Assembly: GCF_003003355.1 (NCBI RefSeq)
Contig: NZ_PVTQ01000026.1
Span: forward strand, 1 to 37,520
Reading direction: 5' to 3'
From: Donghicola tyrosinivorans
GTDB taxonomy: Bacteria; Pseudomonadota; Alphaproteobacteria; Rhodobacterales; Rhodobacteraceae
Length of the DNA stretch: 37,520 nt
In this document: positions 1-37,520 of the stretch, one piece after another
Layout of the letters: each line of letters starts with the position of its first letter
Position numbering within the stretch: the first letter of the stretch is position 1
Notes under the pieces: model-generated
Database searches by the model: none
What the model was told of the DNA's origin: nothing
What the model saw: only the letters and a program-made list of their open reading frames with translations
Translations under genes and position numbers: made by a program

Positions 1-31
1 GCTTGAATTCTTCGCTGTGTCCGTTTGCCAT
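1..31 (-). CDS. 5' end of a probable IS3-family transposase OrfA (cut by window edge)
   Basis: Reading leftwards, an ATG at 31-29 opens a frame that encodes MANGHSEEFK before the window ends. A good Shine-Dalgarno sequence (AAGGAGAACGG) sits directly upstream. The N-terminus resembles OrfA proteins of IS3-type elements, which often begin M-x-N-G-(H/Y)-S-E-E-F-(K/R) ahead of a helix-turn-helix. Only ten residues are visible, so the call rests on remembered family pattern plus the ribosome site. The element's terminal inverted repeat could not be recognised in the following bases. Confidence 0.4.
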   Translation of the reverse strand, partial: MANGHSEEFK

Positions 32-61
32 TTCCGTTCTCCTTTTCGGCAAAATACCAAG

Positions 62-223
62 TCAAAGAAACGGAACAAATCCGTGGCAAGTCCAGTCTAC
101 GGCGCCACGTGGCAGAGGTCGGTTCGACAGCTTCGCGACGCCGGCATTGAACCTCTGGGAGGACGAGAAGGTCCGTTCGGGCACGTCTACTTGCGTGCAG
201 ACACCGACCCCATCCTATCTTAA
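62..223 (+). pseudogene. unrecognised C-terminal gene fragment
   Basis: An open frame without its own convincing start runs to a stop at 221-223. It ends with a protein-like segment (QLRDAGIEPLGGREGPFGHV and a few more residues). A strong hairpin follows 20 bases after the stop, as expected at the end of a real gene. Because a probable insertion sequence begins just upstream on the other strand, this may be the 3' remnant of an interrupted gene. I do not recognise the family, and the left boundary given is arbitrary within the frame. The rest of 32-591 holds no complete gene that I can support. Confidence 0.25.
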
Positions 224-244
224 CCAACTGATTTCTCTAAAGAC

Positions 245-278
245 AAAGAGGCGCGGGGCAAAATCCCGCCGCCTCTTT
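245..278 (+). terminator. hairpin after the truncated fragment
   Basis: AAAGAGGCG-CGGG pairs with CCCG-C-CGCCTCTTT around a short AAAA-containing loop, with a one-base bulge. There is no clear U-tract after it on the plus strand, so it is terminator-like rather than a textbook intrinsic terminator. It lies 21 bases past the stop at 223. Confidence 0.5.
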
Positions 279-437
279 GCGCTCGCTTCCACTCAAACGG
301 AAATCAGTTCTTGGAAAACCTATGGTGTGATTTGTGGAAAAGACATGCGGTAACTGACAGTGAGGGGTGAGTGACACCGACCCGAGATCAATACGACCTC
401 CGCAGGCACAAGCGGACTCAACCTATAGGAGATGATG

Positions 438-469
438 AAATGGAGCGGATTTCCGCTCCATTTTCTTTT
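438..469 (+). terminator. intrinsic terminator-like hairpin with T-tract
   Basis: A perfect 12-base inverted repeat (AAATGGAGCGGA / TCCGCTCCATTT) has a two-base centre and runs into TTTTCTTTT on the plus strand. This is the form of a rho-independent terminator for plus-strand transcription. No complete gene upstream explains it, so it may end a small untranslated RNA or be left over from a deleted gene. Confidence 0.55.
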
Positions 470-500
470 CAAATCAATGCCTTGCGGGGCGTTTCACTTA

Positions 501-557
501 AAGAAGCACCCTTCTTGAAGCAATTGCGCACGCTCTTAAATTTTCTTTGCGCACGCT
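501..557. repeat. small hairpin and 11-base direct repeat downstream of nrdJ
   Basis: TTGCGCACGCT occurs at 524-534 and again at 547-557, a spacing of 23 bases. Just to the left, AAGAAG at 501-506 pairs with CTTCTT at 511-516. Read on the minus strand, the hairpin lies about 75 bases beyond the nrdJ stop and is followed by a few T residues, so it could be a weak nrdJ terminator. The function of the direct repeat is unknown. Confidence 0.35.
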
Positions 558-591
558 TCTCCTTTTTCTGACTCTAGCGCCAACGCACCAA

Positions 592-2859
592 TCAGCCGCA
601 CTTACTGTGGCCACAGCTGGGACAGGTCATGCAACCTTCGACCATGCGCATGCCGAACTGACCGCAGCTAGGGCAGGCTTTTCCACGAGGCTGGTCCAGA
701 TTGACAACTTGCTGGTTCGCGGTGGGGTCATTTTTCAGGCCCATGCCCTCGCCTTCCATGAAGCCGATCGAGACCAGATGGGTCTCTAGCGCGCCGCCGA
801 TCGCAGCAAGGATCGAGGGGATGTACTTGCCCTTGATCCACGCGCCGCCACGGGGGTCGAACACGGCCTTCAGCTCTTCGACCACAAAGCTCACGTCACC
901 ACCACGGCGGAACACAGCCGAGATCATGCGCGTCAGCGCAACGGTCCAGGCAAAGTGCTCCATGTTTTTCGAGTTGATGAAGACCTCGAACGGACGGCGA
1001 CGGCCGCCGACGATGATGTCGTTCACAGTCAGGTAGATCGCGTGCTCGCTATCGGGCCACTTCAGCTTGTAGGTGTTGCCTTCCAGCGTCTGGGGACGAT
1101 CCAGCGGCTCGGACAGGTAAACGACATCTGCGCCTTCATCCGCCTCGGGGGCCGCGTCGCTGTCTTCGCTGACCGACAGAACCGAGCCAGTGACATCGTT
1201 CGGACGGTAGGTGGTACAACCCTTACAGCCCTGATCCCACGCCTGCATGTAGACGTCTTTGAAGTCATCAAAGCTGATGTCTTCGGGGCAGTTGATGGTC
1301 TTGGAGATCGAACTGTCGATCCACTTCTGTGCAGCGGCCTGCATCTTGACGTGGGCAGAGGGCTCCAGCGTCTGAGCGTTCACGAAATAGTCGGGCAGCG
1401 CGGTGTCGCCCTTCTTTTCACGCCACAGTTGGACCGCGTAATCCACCACTTCTTCTTCAGTGCGGCTGCCGTCTTTTTGCAGAACCTTACGCTTGTAGGC
1501 ATAAGCAAAGACCGGCTCGATCCCAGAGCTGACGTTGCCCGCGTAAAGCGAAATGGTGCCAGTGGGTGCGATCGAGGTCAGCAGAGCATTGCGAATGCCG
1601 TGCTCTTTGATCTCGGCGCGGACGTCGTCGTCCATTTGCAGCATGTTGCCGCTGTTCAGGTAGGCATCCGCGTCAAACAGCGGGAAGGCACCCTTTTCTT
1701 TCGCCAGTTCGACCGAGGCAAGATAGGACGCGCGGGCGATCAGCTTCAGCCAAGCATCGGTCTGCGCGGCGGCCTCGTCGCTGCCGTATTTCAGGCCAAC
1801 CATCAGCAGCGCGTCAGCCAGACCGGTGACACCCAGACCGATGCGGCGCTTTTGTTCGGCTTCGCGGGCCTGCGCTTCCAGCGGGAAGCGGCTGGCGTCC
1901 ACAACGTTGTCCATCATGCGCACAGCGGTGGCGACCAGATCGGCCATCTTTTCTTCGTTCAGGACAGCGCCATCCTCAAACGCGTTGTCCACCAGACGCG
2001 CCATGTTGATCGAGCCCAGAAGGCATGCGCCATAGGGCGGCAGGGGCTGTTCACCGCAGGGGTTGGTGGCTGCGATGGTCTCGCAGTAGCCAAGGTTGTT
2101 CATCTGGTTGATGCGGTCGATAAAGATCACGCCCGGCTCGGCATAGTCGTAGGTCGACTTCATGATCTTGTTCCACAGATCACGGGCCTGAACGGTGTGG
2201 TAGATCTTGCCGTCAAACTGCAGATCCCAGCTACCGTCGGCCTTTACGGCCTCCATGAAGGCGTCGCTGATCAGAACCGAGACGTTGAACATGCGCAGAC
2301 GGGCCGAGTCCGACTTCGCGGTAATGAAGTCCTCGATATCGGGGTGATCACAGCGCATGGTGGCCATCATCGCGCCACGGCGGCTGCCAGCCGACATGAT
2401 GGTGCGGCACATGGCGTCCCAGACGTCCATGAACGACAGCGGGCCCGAGGCATCCGCTGCGACGCCCTTCACGTCCGCGCCCCGGGGACGGATGGTGCTG
2501 AAGTCATAGCCGATGCCGCCGCCCTGCTGCATGGTCAGGGCTGCCTCTTTCAGCATGTCGAAGATGCCAGCCATGCTGTCGGGGATCGTGCCCATAACAA
2601 AGCAGTTGAACAGTGTCACCGTGCGACCGGTGCCCGCGCCTGCGGTGATGCGGCCTGCGGGCAGGAATTTGAAATCTTCCAGCGCGCCGTAGAACTTTTC
2701 TTCCCACTTGGCCTGATCCTTTTCGACCACTGCCAGACTGCGGGCGATACGACGCCATGTGTCTTCGACGGTCTTGTCTTCGGGGGTGCCATCCGCATTC
2801 TTCAGACGGTACTTCATATCCCAAATTTGTTCGGCAATCGGAGCAGCAAAGCGGGTCAT
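592..2859 (-). CDS. nrdJ: class II (adenosylcobalamin-dependent) ribonucleotide reductase
   Basis: Reduces ribonucleotides to deoxyribonucleotides in the cytoplasm, using adenosylcobalamin to generate the thiyl radical, so it needs neither oxygen nor a separate radical subunit. The 755-residue protein has the conserved NPCGEQ loop near residue 266 (catalytic Cys and Glu), the glycine-rich QQGGGIGYDFS segment, and a C-terminal cysteine cluster (CPSCG...CMTCPSCG) expected to carry reducing equivalents or bind metal. An upstream ATG at 2988 is in frame. The ATG at 2859 is preferred because it follows GAGGAAGAAC and begins MTRFAAPIAEQIWD, where family homology starts. It is a lone gene. Its upstream region carries paired DnaA boxes and a weak NrdR-box-like motif. 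No cobalamin riboswitch was seen. Confidence 0.95.
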   Translation of the reverse strand: MTRFAAPIAEQIWDMKYRLKNADGTPEDKTVEDTWRRIARSLAVVEKDQAKWEEKFYGALEDFKFLPAGRITAGAGTGRTVTLFNCFVMGTIPDSMAGIFDMLKEAALTMQQGGGIGYDFSTIRPRGADVKGVAADASGPLSFMDVWDAMCRTIMSAGSRRGAMMATMRCDHPDIEDFITAKSDSARLRMFNVSVLISDAFMEAVKADGSWDLQFDGKIYHTVQARDLWNKIMKSTYDYAEPGVIFIDRINQMNNLGYCETIAATNPCGEQPLPPYGACLLGSINMARLVDNAFEDGAVLNEEKMADLVATAVRMMDNVVDASRFPLEAQAREAEQKRRIGLGVTGLADALLMVGLKYGSDEAAAQTDAWLKLIARASYLASVELAKEKGAFPLFDADAYLNSGNMLQMDDDVRAEIKEHGIRNALLTSIAPTGTISLYAGNVSSGIEPVFAYAYKRKVLQKDGSRTEEEVVDYAVQLWREKKGDTALPDYFVNAQTLEPSAHVKMQAAAQKWIDSSISKTINCPEDISFDDFKDVYMQAWDQGCKGCTTYRPNDVTGSVLSVSEDSDAAPEADEGADVVYLSEPLDRPQTLEGNTYKLKWPDSEHAIYLTVNDIIVGGRRRPFEVFINSKNMEHFAWTVALTRMISAVFRRGGDVSFVVEELKAVFDPRGGAWIKGKYIPSILAAIGGALETHLVSIGFMEGEGMGLKNDPTANQQVVNLDQPRGKACPSCGQFGMRMVEGCMTCPSCGHSKCG

Positions 2860-2954
2860 GTTCTTCCTCGGATTCGTGGGTTCGCGCAGGCCTGTGGAGC
2901 TATAGCACCCTCTCTCTGCAGGCAACCGCATATTTACCATTTTTGGACCATCTG

Positions 2955-2970
2955 TCACTAAATATATGCG
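2955..2970. promoter_or_regulatory. weak NrdR-box-like motif upstream of nrdJ
   Basis: TCACTAAATATATGCG matches the left half of the NrdR-box consensus (ACACwATATATwGTGT) well but the right half poorly. Its centre lies about 31 bases, three helical turns, from the centre of the palindrome at 2979-3007, which is a typical spacing for paired NrdR boxes. NrdR is the usual repressor of bacterial nrd genes. The match is partial, so this is tentative. Confidence 0.3.
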
Positions 2971-2978
2971 GCAAATCG

Positions 2979-3007
2979 GGTTATGCACATATATGTTGTG
3001 GATAACC
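2979..3007. promoter_or_regulatory. inverted pair of DnaA boxes in a 29-base palindrome
   Basis: TTATGCACA at 2981-2989 on the plus strand and TTATCCACA at 3005-2997 on the minus strand both match the DnaA-box consensus TTATNCACA exactly. They face each other across 7 bases and are extended by GG...CC to form a 29-base palindrome with 10 of 14 pairs matching. The site is about 120-150 bases upstream of the nrdJ start. In E. coli, DnaA controls nrdAB through DnaA boxes near its promoter, so replication-linked control of this class II reductase is a reasonable inference. The rest of the gap, 3008-3270, shows nothing I can name. Confidence 0.6.
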
Positions 3008-3270
3008 TGCGATACCCGCAGTACGTGTGAAACGCTACTTCAGCAGGGTTTCGGGGCACTCGGGCACGCTGCCCTTCTGATCTTAAACGCTTTTTTCCAG
3101 CGCTCGGCAGCAGGGCAAATGACAACCACCCCTTACACATTGCAGGAACATCGTCGGCGGCTTTGCACGCTCTCGCATTGCAAGCACCACAGTACCGATC
3201 ACATGGGCTTTTCCACCCCTTCCCATCGCACGTCAGCCTGCTAGATAGAAGACATCTCCAGACAGTCAAC

Positions 3271-3298
3271 TTGGCTCTCTGCCTTATTCGTCTAGAAT
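3271..3298 (+). promoter_or_regulatory. candidate sigma-70 promoter for the DUF1489 gene
   Basis: TTGGCT at 3271-3276 and TAGAAT at 3293-3298 are separated by 16 bases and lie 23 bases before the preferred start codon. The -10 matches five of six consensus positions and the -35 four of six. Confidence 0.4.
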
Positions 3299-3320
3299 GT
3301 CCCGCAAAACAGGAAGCCCC

Positions 3321-3752
3321 ATGGCCGAGCCTATCAACCTGATAAAACTTTGCGTCGGTGCCGAAAGCGTCGAGGATCTGATCGAATGGCATCAGGATGC
3401 ACGCTCACGCGGGCCGGATGGGCGAATCCGGCACGTCACCCGCATGTGGCCCAAGAAGGAAGAGCAACTGTTGGACGGTGGCTCTCTGTTCTGGGTGATC
3501 AAGGGAATCGTTCTGGCGCGGCAAAAGATTCTGGCTCTGGATGAAGTCATCAGCGTCGACGGCGTGCGCCGCTGCGCCATCGTGCTGGACCCAGAGGTCA
3601 TCCGGACCGAGGCCATGCCCCGCCGCCCATTCCAAGGCTGGCGCTATTTGACCGAGAAAGACGCCCCGAAGGATCTGGCCGCAAGCCGCGCGAATGAAGA
3701 CGCCCTGCCCGCCAGCCTCTCTGCGGCTTTGGCAGAGATAGGCGTGGTTTAA
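3321..3752 (+). CDS. DUF1489 family protein
   Basis: A 143-residue cytoplasmic protein of unknown function. The opening, INLIKLCVGAESVEDLIEW, and the later segment with RHVTRMWPKK are typical of the DUF1489 family, found widely in alphaproteobacteria. The start at 3321 is preferred over the in-frame ATG at 3297 because it follows AGGAAG at good spacing and family members begin a few residues before LIKLCVG. The upstream ATG would also overlap the -10 of the candidate promoter. It is followed in the same direction by a DsbA-family gene after 76 bases. No catalytic motif is recognisable. Confidence 0.85.
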   Translation: MAEPINLIKLCVGAESVEDLIEWHQDARSRGPDGRIRHVTRMWPKKEEQLLDGGSLFWVIKGIVLARQKILALDEVISVDGVRRCAIVLDPEVIRTEAMPRRPFQGWRYLTEKDAPKDLAASRANEDALPASLSAALAEIGVV

Positions 3753-3828
3753 CGCACATAAGATCGTCTTGCGGCAACCCTCGCACCTCGTCAGGATGTT
3801 TGAACTTCAGCAAATCCCCGAGGGCCCC

Positions 3829-4473
3829 ATGGACGCACTACGTATCGACATTATCTCTGATGTGGTTTGCCCATGGTGCTACATCGGCTTTCGCCAGCTA
3901 GAGCGGGCGCTGGCCGCGACCGGAACCAAAGCTGACATTCACTGGCATCCGTTTGAGCTGAACCCTAAGATGCCCGCCGGTGGTCAGGACCTCTCCGAGC
4001 ATCTGGCCGAAAAATACGGCACCACCCCCGCCCAAAGCGAAACCACCCGCAACCGCATCAGCGCCTTGGGGCGCGAGGTAGGCATTCGTTTCGAATGGGG
4101 CGACGACATGCGGATGCTGAACACCTTCGACGCCCATCGCCTGATACACTGGGCCGAAAGCCACGGACGCGCTCAGGACGTAAAGATGGCCTTGTTTGAG
4201 GCCTATTTCACCGAGGGCGCCGATATTTCAGACCACGAGACACTGGCCCTGATCGCCGCCATGACCGGTCTGCCAAAGGCCGACGCCAAAGCGATGCTAG
4301 CCAGCAAGGACGGGGTGAAAGAGGTGCGTGCCGCCGAGAAGGAATGGACCGAGGCAGGCGTCAGCAGCGTGCCTTCGGTCATTCTGGACGAGCGTTTCCT
4401 GATCAACGGCGCGCAAGGGGTGCAGGGGTATACCAACCTGCTCACCCGCTTGCGCAACGGCAGCCTTGGTTAA
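3829..4473 (+). CDS. DsbA family oxidoreductase (FrnE-like)
   Basis: A 214-residue thioredoxin-fold protein. The active-site-like CPWC (Cys14 and Cys17) lies in SDVVCPWCYIG, typical of the FrnE / DSBA-like branch of disulfide isomerases. No signal peptide is present, so it should be cytoplasmic and probably acts as a thiol-disulfide oxidoreductase. The C-terminal segment (GVSSVPSVILDERFLINGAQ) carries the cis-proline region (SVP) and the family's final helix. The start at 3829 is chosen over the in-frame ATG at 3769 because the fold begins at MDALRIDII and a GAGG lies just upstream. The gene converges on hisG with only three bases between the stop codons. Its substrate is unknown. Confidence 0.85.
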   Translation: MDALRIDIISDVVCPWCYIGFRQLERALAATGTKADIHWHPFELNPKMPAGGQDLSEHLAEKYGTTPAQSETTRNRISALGREVGIRFEWGDDMRMLNTFDAHRLIHWAESHGRAQDVKMALFEAYFTEGADISDHETLALIAAMTGLPKADAKAMLASKDGVKEVRAAEKEWTEAGVSSVPSVILDERFLINGAQGVQGYTNLLTRLRNGSLG

Positions 4474-4482
4474 GGCTTAACC
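4468..4482. repeat. palindrome holding both convergent stop codons
   Basis: GGTTAAGGCTTAACC is a perfect 15-base palindrome. Each strand reads Gly-stop (GGT TAA), ending the DsbA-family gene on the plus strand and hisG on the minus strand. It is too short to be a convincing terminator on its own. Confidence 0.6.
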
Positions 4483-5175
4483 GCGCAGCTTCAGTTGGCG
4501 CAGCAGCGCCTCGCGGATATCGCGCTCTTCAGATGACAGCTTGATACCGCGGGCGCGGAACAAGGTTGCCTGCGACCGCAGCACCAGCGCATCCGAGAGG
4601 ATCTTCAAATGGTTGGCGCGCAGCGTTTCACCCGAACTGGTGATGTCTGCCACAGCCTCGGCGGTGAGGTTCTTGATGGTGCCTTCGGTCGCCCCTTGGC
4701 TGTCCACCAACTGGTAATCGGCCACCCCATGAAGTTGCAGGTATTCCCGCACCAGACGGTGGTACTTGGTGGCGATCCGCAGGCGGAAGCCATGCTTGGC
4801 GCGGAAGGCCGCAGCCACCGCATCCAGATCGTCCAGCGTATCCACGTCCACCCAGACCTGGGGCACGGCGATGATCAGATCGGCCTGACCAAAGCCAAGC
4901 TCGGCCAGTTCTTCGACACGCTGTTCCCACTGGCTCAGCTTTTCGCGGATCAGGTCCTGTCCGGTCACACCCAGATGGATGCGGCCCGCTGCCAGTTCGC
5001 GCGGGATTTCCCCTGCGGACAGCAGCACCAGTTCGACACCGTCGATCCCTTCAACCTTGCCCGCATATTCGCGGTCCGATCCGGTCCGCGACAGGGTCAC
5101 GCCCCGTTCAGCAAACCAGTCAAAGGTCTTTTCCATCAGACGCCCTTTGGAGGGCACACCGATTTTGATCGTCAT
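4477..5175 (-). CDS. hisG: ATP phosphoribosyltransferase catalytic subunit, short form
   Basis: Catalyses the first step of histidine biosynthesis, joining ATP and PRPP to form N1-phosphoribosyl-ATP. At 232 residues it is the short HisG-S form, which lacks the C-terminal ACT-like regulatory domain and works as a hetero-octamer with HisZ. It opens with IKIGVPSKGRLMEKT and contains the family segments ADLIIAVPQVWVD and LVDSQGATEGTIKNL. The ATG overlaps the hisZ stop by four bases, which suggests translational coupling and matched subunit amounts. It is the last gene of the hisS-hisZ-hisG operon. Confidence 0.95.
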   Translation of the reverse strand: MTIKIGVPSKGRLMEKTFDWFAERGVTLSRTGSDREYAGKVEGIDGVELVLLSAGEIPRELAAGRIHLGVTGQDLIREKLSQWEQRVEELAELGFGQADLIIAVPQVWVDVDTLDDLDAVAAAFRAKHGFRLRIATKYHRLVREYLQLHGVADYQLVDSQGATEGTIKNLTAEAVADITSSGETLRANHLKILSDALVLRSQATLFRARGIKLSSEERDIREALLRQLKLRG

Positions 5176-6257
5176 GACAGACCTCCCAGATCCAGCACCA
5201 GACCGGGGCGGATTACGCCGCCAACGGCGGGGATTGCACTGCCCTGCCCCAGTTGCGCGGTTAGCGCATCATAGCGCCCGCCCGTAGCTACAGGCGGCAA
5301 GTCGGGACGATCCGCCGCCACAAATCCGAACACGAAGCCATCGTAATATTCCATCGAGGTCCGGCCATAGTTGGCCTCGAACTCCAGCGTATCAACGTCG
5401 ATGCCCAAAGCCTTCAGCGCATCAATCCGATCGGACAACCGTTCAACCGCTTTGCTGATCGAAGGCATATCCACCGCCAGATCGCGTAGCTGCTCTAGCG
5501 CGAAGGGCGCGGTTTCCCGCACGGCCAGCAAGGCCTCAATGAGTTCCACTTGGTGGGCGCTTATAGGCGCCGCCTCGGCGTCCGCTTTCAGCGCGGCCAG
5601 ACGGTCCCGAATTTCACCTTCGCTACGCAGCCCGATCAACGGACCAGCATTGGCCATCGGGTCCGCTTGCGCCAGCAGAGCCTTGCGTGCCGCAGACAAC
5701 GGCACACGGCCCGCAAAGCGGTCCAACAGCGCACGGAACCGGCGCGGATGCCAGATGTGGCGCAGCAGCGCTGCCTTACGCTTGTCCGTGGTCTCCAGTC
5801 CCTGAACCGCAGCATGCAACAGGCCGATATCGCCCATCACTGCGCGCAGACCCATAGGCTTCAGCACCTCAGCGATACGGCCGAAGACCTCGGCCTCGGC
5901 GGCCACAGGGTTGGTACGATCGAAAATCTCGTAGCCGACCTGCAGGTATTCATTCGCCCGCTCGGGGTTTTCTTCCTGACGGCGGAAGACCTCGCCCGCA
6001 TAGGTATATCGGGCAGGCTCGGCCCCTTGGGCCATATGCATCTGAACCACAGGAACGGTGAAGTCAGGACGCATGAACATCTCGCCGCGGGCGGGATCAT
6101 AGGTCACATAGGCGCGCCCGCGGATGTCTTCGCCATAGAGGTCCAGCAGCGTGTCTGCGGGCAGCAGGAACGGCGGTTCAACCGGCACAGCGCCCAAAGC
6201 CTCAAAGCGGCTGCGCAGCTCTGCCGCCAGTTTACGTGGAGCGCTACGATCAATCAT
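5172..6257 (-). CDS. hisZ: ATP phosphoribosyltransferase regulatory subunit
   Basis: HisZ is a catalytically inactive paralogue of histidyl-tRNA synthetase that activates short-form HisG and carries histidine feedback control. The 361-residue protein keeps the class II synthetase-like core ([13 protein letters not shown], a motif-2-like stretch with [18 protein letters not shown], and ATGGRYDAL) but not the full synthetase length. It overlaps hisG by four bases at its end and hisS by four bases at its start, so all three are probably translated as a coupled unit. The direct adjacency to its parent family member hisS is notable and common in Rhodobacteraceae. Confidence 0.93.
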
Positions 6258-7882
6258 GAGTACAAATCCATAATTTCGCGCACCTTAGCGACCAATTCAC
6301 CGCGCGGCACTTCGTATTGCGAGGGGCGGTCTTTCCACTCTTCCAGCGTCGCTTCTTCGGCCAGCTTGGCACCAAGGATCAGGTCCTTGATCTGGATAAC
6401 GCCGCGCTCGGCCTCATCCCCGCCTTCGATAACGGCCACAGGGCTGTTGCGCTTGTCCGCGTACTTCAGCTGGTTGCCGAAGTTCTTGGGGTTTCCCAGA
6501 TAGACTTCGGCGCGAATGCCTGCCTCGCGCAACTCACGCACCATCAGCTGGTAATCGGCCATACGGGCCTTATCCATCACGGTCACGACCACAGGACCAC
6601 GGGCGCTCTCCTGACCGATCCGGCCCTTTGCCCGCAGCGCGGCCAGCAGACGGTCCACCCCGATCGAGACACCCGTCGCGGGCACGACCTGACCGGTAAA
6701 ACGCTTGACCAGATCGTCATAACGCCCGCCACCGGCGACCGAACCGAACTGCCGCTTACGGCCCTTTTCATCGAAAATCTCGAAGGTCAGTTCGGCCTCA
6801 TAAACCGGACCAGTGTAGTAGCCCAGACCACGAACCACCGAAGGATCAATGATGATCCGGTCAGAGCCATAGCCCTGCGCATCCAAGAGGTTCGCGATCT
6901 CTTCCAGCTCATCCACGCCCTCAGAGCCAATTTCAGAGGTCTCAACAATTTCACGCAAGACCGATACAGCGTAATCGTTCCAACTGGGTTCTCCTACGTC
7001 GCAATCGTCTACCAAGTGTAATAGATTCTGAGCTTCTGGCTCCAGATCATCGGAAGAATTTGCCGCTCGCGCGTCTTCCAAGCGGAGCATGAAATCGGCG
7101 TAGGCAGATGAGATCTTTTCCTTTGCACCGACAAAACGCATGATCTTTACGGCCTGCTCTGCCGCAAGACCCGCGCCTTTGGTGAAATCGCCACTGTCAT
7201 CCTTGCGACCTTCGCCAAGCAAGGCGCGCACGCCGTCTTCACCCAGACGGTCCAGTTTGTCGATGGCGCGCAGAACAATGCCGCGCTCTTCTTCAAACTT
7301 GCTCTCATCGCTGGGATCCAGAACGCCAGCAACTTCCATCACACCGTTCAGAACTTTGCGATTGTTGATCCGCACAATGTAATCGCCGCGGGGGATACCC
7401 ACACGTTCCAGCGTGTCAGACAGCATCGCGCAAATCTCGGCATCCGCTGCAACGCTAGGCGCACCAACAGTATCCGCATCACACTGATAGAACTGACGGA
7501 ATCGGCCCGGACCGGGCTTTTCGTTGCGCCAGACTGGCCCCATCGCGTAACGGCGATAAGGGGTCGGCAGATCGTTCCGGAACTGGGCATAGACACGGGC
7601 CAGAGGCGCCGTCATGTCATAGCGCAAAGCCACCCAGCCGCTGTCTTCCTCTTCCCAACCGAAAACACCTTCATTCGGGCGATCCACGTCCGGCAAGAAT
7701 TTCCCCAGCGCCTCAACAGTCTCGACCGCGCTGGTCTCAAGCGCGTCAAACCCATAGCGGCTGTAAACCTCGGCGATCTGCCGCAGCATTTCCTGACGCT
7801 CGGTCACCTCATGGCCGAAATAGTCACGAAAGCCTTTCGGGGTTTCGGCCTTGGGCCGGGGCTGTTTCTTGACTTTTGCCAT
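6254..7882 (-). CDS. hisS: histidine--tRNA ligase
   Basis: Charges tRNA-His with histidine. The class II synthetase signatures are visible: the motif 2 arginine region ([19 protein letters not shown]), the histidine-binding [11 protein letters not shown], and motif 3 ([13 protein letters not shown]). A C-terminal anticodon-binding domain follows. At 542 residues it is longer than the E. coli enzyme, with an extra acidic segment in the middle (around [12 protein letters not shown]), as in other alphaproteobacterial forms. The start at 7882 is preferred over an in-frame ATG at 7987 because CAGGAG lies eight bases upstream and the lysine-rich N-terminus ([11 protein letters not shown]) is typical. 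It is the first gene of the his operon. No histidine-rich attenuator peptide was found upstream. Confidence 0.95.
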
Positions 7883-7992
7883 GGGAACGCTCCTGATAAG
7901 GGGTCTTTTCGCGGCGCGGTGTAGCCTCTGATCGGCGCGGGGGCAAGCACGGCGAGACGCCAATCCACTTGGAATGTCAGGATTCAAGACCC

Positions 7993-8199
7993 ATGGACGA
8001 TCGAATTGAACGGCTCGAGATGCACGTTGCAGACCTCTTGCGCACCCAAGACGAGCTATCGGACGTCATTGCACGCCAATCAAACGAAATCGCGACCCTA
8101 ACGCGCCGCGTGGCGATGCTGATGGAACGGGAAGCCCAGCGCGAACGCGACGCGGGAATCGCGGAGATTGTCGGCGACGAACGTCCACCGCACTACTAA
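7993..8199 (+). CDS. slyX: SlyX family protein
   Basis: A 68-residue protein predicted to form a coiled coil over most of its length (heptads through [20 protein letters not shown] and onwards) and to end in PPHY, the conserved SlyX terminus. The family's function is unknown. It is divergent from hisS with 110 bases between starts. The start at 7993 fits the family length. An in-frame ATG at 7969 would add eight uncharacteristic residues. A weak AGGA lies upstream. Confidence 0.85.
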
Positions 8200-8217
8200 G
8201 GCAGAGGGAAACGCTAT

Positions 8218-8265
8218 GAGTATTTAAACAATAAGGAAGCCAACTTCTTTATTGCATAAATACTC
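8218..8265. terminator. AT-rich nested hairpin between slyX and dnaE
   Basis: GAGTATTTA at 8218-8226 pairs with TAAATACTC at 8257-8265, and inside it AATAA-GGAAG pairs with CTTC-TTTATT around CCAA. The result is a 48-base imperfect palindrome midway between two convergent stop codons. It probably acts as a bidirectional transcription end, but its low G+C is unusual for an intrinsic terminator. Confidence 0.5.
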
Positions 8266-8301
8266 ACTGCCGAAGCAGACCAAAGGCGCCGCCAGTCCCT
8301 A

Positions 8302-11300
8302 TTATGCGGCTTGCCGCGCCACGTTTTCATAGTGGCGCAGGTACTCAGACACGCTGTCGTCATCCAGTTCCTGCACATCCCAGATGCCATTCATGCTTTT
8401 CAGCGCGCCCATCACTTGTGGCGAGATCGCGAAGTTGGCCCCGAGATAGATTCGAACTTCATGTGGTGCGCCATCGATGTCGACGCCGATGAGGTTCACG
8501 AAGATATGCCCTTCAGCCATGCGCTTTCCCTTGGACTTCAGCGACTCGAGCAATTCACTAATCGCGGGGACAGCTTCGGCCTCGCGCAGGAAAATCTCGA
8601 GGCCGCTATTGCCGGTCACATCAGCCGCAATCGTGTCCAGAGGAGCCACACCGCGGGCAAGCAGCTTGAGCTGTTCGCTTTCCAATGTCGCCTCGACCGT
8701 GACGACTACGTTGGTGCCACTATCTAGAAACTCACGCGATTTTTCGAGTGTTTCAGAGAAGAGCGTCACCTCGTACTGACCAGTCGGATCGCTCAGCTGC
8801 ACAAAGGCGAAGCGATTGCCTTTGGCGGATTTGCGTTCTTGTCGGCTGGCGACAACACCTGCCAGCTTTGCGATCTGGGGGCCGTCGTGGACCTTTTTGG
8901 ACAGCTCATCCAAGGTCATGACCTTTTTCCGTTTCAGCACGCCGCGGTAATCATCCAGCGGGTGACCTGACAGGTAGAAACCGATCGCTTTGAATTCCTC
9001 GGCCAGACGCTCTGCCGGTAGCCAGTCGTTGCGGTTGGCAAGGCGCGGCTCCGGCAGGTCATCGCCGGCATCCCCGAAAAGCGAGACCTGATTGGAGGCA
9101 CGCTGTTCATGGATCGCCGAGGAATAGGCGACCAGTTGTTCCAGACTGTCAAAGACCCGCGCTCGGTTGCCATCCAGCTGGTCAAAGGCCCCTGCCCGCG
9201 CCAGCATTTCCAGTGGTCGTTTGCCGATACGTTTCAGATCACAGCGGCGGGCAAAGTCGTAGATGGTGCTGAAGGGCTTGCCGTCCCGTGCCTCTTCGAT
9301 CAGCCGCATCGCATCTGCGCCCACGTTCTTCAGCGCGCCCAGCGCATAGATTAGCTTGCCCTCGCCCACATCGAAGGTCGCCATCGAGCGGTTGACGCAT
9401 GGCGGCACGATCTCGATCCCCAGACCGCCCTTTTCTTTGGCCTTGCGGACTTCATCGGCGTAAACGGCCAGCTTTTCCGTCAGGTGCGAGTCGCAGTTCA
9501 TGACGCCTGCCATGAACTCGACCGGATGGTTCGCCTTTAGCCAAGCGGTCTGGTACGACACCACCGCATAGGCCGCCGCGTGGGATTTGTTAAAGCCGTA
9601 GTTGGCGAATTTTTCCAGCAGGTCGAAAACCTCGCCAGCTTTCTTCTCATCAACGCCGTTCTTCTTTGACCCTTCGGTAAACTTGGGGCGTTCGGCGTCC
9701 ATCGCCTCTTTGATCTTTTTACCCATTGCACGGCGCAGAAGGTCCGCGCCGCCAAGGCTATAACCCGCCATGACCTGAGCGATCTGCATCACCTGCTCCT
9801 GATAAACGATGATGCCCTGGGTCTCGGCCAGAATGTGGTCAATGGTGGGGTGGATGGATTCCAGCTTGCGCAGGCCGTGCTTGACCTCACAGTAGACGGG
9901 GATGTTCTCCATCGGGCCGGGACGGTAAAGGGCCACCAGCGCAACGATGTCTTCGATACAGGTGGGCTTCATGCGCTTGAGCGCGTCCATCATGCCCGAG
10001 CTTTCCACCTGGAACACGGCGACCGTCTTCGCATCGGCGTAAAGCTTGTAGGTCCGCTCATCGTCCAGCGGGATGGCGTTGATCTGGTTCTTGGCCCCTT
10101 CGGCGGGCACGTATAATTCCGTCCCGTCGGGGGCCACATGCAGATCACGGCCCCCTTTGTGGATCAGGTTCATGGCGTTCTGGATGACGGTCAGGGTCTT
10201 CAGACCCAGAAAGTCGAACTTCACCAGACCGGCCTGTTCCACCCATTTCATGTTGAACTGGGTCGCGGGCATGTCCGAGCGCGGATCCTGATAGAGCGGC
10301 ACCAGTTCATCCAGAGGACGGTCCCCGATCACCACACCTGCTGCGTGGGTCGAGGCGTTGCGCAGCAGGCCTTCGATCTGCTGGCCATAGGTCAGAAGGC
10401 GATCCACCACCTCTTCGTTGCGGGCCTCTTCGCGCAGGCGCGGCTCATCCAGCAGGGCCTGTTTGATCGAGACCGGCTTTACCCCTTCGACAGGGATCAT
10501 CTTGGACAGGCGGTCCACCTGACCGTAAGGCATTTGCAGCACGCGGCCTACGTCACGCACAGCGGCCTTGGACAGCAACGCACCGAAAGTGATGATCTGC
10601 GCCACCTTGTCCCGACCGTATTTCTCTTGCACGTATTGGATCACCTCTTCGCGGCGATCCATACAGAAGTCGATGTCGAAGTCAGGCATCGACACCCGTT
10701 CCGGGTTCAGAAAGCGTTCGAATAGCAGGCTGTAACGCAATGGATCAAGGTCGGTAATGGTCAGCACGTAAGCAACCAGCGAGCCTGCACCCGAACCACG
10801 GCCCGGACCCACAGGAATATCGTGGTCCTTGGCCCATTTGATAAAGTCCGCAACGATCAGGAAGTAACCGGGGAAACCCATGCCTTCGATGATGTCTAAC
10901 TCGAACTTCAGGCGTTCTTCGTATTCTTTCCGTGGCGCAACAGCTTCGATCACGGCCAGACGCTGGTCCAGACCTTCCCACGCCTGACGGCGCAGTTCCT
11001 CGACCTCATCGTCGGCGAATTTCGGCAGGATCGGTGCCCGCTTTTCGGCCTTGTAAGCGCAGCGCTTGGCGATCTCGACGGTATTTTCCAGTGCCTCGGG
11101 CAGATCGGCGAAGAGGGTCGCCATCTCTTGCGGAGACTTGAAGTAATGTTCGCGGGTCAGGCGGCGGCGCGGGTCCGCTTGGTCTACATAGGTCCCTTCG
11201 GCGATACAGATCAGCGCGTCATGGGCCTCATAGATTTCGGGTTTGGGGAAATAGACGTCATTGGTCGCCACCAAGGGCAGGTCCATGGCATAAGCCATTT

Positions 11301-11889
11301 CCACAAAGCCGCGCTCGGTCTGGCGTTCGTTCTGGGGCAAGCCATCCTCGGCAGGATGGCGCTGCAATTCCACATAAAGGCGGTCGCCGTAAATCTTGGC
11401 CAGCCGCTGCATCAGCGCCTCGGCGGCGGGACGCTGACCTGCCTGCAACAACATCCCCACAGGACCATCGGCCCCGCCAGTCAGACAGATCAGGTCTTCG
11501 GAATGCAGTTCCAGCTCATCCAACGTAACCCGAGGCAGCTCTCCGTCGCGCTTGAAATAAAGTGCGCTGTTCAGCTTCATCAGGTTCATATAGCCGGCCT
11601 CGGATTGGGCCAGCAGAACGATCGGTGCAGGTGGCTTGGGCCGTTCCCCGACGGCGGGTGCCATGTAAGCCACGGCGATCTGGATCCCGAGGATCGGCTG
11701 CACCCCCGCGCCCTTGGCGTATTCCGAAAACTCCAACGCGCAGAAGTTATTATTGGTGTCCGTGACCGCAACAGCGGGCATGCCCGCGGCCTCACAAAGA
11801 CCAGACAGTTTTTTGACCGTAACCGCTCCTTCCAGAAGGGAATATTCGGTATGGACGCGCAGGTGAATGAATCGGGGATCAGTGCTCAT
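8302..11889 (-). CDS. dnaE: DNA polymerase III subunit alpha
   Basis: The replicative polymerase of the chromosome. The 1195-residue protein begins with a PHP domain (FIHLRVHTEYSLLEGAV). It then has the C-family polymerase core with the catalytic aspartates in PDFDIDFCMDRR near residues 399-409 and the GPGRGSGAGSL loop just before it. A tandem helix-hairpin-helix region and an OB-fold near the C-terminus (AGVVASRQERKSAKGNRF onwards) complete the DnaE1 layout. The start at 11889 (MSTDPRFIHL) fits family alignments. An in-frame ATG at 11907 adds six residues, and neither has a strong ribosome site. It is a single gene, convergent with slyX and divergent from the TSUP gene. Confidence 0.96.
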   Translation of the reverse strand: MSTDPRFIHLRVHTEYSLLEGAVTVKKLSGLCEAAGMPAVAVTDTNNNFCALEFSEYAKGAGVQPILGIQIAVAYMAPAVGERPKPPAPIVLLAQSEAGYMNLMKLNSALYFKRDGELPRVTLDELELHSEDLICLTGGADGPVGMLLQAGQRPAAEALMQRLAKIYGDRLYVELQRHPAEDGLPQNERQTERGFVEMAYAMDLPLVATNDVYFPKPEIYEAHDALICIAEGTYVDQADPRRRLTREHYFKSPQEMATLFADLPEALENTVEIAKRCAYKAEKRAPILPKFADDEVEELRRQAWEGLDQRLAVIEAVAPRKEYEERLKFELDIIEGMGFPGYFLIVADFIKWAKDHDIPVGPGRGSGAGSLVAYVLTITDLDPLRYSLLFERFLNPERVSMPDFDIDFCMDRREEVIQYVQEKYGRDKVAQIITFGALLSKAAVRDVGRVLQMPYGQVDRLSKMIPVEGVKPVSIKQALLDEPRLREEARNEEVVDRLLTYGQQIEGLLRNASTHAAGVVIGDRPLDELVPLYQDPRSDMPATQFNMKWVEQAGLVKFDFLGLKTLTVIQNAMNLIHKGGRDLHVAPDGTELYVPAEGAKNQINAIPLDDERTYKLYADAKTVAVFQVESSGMMDALKRMKPTCIEDIVALVALYRPGPMENIPVYCEVKHGLRKLESIHPTIDHILAETQGIIVYQEQVMQIAQVMAGYSLGGADLLRRAMGKKIKEAMDAERPKFTEGSKKNGVDEKKAGEVFDLLEKFANYGFNKSHAAAYAVVSYQTAWLKANHPVEFMAGVMNCDSHLTEKLAVYADEVRKAKEKGGLGIEIVPPCVNRSMATFDVGEGKLIYALGALKNVGADAMRLIEEARDGKPFSTIYDFARRCDLKRIGKRPLEMLARAGAFDQLDGNRARVFDSLEQLVAYSSAIHEQRASNQVSLFGDAGDDLPEPRLANRNDWLPAERLAEEFKAIGFYLSGHPLDDYRGVLKRKKVMTLDELSKKVHDGPQIAKLAGVVASRQERKSAKGNRFAFVQLSDPTGQYEVTLFSETLEKSREFLDSGTNVVVTVEATLESEQLKLLARGVAPLDTIAADVTGNSGLEIFLREAEAVPAISELLESLKSKGKRMAEGHIFVNLIGVDIDGAPHEVRIYLGANFAISPQVMGALKSMNGIWDVQELDDDSVSEYLRHYENVARQAA

Positions 11890-12003
11890 GGGGCGAAGAT
11901 AGGCCATCCATCACATTCCCGCCAGCGCCCCTTTCATCCGTTGCTTGATCCGATCACGCAGACGTAGCTTGCGCGGAAGTGCCCTTCTTTTGACTGAGTC
12001 GTC

Positions 12004-12768
12004 GTGGACCCAATTTTCGCGTTTGCCCTTGTGGGCTTTTTTGCGCAGCTTGCCGACAGTGCCCTAGGCATGGGTTTCGGTGTGATTTCTTCATCTGTTC
12101 TTCTGGCTCAGGGTGTGCCGCCTCCGATGGTCTCGGCTGCTGTGAACGCGGCCAAACTGCCCACGGGCGTGGCCTCGGCCTTTTCCCATACGCTGAACCA
12201 CAACATCGACTGGCGGATTTTTCTACCCGTCGCCGCATCAGGGATCGCGGGTGGCATCACTGGTGCGCTGATATTGGGCGAGTTCAAACGCCCCCTGCTG
12301 ACCTTCATCATTGCCGGATACCTGATCCTGATCGGCCTTTTGATCCTGCGCCGCGCGATTGTTGGCAATAACGCACGGCTGATCGGTAAAGTCCCACGCG
12401 GCGGCATCGGCTTTATGGGCGGTCTGATCGAAGGGATCGGCGGCAGCTGGGGCCCCGTGGTCACCAGTGGCCTTATAGGCAGCGGGATCGAGCCCCGCCG
12501 CGCCATCGGCTCATCCGCGCTGGCCGAACTTTGCGTCAGCCTTACGGTATTTCTAGTGCTTATGGGCAGCTTTCACGCAGGCCGTTGGGGCAACGAGCGG
12601 GAATTTCACGAAGTAATCCGCCCCGTAATCGGCCTGATCGCTGGCGGTGTGCCTGCCGCGCTGATCGGCGGAAAGCTGGCCGCCATCGTCCCGCGCCGCC
12701 CGCTCAGCATCGCTGTGGGTCTTCTGGCGCTGACCATCGGCGTGCAACGGCTTGTTTCATTAATGTAG
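12004..12768 (+). CDS. TSUP (TauE/SafE) family membrane protein
   Basis: A 254-residue inner-membrane protein with about eight hydrophobic segments and the glycine-rich repeats typical of the 4-toluene sulfonate uptake (TSUP) family. These include GFFAQLADSALGMGFGVISS near the N-terminus and GLIEGIGGSWGPVVTSGL midway, the second being an internal repeat of the first. Members export or import small organic or sulfur-containing anions, but this one's substrate cannot be told from sequence. The GTG start at 12004 is chosen because the first membrane helix begins immediately after it, although no good Shine-Dalgarno sequence is seen. It lies 184 bases upstream of xdhA in the same direction, so a role in exporting or importing a purine-related anion is possible but only inferred. 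Confidence 0.85.
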   Translation: MDPIFAFALVGFFAQLADSALGMGFGVISSSVLLAQGVPPPMVSAAVNAAKLPTGVASAFSHTLNHNIDWRIFLPVAASGIAGGITGALILGEFKRPLLTFIIAGYLILIGLLILRRAIVGNNARLIGKVPRGGIGFMGGLIEGIGGSWGPVVTSGLIGSGIEPRRAIGSSALAELCVSLTVFLVLMGSFHAGRWGNEREFHEVIRPVIGLIAGGVPAALIGGKLAAIVPRRPLSIAVGLLALTIGVQRLVSLM

Positions 12769-12880
12769 TCTCCGGCGAAGACGCCCAAAAGGCATGCAAG
12801 ACGTCGAAAAAATTTGCATTTGCCGCAGAGTTTCTCTTGCCACTGACAGGGCGGCGTTTCTAACCTAAAGGTCAAAGAAC

Positions 12881-12946
12881 GCCCGCCCGTCTTCTACGTC
12901 GCATCGAAGGCAGGCATCTACGGGCCAACGGGTAAGGCGACGGGTT
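12881..12946 (+). promoter_or_regulatory. candidate structured leader RNA upstream of xdhA (possible xanthine riboswitch)
   Basis: CCCGTC at 12886-12891 can pair with GACGGG at 12939-12944, closing a domain of about 59 bases that ends eight bases before the xdhA ATG, where the ribosome site should be. A competing hairpin pairs GTCTTC (12889-12894) with GAAGGC (12906-12911). The interior has GCC/GGC closing a loop (12924-12938) and three spaced CGGG motifs that could exchange partners with two CCCG motifs. The proteobacterial xanthine-I (NMT1-motif) riboswitch class is known to control purine oxidation genes, often by hiding the ribosome site. Position and pairing fit this, but I could not match the class consensus with certainty. 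Confidence 0.35.
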
Positions 12947-12952
12947 TCACGT

Positions 12953-14329
12953 ATGAATATCTCGTTTCTTCTGAACGGAGAGACAGTGGATCTGGCCGAG
13001 GTCTCGCCCACGACGACCCTACTGGACTGGTTGCGCCTTGATCGCGGCCTGTGCGGCACCAAAGAAGGCTGCAACGAAGGGGACTGCGGCGCTTGCACGG
13101 TGATGGTACAGGATGCCGCTGGCCTGCGCGCCATGAACGCCTGCATTCTGTTCCTGCCCCAACTGCACGGCAAAGCGGTCCGCACGGTTGAGGGCATCCG
13201 CGCCGATGATGGCGGGCTGCACCCTGTCCAGCAGGCAATGGTGGACCACCACGGCAGCCAATGCGGGTTCTGCACACCGGGCTTTATCGCCTCGATGGCG
13301 ACGGCCCACGCGAACGGGGCCATGGATTTCAACGACCGGCTGGCAGGAAATCTGTGTCGCTGTACTGGCTACGCGCCAATCATCCGCGCCGCCGAGGCTG
13401 CGGCCAAAACTCCAGCGCCCACGTGGATCACCGGCGATCTGGCGGCTGTGACAGCCGCCGCAAGCGATGAGGCGGCCCCGGCCCTGCCGGGGTCCTCCGA
13501 TGCGCTTGCCGCCCTGCTGGAAAAAGATCCCGATACCCGCATTATCGCGGGCGGCACCGATGTAGGGCTTTGGGTCACCAAGCAGCTGCGCGATTTGGGG
13601 CCAGTGGCCTTCCTGCACCGCTGTGAGGATTTGCGCCAGATCGAGGTGACCGATGACTCCATCCGCATCGGCGCCGCCGTCACGATTGAAGAACTTCGCG
13701 CGGTGATCTTTGCCCACCACCCGGACTTTGCCGAGATGCTTCGCCGCTTCGGCTCGGCGCAGGTGCGGGCGGCTGCGACTGTGGGAGGAAACATCGCCAA
13801 CGGCTCGCCCATCGGGGACAGCCCGCCTGCCCTGATCGCCCTGAATGCCAAGCTGCACCTGCGCAAGGGCGACAAGCGGCGCACGATCCCGCTAGAGAAG
13901 TTCTTTCTGGATTACGGCAAGCAGGATCGCGAACCGGGTGAATTCGTTGAGGCTTTATCGATCCCACGGCAACCGGATCGTCTGGCGGTCTACAAGATAT
14001 CGAAACGCTTTGATCAGGACATCTCGGCGCTTTGCGGGGCGTTCAACATCACGGTCGAGGACGGCAAAGTCACTGACGCCCGTATCGCCTTTGGCGGCAT
14101 GGCGGGCATCCCCAAACGCGCCCACCACGTAGAAGCCGCCCTGATCGGCGAGACTTGGGGTGCAGAGGCTATCGCGCAGGCATGGACCGCGTGGGAAAAG
14201 GACTATGCCCCCCTGTCGGACATGCGCGCCAGCGCCAATTACCGGCTGGAGGTCGCCCGCAACCTGCTGACCCGCTATTATCTGGAAGACCTTGGTGCCC
14301 GCACCCGCGTGCTAGAGGTGCAACCATGA
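12953..14329 (+). CDS. xdhA: xanthine dehydrogenase small subunit (Fe-S and FAD)
   Basis: Electron-transfer subunit of xanthine dehydrogenase, which oxidises hypoxanthine and xanthine to urate and passes electrons through two [2Fe-2S] clusters to FAD and NAD. The N-terminal plant-type cluster uses Cys40, Cys45, Cys48 and Cys64. The second cluster uses Cys104, Cys107, Cys135 and Cys137 (CGFC...NLCRC). The FAD domain starts near residue 190 with RIIAGGTDVGL, followed by the TVGGNIANGSPIGDSPPAL flavin loop. At 458 residues it is close to the R. capsulatus XdhA length. No canonical Shine-Dalgarno sequence precedes the ATG. The stop overlaps the xdhB start by four bases. Confidence 0.95.
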   Translation: MNISFLLNGETVDLAEVSPTTTLLDWLRLDRGLCGTKEGCNEGDCGACTVMVQDAAGLRAMNACILFLPQLHGKAVRTVEGIRADDGGLHPVQQAMVDHHGSQCGFCTPGFIASMATAHANGAMDFNDRLAGNLCRCTGYAPIIRAAEAAAKTPAPTWITGDLAAVTAAASDEAAPALPGSSDALAALLEKDPDTRIIAGGTDVGLWVTKQLRDLGPVAFLHRCEDLRQIEVTDDSIRIGAAVTIEELRAVIFAHHPDFAEMLRRFGSAQVRAAATVGGNIANGSPIGDSPPALIALNAKLHLRKGDKRRTIPLEKFFLDYGKQDREPGEFVEALSIPRQPDRLAVYKISKRFDQDISALCGAFNITVEDGKVTDARIAFGGMAGIPKRAHHVEAALIGETWGAEAIAQAWTAWEKDYAPLSDMRASANYRLEVARNLLTRYYLEDLGARTRVLEVQP

Positions 14330-16683
14330 GCGTCAGCACCTCTTTGCCCCACGACAGCGCCGTTGCCCATGTGACAGGGGATGCGCGCTATATCGACGAC
14401 ATCCCCACCCCGCAGGGCTGCTTGCATCTGGCCTTTGGCCTGTCGGAATGCGCCCACGGCGACATCATCGCGATGGAACTGGCAGCCGTCCGCGCGGCAG
14501 ATGGCGTGGTGGCAGTTCTGACCGCCGACGACCTACCCTTCACAAACGATGTCTCACCCTCAATCCATGATGAGCCACTGCTGGCCACCGGCAAGGTCCA
14601 TTATGTGGGGCAGCCCTTGTTTCTGGTCGTCGCCACCAGCCATCTGGCAGCACGCAAGGCCGCAAGGCTGGCTCAGGTCCGCTATAAGTCTTTGCCTGCG
14701 ATCCTGTCGATTGATGTGGCTCTGGCCGCAAACAGCCGCTTTGAAGAAGGCCCCCGCATCTATTCCCAAGGAGACGCGGCTGCAGCAATCAAAGCTGCTC
14801 CCCATGCGCTGGAAGGCACCATCGAGATGGGCGGGCAAGAGCATTTCTATCTGGAAAGCCAAGCCGCCCTTGCCCTGCCACAAGAAGGCGGCGAGATGGT
14901 AGTGCATAGCTCGTCCCAGCACCCCACCGAGATACAGCACAAAGTGGCCGAGGCCTTGGGCTTGCCCATGCACGGTGTCCGCGTCGAGGTGCGCCGGATG
15001 GGCGGGGGCTTTGGCGGTAAGGAAAGTCAGGGCAACGCCTTGGCCGTCGCCTGTGCCGTGGCCGCGCGTCAAACAGGCCGCGCCTGCAAGATGCGCTATG
15101 ATCGGGATGACGACATGGTCATCACCGGCAAGCGCCATGATTTCCGCATCAGCTACCGCGTTGGCCACGATGATGAAGGGCGCATTCAAGGGATCGAGTT
15201 CTGGCAATACACCCGCTGCGGGTGGGCGCAGGACCTAAGCCTTGCCGTTGCCGATCGGGCCATGCTGCATGCGGATAACGCCTATTTCTTGCAAGACGTC
15301 AGGATCGAGAGCCACCGCCTGCGCACCAACATGCAAAGCGCCACCGCCTTCCGCGGCTTTGGCGGCCCGCAGGGCTTACTGGGGATTGAGCGGGTGCTGG
15401 ATCATATCGCCCACGCCACCGGCCGAGACCCGACCGACGTGCGCAAACGCAATTACTATGCGCCTATGGGACGGGGCGCGGGGGGGCTGTCTGCCCCCCA
15501 CGCGGCGACGCCGCGCCCCCCCGAAGGTATTTCCACCAAGATGAAAGGGCAGATCACCCCTTATGGACAGGAGGTGACGGATTTTATCCTGCACGAGATG
15601 ACCAGCTCGCTTGCGAACACCTGCAATCTTACAGGGCGCCGTGCGAAGATTGCCGAGTGGAATGCCGCCAATCCGATCTTGAAGCGTGGGATTGCCCTGA
15701 CGCCGGTGAAATTCGGGATCTCGTTCACGTTGACCCATCTGAATCAGGCGGGGGCTTTGGTGCATGTGTATCAGGATGGCTCGGTCGCGGTGAACCACGG
15801 AGGCACCGAGATGGGTCAGGGCCTTTATCGCAAGGTGGGGCAAGTGGCGGCTGCCTGTTTCGGGGTCAGTACCGATGCGGTGCGGCTGACGGCAACAGAT
15901 ACCTCGAAGGTGCCCAATACCTCGGCCACGGCGGCGTCTTCGGGGACCGATCTGAACGGAATGGCCGTGGATGCCGCCTGCCGGACAATCCGTGCGCGGA
16001 TGGCAGAGCATCTGGCACGTGCCTATGGGGTGACGCCAGCGCTGGTGCTATTTGCCAATGGTTCGGTGCGGATCGGAGATACCCGTATCCCCTTCGCCGA
16101 GGCCGCCAAGCAGTGTTATGAGGCGCGTGTCAGCCTCTCGGCCACGGGGTTTTACAAGACGCCCGATATCAGCTGGGATCGCATCAAAGGCGACGGGCGG
16201 CCGTTTTTCTATTTTGCTTACGGGGCGGCCTGTAGCGAGGTGGTGGTAGACACGCTGACTGGAGAATATCGCATCCTGCGCACGGACATCCTGCATGATG
16301 CGGGGCGAAGTCTGAACCCAGCGATTGATCTGGGTCAGATCGAAGGGGGCTTTGTTCAAGGGGCGGGCTGGCTGACCACTGAAGAGCTGGTCTGGGATGA
16401 CAAGGGGCGGCTGCGGACCCATGCGCCTTCAACCTACAAGATCCCTGCGGCTTCGGACCGGCCTGAGGTCTTTAACGTGGCACTCTGGGATGCGGACAAC
16501 CCAGAGCGCACCATTCACCGGTCAAAAGCAGTGGGAGAGCCGCCATTCAATCTTGGGGTCTCGGTGTTTCTGGCACTATCGGACGCGATCGCGGCATGTG
16601 GCAGCGCCTATCCGGCGCTGGATGCCCCCGCGACGCCCGAGCGCGTGCTGGCGGCGATCATGCGGGTGCGCGGCGATGTTTGA
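14326..16683 (+). CDS. xdhB: xanthine dehydrogenase large molybdopterin subunit
   Basis: Carries the molybdenum cofactor and the substrate site. Moco-contacting motifs are visible: GGGFGGKESQGN near residue 226, AFRGFGGPQG near 344, and HGGTEMGQGLYRKVGQVA near 490. The catalytic glutamate lies in GEPPFNLG near residue 733. The protein is 785 residues, and its start at 14326 overlaps the xdhA stop and follows GAGG. Residues 383-408 (GAGGLSAPHAATPRPPEG and flanks) are encoded by a palindromic repeat captured in frame. They replace what is normally a short loop between the NYYAPMG and TPYGQ segments. Downstream of that point codons become visibly richer in G at third positions. The frame stays open, so the subunit is probably functional. 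Confidence 0.95.
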   Translation: MSVSTSLPHDSAVAHVTGDARYIDDIPTPQGCLHLAFGLSECAHGDIIAMELAAVRAADGVVAVLTADDLPFTNDVSPSIHDEPLLATGKVHYVGQPLFLVVATSHLAARKAARLAQVRYKSLPAILSIDVALAANSRFEEGPRIYSQGDAAAAIKAAPHALEGTIEMGGQEHFYLESQAALALPQEGGEMVVHSSSQHPTEIQHKVAEALGLPMHGVRVEVRRMGGGFGGKESQGNALAVACAVAARQTGRACKMRYDRDDDMVITGKRHDFRISYRVGHDDEGRIQGIEFWQYTRCGWAQDLSLAVADRAMLHADNAYFLQDVRIESHRLRTNMQSATAFRGFGGPQGLLGIERVLDHIAHATGRDPTDVRKRNYYAPMGRGAGGLSAPHAATPRPPEGISTKMKGQITPYGQEVTDFILHEMTSSLANTCNLTGRRAKIAEWNAANPILKRGIALTPVKFGISFTLTHLNQAGALVHVYQDGSVAVNHGGTEMGQGLYRKVGQVAAACFGVSTDAVRLTATDTSKVPNTSATAASSGTDLNGMAVDAACRTIRARMAEHLARAYGVTPALVLFANGSVRIGDTRIPFAEAAKQCYEARVSLSATGFYKTPDISWDRIKGDGRPFFYFAYGAACSEVVVDTLTGEYRILRTDILHDAGRSLNPAIDLGQIEGGFVQGAGWLTTEELVWDDKGRLRTHAPSTYKIPAASDRPEVFNVALWDADNPERTIHRSKAVGEPPFNLGVSVFLALSDAIAACGSAYPALDAPATPERVLAAIMRVRGDV
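15473..15549 (+). repeat. Rhodobacteraceae-type palindromic repeat inside xdhB
   Basis: GGGGGGC-tgtct-GCCCCCC is followed directly by GCGGC-gac-GCCGC, and flanking GGGGCGCG/CGCGCCCC can pair as an outer stem. The unit then runs into CCCGAAGGTATTTCCACC and AAGATGAAA. The order of G/C-rich double hairpin, then CCCCGAGGTATTT and AAGATGAA, is a pattern I recall as dispersed in Rhodobacteraceae, usually near gene ends. Here it lies in frame in the middle of xdhB. Exact borders are uncertain by several bases. Confidence 0.6.
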
Positions 16684-17566
16684 TCGGGCCGAGCTAGAAC
16701 GCGCAATCATGGCCCACGGAACTGTGGCGCGAATTGTGTTGCTGGATGTACGCGGATCGGTGCCGCGCCCTGCGGGCACAGCGATGCTGGTTTGGGACGG
16801 CGGTCAGTCGGGCACCATTGGTGGGGGAGCGCTGGAATATGAAGCCAGCCGCGCGGCGCTAAAGGCCATAGGCAGCGATGTGGTGCGCACTTATCCTCTT
16901 GGCCCTGCTCTGGGGCAATGTTGCGGCGGCTCTGTCACCGTTTTGATCGAGACCTATGATGCAGCCCGTCTGGCCGGTGTACCGGACACAGGGCGCTTTA
17001 CCCGTAGCCTTCCCATCAGCGGGCGGCAGTATTCCGAGGAGATCCGCCCAGCGGGGCAACCTTTGGTGATCTGGGGCGCGGGTCACGTGGGGCGGGCGAT
17101 GGTCAGCGTCATGGCGCCCTTGCCCGATTTCCAGATCACATGGGTGGATACGGGGCCCGAGCGCTTTCCCGAACAGATGCCGCAGGGTATTGACCCGACC
17201 GTCGCCCAGACGCCGGAAAAGCTGGTGCCGCATTTACCCAAAACCGCAGATCACCTGATTCTGACCTACAGCCACGATATCGACTTTGCGCTATGCCATA
17301 GATTGCTTTCGCACGGATTTCGCAACTGTGGGTTGATCGGGTCCGAAACCAAGTGGGCGCGGTTCCGGAAACGGCTGTTGACCCTTGGTCACCGCAGCGA
17401 CGCGATATCGCGCATTACATGCCCCATCGGCGATCCGCGCCTTGGCAAACACCCGCAAGCCATTGCCGTTGGTGTCGCTGCTGCGCTACTAAATGCATCA
17501 AACGAACAAGAAATCATCAGGGACGGGACACAGTGGGCACAGCACTCCTCTCACTCTCGGGGTTGA
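16676..17566 (+). CDS. xdhC: xanthine dehydrogenase accessory protein XdhC
   Basis: XdhC binds molybdenum cofactor, promotes its sulfuration and hands it to XdhB; it is not part of the mature enzyme. The 296-residue protein has the N-terminal XdhC/CoxI segment (GSVPRPAGTAMLV, GGGALEYEA, and GPALGQCCGGSV with its paired cysteines). A C-terminal Rossmann-like domain opens with PLVIWGAGHVGRAMVS. The ATG at 16676 overlaps the end of xdhB by eight bases, consistent with coupled translation. Its end overlaps the next gene, an ABC ATPase, by 34 bases. Confidence 0.92.
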   Translation: MFDRAELERAIMAHGTVARIVLLDVRGSVPRPAGTAMLVWDGGQSGTIGGGALEYEASRAALKAIGSDVVRTYPLGPALGQCCGGSVTVLIETYDAARLAGVPDTGRFTRSLPISGRQYSEEIRPAGQPLVIWGAGHVGRAMVSVMAPLPDFQITWVDTGPERFPEQMPQGIDPTVAQTPEKLVPHLPKTADHLILTYSHDIDFALCHRLLSHGFRNCGLIGSETKWARFRKRLLTLGHRSDAISRITCPIGDPRLGKHPQAIAVGVAAALLNASNEQEIIRDGTQWAQHSSHSRG

Positions 17567-19050
17567 CCAAAACCTATCCGGGCGTTGTCGCCAACAGTGA
17601 TGTGGGCTTCGACATCCAGCCGGGCGAAGTCCATGCGCTGCTTGGCGAGAACGGAGCGGGCAAGTCCACGCTGGTCAAGATGATCTACGGTCTGGTTGCA
17701 CCGGACAGTGGCCAGATGACCCTGAATGACGTGCCCTTCAGTCCCGCTGATCCCAACGCGGCCCGTGCGGCTGGCGTTGCGATGGTCTTCCAGCACTTTA
17801 GCCTCTTTGATGCCCTGAGCGTGGCCGAGAATGTGGCCCTTGGCATGGACAACCCGCCGCCGCGCCGTGAGCTTTCCGATAAAATCCGCACCGTATCAAA
17901 AGCTTATGGCCTGCCGCTGGACCCGCAGCGCACTGTCGGGGACCTCTCGGCAGGTGAGCGCCAGCGGGTCGAGATCATCCGCTGTCTGCTACAGGACCCC
18001 AAGCTGCTGATCATGGATGAACCGACCAGCGTTCTGACCCCGCAAGAGGTAGAAATTCTGTTCAAGACCCTGCGCAAGCTGTCGGCAGAGGGCACCGCGA
18101 TCCTTTATATCTCGCACAAACTGGAAGAAATCCGGTCCCTGTGTGACACCGCCACGATCCTGCGCCTTGGGAAAAAGGTGGCCACCTGCACCCCTGCTGA
18201 ACGAACCGCAGCCGAACTGGCCGAGATGATGGTGGGCTCTAGCCTGCGCCCACCTGAGCGCCGCGCACACGAGCCGGGCGGCGTTCTGCTTGAAGTCAAC
18301 GACCTGACCATAGCGCCCACGCAGGCCTTTGGAACGCGGCTGCAAAACATCAGCTTTTCCCTGCGCATGGGTGAAATTCTGGGGATCGGCGGCGTAGCGG
18401 GCAATGGTCAGGATGAACTGCTGGCGGCTCTGTCCGGCGAAGTCCTGACGGATGCCAGTGCCATTGTAATGCAAGGTACTGCGGTTGGTGCGATGGGGCC
18501 GACCGGCAGGCGCAACCGCGGCCTGCTGACCGCACCCGAAGAACGTCTGGGCCACGCTGCCGCCCCCGAAATGACCCTGACCGAGAACGCCCTACTGACA
18601 GGCTCCAAGCGTCAGGCGCTGGTCAAAGGTGGCTGGATCAACTGGGCCGCCGCCAAAGGCTTTGCCGAACACATCATCCACCATTTCGACGTGCGCACGC
18701 CGGGGCCAGAGGTGGCCGCGCGTGCGTTGTCGGGGGGCAACCTGCAAAAGTTCGTCATTGGCCGCGAGGTGCTGCAAGAGCCCCACGTGCTGGTGGTCAA
18801 CCAACCCACATGGGGGGTGGATGCCAGCGCAGCGGCCTCGATCCGGCAAGCGCTGCTGGATCTGGCCGCCGATGGGGCTGCCATCATTTGTATTTCACAA
18901 GATCTGGACGAGTTGATGGAGATCAGCGACCGCTTCGCCGCGCTGAATGAGGGCAAGCTGTCCCCTATTCGCGCCACCGCTGACCTGACGGTTGAGGAGA
19001 TCGGCCTGATGATGGGCGGCGCGCACGGGATGGAGGTGGCCGATGCTTAA
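17533..19050 (+). CDS. nucleoside-type ABC transporter ATP-binding protein (two ABC domains)
   Basis: A 505-residue protein with two fused ABC modules, as in the YufO/NupO type that works with BMP-family binding proteins. The first module has Walker A GENGAGKST, an LSAGERQRVEI signature and Walker B LLIMDEPTS. The second has a degenerate Walker A (GVAGNGQDE) and an LSGGNLQKFVIG signature, the usual asymmetry in this family. The GTG at 17533 is the preferred start, giving MGTALLSLSGLTKTYPG, which aligns with the normal ABC N-terminus, and it overlaps xdhC. It should energise the two permeases encoded just downstream. Its place in an xdh operon points to purine nucleosides or bases as substrates. 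Confidence 0.9.
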   Translation: MGTALLSLSGLTKTYPGVVANSDVGFDIQPGEVHALLGENGAGKSTLVKMIYGLVAPDSGQMTLNDVPFSPADPNAARAAGVAMVFQHFSLFDALSVAENVALGMDNPPPRRELSDKIRTVSKAYGLPLDPQRTVGDLSAGERQRVEIIRCLLQDPKLLIMDEPTSVLTPQEVEILFKTLRKLSAEGTAILYISHKLEEIRSLCDTATILRLGKKVATCTPAERTAAELAEMMVGSSLRPPERRAHEPGGVLLEVNDLTIAPTQAFGTRLQNISFSLRMGEILGIGGVAGNGQDELLAALSGEVLTDASAIVMQGTAVGAMGPTGRRNRGLLTAPEERLGHAAAPEMTLTENALLTGSKRQALVKGGWINWAAAKGFAEHIIHHFDVRTPGPEVAARALSGGNLQKFVIGREVLQEPHVLVVNQPTWGVDASAAASIRQALLDLAADGAAIICISQDLDELMEISDRFAALNEGKLSPIRATADLTVEEIGLMMGGAHGMEVADA

Positions 19051-20125
19051 GATCGAAAAACGCGCCTCGCCTTCGAAAACGTGGAACTGGGCCGCGCCGA
19101 TCATGGCGGTTGCGCTGACGATGATCGTGGGCGGCGCGTTGTTTGGACTGTTGGGGGTGAACCCGTTTCAGGCCATCGCCAAGATTTTCTATGAGCCGCT
19201 GTTCGGCGAATACGCCTTTTACTATCGGCCGCAATTAATGATCAAAGCCGCGCCTCTGGTGCTGATTGCAATCGGTCTATCGATGGGCTTTCGCGCAGGC
19301 ATCTGGAACATCGGCGCCGAAGGTCAGTACATCATGGGTGCCCTTTCAGGCGCGGGTCTTGCGCTGGCGCTTTATCCGATGGAACTGCCCATCCTGCTGC
19401 CCCTCATGGTGATTGCGGGCGCGTTAGGCGGGATGCTTTGGGGGCTGATCCCCGGCTATCTGAAGGTGAAATTCGGCACCAACGAAATTCTGGTCTCGCT
19501 CATGCTGGTCTATGTGGCCGAGCAGATCTTGGCCTCGATGGCGCTGGGTTTGATGAAGAACCCCGAAGGCATGGGCTTTCCCGGCTCGCGCAACCTGCAA
19601 CAATACCCCAGCGCCCATAACGCAGAGATTTTTGCAGGTAGCGGCATGCATTGGGGCGTGGCGGCGGCGCTGATTGCGGTGATCTTTGCCTATGTCATGC
19701 TGACCCGTCACATGTTCGGCTTTCAGTTGCGCCTGTCAGGCATCGCCCCCCGCGCGGCCAAGTTTGCAGGTGTGGACCCCGGTCGGATGATCCTGATCTG
19801 TATGGGTCTGTCCGGCGCGCTGGCCGGTATGGCGGGCCTCTTCGAGATTGCAGGCCCTGCGGGCCAAGTCAGCATCGATTTCAACGTGGGCTACGGCTTT
19901 ACCGCGATCATCGTGGCCTTCCTTGGCCGCCTGAATCCCATCGGCATTCTGCTGGCGGGTCTTTTGCTGGCGATCACCTATGTGGGCGGCGAGATTACGC
20001 AAAGCCAGATGGGTCTGCCCTTAGCGGCGATCCAGCTATTCCAAGGCATGCTGCTGTTCTTCCTGCTGGCGATGGACATGCTGACCAATTACCGCTTTCG
20101 CCGAAGCACCAAGGAGGCCGTGTGA
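19043..20125 (+). CDS. ABC transporter permease, nucleoside type (YufP-like)
   Basis: A 360-residue inner-membrane permease of the BPD_transp_2 family with roughly eight to ten hydrophobic segments. The segment GFRAGIWNIGAEGQYIMGAL near residue 80 is the characteristic N-I-G-A-E-G region of permeases paired with BMP-type binding proteins. The GTNEILVSLMLVYVAEQI stretch follows. Its start overlaps the ATPase gene by eight bases and its stop overlaps the second permease by one base, so the transporter subunits are tightly coupled. Confidence 0.9.
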   Translation: MLKIEKRASPSKTWNWAAPIMAVALTMIVGGALFGLLGVNPFQAIAKIFYEPLFGEYAFYYRPQLMIKAAPLVLIAIGLSMGFRAGIWNIGAEGQYIMGALSGAGLALALYPMELPILLPLMVIAGALGGMLWGLIPGYLKVKFGTNEILVSLMLVYVAEQILASMALGLMKNPEGMGFPGSRNLQQYPSAHNAEIFAGSGMHWGVAAALIAVIFAYVMLTRHMFGFQLRLSGIAPRAAKFAGVDPGRMILICMGLSGALAGMAGLFEIAGPAGQVSIDFNVGYGFTAIIVAFLGRLNPIGILLAGLLLAITYVGGEITQSQMGLPLAAIQLFQGMLLFFLLAMDMLTNYRFRRSTKEAV

Positions 20126-21045
20126 TGGATCTTTCTTCGATCAACCCGGTCCTGCTGGTGGCCAGCCTGATGATCACCGCCACCCCCCTGCTGCTGGCCG
20201 CCTTGGGCGAGCTTGTGGTGGAACGCGCTGGCGTTCTGAACCTTGGGGTTGAGGGCATGATGATCACCGGCGCGGTTTGCGGCTTTATCATCACCGTGGA
20301 AACCGGATCGCCTTGGATGGGCTTCTTGCTGGCCGCTGTCGCGGGCGCGGTGCTGTCCATGCTGTTTGCCCTGCTGACGCAGGTATTTCTGGCGAACCAA
20401 GTGGCCTCTGGTCTGGCGCTAACGTTGTTCGGCCTTGGCCTCTCGGCCCTGCTGGGGCGCGAGTATGTGGGGATCAAGCCGCCTTCGACCCCGAAGCTGG
20501 ACCTTGGCCCGCTGGCCGATCTGCCGATCATCGGACGGGCGTTCTTCAGCCATGACATCATCGTCTATTTCGCACTGGCGATGACCGTGGCGATCTGGTT
20601 CTTCTTGCAGCGCACCCGCGCGGGTTTGACCCTGCGCGCCGTGGGCGAGAACCATGATGCGGCCCACGCCCTTGGCTATAAGGTCGTGTTGATCCGCTTT
20701 GCCGCCATCGCCTTTGGCGGCGCGATGGCCGGATTGGGCGGCGCGTACATCAGCCTTGTGCGCGTGCCTCAATGGACCGAAGGTATGACGGCGGGCATCG
20801 GCTGGATCGCCCTTGCCCTCGTTGTCTTTGCTAGTTGGAAGCCGGGACGCGTTGTCCTTGGCGCCTATCTTTTCGGTGGCGTCGGTGTCTTGCAGTTGAA
20901 CCTGCAAGCCGCAGGCGTCAGCATTCCGGTCGAGTATCTTGCCTCGGCCCCCTATGTGGTCACGATCATCGCCTTGGTGATCATGTCGAAAGACCGCAGC
21001 GGGGCACCGGCATCGCTTGGCCGTCCGTTCCACGCCTCAAGCTGA
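20125..21045 (+). CDS. ABC transporter permease, nucleoside type (YufQ-like)
   Basis: The second permease, 306 residues, shorter than its partner as usual for this transporter class. It contains GELVVERAGVLNLGVEGMM (the paired N-L-G-V-E-G signature) near residue 30 and about eight membrane segments. The ATG shares one base with the preceding stop and is served by AAGGAGG at 20110-20116. With the upstream permease it should form the heterodimeric channel for substrate delivered by the BMP protein. Confidence 0.9.
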   Translation: MDLSSINPVLLVASLMITATPLLLAALGELVVERAGVLNLGVEGMMITGAVCGFIITVETGSPWMGFLLAAVAGAVLSMLFALLTQVFLANQVASGLALTLFGLGLSALLGREYVGIKPPSTPKLDLGPLADLPIIGRAFFSHDIIVYFALAMTVAIWFFLQRTRAGLTLRAVGENHDAAHALGYKVVLIRFAAIAFGGAMAGLGGAYISLVRVPQWTEGMTAGIGWIALALVVFASWKPGRVVLGAYLFGGVGVLQLNLQAAGVSIPVEYLASAPYVVTIIALVIMSKDRSGAPASLGRPFHASS

Positions 21046-21081
21046 GGCGATAAAAAGACCACCAACAGGGGAGCACCCACC

Positions 21082-22155
21082 ATGAAACTAATCAAATCCT
21101 TGGCGACCGCCGCGCTGGCACTCGGCGTTGCATCGGCCGCGATGGCCGAAGACAAAACCAAAGTCGGCTTTGTCTTCGTTGGCCCCGTCGGCGATGGCGG
21201 CTGGACCTATGAACACAACCAAGGCCGTCTGGCTGTGGAAGCCGAGTTCGGCGACAAGGTCGAAACCGTCTTCGTTGAATCGGTTCCCGAAGGCGCGGAC
21301 TCTGAGCGCGTGATGACCCAGATGGCGCTGGAAGGCGCGGACCTGATCTTCACCACCTCGTTCGGCTACATGGACCCCACCATCAACGTGGCTTCCAAAT
21401 TCCCGAACGTGAAATTCGAGCACGCGACCGGCTACAAGCGCGCAGACAACGTCTCGACCTACTCGGCGCGCTTCTATGAAGGCCGCGCCGTTCAGGGCCT
21501 GATCGCGGGCAACATCACCAAGTCGAACATCATCGGCTACATCGGCTCGTTCCCGATCCCCGAAGTGATCCGCGGCATCAACAGCGCCTATATTCAGGCG
21601 AAAAAAGTTAACCCTGATGTCGAATTCAAGATCGTCTGGGCCTACACCTGGTTCGACCCCGCGAAAGAAGCTGACGCGGCAAAGGCGCTGATCGAACAGG
21701 GTGCGGACGTGATCCTGCAGCACACCGACTCGACCGCACCTCAGGCGGCAGCGGCAGAGGCTGGCAACGTCTACACCTTCGGTCAGGCTTCGGACATGGC
21801 GGAATATGCGCCCATGCCGCGCGTCTCGTCGATCATCGACAACTGGGCGCCCTACTACATCGAGCGCACCAAAGCGGTCATGGACGGCACCTGGACCAGC
21901 ACCGACACTTGGGCCGGCATCGGCGCAGGCATGGTGGGCATCGGTGAAATCACCGACGCAGTGCCCGCAGACGTGAAAGAAGCGGCGCTGGCTCTGAAGG
22001 CCGCGATTGCCTCGGGCGACGTGCATCCCTTCACCGGTCCGCTGAACAAGCAGGACGGCAGCGCATGGCTGGCAGAGGGCGAAGTGGCCGATGATGGCAC
22101 GCTGGCAGGCCTGAACTTCTACGTTGAAGGCATCACTGGCGAGATTCCCCAGTAA
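21082..22155 (+). CDS. BMP family ABC transporter substrate-binding protein
   Basis: A 357-residue exported binding protein. The N-terminus MKLIKSLATAALALGVASA ending AMA-ED is a signal peptide with a type I cleavage site and no lipobox cysteine, so it should be a free periplasmic protein rather than a lipoprotein. The BMP/PnrA fold is indicated by KVGFVFVGPVGDGGWTYEHN, a nucleoside-binding type opening, and by GRAVQGLIAGNITKSNIIGY. Known family members bind purine nucleosides, which fits the xdh genes upstream. It lies 36 bases after the second permease with GGGGAG as ribosome site, the common arrangement for making more binding protein. A strong terminator follows. Confidence 0.9.
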   Translation: MKLIKSLATAALALGVASAAMAEDKTKVGFVFVGPVGDGGWTYEHNQGRLAVEAEFGDKVETVFVESVPEGADSERVMTQMALEGADLIFTTSFGYMDPTINVASKFPNVKFEHATGYKRADNVSTYSARFYEGRAVQGLIAGNITKSNIIGYIGSFPIPEVIRGINSAYIQAKKVNPDVEFKIVWAYTWFDPAKEADAAKALIEQGADVILQHTDSTAPQAAAAEAGNVYTFGQASDMAEYAPMPRVSSIIDNWAPYYIERTKAVMDGTWTSTDTWAGIGAGMVGIGEITDAVPADVKEAALALKAAIASGDVHPFTGPLNKQDGSAWLAEGEVADDGTLAGLNFYVEGITGEIPQ

Positions 22156-22175
22156 AATTCGTCAAATGTGATTAC

Positions 22176-22212
22176 AAACGCCGCGTCTGACCTTTCAGGC
22201 GCGGCGTTTTCG
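22176..22212 (+). terminator. intrinsic terminator of the purine operon
   Basis: AAACGCCGCGTCTG at 22176-22189 pairs with CAGGCGCGGCGTTT at 22196-22209, 14 pairs including one G-U, and runs into TTTTCG. It lies 20 bases after the binding-protein stop and marks the end of the xdh-transporter operon. Confidence 0.85.
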
Positions 22213-22269
22213 TTGCACAATCGCGTCCGAGCACACACGCCATCGACAAAATCATAATCGGCGTCACGG

Positions 22270-23400
22270 ATGACAGGACTTTTCGGCAGAATGCTGGGAC
22301 GGGCGCGCAAGCAATCGTCCAGCTATGATTTCGCGATCATCGGCGCGGGAATCGCCGGTGTGTCTGCTGCTGCCGCCCTAGCCCCTTTTGGCCGTGTTGT
22401 TGTGTTGGAAGCCGAAGAGCATATGGCCTACCACGCCTCGGGCCGGTCGGCGGCGATGTATCTGGCGGGCTACGGCAATCAAATCATCCAGTCCATGACC
22501 AGCGCCAGCGGCGACCATCTGCACTTTGCCAATGGCGGCGTGCTGCGTAAGCGCGGCCTTCTGCTGCTTGGCCAAGCTGGCGAGGAAGAGCGTTTCGCCC
22601 GTGCCGCCGCCCAAGGCGGTCTGGCCCGTGTCTCGGTCGAGGACGCCACCGTCTATTTTCCGATCCTTGATCCGGCCAAAGTGACAATGGCCGCTTTCCG
22701 GCCCGACGCCTATGACATCGACACCCATCAGTTGATGCAGAACTACACCAATATCGCCCGCGCCGATAAGGCCGAGTTCCGCCTCTCGACCCGCGTGTTG
22801 GGGCTGACCCGCACATCTGAGGGCTGGCAGATCGATCTGCCACAAGGGCAGCTGAAGGCCACCATCATCGTAAACGCCGCCGGTGCTTGGGCCGACCAGA
22901 TCGCAGAACTTGCGGGCCTTGCCCCTGTCGGGCTGATCCCCTGCCGCCGGTCGGTCGTGCGCATTCCGGCACCGGGCGGGGCCTTTACCCGCCACTGGCC
23001 CTTTGTCGATACCCCTGACGAGCGTTGGTACGCAAAGCCCGATGCGGGGCATCTGTTGGTCTCACCGGGGGACGAAGATCCCTCTGCCCCGACTGATGCC
23101 TACCCTGACGAAATGGTGCTGGCCGAGGGGCTGGCCCGCTATGAAGACATGGTGACCGAGCCTGTCACCCGCGTTTTGAACAACTGGGCCGGTCTGCGCA
23201 CCTTTGCCCGCGACCGCAGCCCAGTGATCGGCTTTGACCCTCAGGATGGCGGCTTTTTCTGGCTGGCCGGACAAGGGGGATACGGCTTTCAGACCGCACC
23301 GGCAGCCAGTGATCTGGTGGCCGATCTGATCATCGGGCGCAATTCATCCTTGCCCAGTCAGGTTGTACGCGCCTTGTCGCCCGATCGCCTAAAAGATTGA
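22270..23400 (+). CDS. FAD-dependent oxidoreductase, DAO family (D-amino-acid dehydrogenase-like)
   Basis: A 376-residue flavoprotein. The FAD-binding Rossmann motif DFAIIGAGIAGVSAAAALA is at about residues 20-38. It is followed by VVVLEAEEHMAYHASGRSAA, a pattern close to D-arginine dehydrogenase (DauA) and related glycine/D-amino-acid oxidases. The C-terminal FAD segment (SPVIGFDPQDGGFFWLAGQGGYGFQ) is also typical. A likely reaction is oxidation of a D-amino acid or N-substituted amino acid to an imine, but the substrate is not determined by the sequence. The roughly 18 residues ahead of the Rossmann fold are basic and not a clear signal peptide. It stands alone after the purine-operon terminator, with a weak ribosome site. 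Confidence 0.82.
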   Translation: MTGLFGRMLGRARKQSSSYDFAIIGAGIAGVSAAAALAPFGRVVVLEAEEHMAYHASGRSAAMYLAGYGNQIIQSMTSASGDHLHFANGGVLRKRGLLLLGQAGEEERFARAAAQGGLARVSVEDATVYFPILDPAKVTMAAFRPDAYDIDTHQLMQNYTNIARADKAEFRLSTRVLGLTRTSEGWQIDLPQGQLKATIIVNAAGAWADQIAELAGLAPVGLIPCRRSVVRIPAPGGAFTRHWPFVDTPDERWYAKPDAGHLLVSPGDEDPSAPTDAYPDEMVLAEGLARYEDMVTEPVTRVLNNWAGLRTFARDRSPVIGFDPQDGGFFWLAGQGGYGFQTAPAASDLVADLIIGRNSSLPSQVVRALSPDRLKD

Positions 23401-23468
23401 TCCGGATCAAAGTATTACTGCCTCACTCATGTTTTCTGGCCGCAAACACATGCGAAAGGCAGAATACT

Positions 23469-23810
23469 ATGAGCTTCACCGACAAGATCGAAGACACCCG
23501 CGACCAGTTGCGCGCCCTGAACAAAGCCATCCCCGAAGTGACCCGCGGCTTTGGCGGTCTGAGCAAGGCGGTCAAGGCCGACGGCGCACTGGAATTCAAA
23601 ACCAAAGAGTTTGTGGCCCTTGGGATCGCCGTCGCCACCAAATGCGAGGCCTGCATCACCCTGCACGTCGAAGCGCTGATCAAATGCGGTGCCACCCGTG
23701 AAGAGGTTGCGGACTGTCTTGGCATGTCGATCCAGATGGGCGGTGGCCCTTCGATGATGTACGCGGCCAAGGCGTTGGCGTGCTACGACGAATTTTCCGA
23801 AAAAGTTTGA
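23469..23810 (+). CDS. carboxymuconolactone decarboxylase family protein (AhpD-like)
   Basis: A 113-residue all-helical protein of the CMD/AhpD family. The CxxC pair Cys59-Cys62 with His66 (KCEACITLHVEAL) is the AhpD-type redox site, so a thiol-dependent peroxidase or peroxidase-partner role is more likely than true decarboxylase activity. The start at 23469 follows AAAGGCAG and gives the usual family length. An upstream in-frame ATG at 23397 overlaps the previous stop and is not favoured. It follows the DAO-family gene in the same direction, and because such oxidases can release hydrogen peroxide a detoxifying link is conceivable but unproven. Confidence 0.85.
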   Translation: MSFTDKIEDTRDQLRALNKAIPEVTRGFGGLSKAVKADGALEFKTKEFVALGIAVATKCEACITLHVEALIKCGATREEVADCLGMSIQMGGGPSMMYAAKALACYDEFSEKV

Positions 23811-23820
23811 TATTCCACCG

Positions 23821-23843
23821 ACGGAATGTGAAACGCATTCCGT
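23821..23843. promoter_or_regulatory. inverted repeat upstream of the EF-hand gene
   Basis: ACGGAATG at 23821-23828 and CATTCCGT at 23836-23843 form a perfect 8-base inverted repeat, extended by a G-U and a G-C pair around AAA. It lies 10 bases after one stop codon and 34 bases before the next start. It could be a weak terminator or an operator. No T-tract follows, so an operator or an mRNA hairpin is at least as likely. Confidence 0.4.
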
Positions 23844-23877
23844 ATTACGAATATCTACACTGATTGAGGATTACAAA

Positions 23878-24318
23878 ATGACCCTGCCCCGTATCGCTTT
23901 CGCTCTGCCGCTGGTTCTGGCCGCTGGCACCGCTTTCGCAGCTCCCGGTGCGCATTTCATCGAAAACTGGGATCTAGACGGCAATGGTCAGGTGACCTTG
24001 GCCGAGGCCGAAGAGCGTCGCGGCGATGTCTTCTACACGTTTGACGCCGATGAAGACGGCTTTATCGATGGCGAAGAATACAAGCTGTTCGACGAGGCTC
24101 GCGCCAATGATATGGCCAATGAACCCGGCCACGGTCAGGGTAAGGGCCAAGGGGGCATGCAGAATGCCGAGGGCGGCATGCATCTGGCGTTCAATGACAC
24201 CGATGGCGACGGCAAAGTTAGCCGCGACGAATTCGTGACCCGCACCAAAGACTGGATCGCGATGATGGACCGCAACACCGATGGCATTGTGACCTCGGAG
24301 GATTTCGGTCGCCAGTAA
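23878..24318 (+). CDS. exported EF-hand calcium-binding protein
   Basis: A 146-residue protein with a cleavable signal peptide (MTLPRIAFALPLVLAAGTAF, then AAPG) and four EF-hand-like loops. These are DLDGNGQVTLAE (residues 32-43), DADEDGFIDGEE (56-67), DTDGDGKVSRDE (107-118) and DRNTDGIVTSED (131-142). All have acidic residues at positions 1, 3, 5 and 12 or close substitutes, so calcium binding is likely. A glycine/glutamine/methionine-rich linker separates the two pairs. Location should be periplasmic. The start is supported by GAGGATTACAAA. The partner is unknown, and EF-hand proteins of this type in Rhodobacteraceae are mostly uncharacterised. Confidence 0.85.
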   Translation: MTLPRIAFALPLVLAAGTAFAAPGAHFIENWDLDGNGQVTLAEAEERRGDVFYTFDADEDGFIDGEEYKLFDEARANDMANEPGHGQGKGQGGMQNAEGGMHLAFNDTDGDGKVSRDEFVTRTKDWIAMMDRNTDGIVTSEDFGRQ

Positions 24319-24341
24319 TCCGGCCATAGGCTAGCGCCAAA

Positions 24342-24379
24342 AAGAAAACCCGCGCGAATGGCTTCGCGCGGGTTTTCTT
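24342..24379. terminator. bidirectional terminator between the EF-hand and dehydrogenase genes
   Basis: AAGAAAACCCGCGCGAA pairs perfectly over 17 bases with TTCGCGCGGGTTTTCTT around TGGC. T-runs flank the stem on both strands, so it should end transcription of both convergent genes. Confidence 0.9.
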
Positions 24380-24395
24380 GCGTCTTCTGAACGAA

Positions 24396-26897
24396 TTAGC
24401 CGTCCTTGCGGATCGTCTCGTTCTTGCTGTCGTAGGGACTATCTACCGTGATTTCGGCATCCCACAGCTGGTTGCGGATTTTCACCTTCAGTTTGGTGCC
24501 CGCCTCAGCGAATTCCGGCTTCACATAGGCCATGCCGATGGACTTGCCGAACGCGACCGAGTAGCCGCCCGAGGTCAGACGACCGATCTTGGTGTCGCCC
24601 GAGTACAGAGCTTCACGGCCCCACGGGTCGGCATCTTCCGGACCATCGATAAGAACGGTGACACACTTGCTGCGAACGCCTTTGGCCTCCATCGCCGCCT
24701 TGCCACGGAACTCTTTCGACAAATCCACAAAACGGGGCAGATCGGCCTCTAGCGGGGTTGCGTCACGGCCAAGCTCGTTCCCGAAGGCGCGGTAGGATTT
24801 CTCCTGACGCAGCCAGTTCTGTGCGCGGGCACCAACCCACTTCATCTCGAACTCGGCACCGGCTTTTTCCAAGAGGTCGAACAGGTAGTTCTGCATCTCG
24901 ATCGGGTGGTGCAGTTCCCAGCCAAGCTCACCAGTGTAGGCCACACGGATCGCGTTGACGGGGCACATACCCAGTTCGATCTGACGAGCCGACAGCCACG
25001 GGAACCGCTTGTTCGACAGGGCAGTTGCGGGGTCTGCATCCTTGATGATCTTGTTCAGAACATCACGCGACTTGGGGCCTGCGATGGCGAACACGCCCCA
25101 CTGAGTGGTCACGTCCTGTACATCAATGCGGCCAAACTCGGCCTCTTTGTCCTGAACCGATTTGATCAGGAAGTCCTGATCGTATTCGTGCCACGCACCG
25201 GCCGAGACCAGATAGTATTCGTCATCCTTCAGACGCACGATGGTGTATTCGGTGCGGACGGTGCCCGCATCGGTCAGCGCGTAGGTCAGGTTGATGCGGC
25301 CGGTCTTGGGCAGCTTGTTACAGGTGAACCAGTCAAGGAACGCAGTCGCGCCGGGTCCTTTGACGATGTGCTTGGTGAAGGCGGTTGCGTCCACAACGCC
25401 CACGCCTTCGCGGATCGCCTTGGCTTCATCCACGGCGTACTGCCACCAGCCACCACGGCGGAAGCTGCGGGCATCGTGGTCAAAGTTATCCGCGGCATCC
25501 AGCGGGCCAAAGTAGTTGGGACGTTCAAAGCCGTTAACAACACCGAACTGGGCGCCACGGGATTTCTGACGTTCATAGGCGGGACCGGTCCGCAGGGGAC
25601 GGCAAGCCTCACGCTCTTCATCGGGGTGGTGCAGAATGTAGACGTGCTCATAGCACTCTTCGTTCTTGCGGGCCGCATATTCGGTGGTCATCCACTTCTG
25701 GCCAAAACGCTTGGGGTCCAGCGAGGCCATGTCGATCTCGGCTTCGCCATCGACCATCATCTGGGCCAGATAGTAGCCGGTGCCGCCAGCGGCGGTGATA
25801 CCAAAGCTGAAGCCTTCGGCCAGCCACATGTTGCGCAGGCCCGGTGCGGGACCAACCAACGGGTTGCCGTCGGGCGTGTAGCAGATCGGGCCGTTGAAAT
25901 CGTCCTTCAGGCCGACTTCCTCGGTCGAGGGGATACGCTCGATCATCGCCATGTATTCTTCTTCAATCCGCTCTAGGTCCAGCGGGAAGAGGTCGGCACG
26001 GAAGCTATCCGGCACGCCATATTCAAAGCAGGCAGGTGCGCCACGCTCATAGGGGCCAAGGATCCAGCCGCCACGCTCTTCGCGGACGTACCATTTGGCG
26101 TCGGCGTCGCGCAGGACGGGATGTTCGCCATGGGTCTTGCGGTATTCGACCAGCGCGGGGTCGGGCTCGGTCACGATGAACTGGTGCTCGACGGGGATGG
26201 CGGGCATCTTGATCCCCAGCATCTTGGCGGTGCGCTGTGCGTGGTTGCCGGTACAGGTCACCACATGTTCCGCGCGGATTTCGAACTTTTCGTCACCGGG
26301 AACTAGGTTGCCGCCCTTTTCCACCATGATGGTGCCGCGCACGATCCAGTCGGTGCCGGTCCACTCATAATCATCCACCTGACACTTGCGGTAGATTTCA
26401 ACGCCGCGCTGACGGGCGCCTTTGGCCATCGCCTGCGTCACGTCAGCAGGGTTAATGTAGCCATCGGTCGGGTGATAGATCGCACCTTTCAGACCTTCGA
26501 CGTTCACCAGCGGCCAACGCTCTTTGATCTGCTCGGGGGTCAGGAATTCATAGGGCACGCCCACGGTCTCGGCGGTCGAGGCGTAGAGCATGTATTCATC
26601 CATACGCTCTTGGGTGCGCGCCATCCGCAGGTTACCAACGATCGAGAAGCCCGCATTCAGACCGGTTTCTTCTTCCAGCGACTTGTAGAACTCGACCGAG
26701 TACTGGTGGATGTGGCTGACCGCGTAGCTCATGTTGAACAGGGGCAGCAGACCTGCCGCGTGCCATGTAGAACCGGCTGTCAGTTCGTCCCGTTCCATCA
26801 GGACAACATCGTCCCATCCGGCTTTGGCAAGGTGATACGCGACCGAGGCCCCGATGGCACCGCCACCGACAACCAGAGCTTTGACTTGGGTTTTCAT
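24396..26897 (-). CDS. dimethylglycine/sarcosine dehydrogenase family protein (FAD + GcvT-like)
   Basis: An 833-residue two-part enzyme. The N-terminal DAO-type flavoprotein half opens with ALVVGGGAIGASVAYHLAK and then AGSTWHAAGLLPLF, where His46 matches the histidine that carries covalent FAD in mammalian dimethylglycine dehydrogenase. The C-terminal half, from about residue 430, is a GcvT-like folate-binding domain and barrel. Such enzymes remove N-methyl groups and transfer the one-carbon unit to tetrahydrofolate. Dimethylglycine or sarcosine from glycine betaine breakdown is the most likely substrate, but related proteins act on other methylated amines. The start at 26897 follows AGGGAG. 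It is monocistronic and divergent from panC. Confidence 0.88.
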   Translation of the reverse strand: MKTQVKALVVGGGAIGASVAYHLAKAGWDDVVLMERDELTAGSTWHAAGLLPLFNMSYAVSHIHQYSVEFYKSLEEETGLNAGFSIVGNLRMARTQERMDEYMLYASTAETVGVPYEFLTPEQIKERWPLVNVEGLKGAIYHPTDGYINPADVTQAMAKGARQRGVEIYRKCQVDDYEWTGTDWIVRGTIMVEKGGNLVPGDEKFEIRAEHVVTCTGNHAQRTAKMLGIKMPAIPVEHQFIVTEPDPALVEYRKTHGEHPVLRDADAKWYVREERGGWILGPYERGAPACFEYGVPDSFRADLFPLDLERIEEEYMAMIERIPSTEEVGLKDDFNGPICYTPDGNPLVGPAPGLRNMWLAEGFSFGITAAGGTGYYLAQMMVDGEAEIDMASLDPKRFGQKWMTTEYAARKNEECYEHVYILHHPDEEREACRPLRTGPAYERQKSRGAQFGVVNGFERPNYFGPLDAADNFDHDARSFRRGGWWQYAVDEAKAIREGVGVVDATAFTKHIVKGPGATAFLDWFTCNKLPKTGRINLTYALTDAGTVRTEYTIVRLKDDEYYLVSAGAWHEYDQDFLIKSVQDKEAEFGRIDVQDVTTQWGVFAIAGPKSRDVLNKIIKDADPATALSNKRFPWLSARQIELGMCPVNAIRVAYTGELGWELHHPIEMQNYLFDLLEKAGAEFEMKWVGARAQNWLRQEKSYRAFGNELGRDATPLEADLPRFVDLSKEFRGKAAMEAKGVRSKCVTVLIDGPEDADPWGREALYSGDTKIGRLTSGGYSVAFGKSIGMAYVKPEFAEAGTKLKVKIRNQLWDAEITVDSPYDSKNETIRKDG

Positions 26898-27076
26898 GAG
26901 AGGGACTCCCTGCGGGCAGAATTCTTTTGTCCTATCTAGTCAGATCATGGCCACTGCCGCAGGGTCCAGCCGACATTTTGCGGCATAAAACCGACCGCAA
27001 CGTCCAATGCGACAAACGTTGTTCTCCTGATCACGGACGGATATGACCTTCAGGAACATCGGAGGAGCCGTTTCGC

Positions 27077-27922
27077 ATGAAAATATGCACGACCATCGCA
27101 GAGATTCGCGCCGAAGTGGCCAGCTACAAAAGCGCGGACCAAGTTGTCGCCTTGGTGCCGACAATGGGCTATCTGCACGAAGGTCACATGACGCTGGTGC
27201 GCCGTGCGCGGGCTGAGGGCGACAAGGTGGTGGTCTGGATCTTCGTGAACCCGACACAGTTCGAAAACCCCGACGATCTGGCCAAATACCCCCGCGACAC
27301 CGACCGCGATCTGGCCCTGTTGCGGGCCGAAGGGGTGGATGCGGTTTTCCTACCCGACGTGACAGAGATTTACCCCGAAGGCTCCGAAACCATCGTCGAG
27401 ACCACAAAGCTGGCAAATATGCTGCACGGGGCGGTTCGTCCGGGTCATTTCCGCGGTGTGACCACGGTGGTGACCAAGTTCTTTAACATCATCCAGCCGG
27501 ATGTCGCGATCTTTGGCGAGAAGGACTATCAGCAGCTACAAGTGATCCGCCGCATGGTGCGCGATCTGCACATGCCGATCCGCATTGTTGGCCAGCCCAC
27601 TGTGCGCGAAGAGGACGGTCTGGCCATGTCCAGCCGCAACGTGCGTCTTGCGCCCGAGGATCGCCAAGCCGCCGTGGTCCTGAGCCAATCTTTGAAGGCC
27701 GCTGAGACCGTCGCCGCGACAGGCACCACAGTCGGAGACCTGCGCCGGATTATCGCACAGACCATCGCCGCCGAGCCCCGTGCAAAGCTGGTGGGCTGTG
27801 ATATTGTCGCCGCAGAAACGCTTGCCGAGATTTCAGGTCCCCTGACCGGCACCACCGCCATCATGATCTCGGTCGAGGTCGGTGGCGTTATGTTGATCGA
27901 CCAAAGGGAGGTTACTCCATGA
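27077..27922 (+). CDS. panC: pantothenate synthetase
   Basis: Joins D-pantoate and beta-alanine with ATP to make pantothenate, the precursor of coenzyme A. The 281-residue protein shows the family signatures [14 protein letters not shown] (HxGH nucleotide-binding motif), [34 protein letters not shown] and AMSSRNVRL. Translation is supported by a strong GGAGGAG ahead of the ATG. Its stop overlaps the panB start by four bases, making a panC-panB operon. Confidence 0.96.
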
Positions 27923-28728
27923 GTGCTCAAAATCAGGTTCGCCGTATCACTGTCCCCCAGATCGCCCGCCGCAAAGGGGGCGAGCCGATTGTCTCGCTGA
28001 CCAGCTACCACGCGCACACAGCAGCCATCGTGGACAAGCATGCGGATTTCATTCTGGTGGGCGACAGCCTTGGCATGGTGATGCACGGGATGGAGTCTAC
28101 CGTGGGCGTACCGCTGGATCTGATGATCATGCATGGCAAAGCAGTGGTGCGCGGCACCAAGCGGGCGCTGATCGTCGTGGACATGCCCTTCGGCACCTAT
28201 GAAGAAAGCCCGCAGGTCGCCTTCCGCAATGCGGCCAAGATCATGAAGGAAACCGCCTGCGGCGCGGTCAAACTTGAGGGCGGCGCCCGCATGGCAGAAA
28301 CCATCCGGTTTCTGACCGAACGGGGCATTCCGGTCATGGCCCACATCGGCCTGACCCCCCAGTCCAGCCACGTCATGGGCGGGTTCAAAACCCAAGGCCG
28401 CGATGAGGACAGCTGGCCTCTGCATGAGGCCGATGCTAAGGCGGTCTCGGAAGCCGGTGCCTTTGCCGTTGTTCTGGAAGGCATGGTCGAGCCTCTGGCA
28501 GCCAAAATCACCAAGCAAATCGACATCCCAACCATTGGCATCGGCGCCAGCGCAGAATGCGACGGCCAGATTCTGGTGCTGGAAGATATGCTGGGCCTGA
28601 ACCCCTGGACGCCCAAGTTCGTCAAAGTCTACGGTCAGCTTGGTCCGATGATCGAACAAGCCGTCAGTGAATACGCCGAAGACGTGAAAAACCGCGCCTT
28701 CCCTACGGAAGACGAAGTTTACCGTTGA
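27919..28728 (+). CDS. panB: 3-methyl-2-oxobutanoate hydroxymethyltransferase
   Basis: Transfers a hydroxymethyl group from methylene-tetrahydrofolate to ketoisovalerate, making ketopantoate, the step that feeds pantoate and hence panC. The 269-residue protein has the metal- and substrate-site segments [41 protein letters not shown] and [17 protein letters not shown], and ends at the usual length. The four-base overlap with panC implies coupled translation. Two hairpins follow the stop. Confidence 0.96.
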
Positions 28729-28755
28729 TCGCTAAACTCGATCTTCTGCGGAGAG

Positions 28756-28778
28756 AAAAATCTTCGCAGAAGATTTTT
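28756..28778. terminator. first of two tandem hairpins after panB
   Basis: AAAAATCTTC pairs perfectly over 10 bases with GAAGATTTTT around a GCA loop, with a T-run inside the 3' arm. A competing 8-base stem (CTTCTGCG at 28743-28750 with CGCAGAAG at 28765-28772) uses the same bases, so the two folds are mutually exclusive. A likely role is termination of panCB mRNA. Confidence 0.6.
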
Positions 28779-28785
28779 GTGGGAT

Positions 28786-28808
28786 CATATTTTTCGGCGA
28801 AAAATATG
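28786..28808. terminator. second tandem hairpin, next to the aminotransferase stop
   Basis: CATATTTTTC pairs perfectly over 10 bases with GAAAAATATG around GGC. It has the same geometry as the first hairpin (10-base stem, 3-base loop) and lies two bases beyond the stop of the minus-strand aminotransferase, so it probably serves that gene's 3' end. Confidence 0.6.
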
Positions 28809-28810
28809 CC

Positions 28811-30181
28811 TTAGCCCAACGTGGCTTTCACAGCATCAGCAGTCACGCTGACGATCCGCTCGGCCTCTTCGCGGGTCAGGCAGAAGGGCGGCGCAAAGCC
28901 CAGAATATCCCCCTGCGGCATAGCGCGGGCGATCACACCGGCTTTCAGCATCTCGGCGATGATCGGATAGCTCGCGGTGCCGGGCTTTTCATAAAACGTC
29001 CGGCTGCCACGGTCTTGAACCAGTTCGACAGCACACAGCATCCCTTCCCCGCGGATTTCCCCCACATTCGGATGATCACCAAGCGCATCCTTCATACAGG
29101 CGTTCAGGTGTGCGCCAACGCTGGCCGCATTCTCGATCAGCTTCAGGTCATCCAGCAGCTTGAGGTTCGCCACGCCAGCCGCAGCCCCAATGGGATGCGC
29201 CGAATAGGTCCAACCATGACCGATGGGGCCATTTTCGTCCGTGCCTTGCTCTAGCACCTTCCACATTTTCTCGCTGACGATGCTGCCCGACAAAGGCGCG
29301 TAGGCGCTGGTCAGGCCTTTGGCGATGGTGATGAGATCAGGTTTGAGCCCATAGTGCTGGCTGCCGAACATAGACCCGAGGCGGCCGAAACCGGTCACCA
29401 CTTCGTCAGCGATCAGCAGGATATCGTGCTTATCAAGAACCTCTTGGATCGCCTGCCAGTACCCCGCAGGCGGCGGCACGATGCCCCCTGTCCCCAAGAC
29501 CGGCTCACCGATAAAGGCAGCAATCGTGTCTGCGCCCTCTTTCTCGATCAGCTCTTCCAGCGCAGCGACGCAATGGGCGGTGAATTGCGCCTCGGTCATC
29601 TCTGCGTCGGGGCGGCGATAGTAATATGGCGCCTCGGTGTGGATCACCTGCGCCAGCGGCAGGTCGAACTTTTTGTGAAAAAGTTCGAGACCCGTCAGCG
29701 AGCCGGTCATCAAACCCGACCCGTGATAGCCGCGCCAGCGCGAGATGATCTTTTTCTTTTCGGGGCGGCCAAGAATGTTGTTGTAGTACCAAACCAGCTT
29801 GATGTTGGTCTCGTTCGCGTCCGAGCCTGACTGGCCGAAATAGACCTTGCTCATATGATCTGGCGCACGGTCCAGAACCATTTTGGACAGGGTGATACTT
29901 GCCTCTGTCCCGTGACCCACATAGGCATGATAATAGGCCAGTTCCTTTGCCTGTGCTGCGATGGCCTCGGCGATCTCTTGGCGGCCATAACCCACGTTCA
30001 CACAGTAAAGACCCGCAAATCCATCCAGCAGTTCGGTCCCGTCACGATCAACGATCGTGCTTCCATGCCCTGTCTTGATTACCCTCTGAGGGGCATTGCC
30101 CCGCGCAAATTCCGCCAGATGGGTCGAGGGATGGAAGAAATTGTCCCGATCCCACTGCTCAAGCATATCGTTTTTCAGCAT
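28811..30181 (-). CDS. class III pyridoxal-phosphate aminotransferase
   Basis: A 456-residue omega-aminotransferase of class III. PLP-site features include GQSGSDANETNIKLVWY (phosphate-binding, about residues 116-132), Asp259 in ADEVVTGFGRLG and the Schiff-base lysine Lys288 in TIAKGLTSAYAPL. The GLYCVNVGYGR segment near residue 58 is shared with putrescine- and beta-alanine-pyruvate transaminases. The amino donor could be a diamine, an omega-amino acid such as beta-alanine, or taurine; the sequence does not decide. The start at 30181 follows AAAGGAG and replaces an in-frame ATG at 30238. It is convergent with panCB and lies 131 bases downstream of an Lrp-type regulator gene on the same strand, which may control it. 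Confidence 0.87.
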   Translation of the reverse strand: MLKNDMLEQWDRDNFFHPSTHLAEFARGNAPQRVIKTGHGSTIVDRDGTELLDGFAGLYCVNVGYGRQEIAEAIAAQAKELAYYHAYVGHGTEASITLSKMVLDRAPDHMSKVYFGQSGSDANETNIKLVWYYNNILGRPEKKKIISRWRGYHGSGLMTGSLTGLELFHKKFDLPLAQVIHTEAPYYYRRPDAEMTEAQFTAHCVAALEELIEKEGADTIAAFIGEPVLGTGGIVPPPAGYWQAIQEVLDKHDILLIADEVVTGFGRLGSMFGSQHYGLKPDLITIAKGLTSAYAPLSGSIVSEKMWKVLEQGTDENGPIGHGWTYSAHPIGAAAGVANLKLLDDLKLIENAASVGAHLNACMKDALGDHPNVGEIRGEGMLCAVELVQDRGSRTFYEKPGTASYPIIAEMLKAGVIARAMPQGDILGFAPPFCLTREEAERIVSVTADAVKATLG

Positions 30182-30312
30182 GGAAACTCCTTTCGTTTGC
30201 ACCCAACTTACGGCACGGCAAACAGAAAGTGTGTCCAAAGGCGGCGGCCCAACCAGAGGATTCCTCTGCCACGCAGATCAATCGCCCTGATCCAAGAAGT
30301 CGCCAAGAACGC

Positions 30313-30789
30313 CTATAGCCCTGCCAGAAAATCCAGCGGAGGCGGGGCAGATTTCACCGATTTCGTAACAATATAGGTGTAATAACGGGCCAATCCGATT
30401 TCTTCCTCCAAGAGCCCGTCAATCATGCGTTGATAGCTGTCGATATCGCGGGTGATCACCTGCACCAGATAGTCGAATCCTCCGCCCAAGGCCCAGACAC
30501 CTGTGACTTCTGGTAACCGCTGCATCGCAGCTTCAAACCGGCGAAAATCCTCGGCGCGGTGCCCGTCCAATTCGACCGTGGCAAAGATCACCACATGAGG
30601 CCCGATGGCCCGCAGCGCAACCTGCGCGCCATAGCCTTGGATTACCCCAGCCCGTTCCAGCTTCGCCAGCCGTTCCCAGCAAGGGGTCGGTGATAGGCCG
30701 ACACGCGCGGCCAGATCGGTCTTGGAAATGCGCCCTTCAGTGCAAAGGGTGCGCAGGATCGCCAGATCCCGCGCATCAAGTCGTTGCAT
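30313..30789 (-). CDS. Lrp/AsnC family transcriptional regulator
   Basis: A 158-residue regulator with an N-terminal helix-turn-helix (DARDLAILRTLCTEGRISKT, then LAARVGLSPTPCWERLAKLE) and a C-terminal RAM effector domain containing GVWALGGGFDYLVQVITRD. Such proteins usually bind an amino acid and act as octamers. The ATG at 30789 gives the usual family start (MQRLDARD) and lies four bases after the stop of the upstream dehydrogenase, so the two are probably co-transcribed. Neighbours on both sides are amino- or keto-acid enzymes and are the likely targets. Confidence 0.9.
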   Translation of the reverse strand: MQRLDARDLAILRTLCTEGRISKTDLAARVGLSPTPCWERLAKLERAGVIQGYGAQVALRAIGPHVVIFATVELDGHRAEDFRRFEAAMQRLPEVTGVWALGGGFDYLVQVITRDIDSYQRMIDGLLEEEIGLARYYTYIVTKSVKSAPPPLDFLAGL

Positions 30790-30793
30790 CGGC

Positions 30794-31780
30794 TTATAGC
30801 ATACCCGGCAGCACCAGATCCGGCGGACGGTGGCCATCGGCAAAGGTCTTGATGTTCAACAAGACCTTCTCGCCCATCTCAAGGCGCCCTTCGGTGGTGG
30901 CCGAACCCATATGCGGCAGCAGAACCACGTTGTTCAACTGGCGCAGACGGGGGTTAATCTCGGAGCCGCGCTCAAACACATCAAGACCGGCACCGGCAAT
31001 CTCGCCCGCGCGCAGCATCCGTGTCAGAGCGTTCTCGTCCACAACTTCCCCGCGCGAGGTGTTCACGATCACCGCGTTCGGCTTCATCAGCTTCAGGCGG
31101 CGGGCGTTCATCAGATGGAAGGTCGCAGGCGTATGGGGGCAGTTGATCGAGATAATGTCCATGCGGGCCACCATCTGATCAAGGCTTTCCCAGTAGGTCG
31201 CCTCTAGTTCGTCCTCGATCTCGGAGCGCAGGCGGCGACGGTTGTGGTAATGCACCTGCATGCCAAAGGCCCGCGCACGACGCGCAACCGCTTGGCCGAT
31301 CCGGCCCATACCCAAAATCCCCAGACGGCGACCGCCGACGCGGCCACCCAACAGGGCAGTCGGCGACCAACCGGACCATTCGCCCGACTGCATCATCGCC
31401 AGACCTTCGGGGATTCGGCGAGTCACAGCCAGAATCAGCGCCATGGTCATATCGGCGGTGTCATCTGTCACCACACCTGGCGTGTTTGACACCAGAACAC
31501 CGCGCTGGCGGGCAGTGTGCACGTCAATGTGATCGACCCCTGCCCCGTAGTTCGCAATCAGCTTCAGCTGGTCTCCAGCAGCAGAAATCATGCTCTGATC
31601 CAGCTGATCGGTCAGCGTTGGCACCAGAATATCGGTGTTTCGCATCGCATCCAGCAGTTCATCGCGCGTCATGGGACGATCATCGTCCCGTAAAGTGACG
31701 TTAAATAACTCTTTCATCCGCGTCTCTACTGCCTCCGGCAGGCGACGGGTCACTACCACTTTCAGGCGCTCTGAGGGCAT
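30794..31780 (-). CDS. D-2-hydroxyacid dehydrogenase (glyoxylate/hydroxypyruvate reductase type)
   Basis: A 328-residue NAD(P)-dependent dehydrogenase. The Rossmann motif GRRLGILGMGRIGQAVARRA is near residues 150-169. The catalytic set is visible as Arg in VNTSRGEVVDE, Glu in DVFERGSEINPRL and His in LLPHMGSAT. It begins MPSERLKVVVTRRLP, in agreement with glyoxylate reductase (GyaR)-like proteins, and GGAGG precedes the ATG. An upstream in-frame ATG at 31795 is disfavoured by the ribosome site. Likely reactions are reduction of glyoxylate or hydroxypyruvate. It heads a two-gene operon with the Lrp-type regulator. Confidence 0.88.
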   Translation of the reverse strand: MPSERLKVVVTRRLPEAVETRMKELFNVTLRDDDRPMTRDELLDAMRNTDILVPTLTDQLDQSMISAAGDQLKLIANYGAGVDHIDVHTARQRGVLVSNTPGVVTDDTADMTMALILAVTRRIPEGLAMMQSGEWSGWSPTALLGGRVGGRRLGILGMGRIGQAVARRARAFGMQVHYHNRRRLRSEIEDELEATYWESLDQMVARMDIISINCPHTPATFHLMNARRLKLMKPNAVIVNTSRGEVVDENALTRMLRAGEIAGAGLDVFERGSEINPRLRQLNNVVLLPHMGSATTEGRLEMGEKVLLNIKTFADGHRPPDLVLPGML

Positions 31781-31878
31781 TCGGGGCCTCCGCATCTTTC
31801 CAACTCGAGCCGTTGCTGGCAGACTGTCCCATGATACGGGTCAGCACAAGAACCCACGCACATAAAGAGCACGAGCAG

Positions 31879-32388
31879 ATGAAAATCACCGCCACCTTGG
31901 GCCGTCTTGCCCTGTCTTGTTCCCTTTGCCTGTTTTCCGTTGCCGCATTTGCCGAAGAAACCACGGGCAGCGTTACCAATCTGCCCCTTCCGCGCTTTGT
32001 TTCCATCAAAGCTGCCGAGGCTAATGTGCGCCGCGGCCCCAGCCTGACCCACCGCATCGATTGGGTGTTCAAGCGGCGCGATCTGCCGGTGGAAATCACG
32101 GCCGAGTTTGAAAACTGGCGCCGAATCCGCGACCACGAAGGTGCGGGCGGCTGGGTCCACTACACGTTGCTGTCGGGAAAACGCACAGCGCTGATTCTAA
32201 ACGATCTTACCCCGATTTATTCGCGCCCCTCTGACGGAGCATCCGCCGTGGCCCGCCTTGAAGCTGGCGTCATTTTGCACGTGGACAGCTGCGAGATCGA
32301 TTGGTGCCACGTAGACGTTGGGGGCTATGAGGGCTGGCTGCCCAAGACCGAGATGTGGGGCGTGAAGCCTTCGGAAGTCTTCGATTAA
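31879..32388 (+). CDS. exported SH3-like domain protein
   Basis: A 169-residue protein with a signal peptide (ATLGRLALSCSLCLFSVA, cleavage after AFA) followed by a bacterial SH3 domain (FVSIKAAEANVRRGPSLTHR). A second SH3-like unit follows from about residue 110 (TPIYSRPSDGASAVARLEAG to GYEGWLPKTEMWG). Family members are periplasmic and probably bind peptidoglycan or peptides; the exact role is unknown. Two cysteines (in DSCEIDWCHV) could form a disulfide. It is divergent from the dehydrogenase with 98 bases between starts. An in-frame ATG at 31813 is unlikely because it would bury the signal peptide. Confidence 0.82.
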   Translation: MKITATLGRLALSCSLCLFSVAAFAEETTGSVTNLPLPRFVSIKAAEANVRRGPSLTHRIDWVFKRRDLPVEITAEFENWRRIRDHEGAGGWVHYTLLSGKRTALILNDLTPIYSRPSDGASAVARLEAGVILHVDSCEIDWCHVDVGGYEGWLPKTEMWGVKPSEVFD

Positions 32389-32471
32389 ATTTTTTGCCAT
32401 TTTGATGATTTTTTTCCGAAATGCCTCTTGCACCCCCCAGCCCACAACAGTAGATACCCCCACACAGCTGC

Positions 32472-32546
32472 TGGGGTGTAGCCAAGTGGTAAGGCACCGG
32501 TTTTTGGTACCGCGCACCGTAGGTTCGAATCCTACCACCCCAGCCA
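32472..32546 (+). tRNA. tRNA-Gln (anticodon TTG)
   Basis: A full cloverleaf is visible. The acceptor TGGGGTG pairs with CACCCCA, the D-stem is GCC/GGC, the anticodon loop TTTTGGT has TTG at 32504-32506, and the T-arm is GTAGG-TTCGAAT-CCTAC. The CCA end is encoded. The first anticodon-stem pair (27-43) is C-C rather than a Watson-Crick pair. The 3' half is the likely attachment site used by the adjacent integrase remnant. Confidence 0.95.
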
Positions 32547-32555
32547 GTTGTCTCC

Positions 32556-33116
32556 ATGAAAACCAATCGAAACAAGCACTTAGAAGTGCATACTTTAATG
32601 CGTGTGTCACAGCCGAATGACGGTGTAACACATGGTGTCACAAAATCTGTAACACATACCTCTGTCCGACCTGCCTCCAAATCGCGTGGCAGATCCCGTG
32701 CCCCCGGACGATATCTCATGCGTCGCGGCACGATTTTCTATTTTCGAAAACGCCTTCCAAAGGCCTCTCCCCCGCCTGGTGAGAGGGCCTCTCACAAATC
32801 GCTGTTTTGTGCGTCGCTGCAGACCAACGTTCTCGCTGAAGCTTTTGCGCGGGCCGCGCAACTGCTCGATTTTTACGAGACGAAAAGGAAGCAGCTCTTG
32901 CTCGATACGACACAGACCATGTCCGATGCAGCCGTGAATGCGGTGCTTCATCACATACTCCGTACGGAACTAAACAGGATCATCAGGGGACAAAATGCCC
33001 CCTCCACCGACATTGCCGCCGTTGATGCTTAGATAGCCGAATTGCGGGCCAAGGCCGAACGCCTACGCCAGAACGCACATCTGAATCACTTCAGTGACGC
33101 TGTCAGGGAGATTTAA
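32556..33116 (+). pseudogene. decayed tyrosine integrase (DUF6538-type N-terminus)
   Basis: Ten bases after tRNA-Gln, a frame encodes GRYLMRRGTIFYFRKRLP, the typical N-terminal DUF6538 segment of tyrosine recombinases, followed by SLQTNVLAEAFARAAQLLDF. It meets a TAG at 33030-33032. Reading through it, the same frame continues with plausible protein (IAELRAKAERLRQNAHLNHF) for 27 more codons to a TAA at 33116. The TAG could be a C-to-T change of a CAG glutamine codon. The whole catalytic domain (R...H-x-x-R...Y) is missing. The gene is thus both interrupted and truncated, and is the scar of an element integrated at the tRNA. Its start is uncertain. Confidence 0.7.
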
Positions 33117-33133
33117 CCATTCGCCAGACAGCC

Positions 33134-34168
33134 TTAACGGCGCCTGCCCCGTGCCGAGGTCTTCTTGTTCCCCCGCGCACCGGTCACGACAGGGGTATTT
33201 TGTTCGTTCTCAACACGCAACTTGCTCCATCGTGCAAGGCGCGCAGCGTCCAGCGTTCCAGCCGCGACCGCTGCCTGAACAGCGCAACCGGGCTCATGTT
33301 GATGTGTGCAATCGCGAAATCGGCAACTGGGGGCCAGTTCCGTGATTTCAGCAAAAAGCTCATCAAGACCAGTGGACAGATCGCTCACGTGCAAGGTCCG
33401 CATACCGGGTGTATCGATCACCCAAGCACCGCCTTCGATGGTGTGCAAGGAACGGGACGTGGTCGTGTGCCGTCCCTTCGCGTCATCTTCGCGGATACTG
33501 CCCGTTGCCTGCGCTTCGTCTTCGGATTTGCGGGCCAATGTGTTCAATAGAGTCGACTTGCCGACCCCCGAAGACCCGATCAGCGCCACGGTCTGACCAG
33601 CGCGGCACCAAGGCGCAAGGGCGGCAATGGCGTCCTGTGATTTTCCGTTGATCGAGACCACTTGCAAGCCACGTTGCAAGCCGGAAGCCGTGCGTTCGAA
33701 ATCTGCCACATCGGGAGTCTGATCCACCTTGGTCAGGACAATTACCGCGCCGGTGCCTGCCTCGTTGGTCAGGGCCAGATAGCGCTCAAGTCGGGCGGGA
33801 TTGAAATCATCATTACAAGAGGTGACGATAAAGACCGTATCCACATTGGCCGCGATCAGTTGCAACTGCCGCGCGCCAACCGTCTGCCGTTGCAGCAGCG
33901 AATGACGGTCAAGCAGACGGGTGATCTGGTGAATTTGAGGGTCAGCCAGAACCCAGTCCCCAACAGCGAAATTGGCGGTTGTCATTCCCGCCGGCAGGCT
34001 CAGTTTGACCCGCCCCCCAACGGAGATTGCTGTTATCGTAGACCGATGCACCGCCGCCACGCGCATCGGCTCAAGGCCATTATCATCGGGACCAAGCTGG
34101 TCTTGTAAGACGGATGTCCAGCCAAGCGCATGCAAGGCCGAGGGGATATGATTTTGTTGCTTTTCCAC
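33134..34168 (-). CDS. rsgA: ribosome small-subunit-dependent GTPase A
   Basis: A late 30S maturation factor that hydrolyses GTP on the ribosome. The 344-residue protein has an N-terminal OB-fold and the circularly permuted GTPase order: G4 TKVD (about 146-149) before the P-loop GSSGVGKST (198-206) and G3 DTPG (252-255). A C-terminal zinc knuckle with Cys282, Cys287, His289 and Cys295 follows. It then ends in a basic tail (NKKTSARGRRR). The start codon is GTG, with CAGGA five bases upstream. It lies 17 bases from the end of the integrase remnant on the opposite strand. Bases 34169-34423 downstream of the LysR gene hold nothing recognisable. Confidence 0.94.
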   Translation of the reverse strand: MEKQQNHIPSALHALGWTSVLQDQLGPDDNGLEPMRVAAVHRSTITAISVGGRVKLSLPAGMTTANFAVGDWVLADPQIHQITRLLDRHSLLQRQTVGARQLQLIAANVDTVFIVTSCNDDFNPARLERYLALTNEAGTGAVIVLTKVDQTPDVADFERTASGLQRGLQVVSINGKSQDAIAALAPWCRAGQTVALIGSSGVGKSTLLNTLARKSEDEAQATGSIREDDAKGRHTTTSRSLHTIEGGAWVIDTPGMRTLHVSDLSTGLDELFAEITELAPSCRFRDCTHQHEPGCAVQAAVAAGTLDAARLARWSKLRVENEQNTPVVTGARGNKKTSARGRRR

Positions 34169-34423
34169 GGAGTCCTGAATGATGCGATTGCTCGCTCAGG
34201 GCAAGTGTTTCGATAGAAATGGCAGTTAAACTGCGCCCGCGACATATCGCCTAGAACACCACGAAAACTGCTGTCGACGCCCTTTCCCGGAAACTAGCCC
34301 ACGACCATGCGACGAACGAAACCCGCGTGAAAGCAGCAGCACCTAGACCACTGCACACGCCGATTCTGGACCCCGAGCCTTCCCGTCAGGACCGAAGTAT
34401 CAATGGTTTCGCCTTCGAGTTCG

Positions 34424-35311
34424 CTATTCTGGCACAACACCAGACGCAATTTGACGGAAGGCATCCACATAGTCGATGTCATGATCCTCGGCCCGAACAC
34501 CTAGGTTGATCGCCTTTTGCAGACCCGCGCCGATGGGGCGAGTGACGATGGGCAGATGCTCTGCCTGTAGCGCCACCAGCCAATCCGGTAGCACGGTCAC
34601 TCCGCGACCGGCTGCTACAAGTTGCAGCATCAGGTCAACGGACTCGATCCCCACATGGGCCGCAGGGCGACGACCTGCGGGGGTGAGAAAGCGGGTGAAG
34701 ATGTCCAAGCGGTCGGGCGTCACCGGCACAGTGTAAAGGGTCTGGTCCTGTAGGTCGTCAGGCTGGATACAGTCGCGCCCCGCCAAGGGGTGATCTGCTG
34801 GCAGGACAATTACCAGTTCATAGTCAAAGACCGGTGTGAAAGTGACATCCTTCAGCGCCATCGGGTCGGGGGTGACCAGCATGTCAATCTCATGGGCCTG
34901 TAGGGCAGCGATCCCGTCAAAGCGGAAAGCGGTCTTCATCTGCAAATCCACCGCCGGCCAAGCCTGCAAGAACGGGCCGACCACATGCATCAGCCACTGC
35001 TCACACGGGTGACACTCCATCCCGATGCGCAGCGACCCGCGCCGCCCTTTGGCCATGTCGGCCAGCACGGTCTCGGCGTGTTCCAGTTCGGGCACGATAC
35101 GTTCGGCCAGTTCCAGCAGGTACCGGCCCGCCTGTGTCATCTCAAGCCGCCTGCCTTTGCGCCGCCACAGCTTGACCCTGTGGCGATCCTCAAGCTTGGC
35201 GATGGCGTGGCTGATTGCGGACTGGCTCAGGTTCATGGCCCCCGCAGCGGCGGTGACGCTGCCATAACGGGCCACGCTACGCAGAATAGTCAGGTGTTGG
35301 CGGTCCAGCAT
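34424..35311 (-). CDS. LysR family transcriptional regulator (MetR-like)
   Basis: A 295-residue regulator with a winged helix-turn-helix at residues 1-60 (GSVTAAAGAMNLSQSAISHA) and a LysR substrate-binding domain. The layout and the segments GMECHPCEQWLMHVVGPF and ESVDLMLQLVAAGRGVTVLP resemble MetR, the homocysteine-responsive activator of methionine genes. It is divergent from patB, a carbon-sulfur lyase gene, across a 91-base gap with two palindromes, so it probably regulates patB and itself. The MetR-like assignment is from pattern memory and is less certain than the LysR call. Confidence 0.88.
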   Translation of the reverse strand: MLDRQHLTILRSVARYGSVTAAAGAMNLSQSAISHAIAKLEDRHRVKLWRRKGRRLEMTQAGRYLLELAERIVPELEHAETVLADMAKGRRGSLRIGMECHPCEQWLMHVVGPFLQAWPAVDLQMKTAFRFDGIAALQAHEIDMLVTPDPMALKDVTFTPVFDYELVIVLPADHPLAGRDCIQPDDLQDQTLYTVPVTPDRLDIFTRFLTPAGRRPAAHVGIESVDLMLQLVAAGRGVTVLPDWLVALQAEHLPIVTRPIGAGLQKAINLGVRAEDHDIDYVDAFRQIASGVVPE

Positions 35312-35322
35312 TATGCACGTCC

Positions 35323-35366
35323 TTCATGGTTTAATGAAAACATGCCATTTTTGTTCATGTCATGAA
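35323..35366. promoter_or_regulatory. LysR-type operator palindromes between the regulator and patB
   Basis: Two inverted repeats of the same half-site occur: TTCAT-N6-ATGAA at 35323-35338 and the perfect TTCATGTCATGAA at 35354-35366. The second has the T-N11-A form expected of LysR-family sites. The two centres are about 30 bases apart, three helical turns, which suits binding of a tetramer. Confidence 0.55.
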
Positions 35367-35402
35367 ATCGCTAATCTGCACTTCACAGCACAGGAGACCG
35401 CG

Positions 35403-36590
35403 ATGAGCTTTGACAGTACCCCCAGCCCCTTTGACACCGTGATCCAGCGCAGCACCGACTGCATGAAGTGGGGTGCGCAGTCATGGCAACTGACGCCAGC
35501 GCAAGCCGCTGCCGATCCCCTGCCCATGTGGGTTGCGGACATGGATTTCCGTGCGCCCCAGCCGGTCATTGATGCCCTTGTCGCCCACGCCGAAGAGGGC
35601 GTTTTCGGCTATCCTAACGGGGCGCGCCCCTCATACGTTCAGGCAGTTGTGGACTGGCAGGCGCAGCGCTTTGGCTGGGACGTCGCGCCCGAATGGGTTG
35701 TGCAGACCTCAGGGATTATCACTGCGATCAAGGTCATTGTGCAGGCCTTCACCACCCCCGGTGACGGGGTGCTGATCCAACCGCCGGTCTATGCCCATTT
35801 CCGCGACGATGTGCTGCTGAACGGCCGCTTTCCGGTCAACGCGCCTTTGGTGCGCACCGAACAGGGCTACCGCTTTGATGCTGCTGTGTTCGAGGGAGCA
35901 ATCACCCCGAACACCCGACTTTTCATCCTGTCGAACCCGCACAACCCCACCGGCAACGTCTGGTCCGCCGAAGACCTGACCGCGATGGGAGAGATCTGCG
36001 CCCGTCACGGGATCATCGTCATCTCGGACGAGATTCATCAGGATCTGGTGCTGAACCCCGCCTTGCGGCACACGCCCTTTGCCAGCCTGTCGGATGCTTT
36101 CGCGCAGAACTCGATCACCTGCACCGCGCCGTCCAAGACCTTCAACCTGCCGGGCCTGCAAAGCGCCAACGTCTTTATCCCGAACCCACACCTGCGCGAC
36201 GCCTTCAAGCGCCAGTATGACCGCAACATGTTCCCGATGGTGAACGTGATGGGCATGATCGCCGCCGAAGCCGCCTATCGACACGGCGCCCCGTGGCTAG
36301 AGCAGTTGCTGGATCACCTACGCGCCAACCACGCCCATTTCGCTGCTGGTGTGCGGGGGATGGGCCTTGATGTGGTGCCTGCGGATGCGCTTTATCTGGC
36401 GTGGCTGGACTGCCGGTCTTTGGGGCTGGATGCCCATGACCTAGAAGACTTTATGCTGACCAAAGCCCGCCTGTGGCTGGATAAGGGCCACAAGTTCGGC
36501 CTTGAGGGCCATGGCTACATGCGTGTGAACCTCGGCTGCCCCCGCGCCACCGTGGATGAGGCGTTGGCGCGATTGAAAGCTGCTTTGTAA
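35403..36590 (+). CDS. patB: PatB/MalY-type carbon-sulfur lyase (aminotransferase fold I)
   Basis: A 395-residue PLP enzyme of the MalY/PatB branch of class I/II aminotransferases. These act mainly as cystathionine beta-lyase or cysteine-S-conjugate beta-lyase, releasing a thiol, pyruvate and ammonia. The family start is PFDTVIQRSTDCMKW, followed by PMWVADMDFRAPQPV near residue 41. The PLP pocket shows LSNPHNPTGNVW, Asp209 in ISDEIHQDL and Lys245 in TAPSKTFNLPG. The start at 35403 follows CAGGAG. The neighbouring LysR gene and shared palindromes suggest sulfur- or methionine-linked control. An insertion sequence begins within a few bases of its stop but the protein is full length. Confidence 0.88.
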   Translation: MSFDSTPSPFDTVIQRSTDCMKWGAQSWQLTPAQAAADPLPMWVADMDFRAPQPVIDALVAHAEEGVFGYPNGARPSYVQAVVDWQAQRFGWDVAPEWVVQTSGIITAIKVIVQAFTTPGDGVLIQPPVYAHFRDDVLLNGRFPVNAPLVRTEQGYRFDAAVFEGAITPNTRLFILSNPHNPTGNVWSAEDLTAMGEICARHGIIVISDEIHQDLVLNPALRHTPFASLSDAFAQNSITCTAPSKTFNLPGLQSANVFIPNPHLRDAFKRQYDRNMFPMVNVMGMIAAEAAYRHGAPWLEQLLDHLRANHAHFAAGVRGMGLDVVPADALYLAWLDCRSLGLDAHDLEDFMLTKARLWLDKGHKFGLEGHGYMRVNLGCPRATVDEALARLKAAL

Positions 36591-36656
36591 ACAGGTTCAG
36601 GACCCATTGATTTCCGTATGACGGAATGATTCACGGTTCGAAAAACGAGAGGTGAC

Positions 36657-37414
36657 ATGAGCAATCTCTTCTGTCTCACGGACGCGCAGATGGCGCGTCT
36701 TTCTCCCTTCTTCCCAAAGTTCCACGGCAAGCCGAACGTCGATGACCGACGTGTTTTGAGTGGGTTAATCTTCTTCATTCGCAATGACTTGCGTTGGCGT
36801 GACGCGCCTGCTGCATATGGCCCTCATAAAACGCTCTACAGCCGGTGGAAGCGGTGGAGCGAGAAAGGCATCTTCGCGCGGATGATGGCCGGGCTGGCGG
36901 CGGAACACGGTGAGAAGACGACCGTGATGATCGACGCGACATACCTCAAGGCTCACCGAACAGCGACCAGCATGGCCGCCAAAAAGGGGGGCGCGGGCGC
37001 CTGATCGGCAGAACCAAGGGCGGTATGAACACTAAATTGCACGCCATCTGCGACAGCCAAGGCCGTCCCATCGACTTGTTCCTGACCGCCGGTCCCGTCA
37101 GCGACTACATCGGGGGGCGTGCCCTCGTCAGTAGGCTGCCCAACGTGAAATGGCTTCTCGGAGATCGCGGCTACGATGCCGACTGGTTCAGAGAAGCGTT
37201 GCAGGACAAGAAGATACACCCTTGCATCCCAGGCCGGAAGCAACGGAAAACGCCTGTCCGCTACGACAAGCGCAGGTATAAGAGGCGTAACCAGATCGAG
37301 ATCGTTTTCGGTCGCCTCAAAGACTGGAGGCGGGTAGCGACCCGTTACGACCGATGTCCACAAACCTTGTTCTCGGCAATCGCACTCGCGGCGACCGTCA
37401 CCTTCCGGTTGTGA
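36657..37414 (+). CDS. IS5-family transposase made by -1 frameshifting (OrfA+OrfB)
   Basis: OrfA (36657-37004) begins MSNLFCLTDAQMARLSPFFP with the DUF4096-type N-terminal domain and carries the first catalytic aspartate in MIDATYLKAHRT. Its stop at 37002 is out of phase with OrfB, which continues in the -1 frame (RGRLIGRTKGGMNTKLHAICD). OrfB supplies the second aspartate (LLGDRGYDADWF) and the glutamate in NQIEIVFGRLKDWRRVATRY, completing the DDE set. The join gives a 252-residue protein of normal family length. Alone, OrfB would start at an ATG at 37025. The gene is probably active if frameshifting occurs, though the right terminal repeat is doubtful. Confidence 0.85.
36986..36992 (+). other. 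candidate -1 ribosomal frameshift site
   Basis: G-GGG-GGC in the OrfA frame is a classic X-XXY-YYZ slippery heptamer. It is immediately preceded by AAAAA, which could also slip. Slipping back one base here yields exactly the KKGG-RGRLIGRTKGG junction expected in this transposase family, ten bases before the OrfA stop. Confidence 0.6.
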
Positions 37415-37520
37415 AGCTCAATGAGATGCTGTAACGGGGCCTGCGTCGCGCACCGCCGTTGCCACTTGTCAGATGAGCGCCTTGCTGTCGCCATCCCCGT
37501 ATTGAACCCAAATGGAGGAT

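Follow-up and report, generated by a model that had tools for sequence, protein, structure and literature searches.

The promoter of nrdJ, the gene of a class II ribonucleotide reductase (RNR) in Donghicola tyrosinivorans, on balance probably holds a composite operator for NrdR and DnaA. In the window, which is the whole stretch of 37,520 nucleotides analysed here, an imperfect palindrome at 2979-3007 carries two exact DnaA-box sequences and encloses NrdR box 1 of a tandem NrdR operator. The boxes, their positions, their recurrence in relatives, their phasing, and their specificity for one of two class II genes were established by computation. The window is a rearranged variant in which the DnaA boxes and a degenerate NrdR box are fused.

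The first DnaA-box sequence, TTATGCACA (2981-2989, plus strand; TGTGCATAA when read on the nrdJ strand), overlaps the 3' end of NrdR box 1, and the final five bases of the second, TTATCCACA (2997-3005, minus strand), are the CCACA that forms the left half-site of the same NrdR box. The two face each other across a gap of 7 bp, both within the palindrome, and lie 122-146 bp upstream of the nrdJ ATG (2859, minus strand). A preliminary description of this DNA had placed two perfect inverted DnaA boxes upstream of nrdJ and held a chance pair to be improbable. Both points stood: the boxes were exact at these coordinates, and in 40,000 dinucleotide shuffles of the 300-bp nrdJ upstream region at least one exact TTATNCACA appeared in 1.5%, two appeared in 0.01%, and a pair facing as in the window within 30 bp appeared in none. 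The facing-pair pattern, searched directly in the 4.68-Mb genome, occurred at one place, that of the window, and no other two of the genome's 43 TTATNCACA places were within 30 bp of each other. Since the backward-read control gave 38 against these 43, the word is without genome-wide enrichment, and with one mismatch allowed DnaA boxes in the whole window were at chance level (13 vs 12.6 expected). At least one consensus box TTATCCACA stands upstream of the gene (2997-3005). The direct double box of the E. coli type (2-3 bp gap) was not found in the window, where partners at 11-12 bp scored 1-3 of 9.

NrdR box 1 occupies 2986..3001 (minus strand; CCACAACATATATGTG on the nrdJ strand), and at a spacing of 31 bp NrdR box 2 occupies 2955..2970 (minus strand; CGCATATATTTAGTGA on the nrdJ strand). 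With a position weight matrix this pair scored about 18.1, the best among the 31- or 32-bp-spaced pairs in the window (next 13.3). The matrix was seeded with an NrdR consensus, and the upstream regions of nrdJ, 132 in number, served to refine it; in these same promoters, on which it was trained, tandem NrdR boxes exceeded the 99% level of resampled sequences in 100 of 132, and 82 of these 100 operators had a spacing of exactly 31 bp. In long-NrdJ promoters, on which the matrix was untrained and which were read for 30 of 61 genomes, the pair was present in 29 of 30 (26 of them at 31 bp), the thirtieth being L297, whose start is unplaced. In neither box of the window are the two conserved G-C positions (C, 8 bases, G) both present: the key positions read C,T in the degenerate box 1 and A,G in box 2, with one of two kept in each and two of four in all. 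Among the 100 operators all four key positions were present in 49, three in 47, and only two in 4, and the window is one of these last four. The weak NrdR-like site that had been described three helical turns away is real and is box 2, 31 bp off, but its partner is box 1, inside the palindrome. Because NrdR box 1 lies there, the overlap of the DnaA and NrdR sites is direct. The earlier suggestion that the two regulators could compete is consistent with this layout, an NrdR operator being present and both sets of sites being close enough for interference.

The nrdJ gene itself (592..2859, minus strand) encodes a 755-aa adenosylcobalamin-dependent (class II) reductase with TIGR02504, PF02867, PF00317, and TSCPD matches, and it scored 592.5 bits against TIGR02504 (cut-off 399.95). 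The genome encodes an NrdR gene (L002 1354-1815; TIGR00244, 166.6 bits, cut-off 124.65) with a Zn ribbon and an ATP cone, as well as a DnaA C-terminal domain (PF08299, 111.3 bits). A second, long class II NrdJ of the PRK07562 type (1213 aa) lies at G000:C1:323342-326983 (L273 443-4084); a tandem NrdR operator is present at this gene, and no exact DnaA box was found within 300 bp of it. The class I small subunit (PF00268) had no match in the genome, which, having two class II enzymes, therefore seems reliant on two B12-dependent reductases. A sigma-70 promoter scan of the nrdJ strand gave no match.

Some observations were made on the genes in passing. By eye, the window at 4477-11907 holds hisG-, hisZ-, and hisS-like genes and a DNA polymerase III alpha-like gene, all on the same strand as nrdJ; the polymerase-like gene (8302-11907, by eye) places a replication gene at a distance of 5.4 kb from nrdJ. 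The first match to the short NrdJ was limited to about residues 1-580 in 24 genomes; the open frames concerned were mostly 840-910 aa long, and in ten of these genomes the remainder (about 562-755) was a second piece, for example G075:C2:80326-82032 and 82246-82821. The second piece in G075 comes ~70 codons further, which suggests that the barrel and the TSCPD domain are separated by an insertion.

The wider comparison covered Rhodobacteraceae, the family indicated by the nearest named relatives, and all family counts refer to it. The 132 upstream regions came from 130 of 150 genomes (L003-L032, L062-L161) and from two congeners; the match in L151 starts at query residue 4. Of the remaining 20 genomes, 16 with partial, distant, or N-terminally cut matches were left out, and four (G025, G100, and G143, all full-length, and G086, matched from residue 20) made up a later set that stands outside the other counts and had neither an exact box (0/4) nor an NrdR pair above threshold (0/4). 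Of the 132 regions, 34 had an exact TTATNCACA no more than 300 bp from nrdJ, or 34/136 with the four later ones; the rate in the window's own genome predicts about 0.4 such regions in 132, and the shuffled-promoter rate (1.5%) about 2. In an unselected count of all 9-mers, the most frequent in the last 250 bp before nrdJ was TTATCCACA (27/132 on the nrdJ strand, 32/132 on either strand). Most of the family (98/132) had no exact box, and two exact boxes occurred in the window only among the 132 regions. In a set of 80 named loci, the best 80 of at least 592, of which 11 were marked as having a promoter that the first set also contained, the exact box was found in 31, e.g. in Ruegeria, Leisingera, Lutimaribacter, and Marivita. 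The exact-box state changed at least 21 times on a tree of 103 NrdJ proteins (the 80 named loci and 23 others), so the boxes come and go. The two kinds of class II gene differed: an exact DnaA box was present in 1 of 30 long-NrdJ promoters vs 9 of 28 short-nrdJ promoters of the same genomes (Fisher 0.004). In L240 and L006 (the same as L162), three DnaA-box-like 9-mers with a 12-bp period were seen upstream of nrdJ, for example TTGTCCACA, TTGTCCACA, TTTTCCACC in L006; these arrays recall those of origins.

Three congeners, with nrdJ 91-92% identical, gave a closer view. The NrdR pair aligned in 4/4 congeneric genomes, the boxes of the congeners being also 31 bp apart, and the three congeners retained all four key NrdR G-C positions. 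Neither DnaA box of the window aligned with a box in these three congeners; each of them has one exact TTATCCACA, on the strand opposite nrdJ and between both NrdR boxes. What had been put forward earlier, a link of DnaA boxes to class II nrdJ to be checked by conservation of both boxes and their spacing, was therefore borne out in part. The box sequence recurs in the family (34/132; 31/80) and a perfect box inside the operator recurs in the congeners, but the inverted pair is absent from the three congeners and its 7-bp spacing is not conserved.

The DnaA arrangement found most often in relatives is a direct double box, in which TTATCCACA and a degenerate partner stand 2-3 bp apart. Most relatives with a box have it overlapping the GTG start of a divergent DUF1489 gene, which in the window lies at 3321..3752 (plus strand; PF07370, 187.9 bits), with ATG 3321 taken by comparison with relatives and ATG 3297 also in frame. 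The DUF1489 motif was absent within 450 bp in 30 of 132 regions (in L025 falsely, by eye), and the start analysis was made on 99 of the remaining 102; the DnaA box was on the GTG start in 25 of these 99 mapped relatives, and not so in the window. At these 25 boxes the best 9-mer at a 2-3 bp gap matched 6.1/9 on average and reached at least 6 in 21/25. The same position gave a mean of 3.2/9 before ATG-start DUF1489 genes (at least 6 in 1/36) and 4.7/9 before GTG starts without a box (at least 6 in 9/28). Among offsets not sharing double-box positions none came near 6.1, the next best being 4.35, and in the named set the partner reached at least 6/9 in 23/27.

The double box is also phased to the NrdR operator. 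Its distance to NrdR box 1 was 24 or 25 bp in 16/24, and in 5/24 it was longer by one helical turn, at 35 or 36 bp; a distance of 24-26 bp was found in 1/36 of the ATG-start controls and in 9/28 of the GTG starts without a box. Across 89 tree rows, the primary and partner boxes were both present in 34 and both missing in 46, and one stood alone in 4 and 5. On supported branches, which offered five independent pairs only, primary and partner went together in 3.9/5 on average, with a median p of 0.125. A search of 150 whole genomes with the double-box pattern, which had been drawn after inspecting these promoters, returned 42 matches against 2 for the backward control, and 20 of the 42 were upstream of the short nrdJ. 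The pattern had 0 matches in the window's own genome and in the congener G034.

Other matches of this pattern, with gene names given by eye, were near a miaA-like gene (L255, L268), near a helix-turn-helix gene (L259, L262), and at a methionine-sulfoxide-reductase-like pair near contig ends (L265, L267, L269). Elsewhere in the window's genome, G000:C1:104784-105918 (L057-L059) holds TTATTCACA, TTATCCACA, TTATCCCCA, and TTATACACA on one strand over about 1.1 kb. Three of these four DnaA-box-like sites are within 54 bp, and the cluster, near a thrS-like gene (by eye), is a possible DnaA-binding or origin-like site.

The arrangement in the window, a DnaA box grown onto an NrdR half-site, was sought in 162 non-redundant promoters with an NrdR pair. 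A TTAT flank was present at 6/52 CCACA half-sites vs 0/596 others (Fisher 2e-7), and an AAAT flank at 4/52 CCACA half-sites vs 12/596 others (p 0.03). The six TTAT rows represent five lineages, L016 (the promoter of the named locus L180) and L232 both being Limimaricola; the extended half-sites, the window's own among them, belong to the window's genus, to Limimaricola and Litoreibacter, and to the lineages of L081 and L118. In the 132 set alone, TTAT stood at 4/55 half-sites and AAAT likewise at 4. The TTAT counts (6/52 vs 0/596) indicate that perfect DnaA boxes built from NrdR half-sites recur.

We propose that the palindrome would be the upstream half of a composite nrdJ operator. Its basic element would be the tandem NrdR operator, through which NrdR with dATP and ATP would repress class II nrdJ at high dATP. 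DnaA would be a second input, acting in most relatives with a box through the direct double box, which mostly lies upstream of NrdR box 1 at 24-25 or 35-36 bp. In the genus of the window the double box is absent, and perfect single DnaA boxes lie inside the NrdR operator: in the congeners a box between the NrdR boxes, in the window a facing pair that is fused with NrdR box 1. From the sequences we infer that DnaA and NrdR would each bind here and would be mutually exclusive. They should exclude each other because the CCACA of the window's DnaA box is itself the NrdR half-site. DnaA bound in the window would bar NrdR from box 1, and a single piece of DNA would thus be contested by replication-initiation activity and by dNTP feedback. 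The effect of DnaA may be antirepression or activation, a guess modelled on low DnaA-ATP at E. coli nrdAB. A more general reading is offered tentatively, and we hold it to be possible: a DnaA-NrdR switch in one stretch of DNA, where TTAT-extended CCACA would force mutual exclusion at a class II RNR and where, elsewhere, the phased double box would provide the coupling.

Could the conserved TTATCCACA of relatives be merely the DUF1489 translation start (GTG GAT AAR/AAC), its Shine-Dalgarno sequence passing for a second box? The box is the GTG start in 25/99 mapped starts, and third-base T is frequent near the start generally (by eye). GTG starts without a box are also phased (9/28) and partnered at 6/9 or better (9/28), so conservation may in part be translational or inherited. 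Yet ATG-start genes also need a ribosome-binding site and have such a partner in only 1/36, and the box keeps its distance to the NrdR boxes of nrdJ. In Marivita (L215, L229) the DUF1489 ATG lies further out and the double box is still in the gap (by eye); L225, a Marivita relative, has no DUF1489 within 1 kb and carries the box pair TTATCCACA GGG TTCTCCACA (by eye); Sulfitobacter L217 has two 8/9 boxes with a 3 bp gap before an ATG start (by eye). Since the double box is kept without overlap of the DUF1489 start, it is an element of its own with a fixed place relative to nrdJ, and the translational explanation is improbable. As the full cause of conservation, the DUF1489 start codon was ruled out by the ATG-start control and by Marivita. 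A preference for GAT over GAC at DUF1489 codon 2 was also considered and dropped, T-ending codons being common near the start anyway (by eye).

The chief competitor of the composite operator holds that the palindrome in the window is only NrdR box 1, that an A+T-rich flank made CCACA into TTATCCACA by chance, and that DnaA is inactive here. The alignment of the NrdR pair in 4/4 congeneric genomes, with DnaA boxes at non-homologous positions, fits this account, as do the lack of double-box geometry in the window pair (inverted, 7 bp; partners 1-3/9) and the AAAT flanks that are likewise common at CCACA half-sites (4/52). Of consensus single DnaA boxes in E. coli, only 13/32 were bound according to PMC11317965, which by analogy speaks against DnaA at the window pair. 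On the other side, TTAT is specific to CCACA half-sites (6/52 vs 0/596), an exact TTATCCACA lies in the same operator of three congeners too, two exact boxes are improbable in this nrdJ promoter, and the NrdR boxes of the window are degenerate; we regard an operator of NrdR alone as somewhat unlikely. Much further down the scale, and very unlikely in our judgement, the boxes would be a DnaA titration or reservoir site beside nrdJ with no transcriptional role. PMC11317965 reports DnaA-bound regions in E. coli that are not all known to be regulatory, e.g. a site within dnaN, but the recurrent distance and phase to the NrdR operator, the fusion to NrdR half-sites, and the near absence at long nrdJ all argue against such a site. 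That the palindrome is purely a DnaA pair was ruled out, as it encloses an NrdR box.

The RNRs under proposed DnaA control in Caulobacter crescentus and Bacillus subtilis are class I enzymes, and the matching of dNTP supply to replication was worked out for the class I RNR of E. coli. In the genome studied here such coupling would have to act on class II, because it has no PF00268 match and two class II enzymes. If our reading is true, the DnaA-NrdR switch would be a route that couples dNTP supply to replication in organisms living on class II alone. The finding tells which class II gene bears DnaA boxes and in what arrangement, and it supplies natural variants with a double box, a fused box, or no box. 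The coordination of dNTP synthesis with initiation in species without Hda is a question raised in the review PMC11853086.

Compared with known systems, the nrdJ promoter combines features described apart. In E. coli, class I nrdAB is known to be controlled by DnaA, and such control of RNR genes has been proposed for Caulobacter crescentus and Bacillus subtilis, as reviewed in PMC8203912; of these, Caulobacter crescentus is an alphaproteobacterial precedent, and for these two species the review presents the nucleotide switch as lacking detailed analysis. Like nrdJ here, E. coli nrdAB is an RNR locus with DnaA boxes upstream and with NrdR as a further regulator (PMC11317965, PMC8203912, PMC12176259). 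In vivo, E. coli DnaA is reported to bind mostly two boxes with a 2-3 bp gap (PMC11317965); the double box of E. coli nrdAB has this gap, and so do the nrdJ relatives, whereas the pair in the window is inverted with a 7 bp gap. Unlike E. coli class I nrdAB, nrdJ here is class II and B12-dependent, in a genome without a PF00268 match, and its DnaA boxes are phased to, or fused with, NrdR boxes.

Among NrdR systems, the class II nrdRJ promoter of S. coelicolor is like the window in having two NrdR boxes 31 bp apart upstream, with conserved G-C pairs at positions 9/18 and 40/49 (PMC9110341). Inverting one such G-C pair per box caused a close to 60-fold binding loss in that report (PMC9110341); the changes in the window differ from these, and of the four conserved G-C positions the window, unlike the nrdRJ boxes, retains only two. 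A text match in the literature search did not find the word DnaA in the S. coelicolor nrdRJ paper (PMC9110341), and among the matches listed, the titles and abstract openings of open-licence PMC papers named neither DnaA at a class II RNR nor NrdR sites at an RNR of Rhodobacterales. DnaA at class I nrdAB and NrdR at Streptomyces nrdJ are known; what appears to be new, as read from the sequences, is DnaA boxes joined with an NrdR-controlled class II nrdJ.
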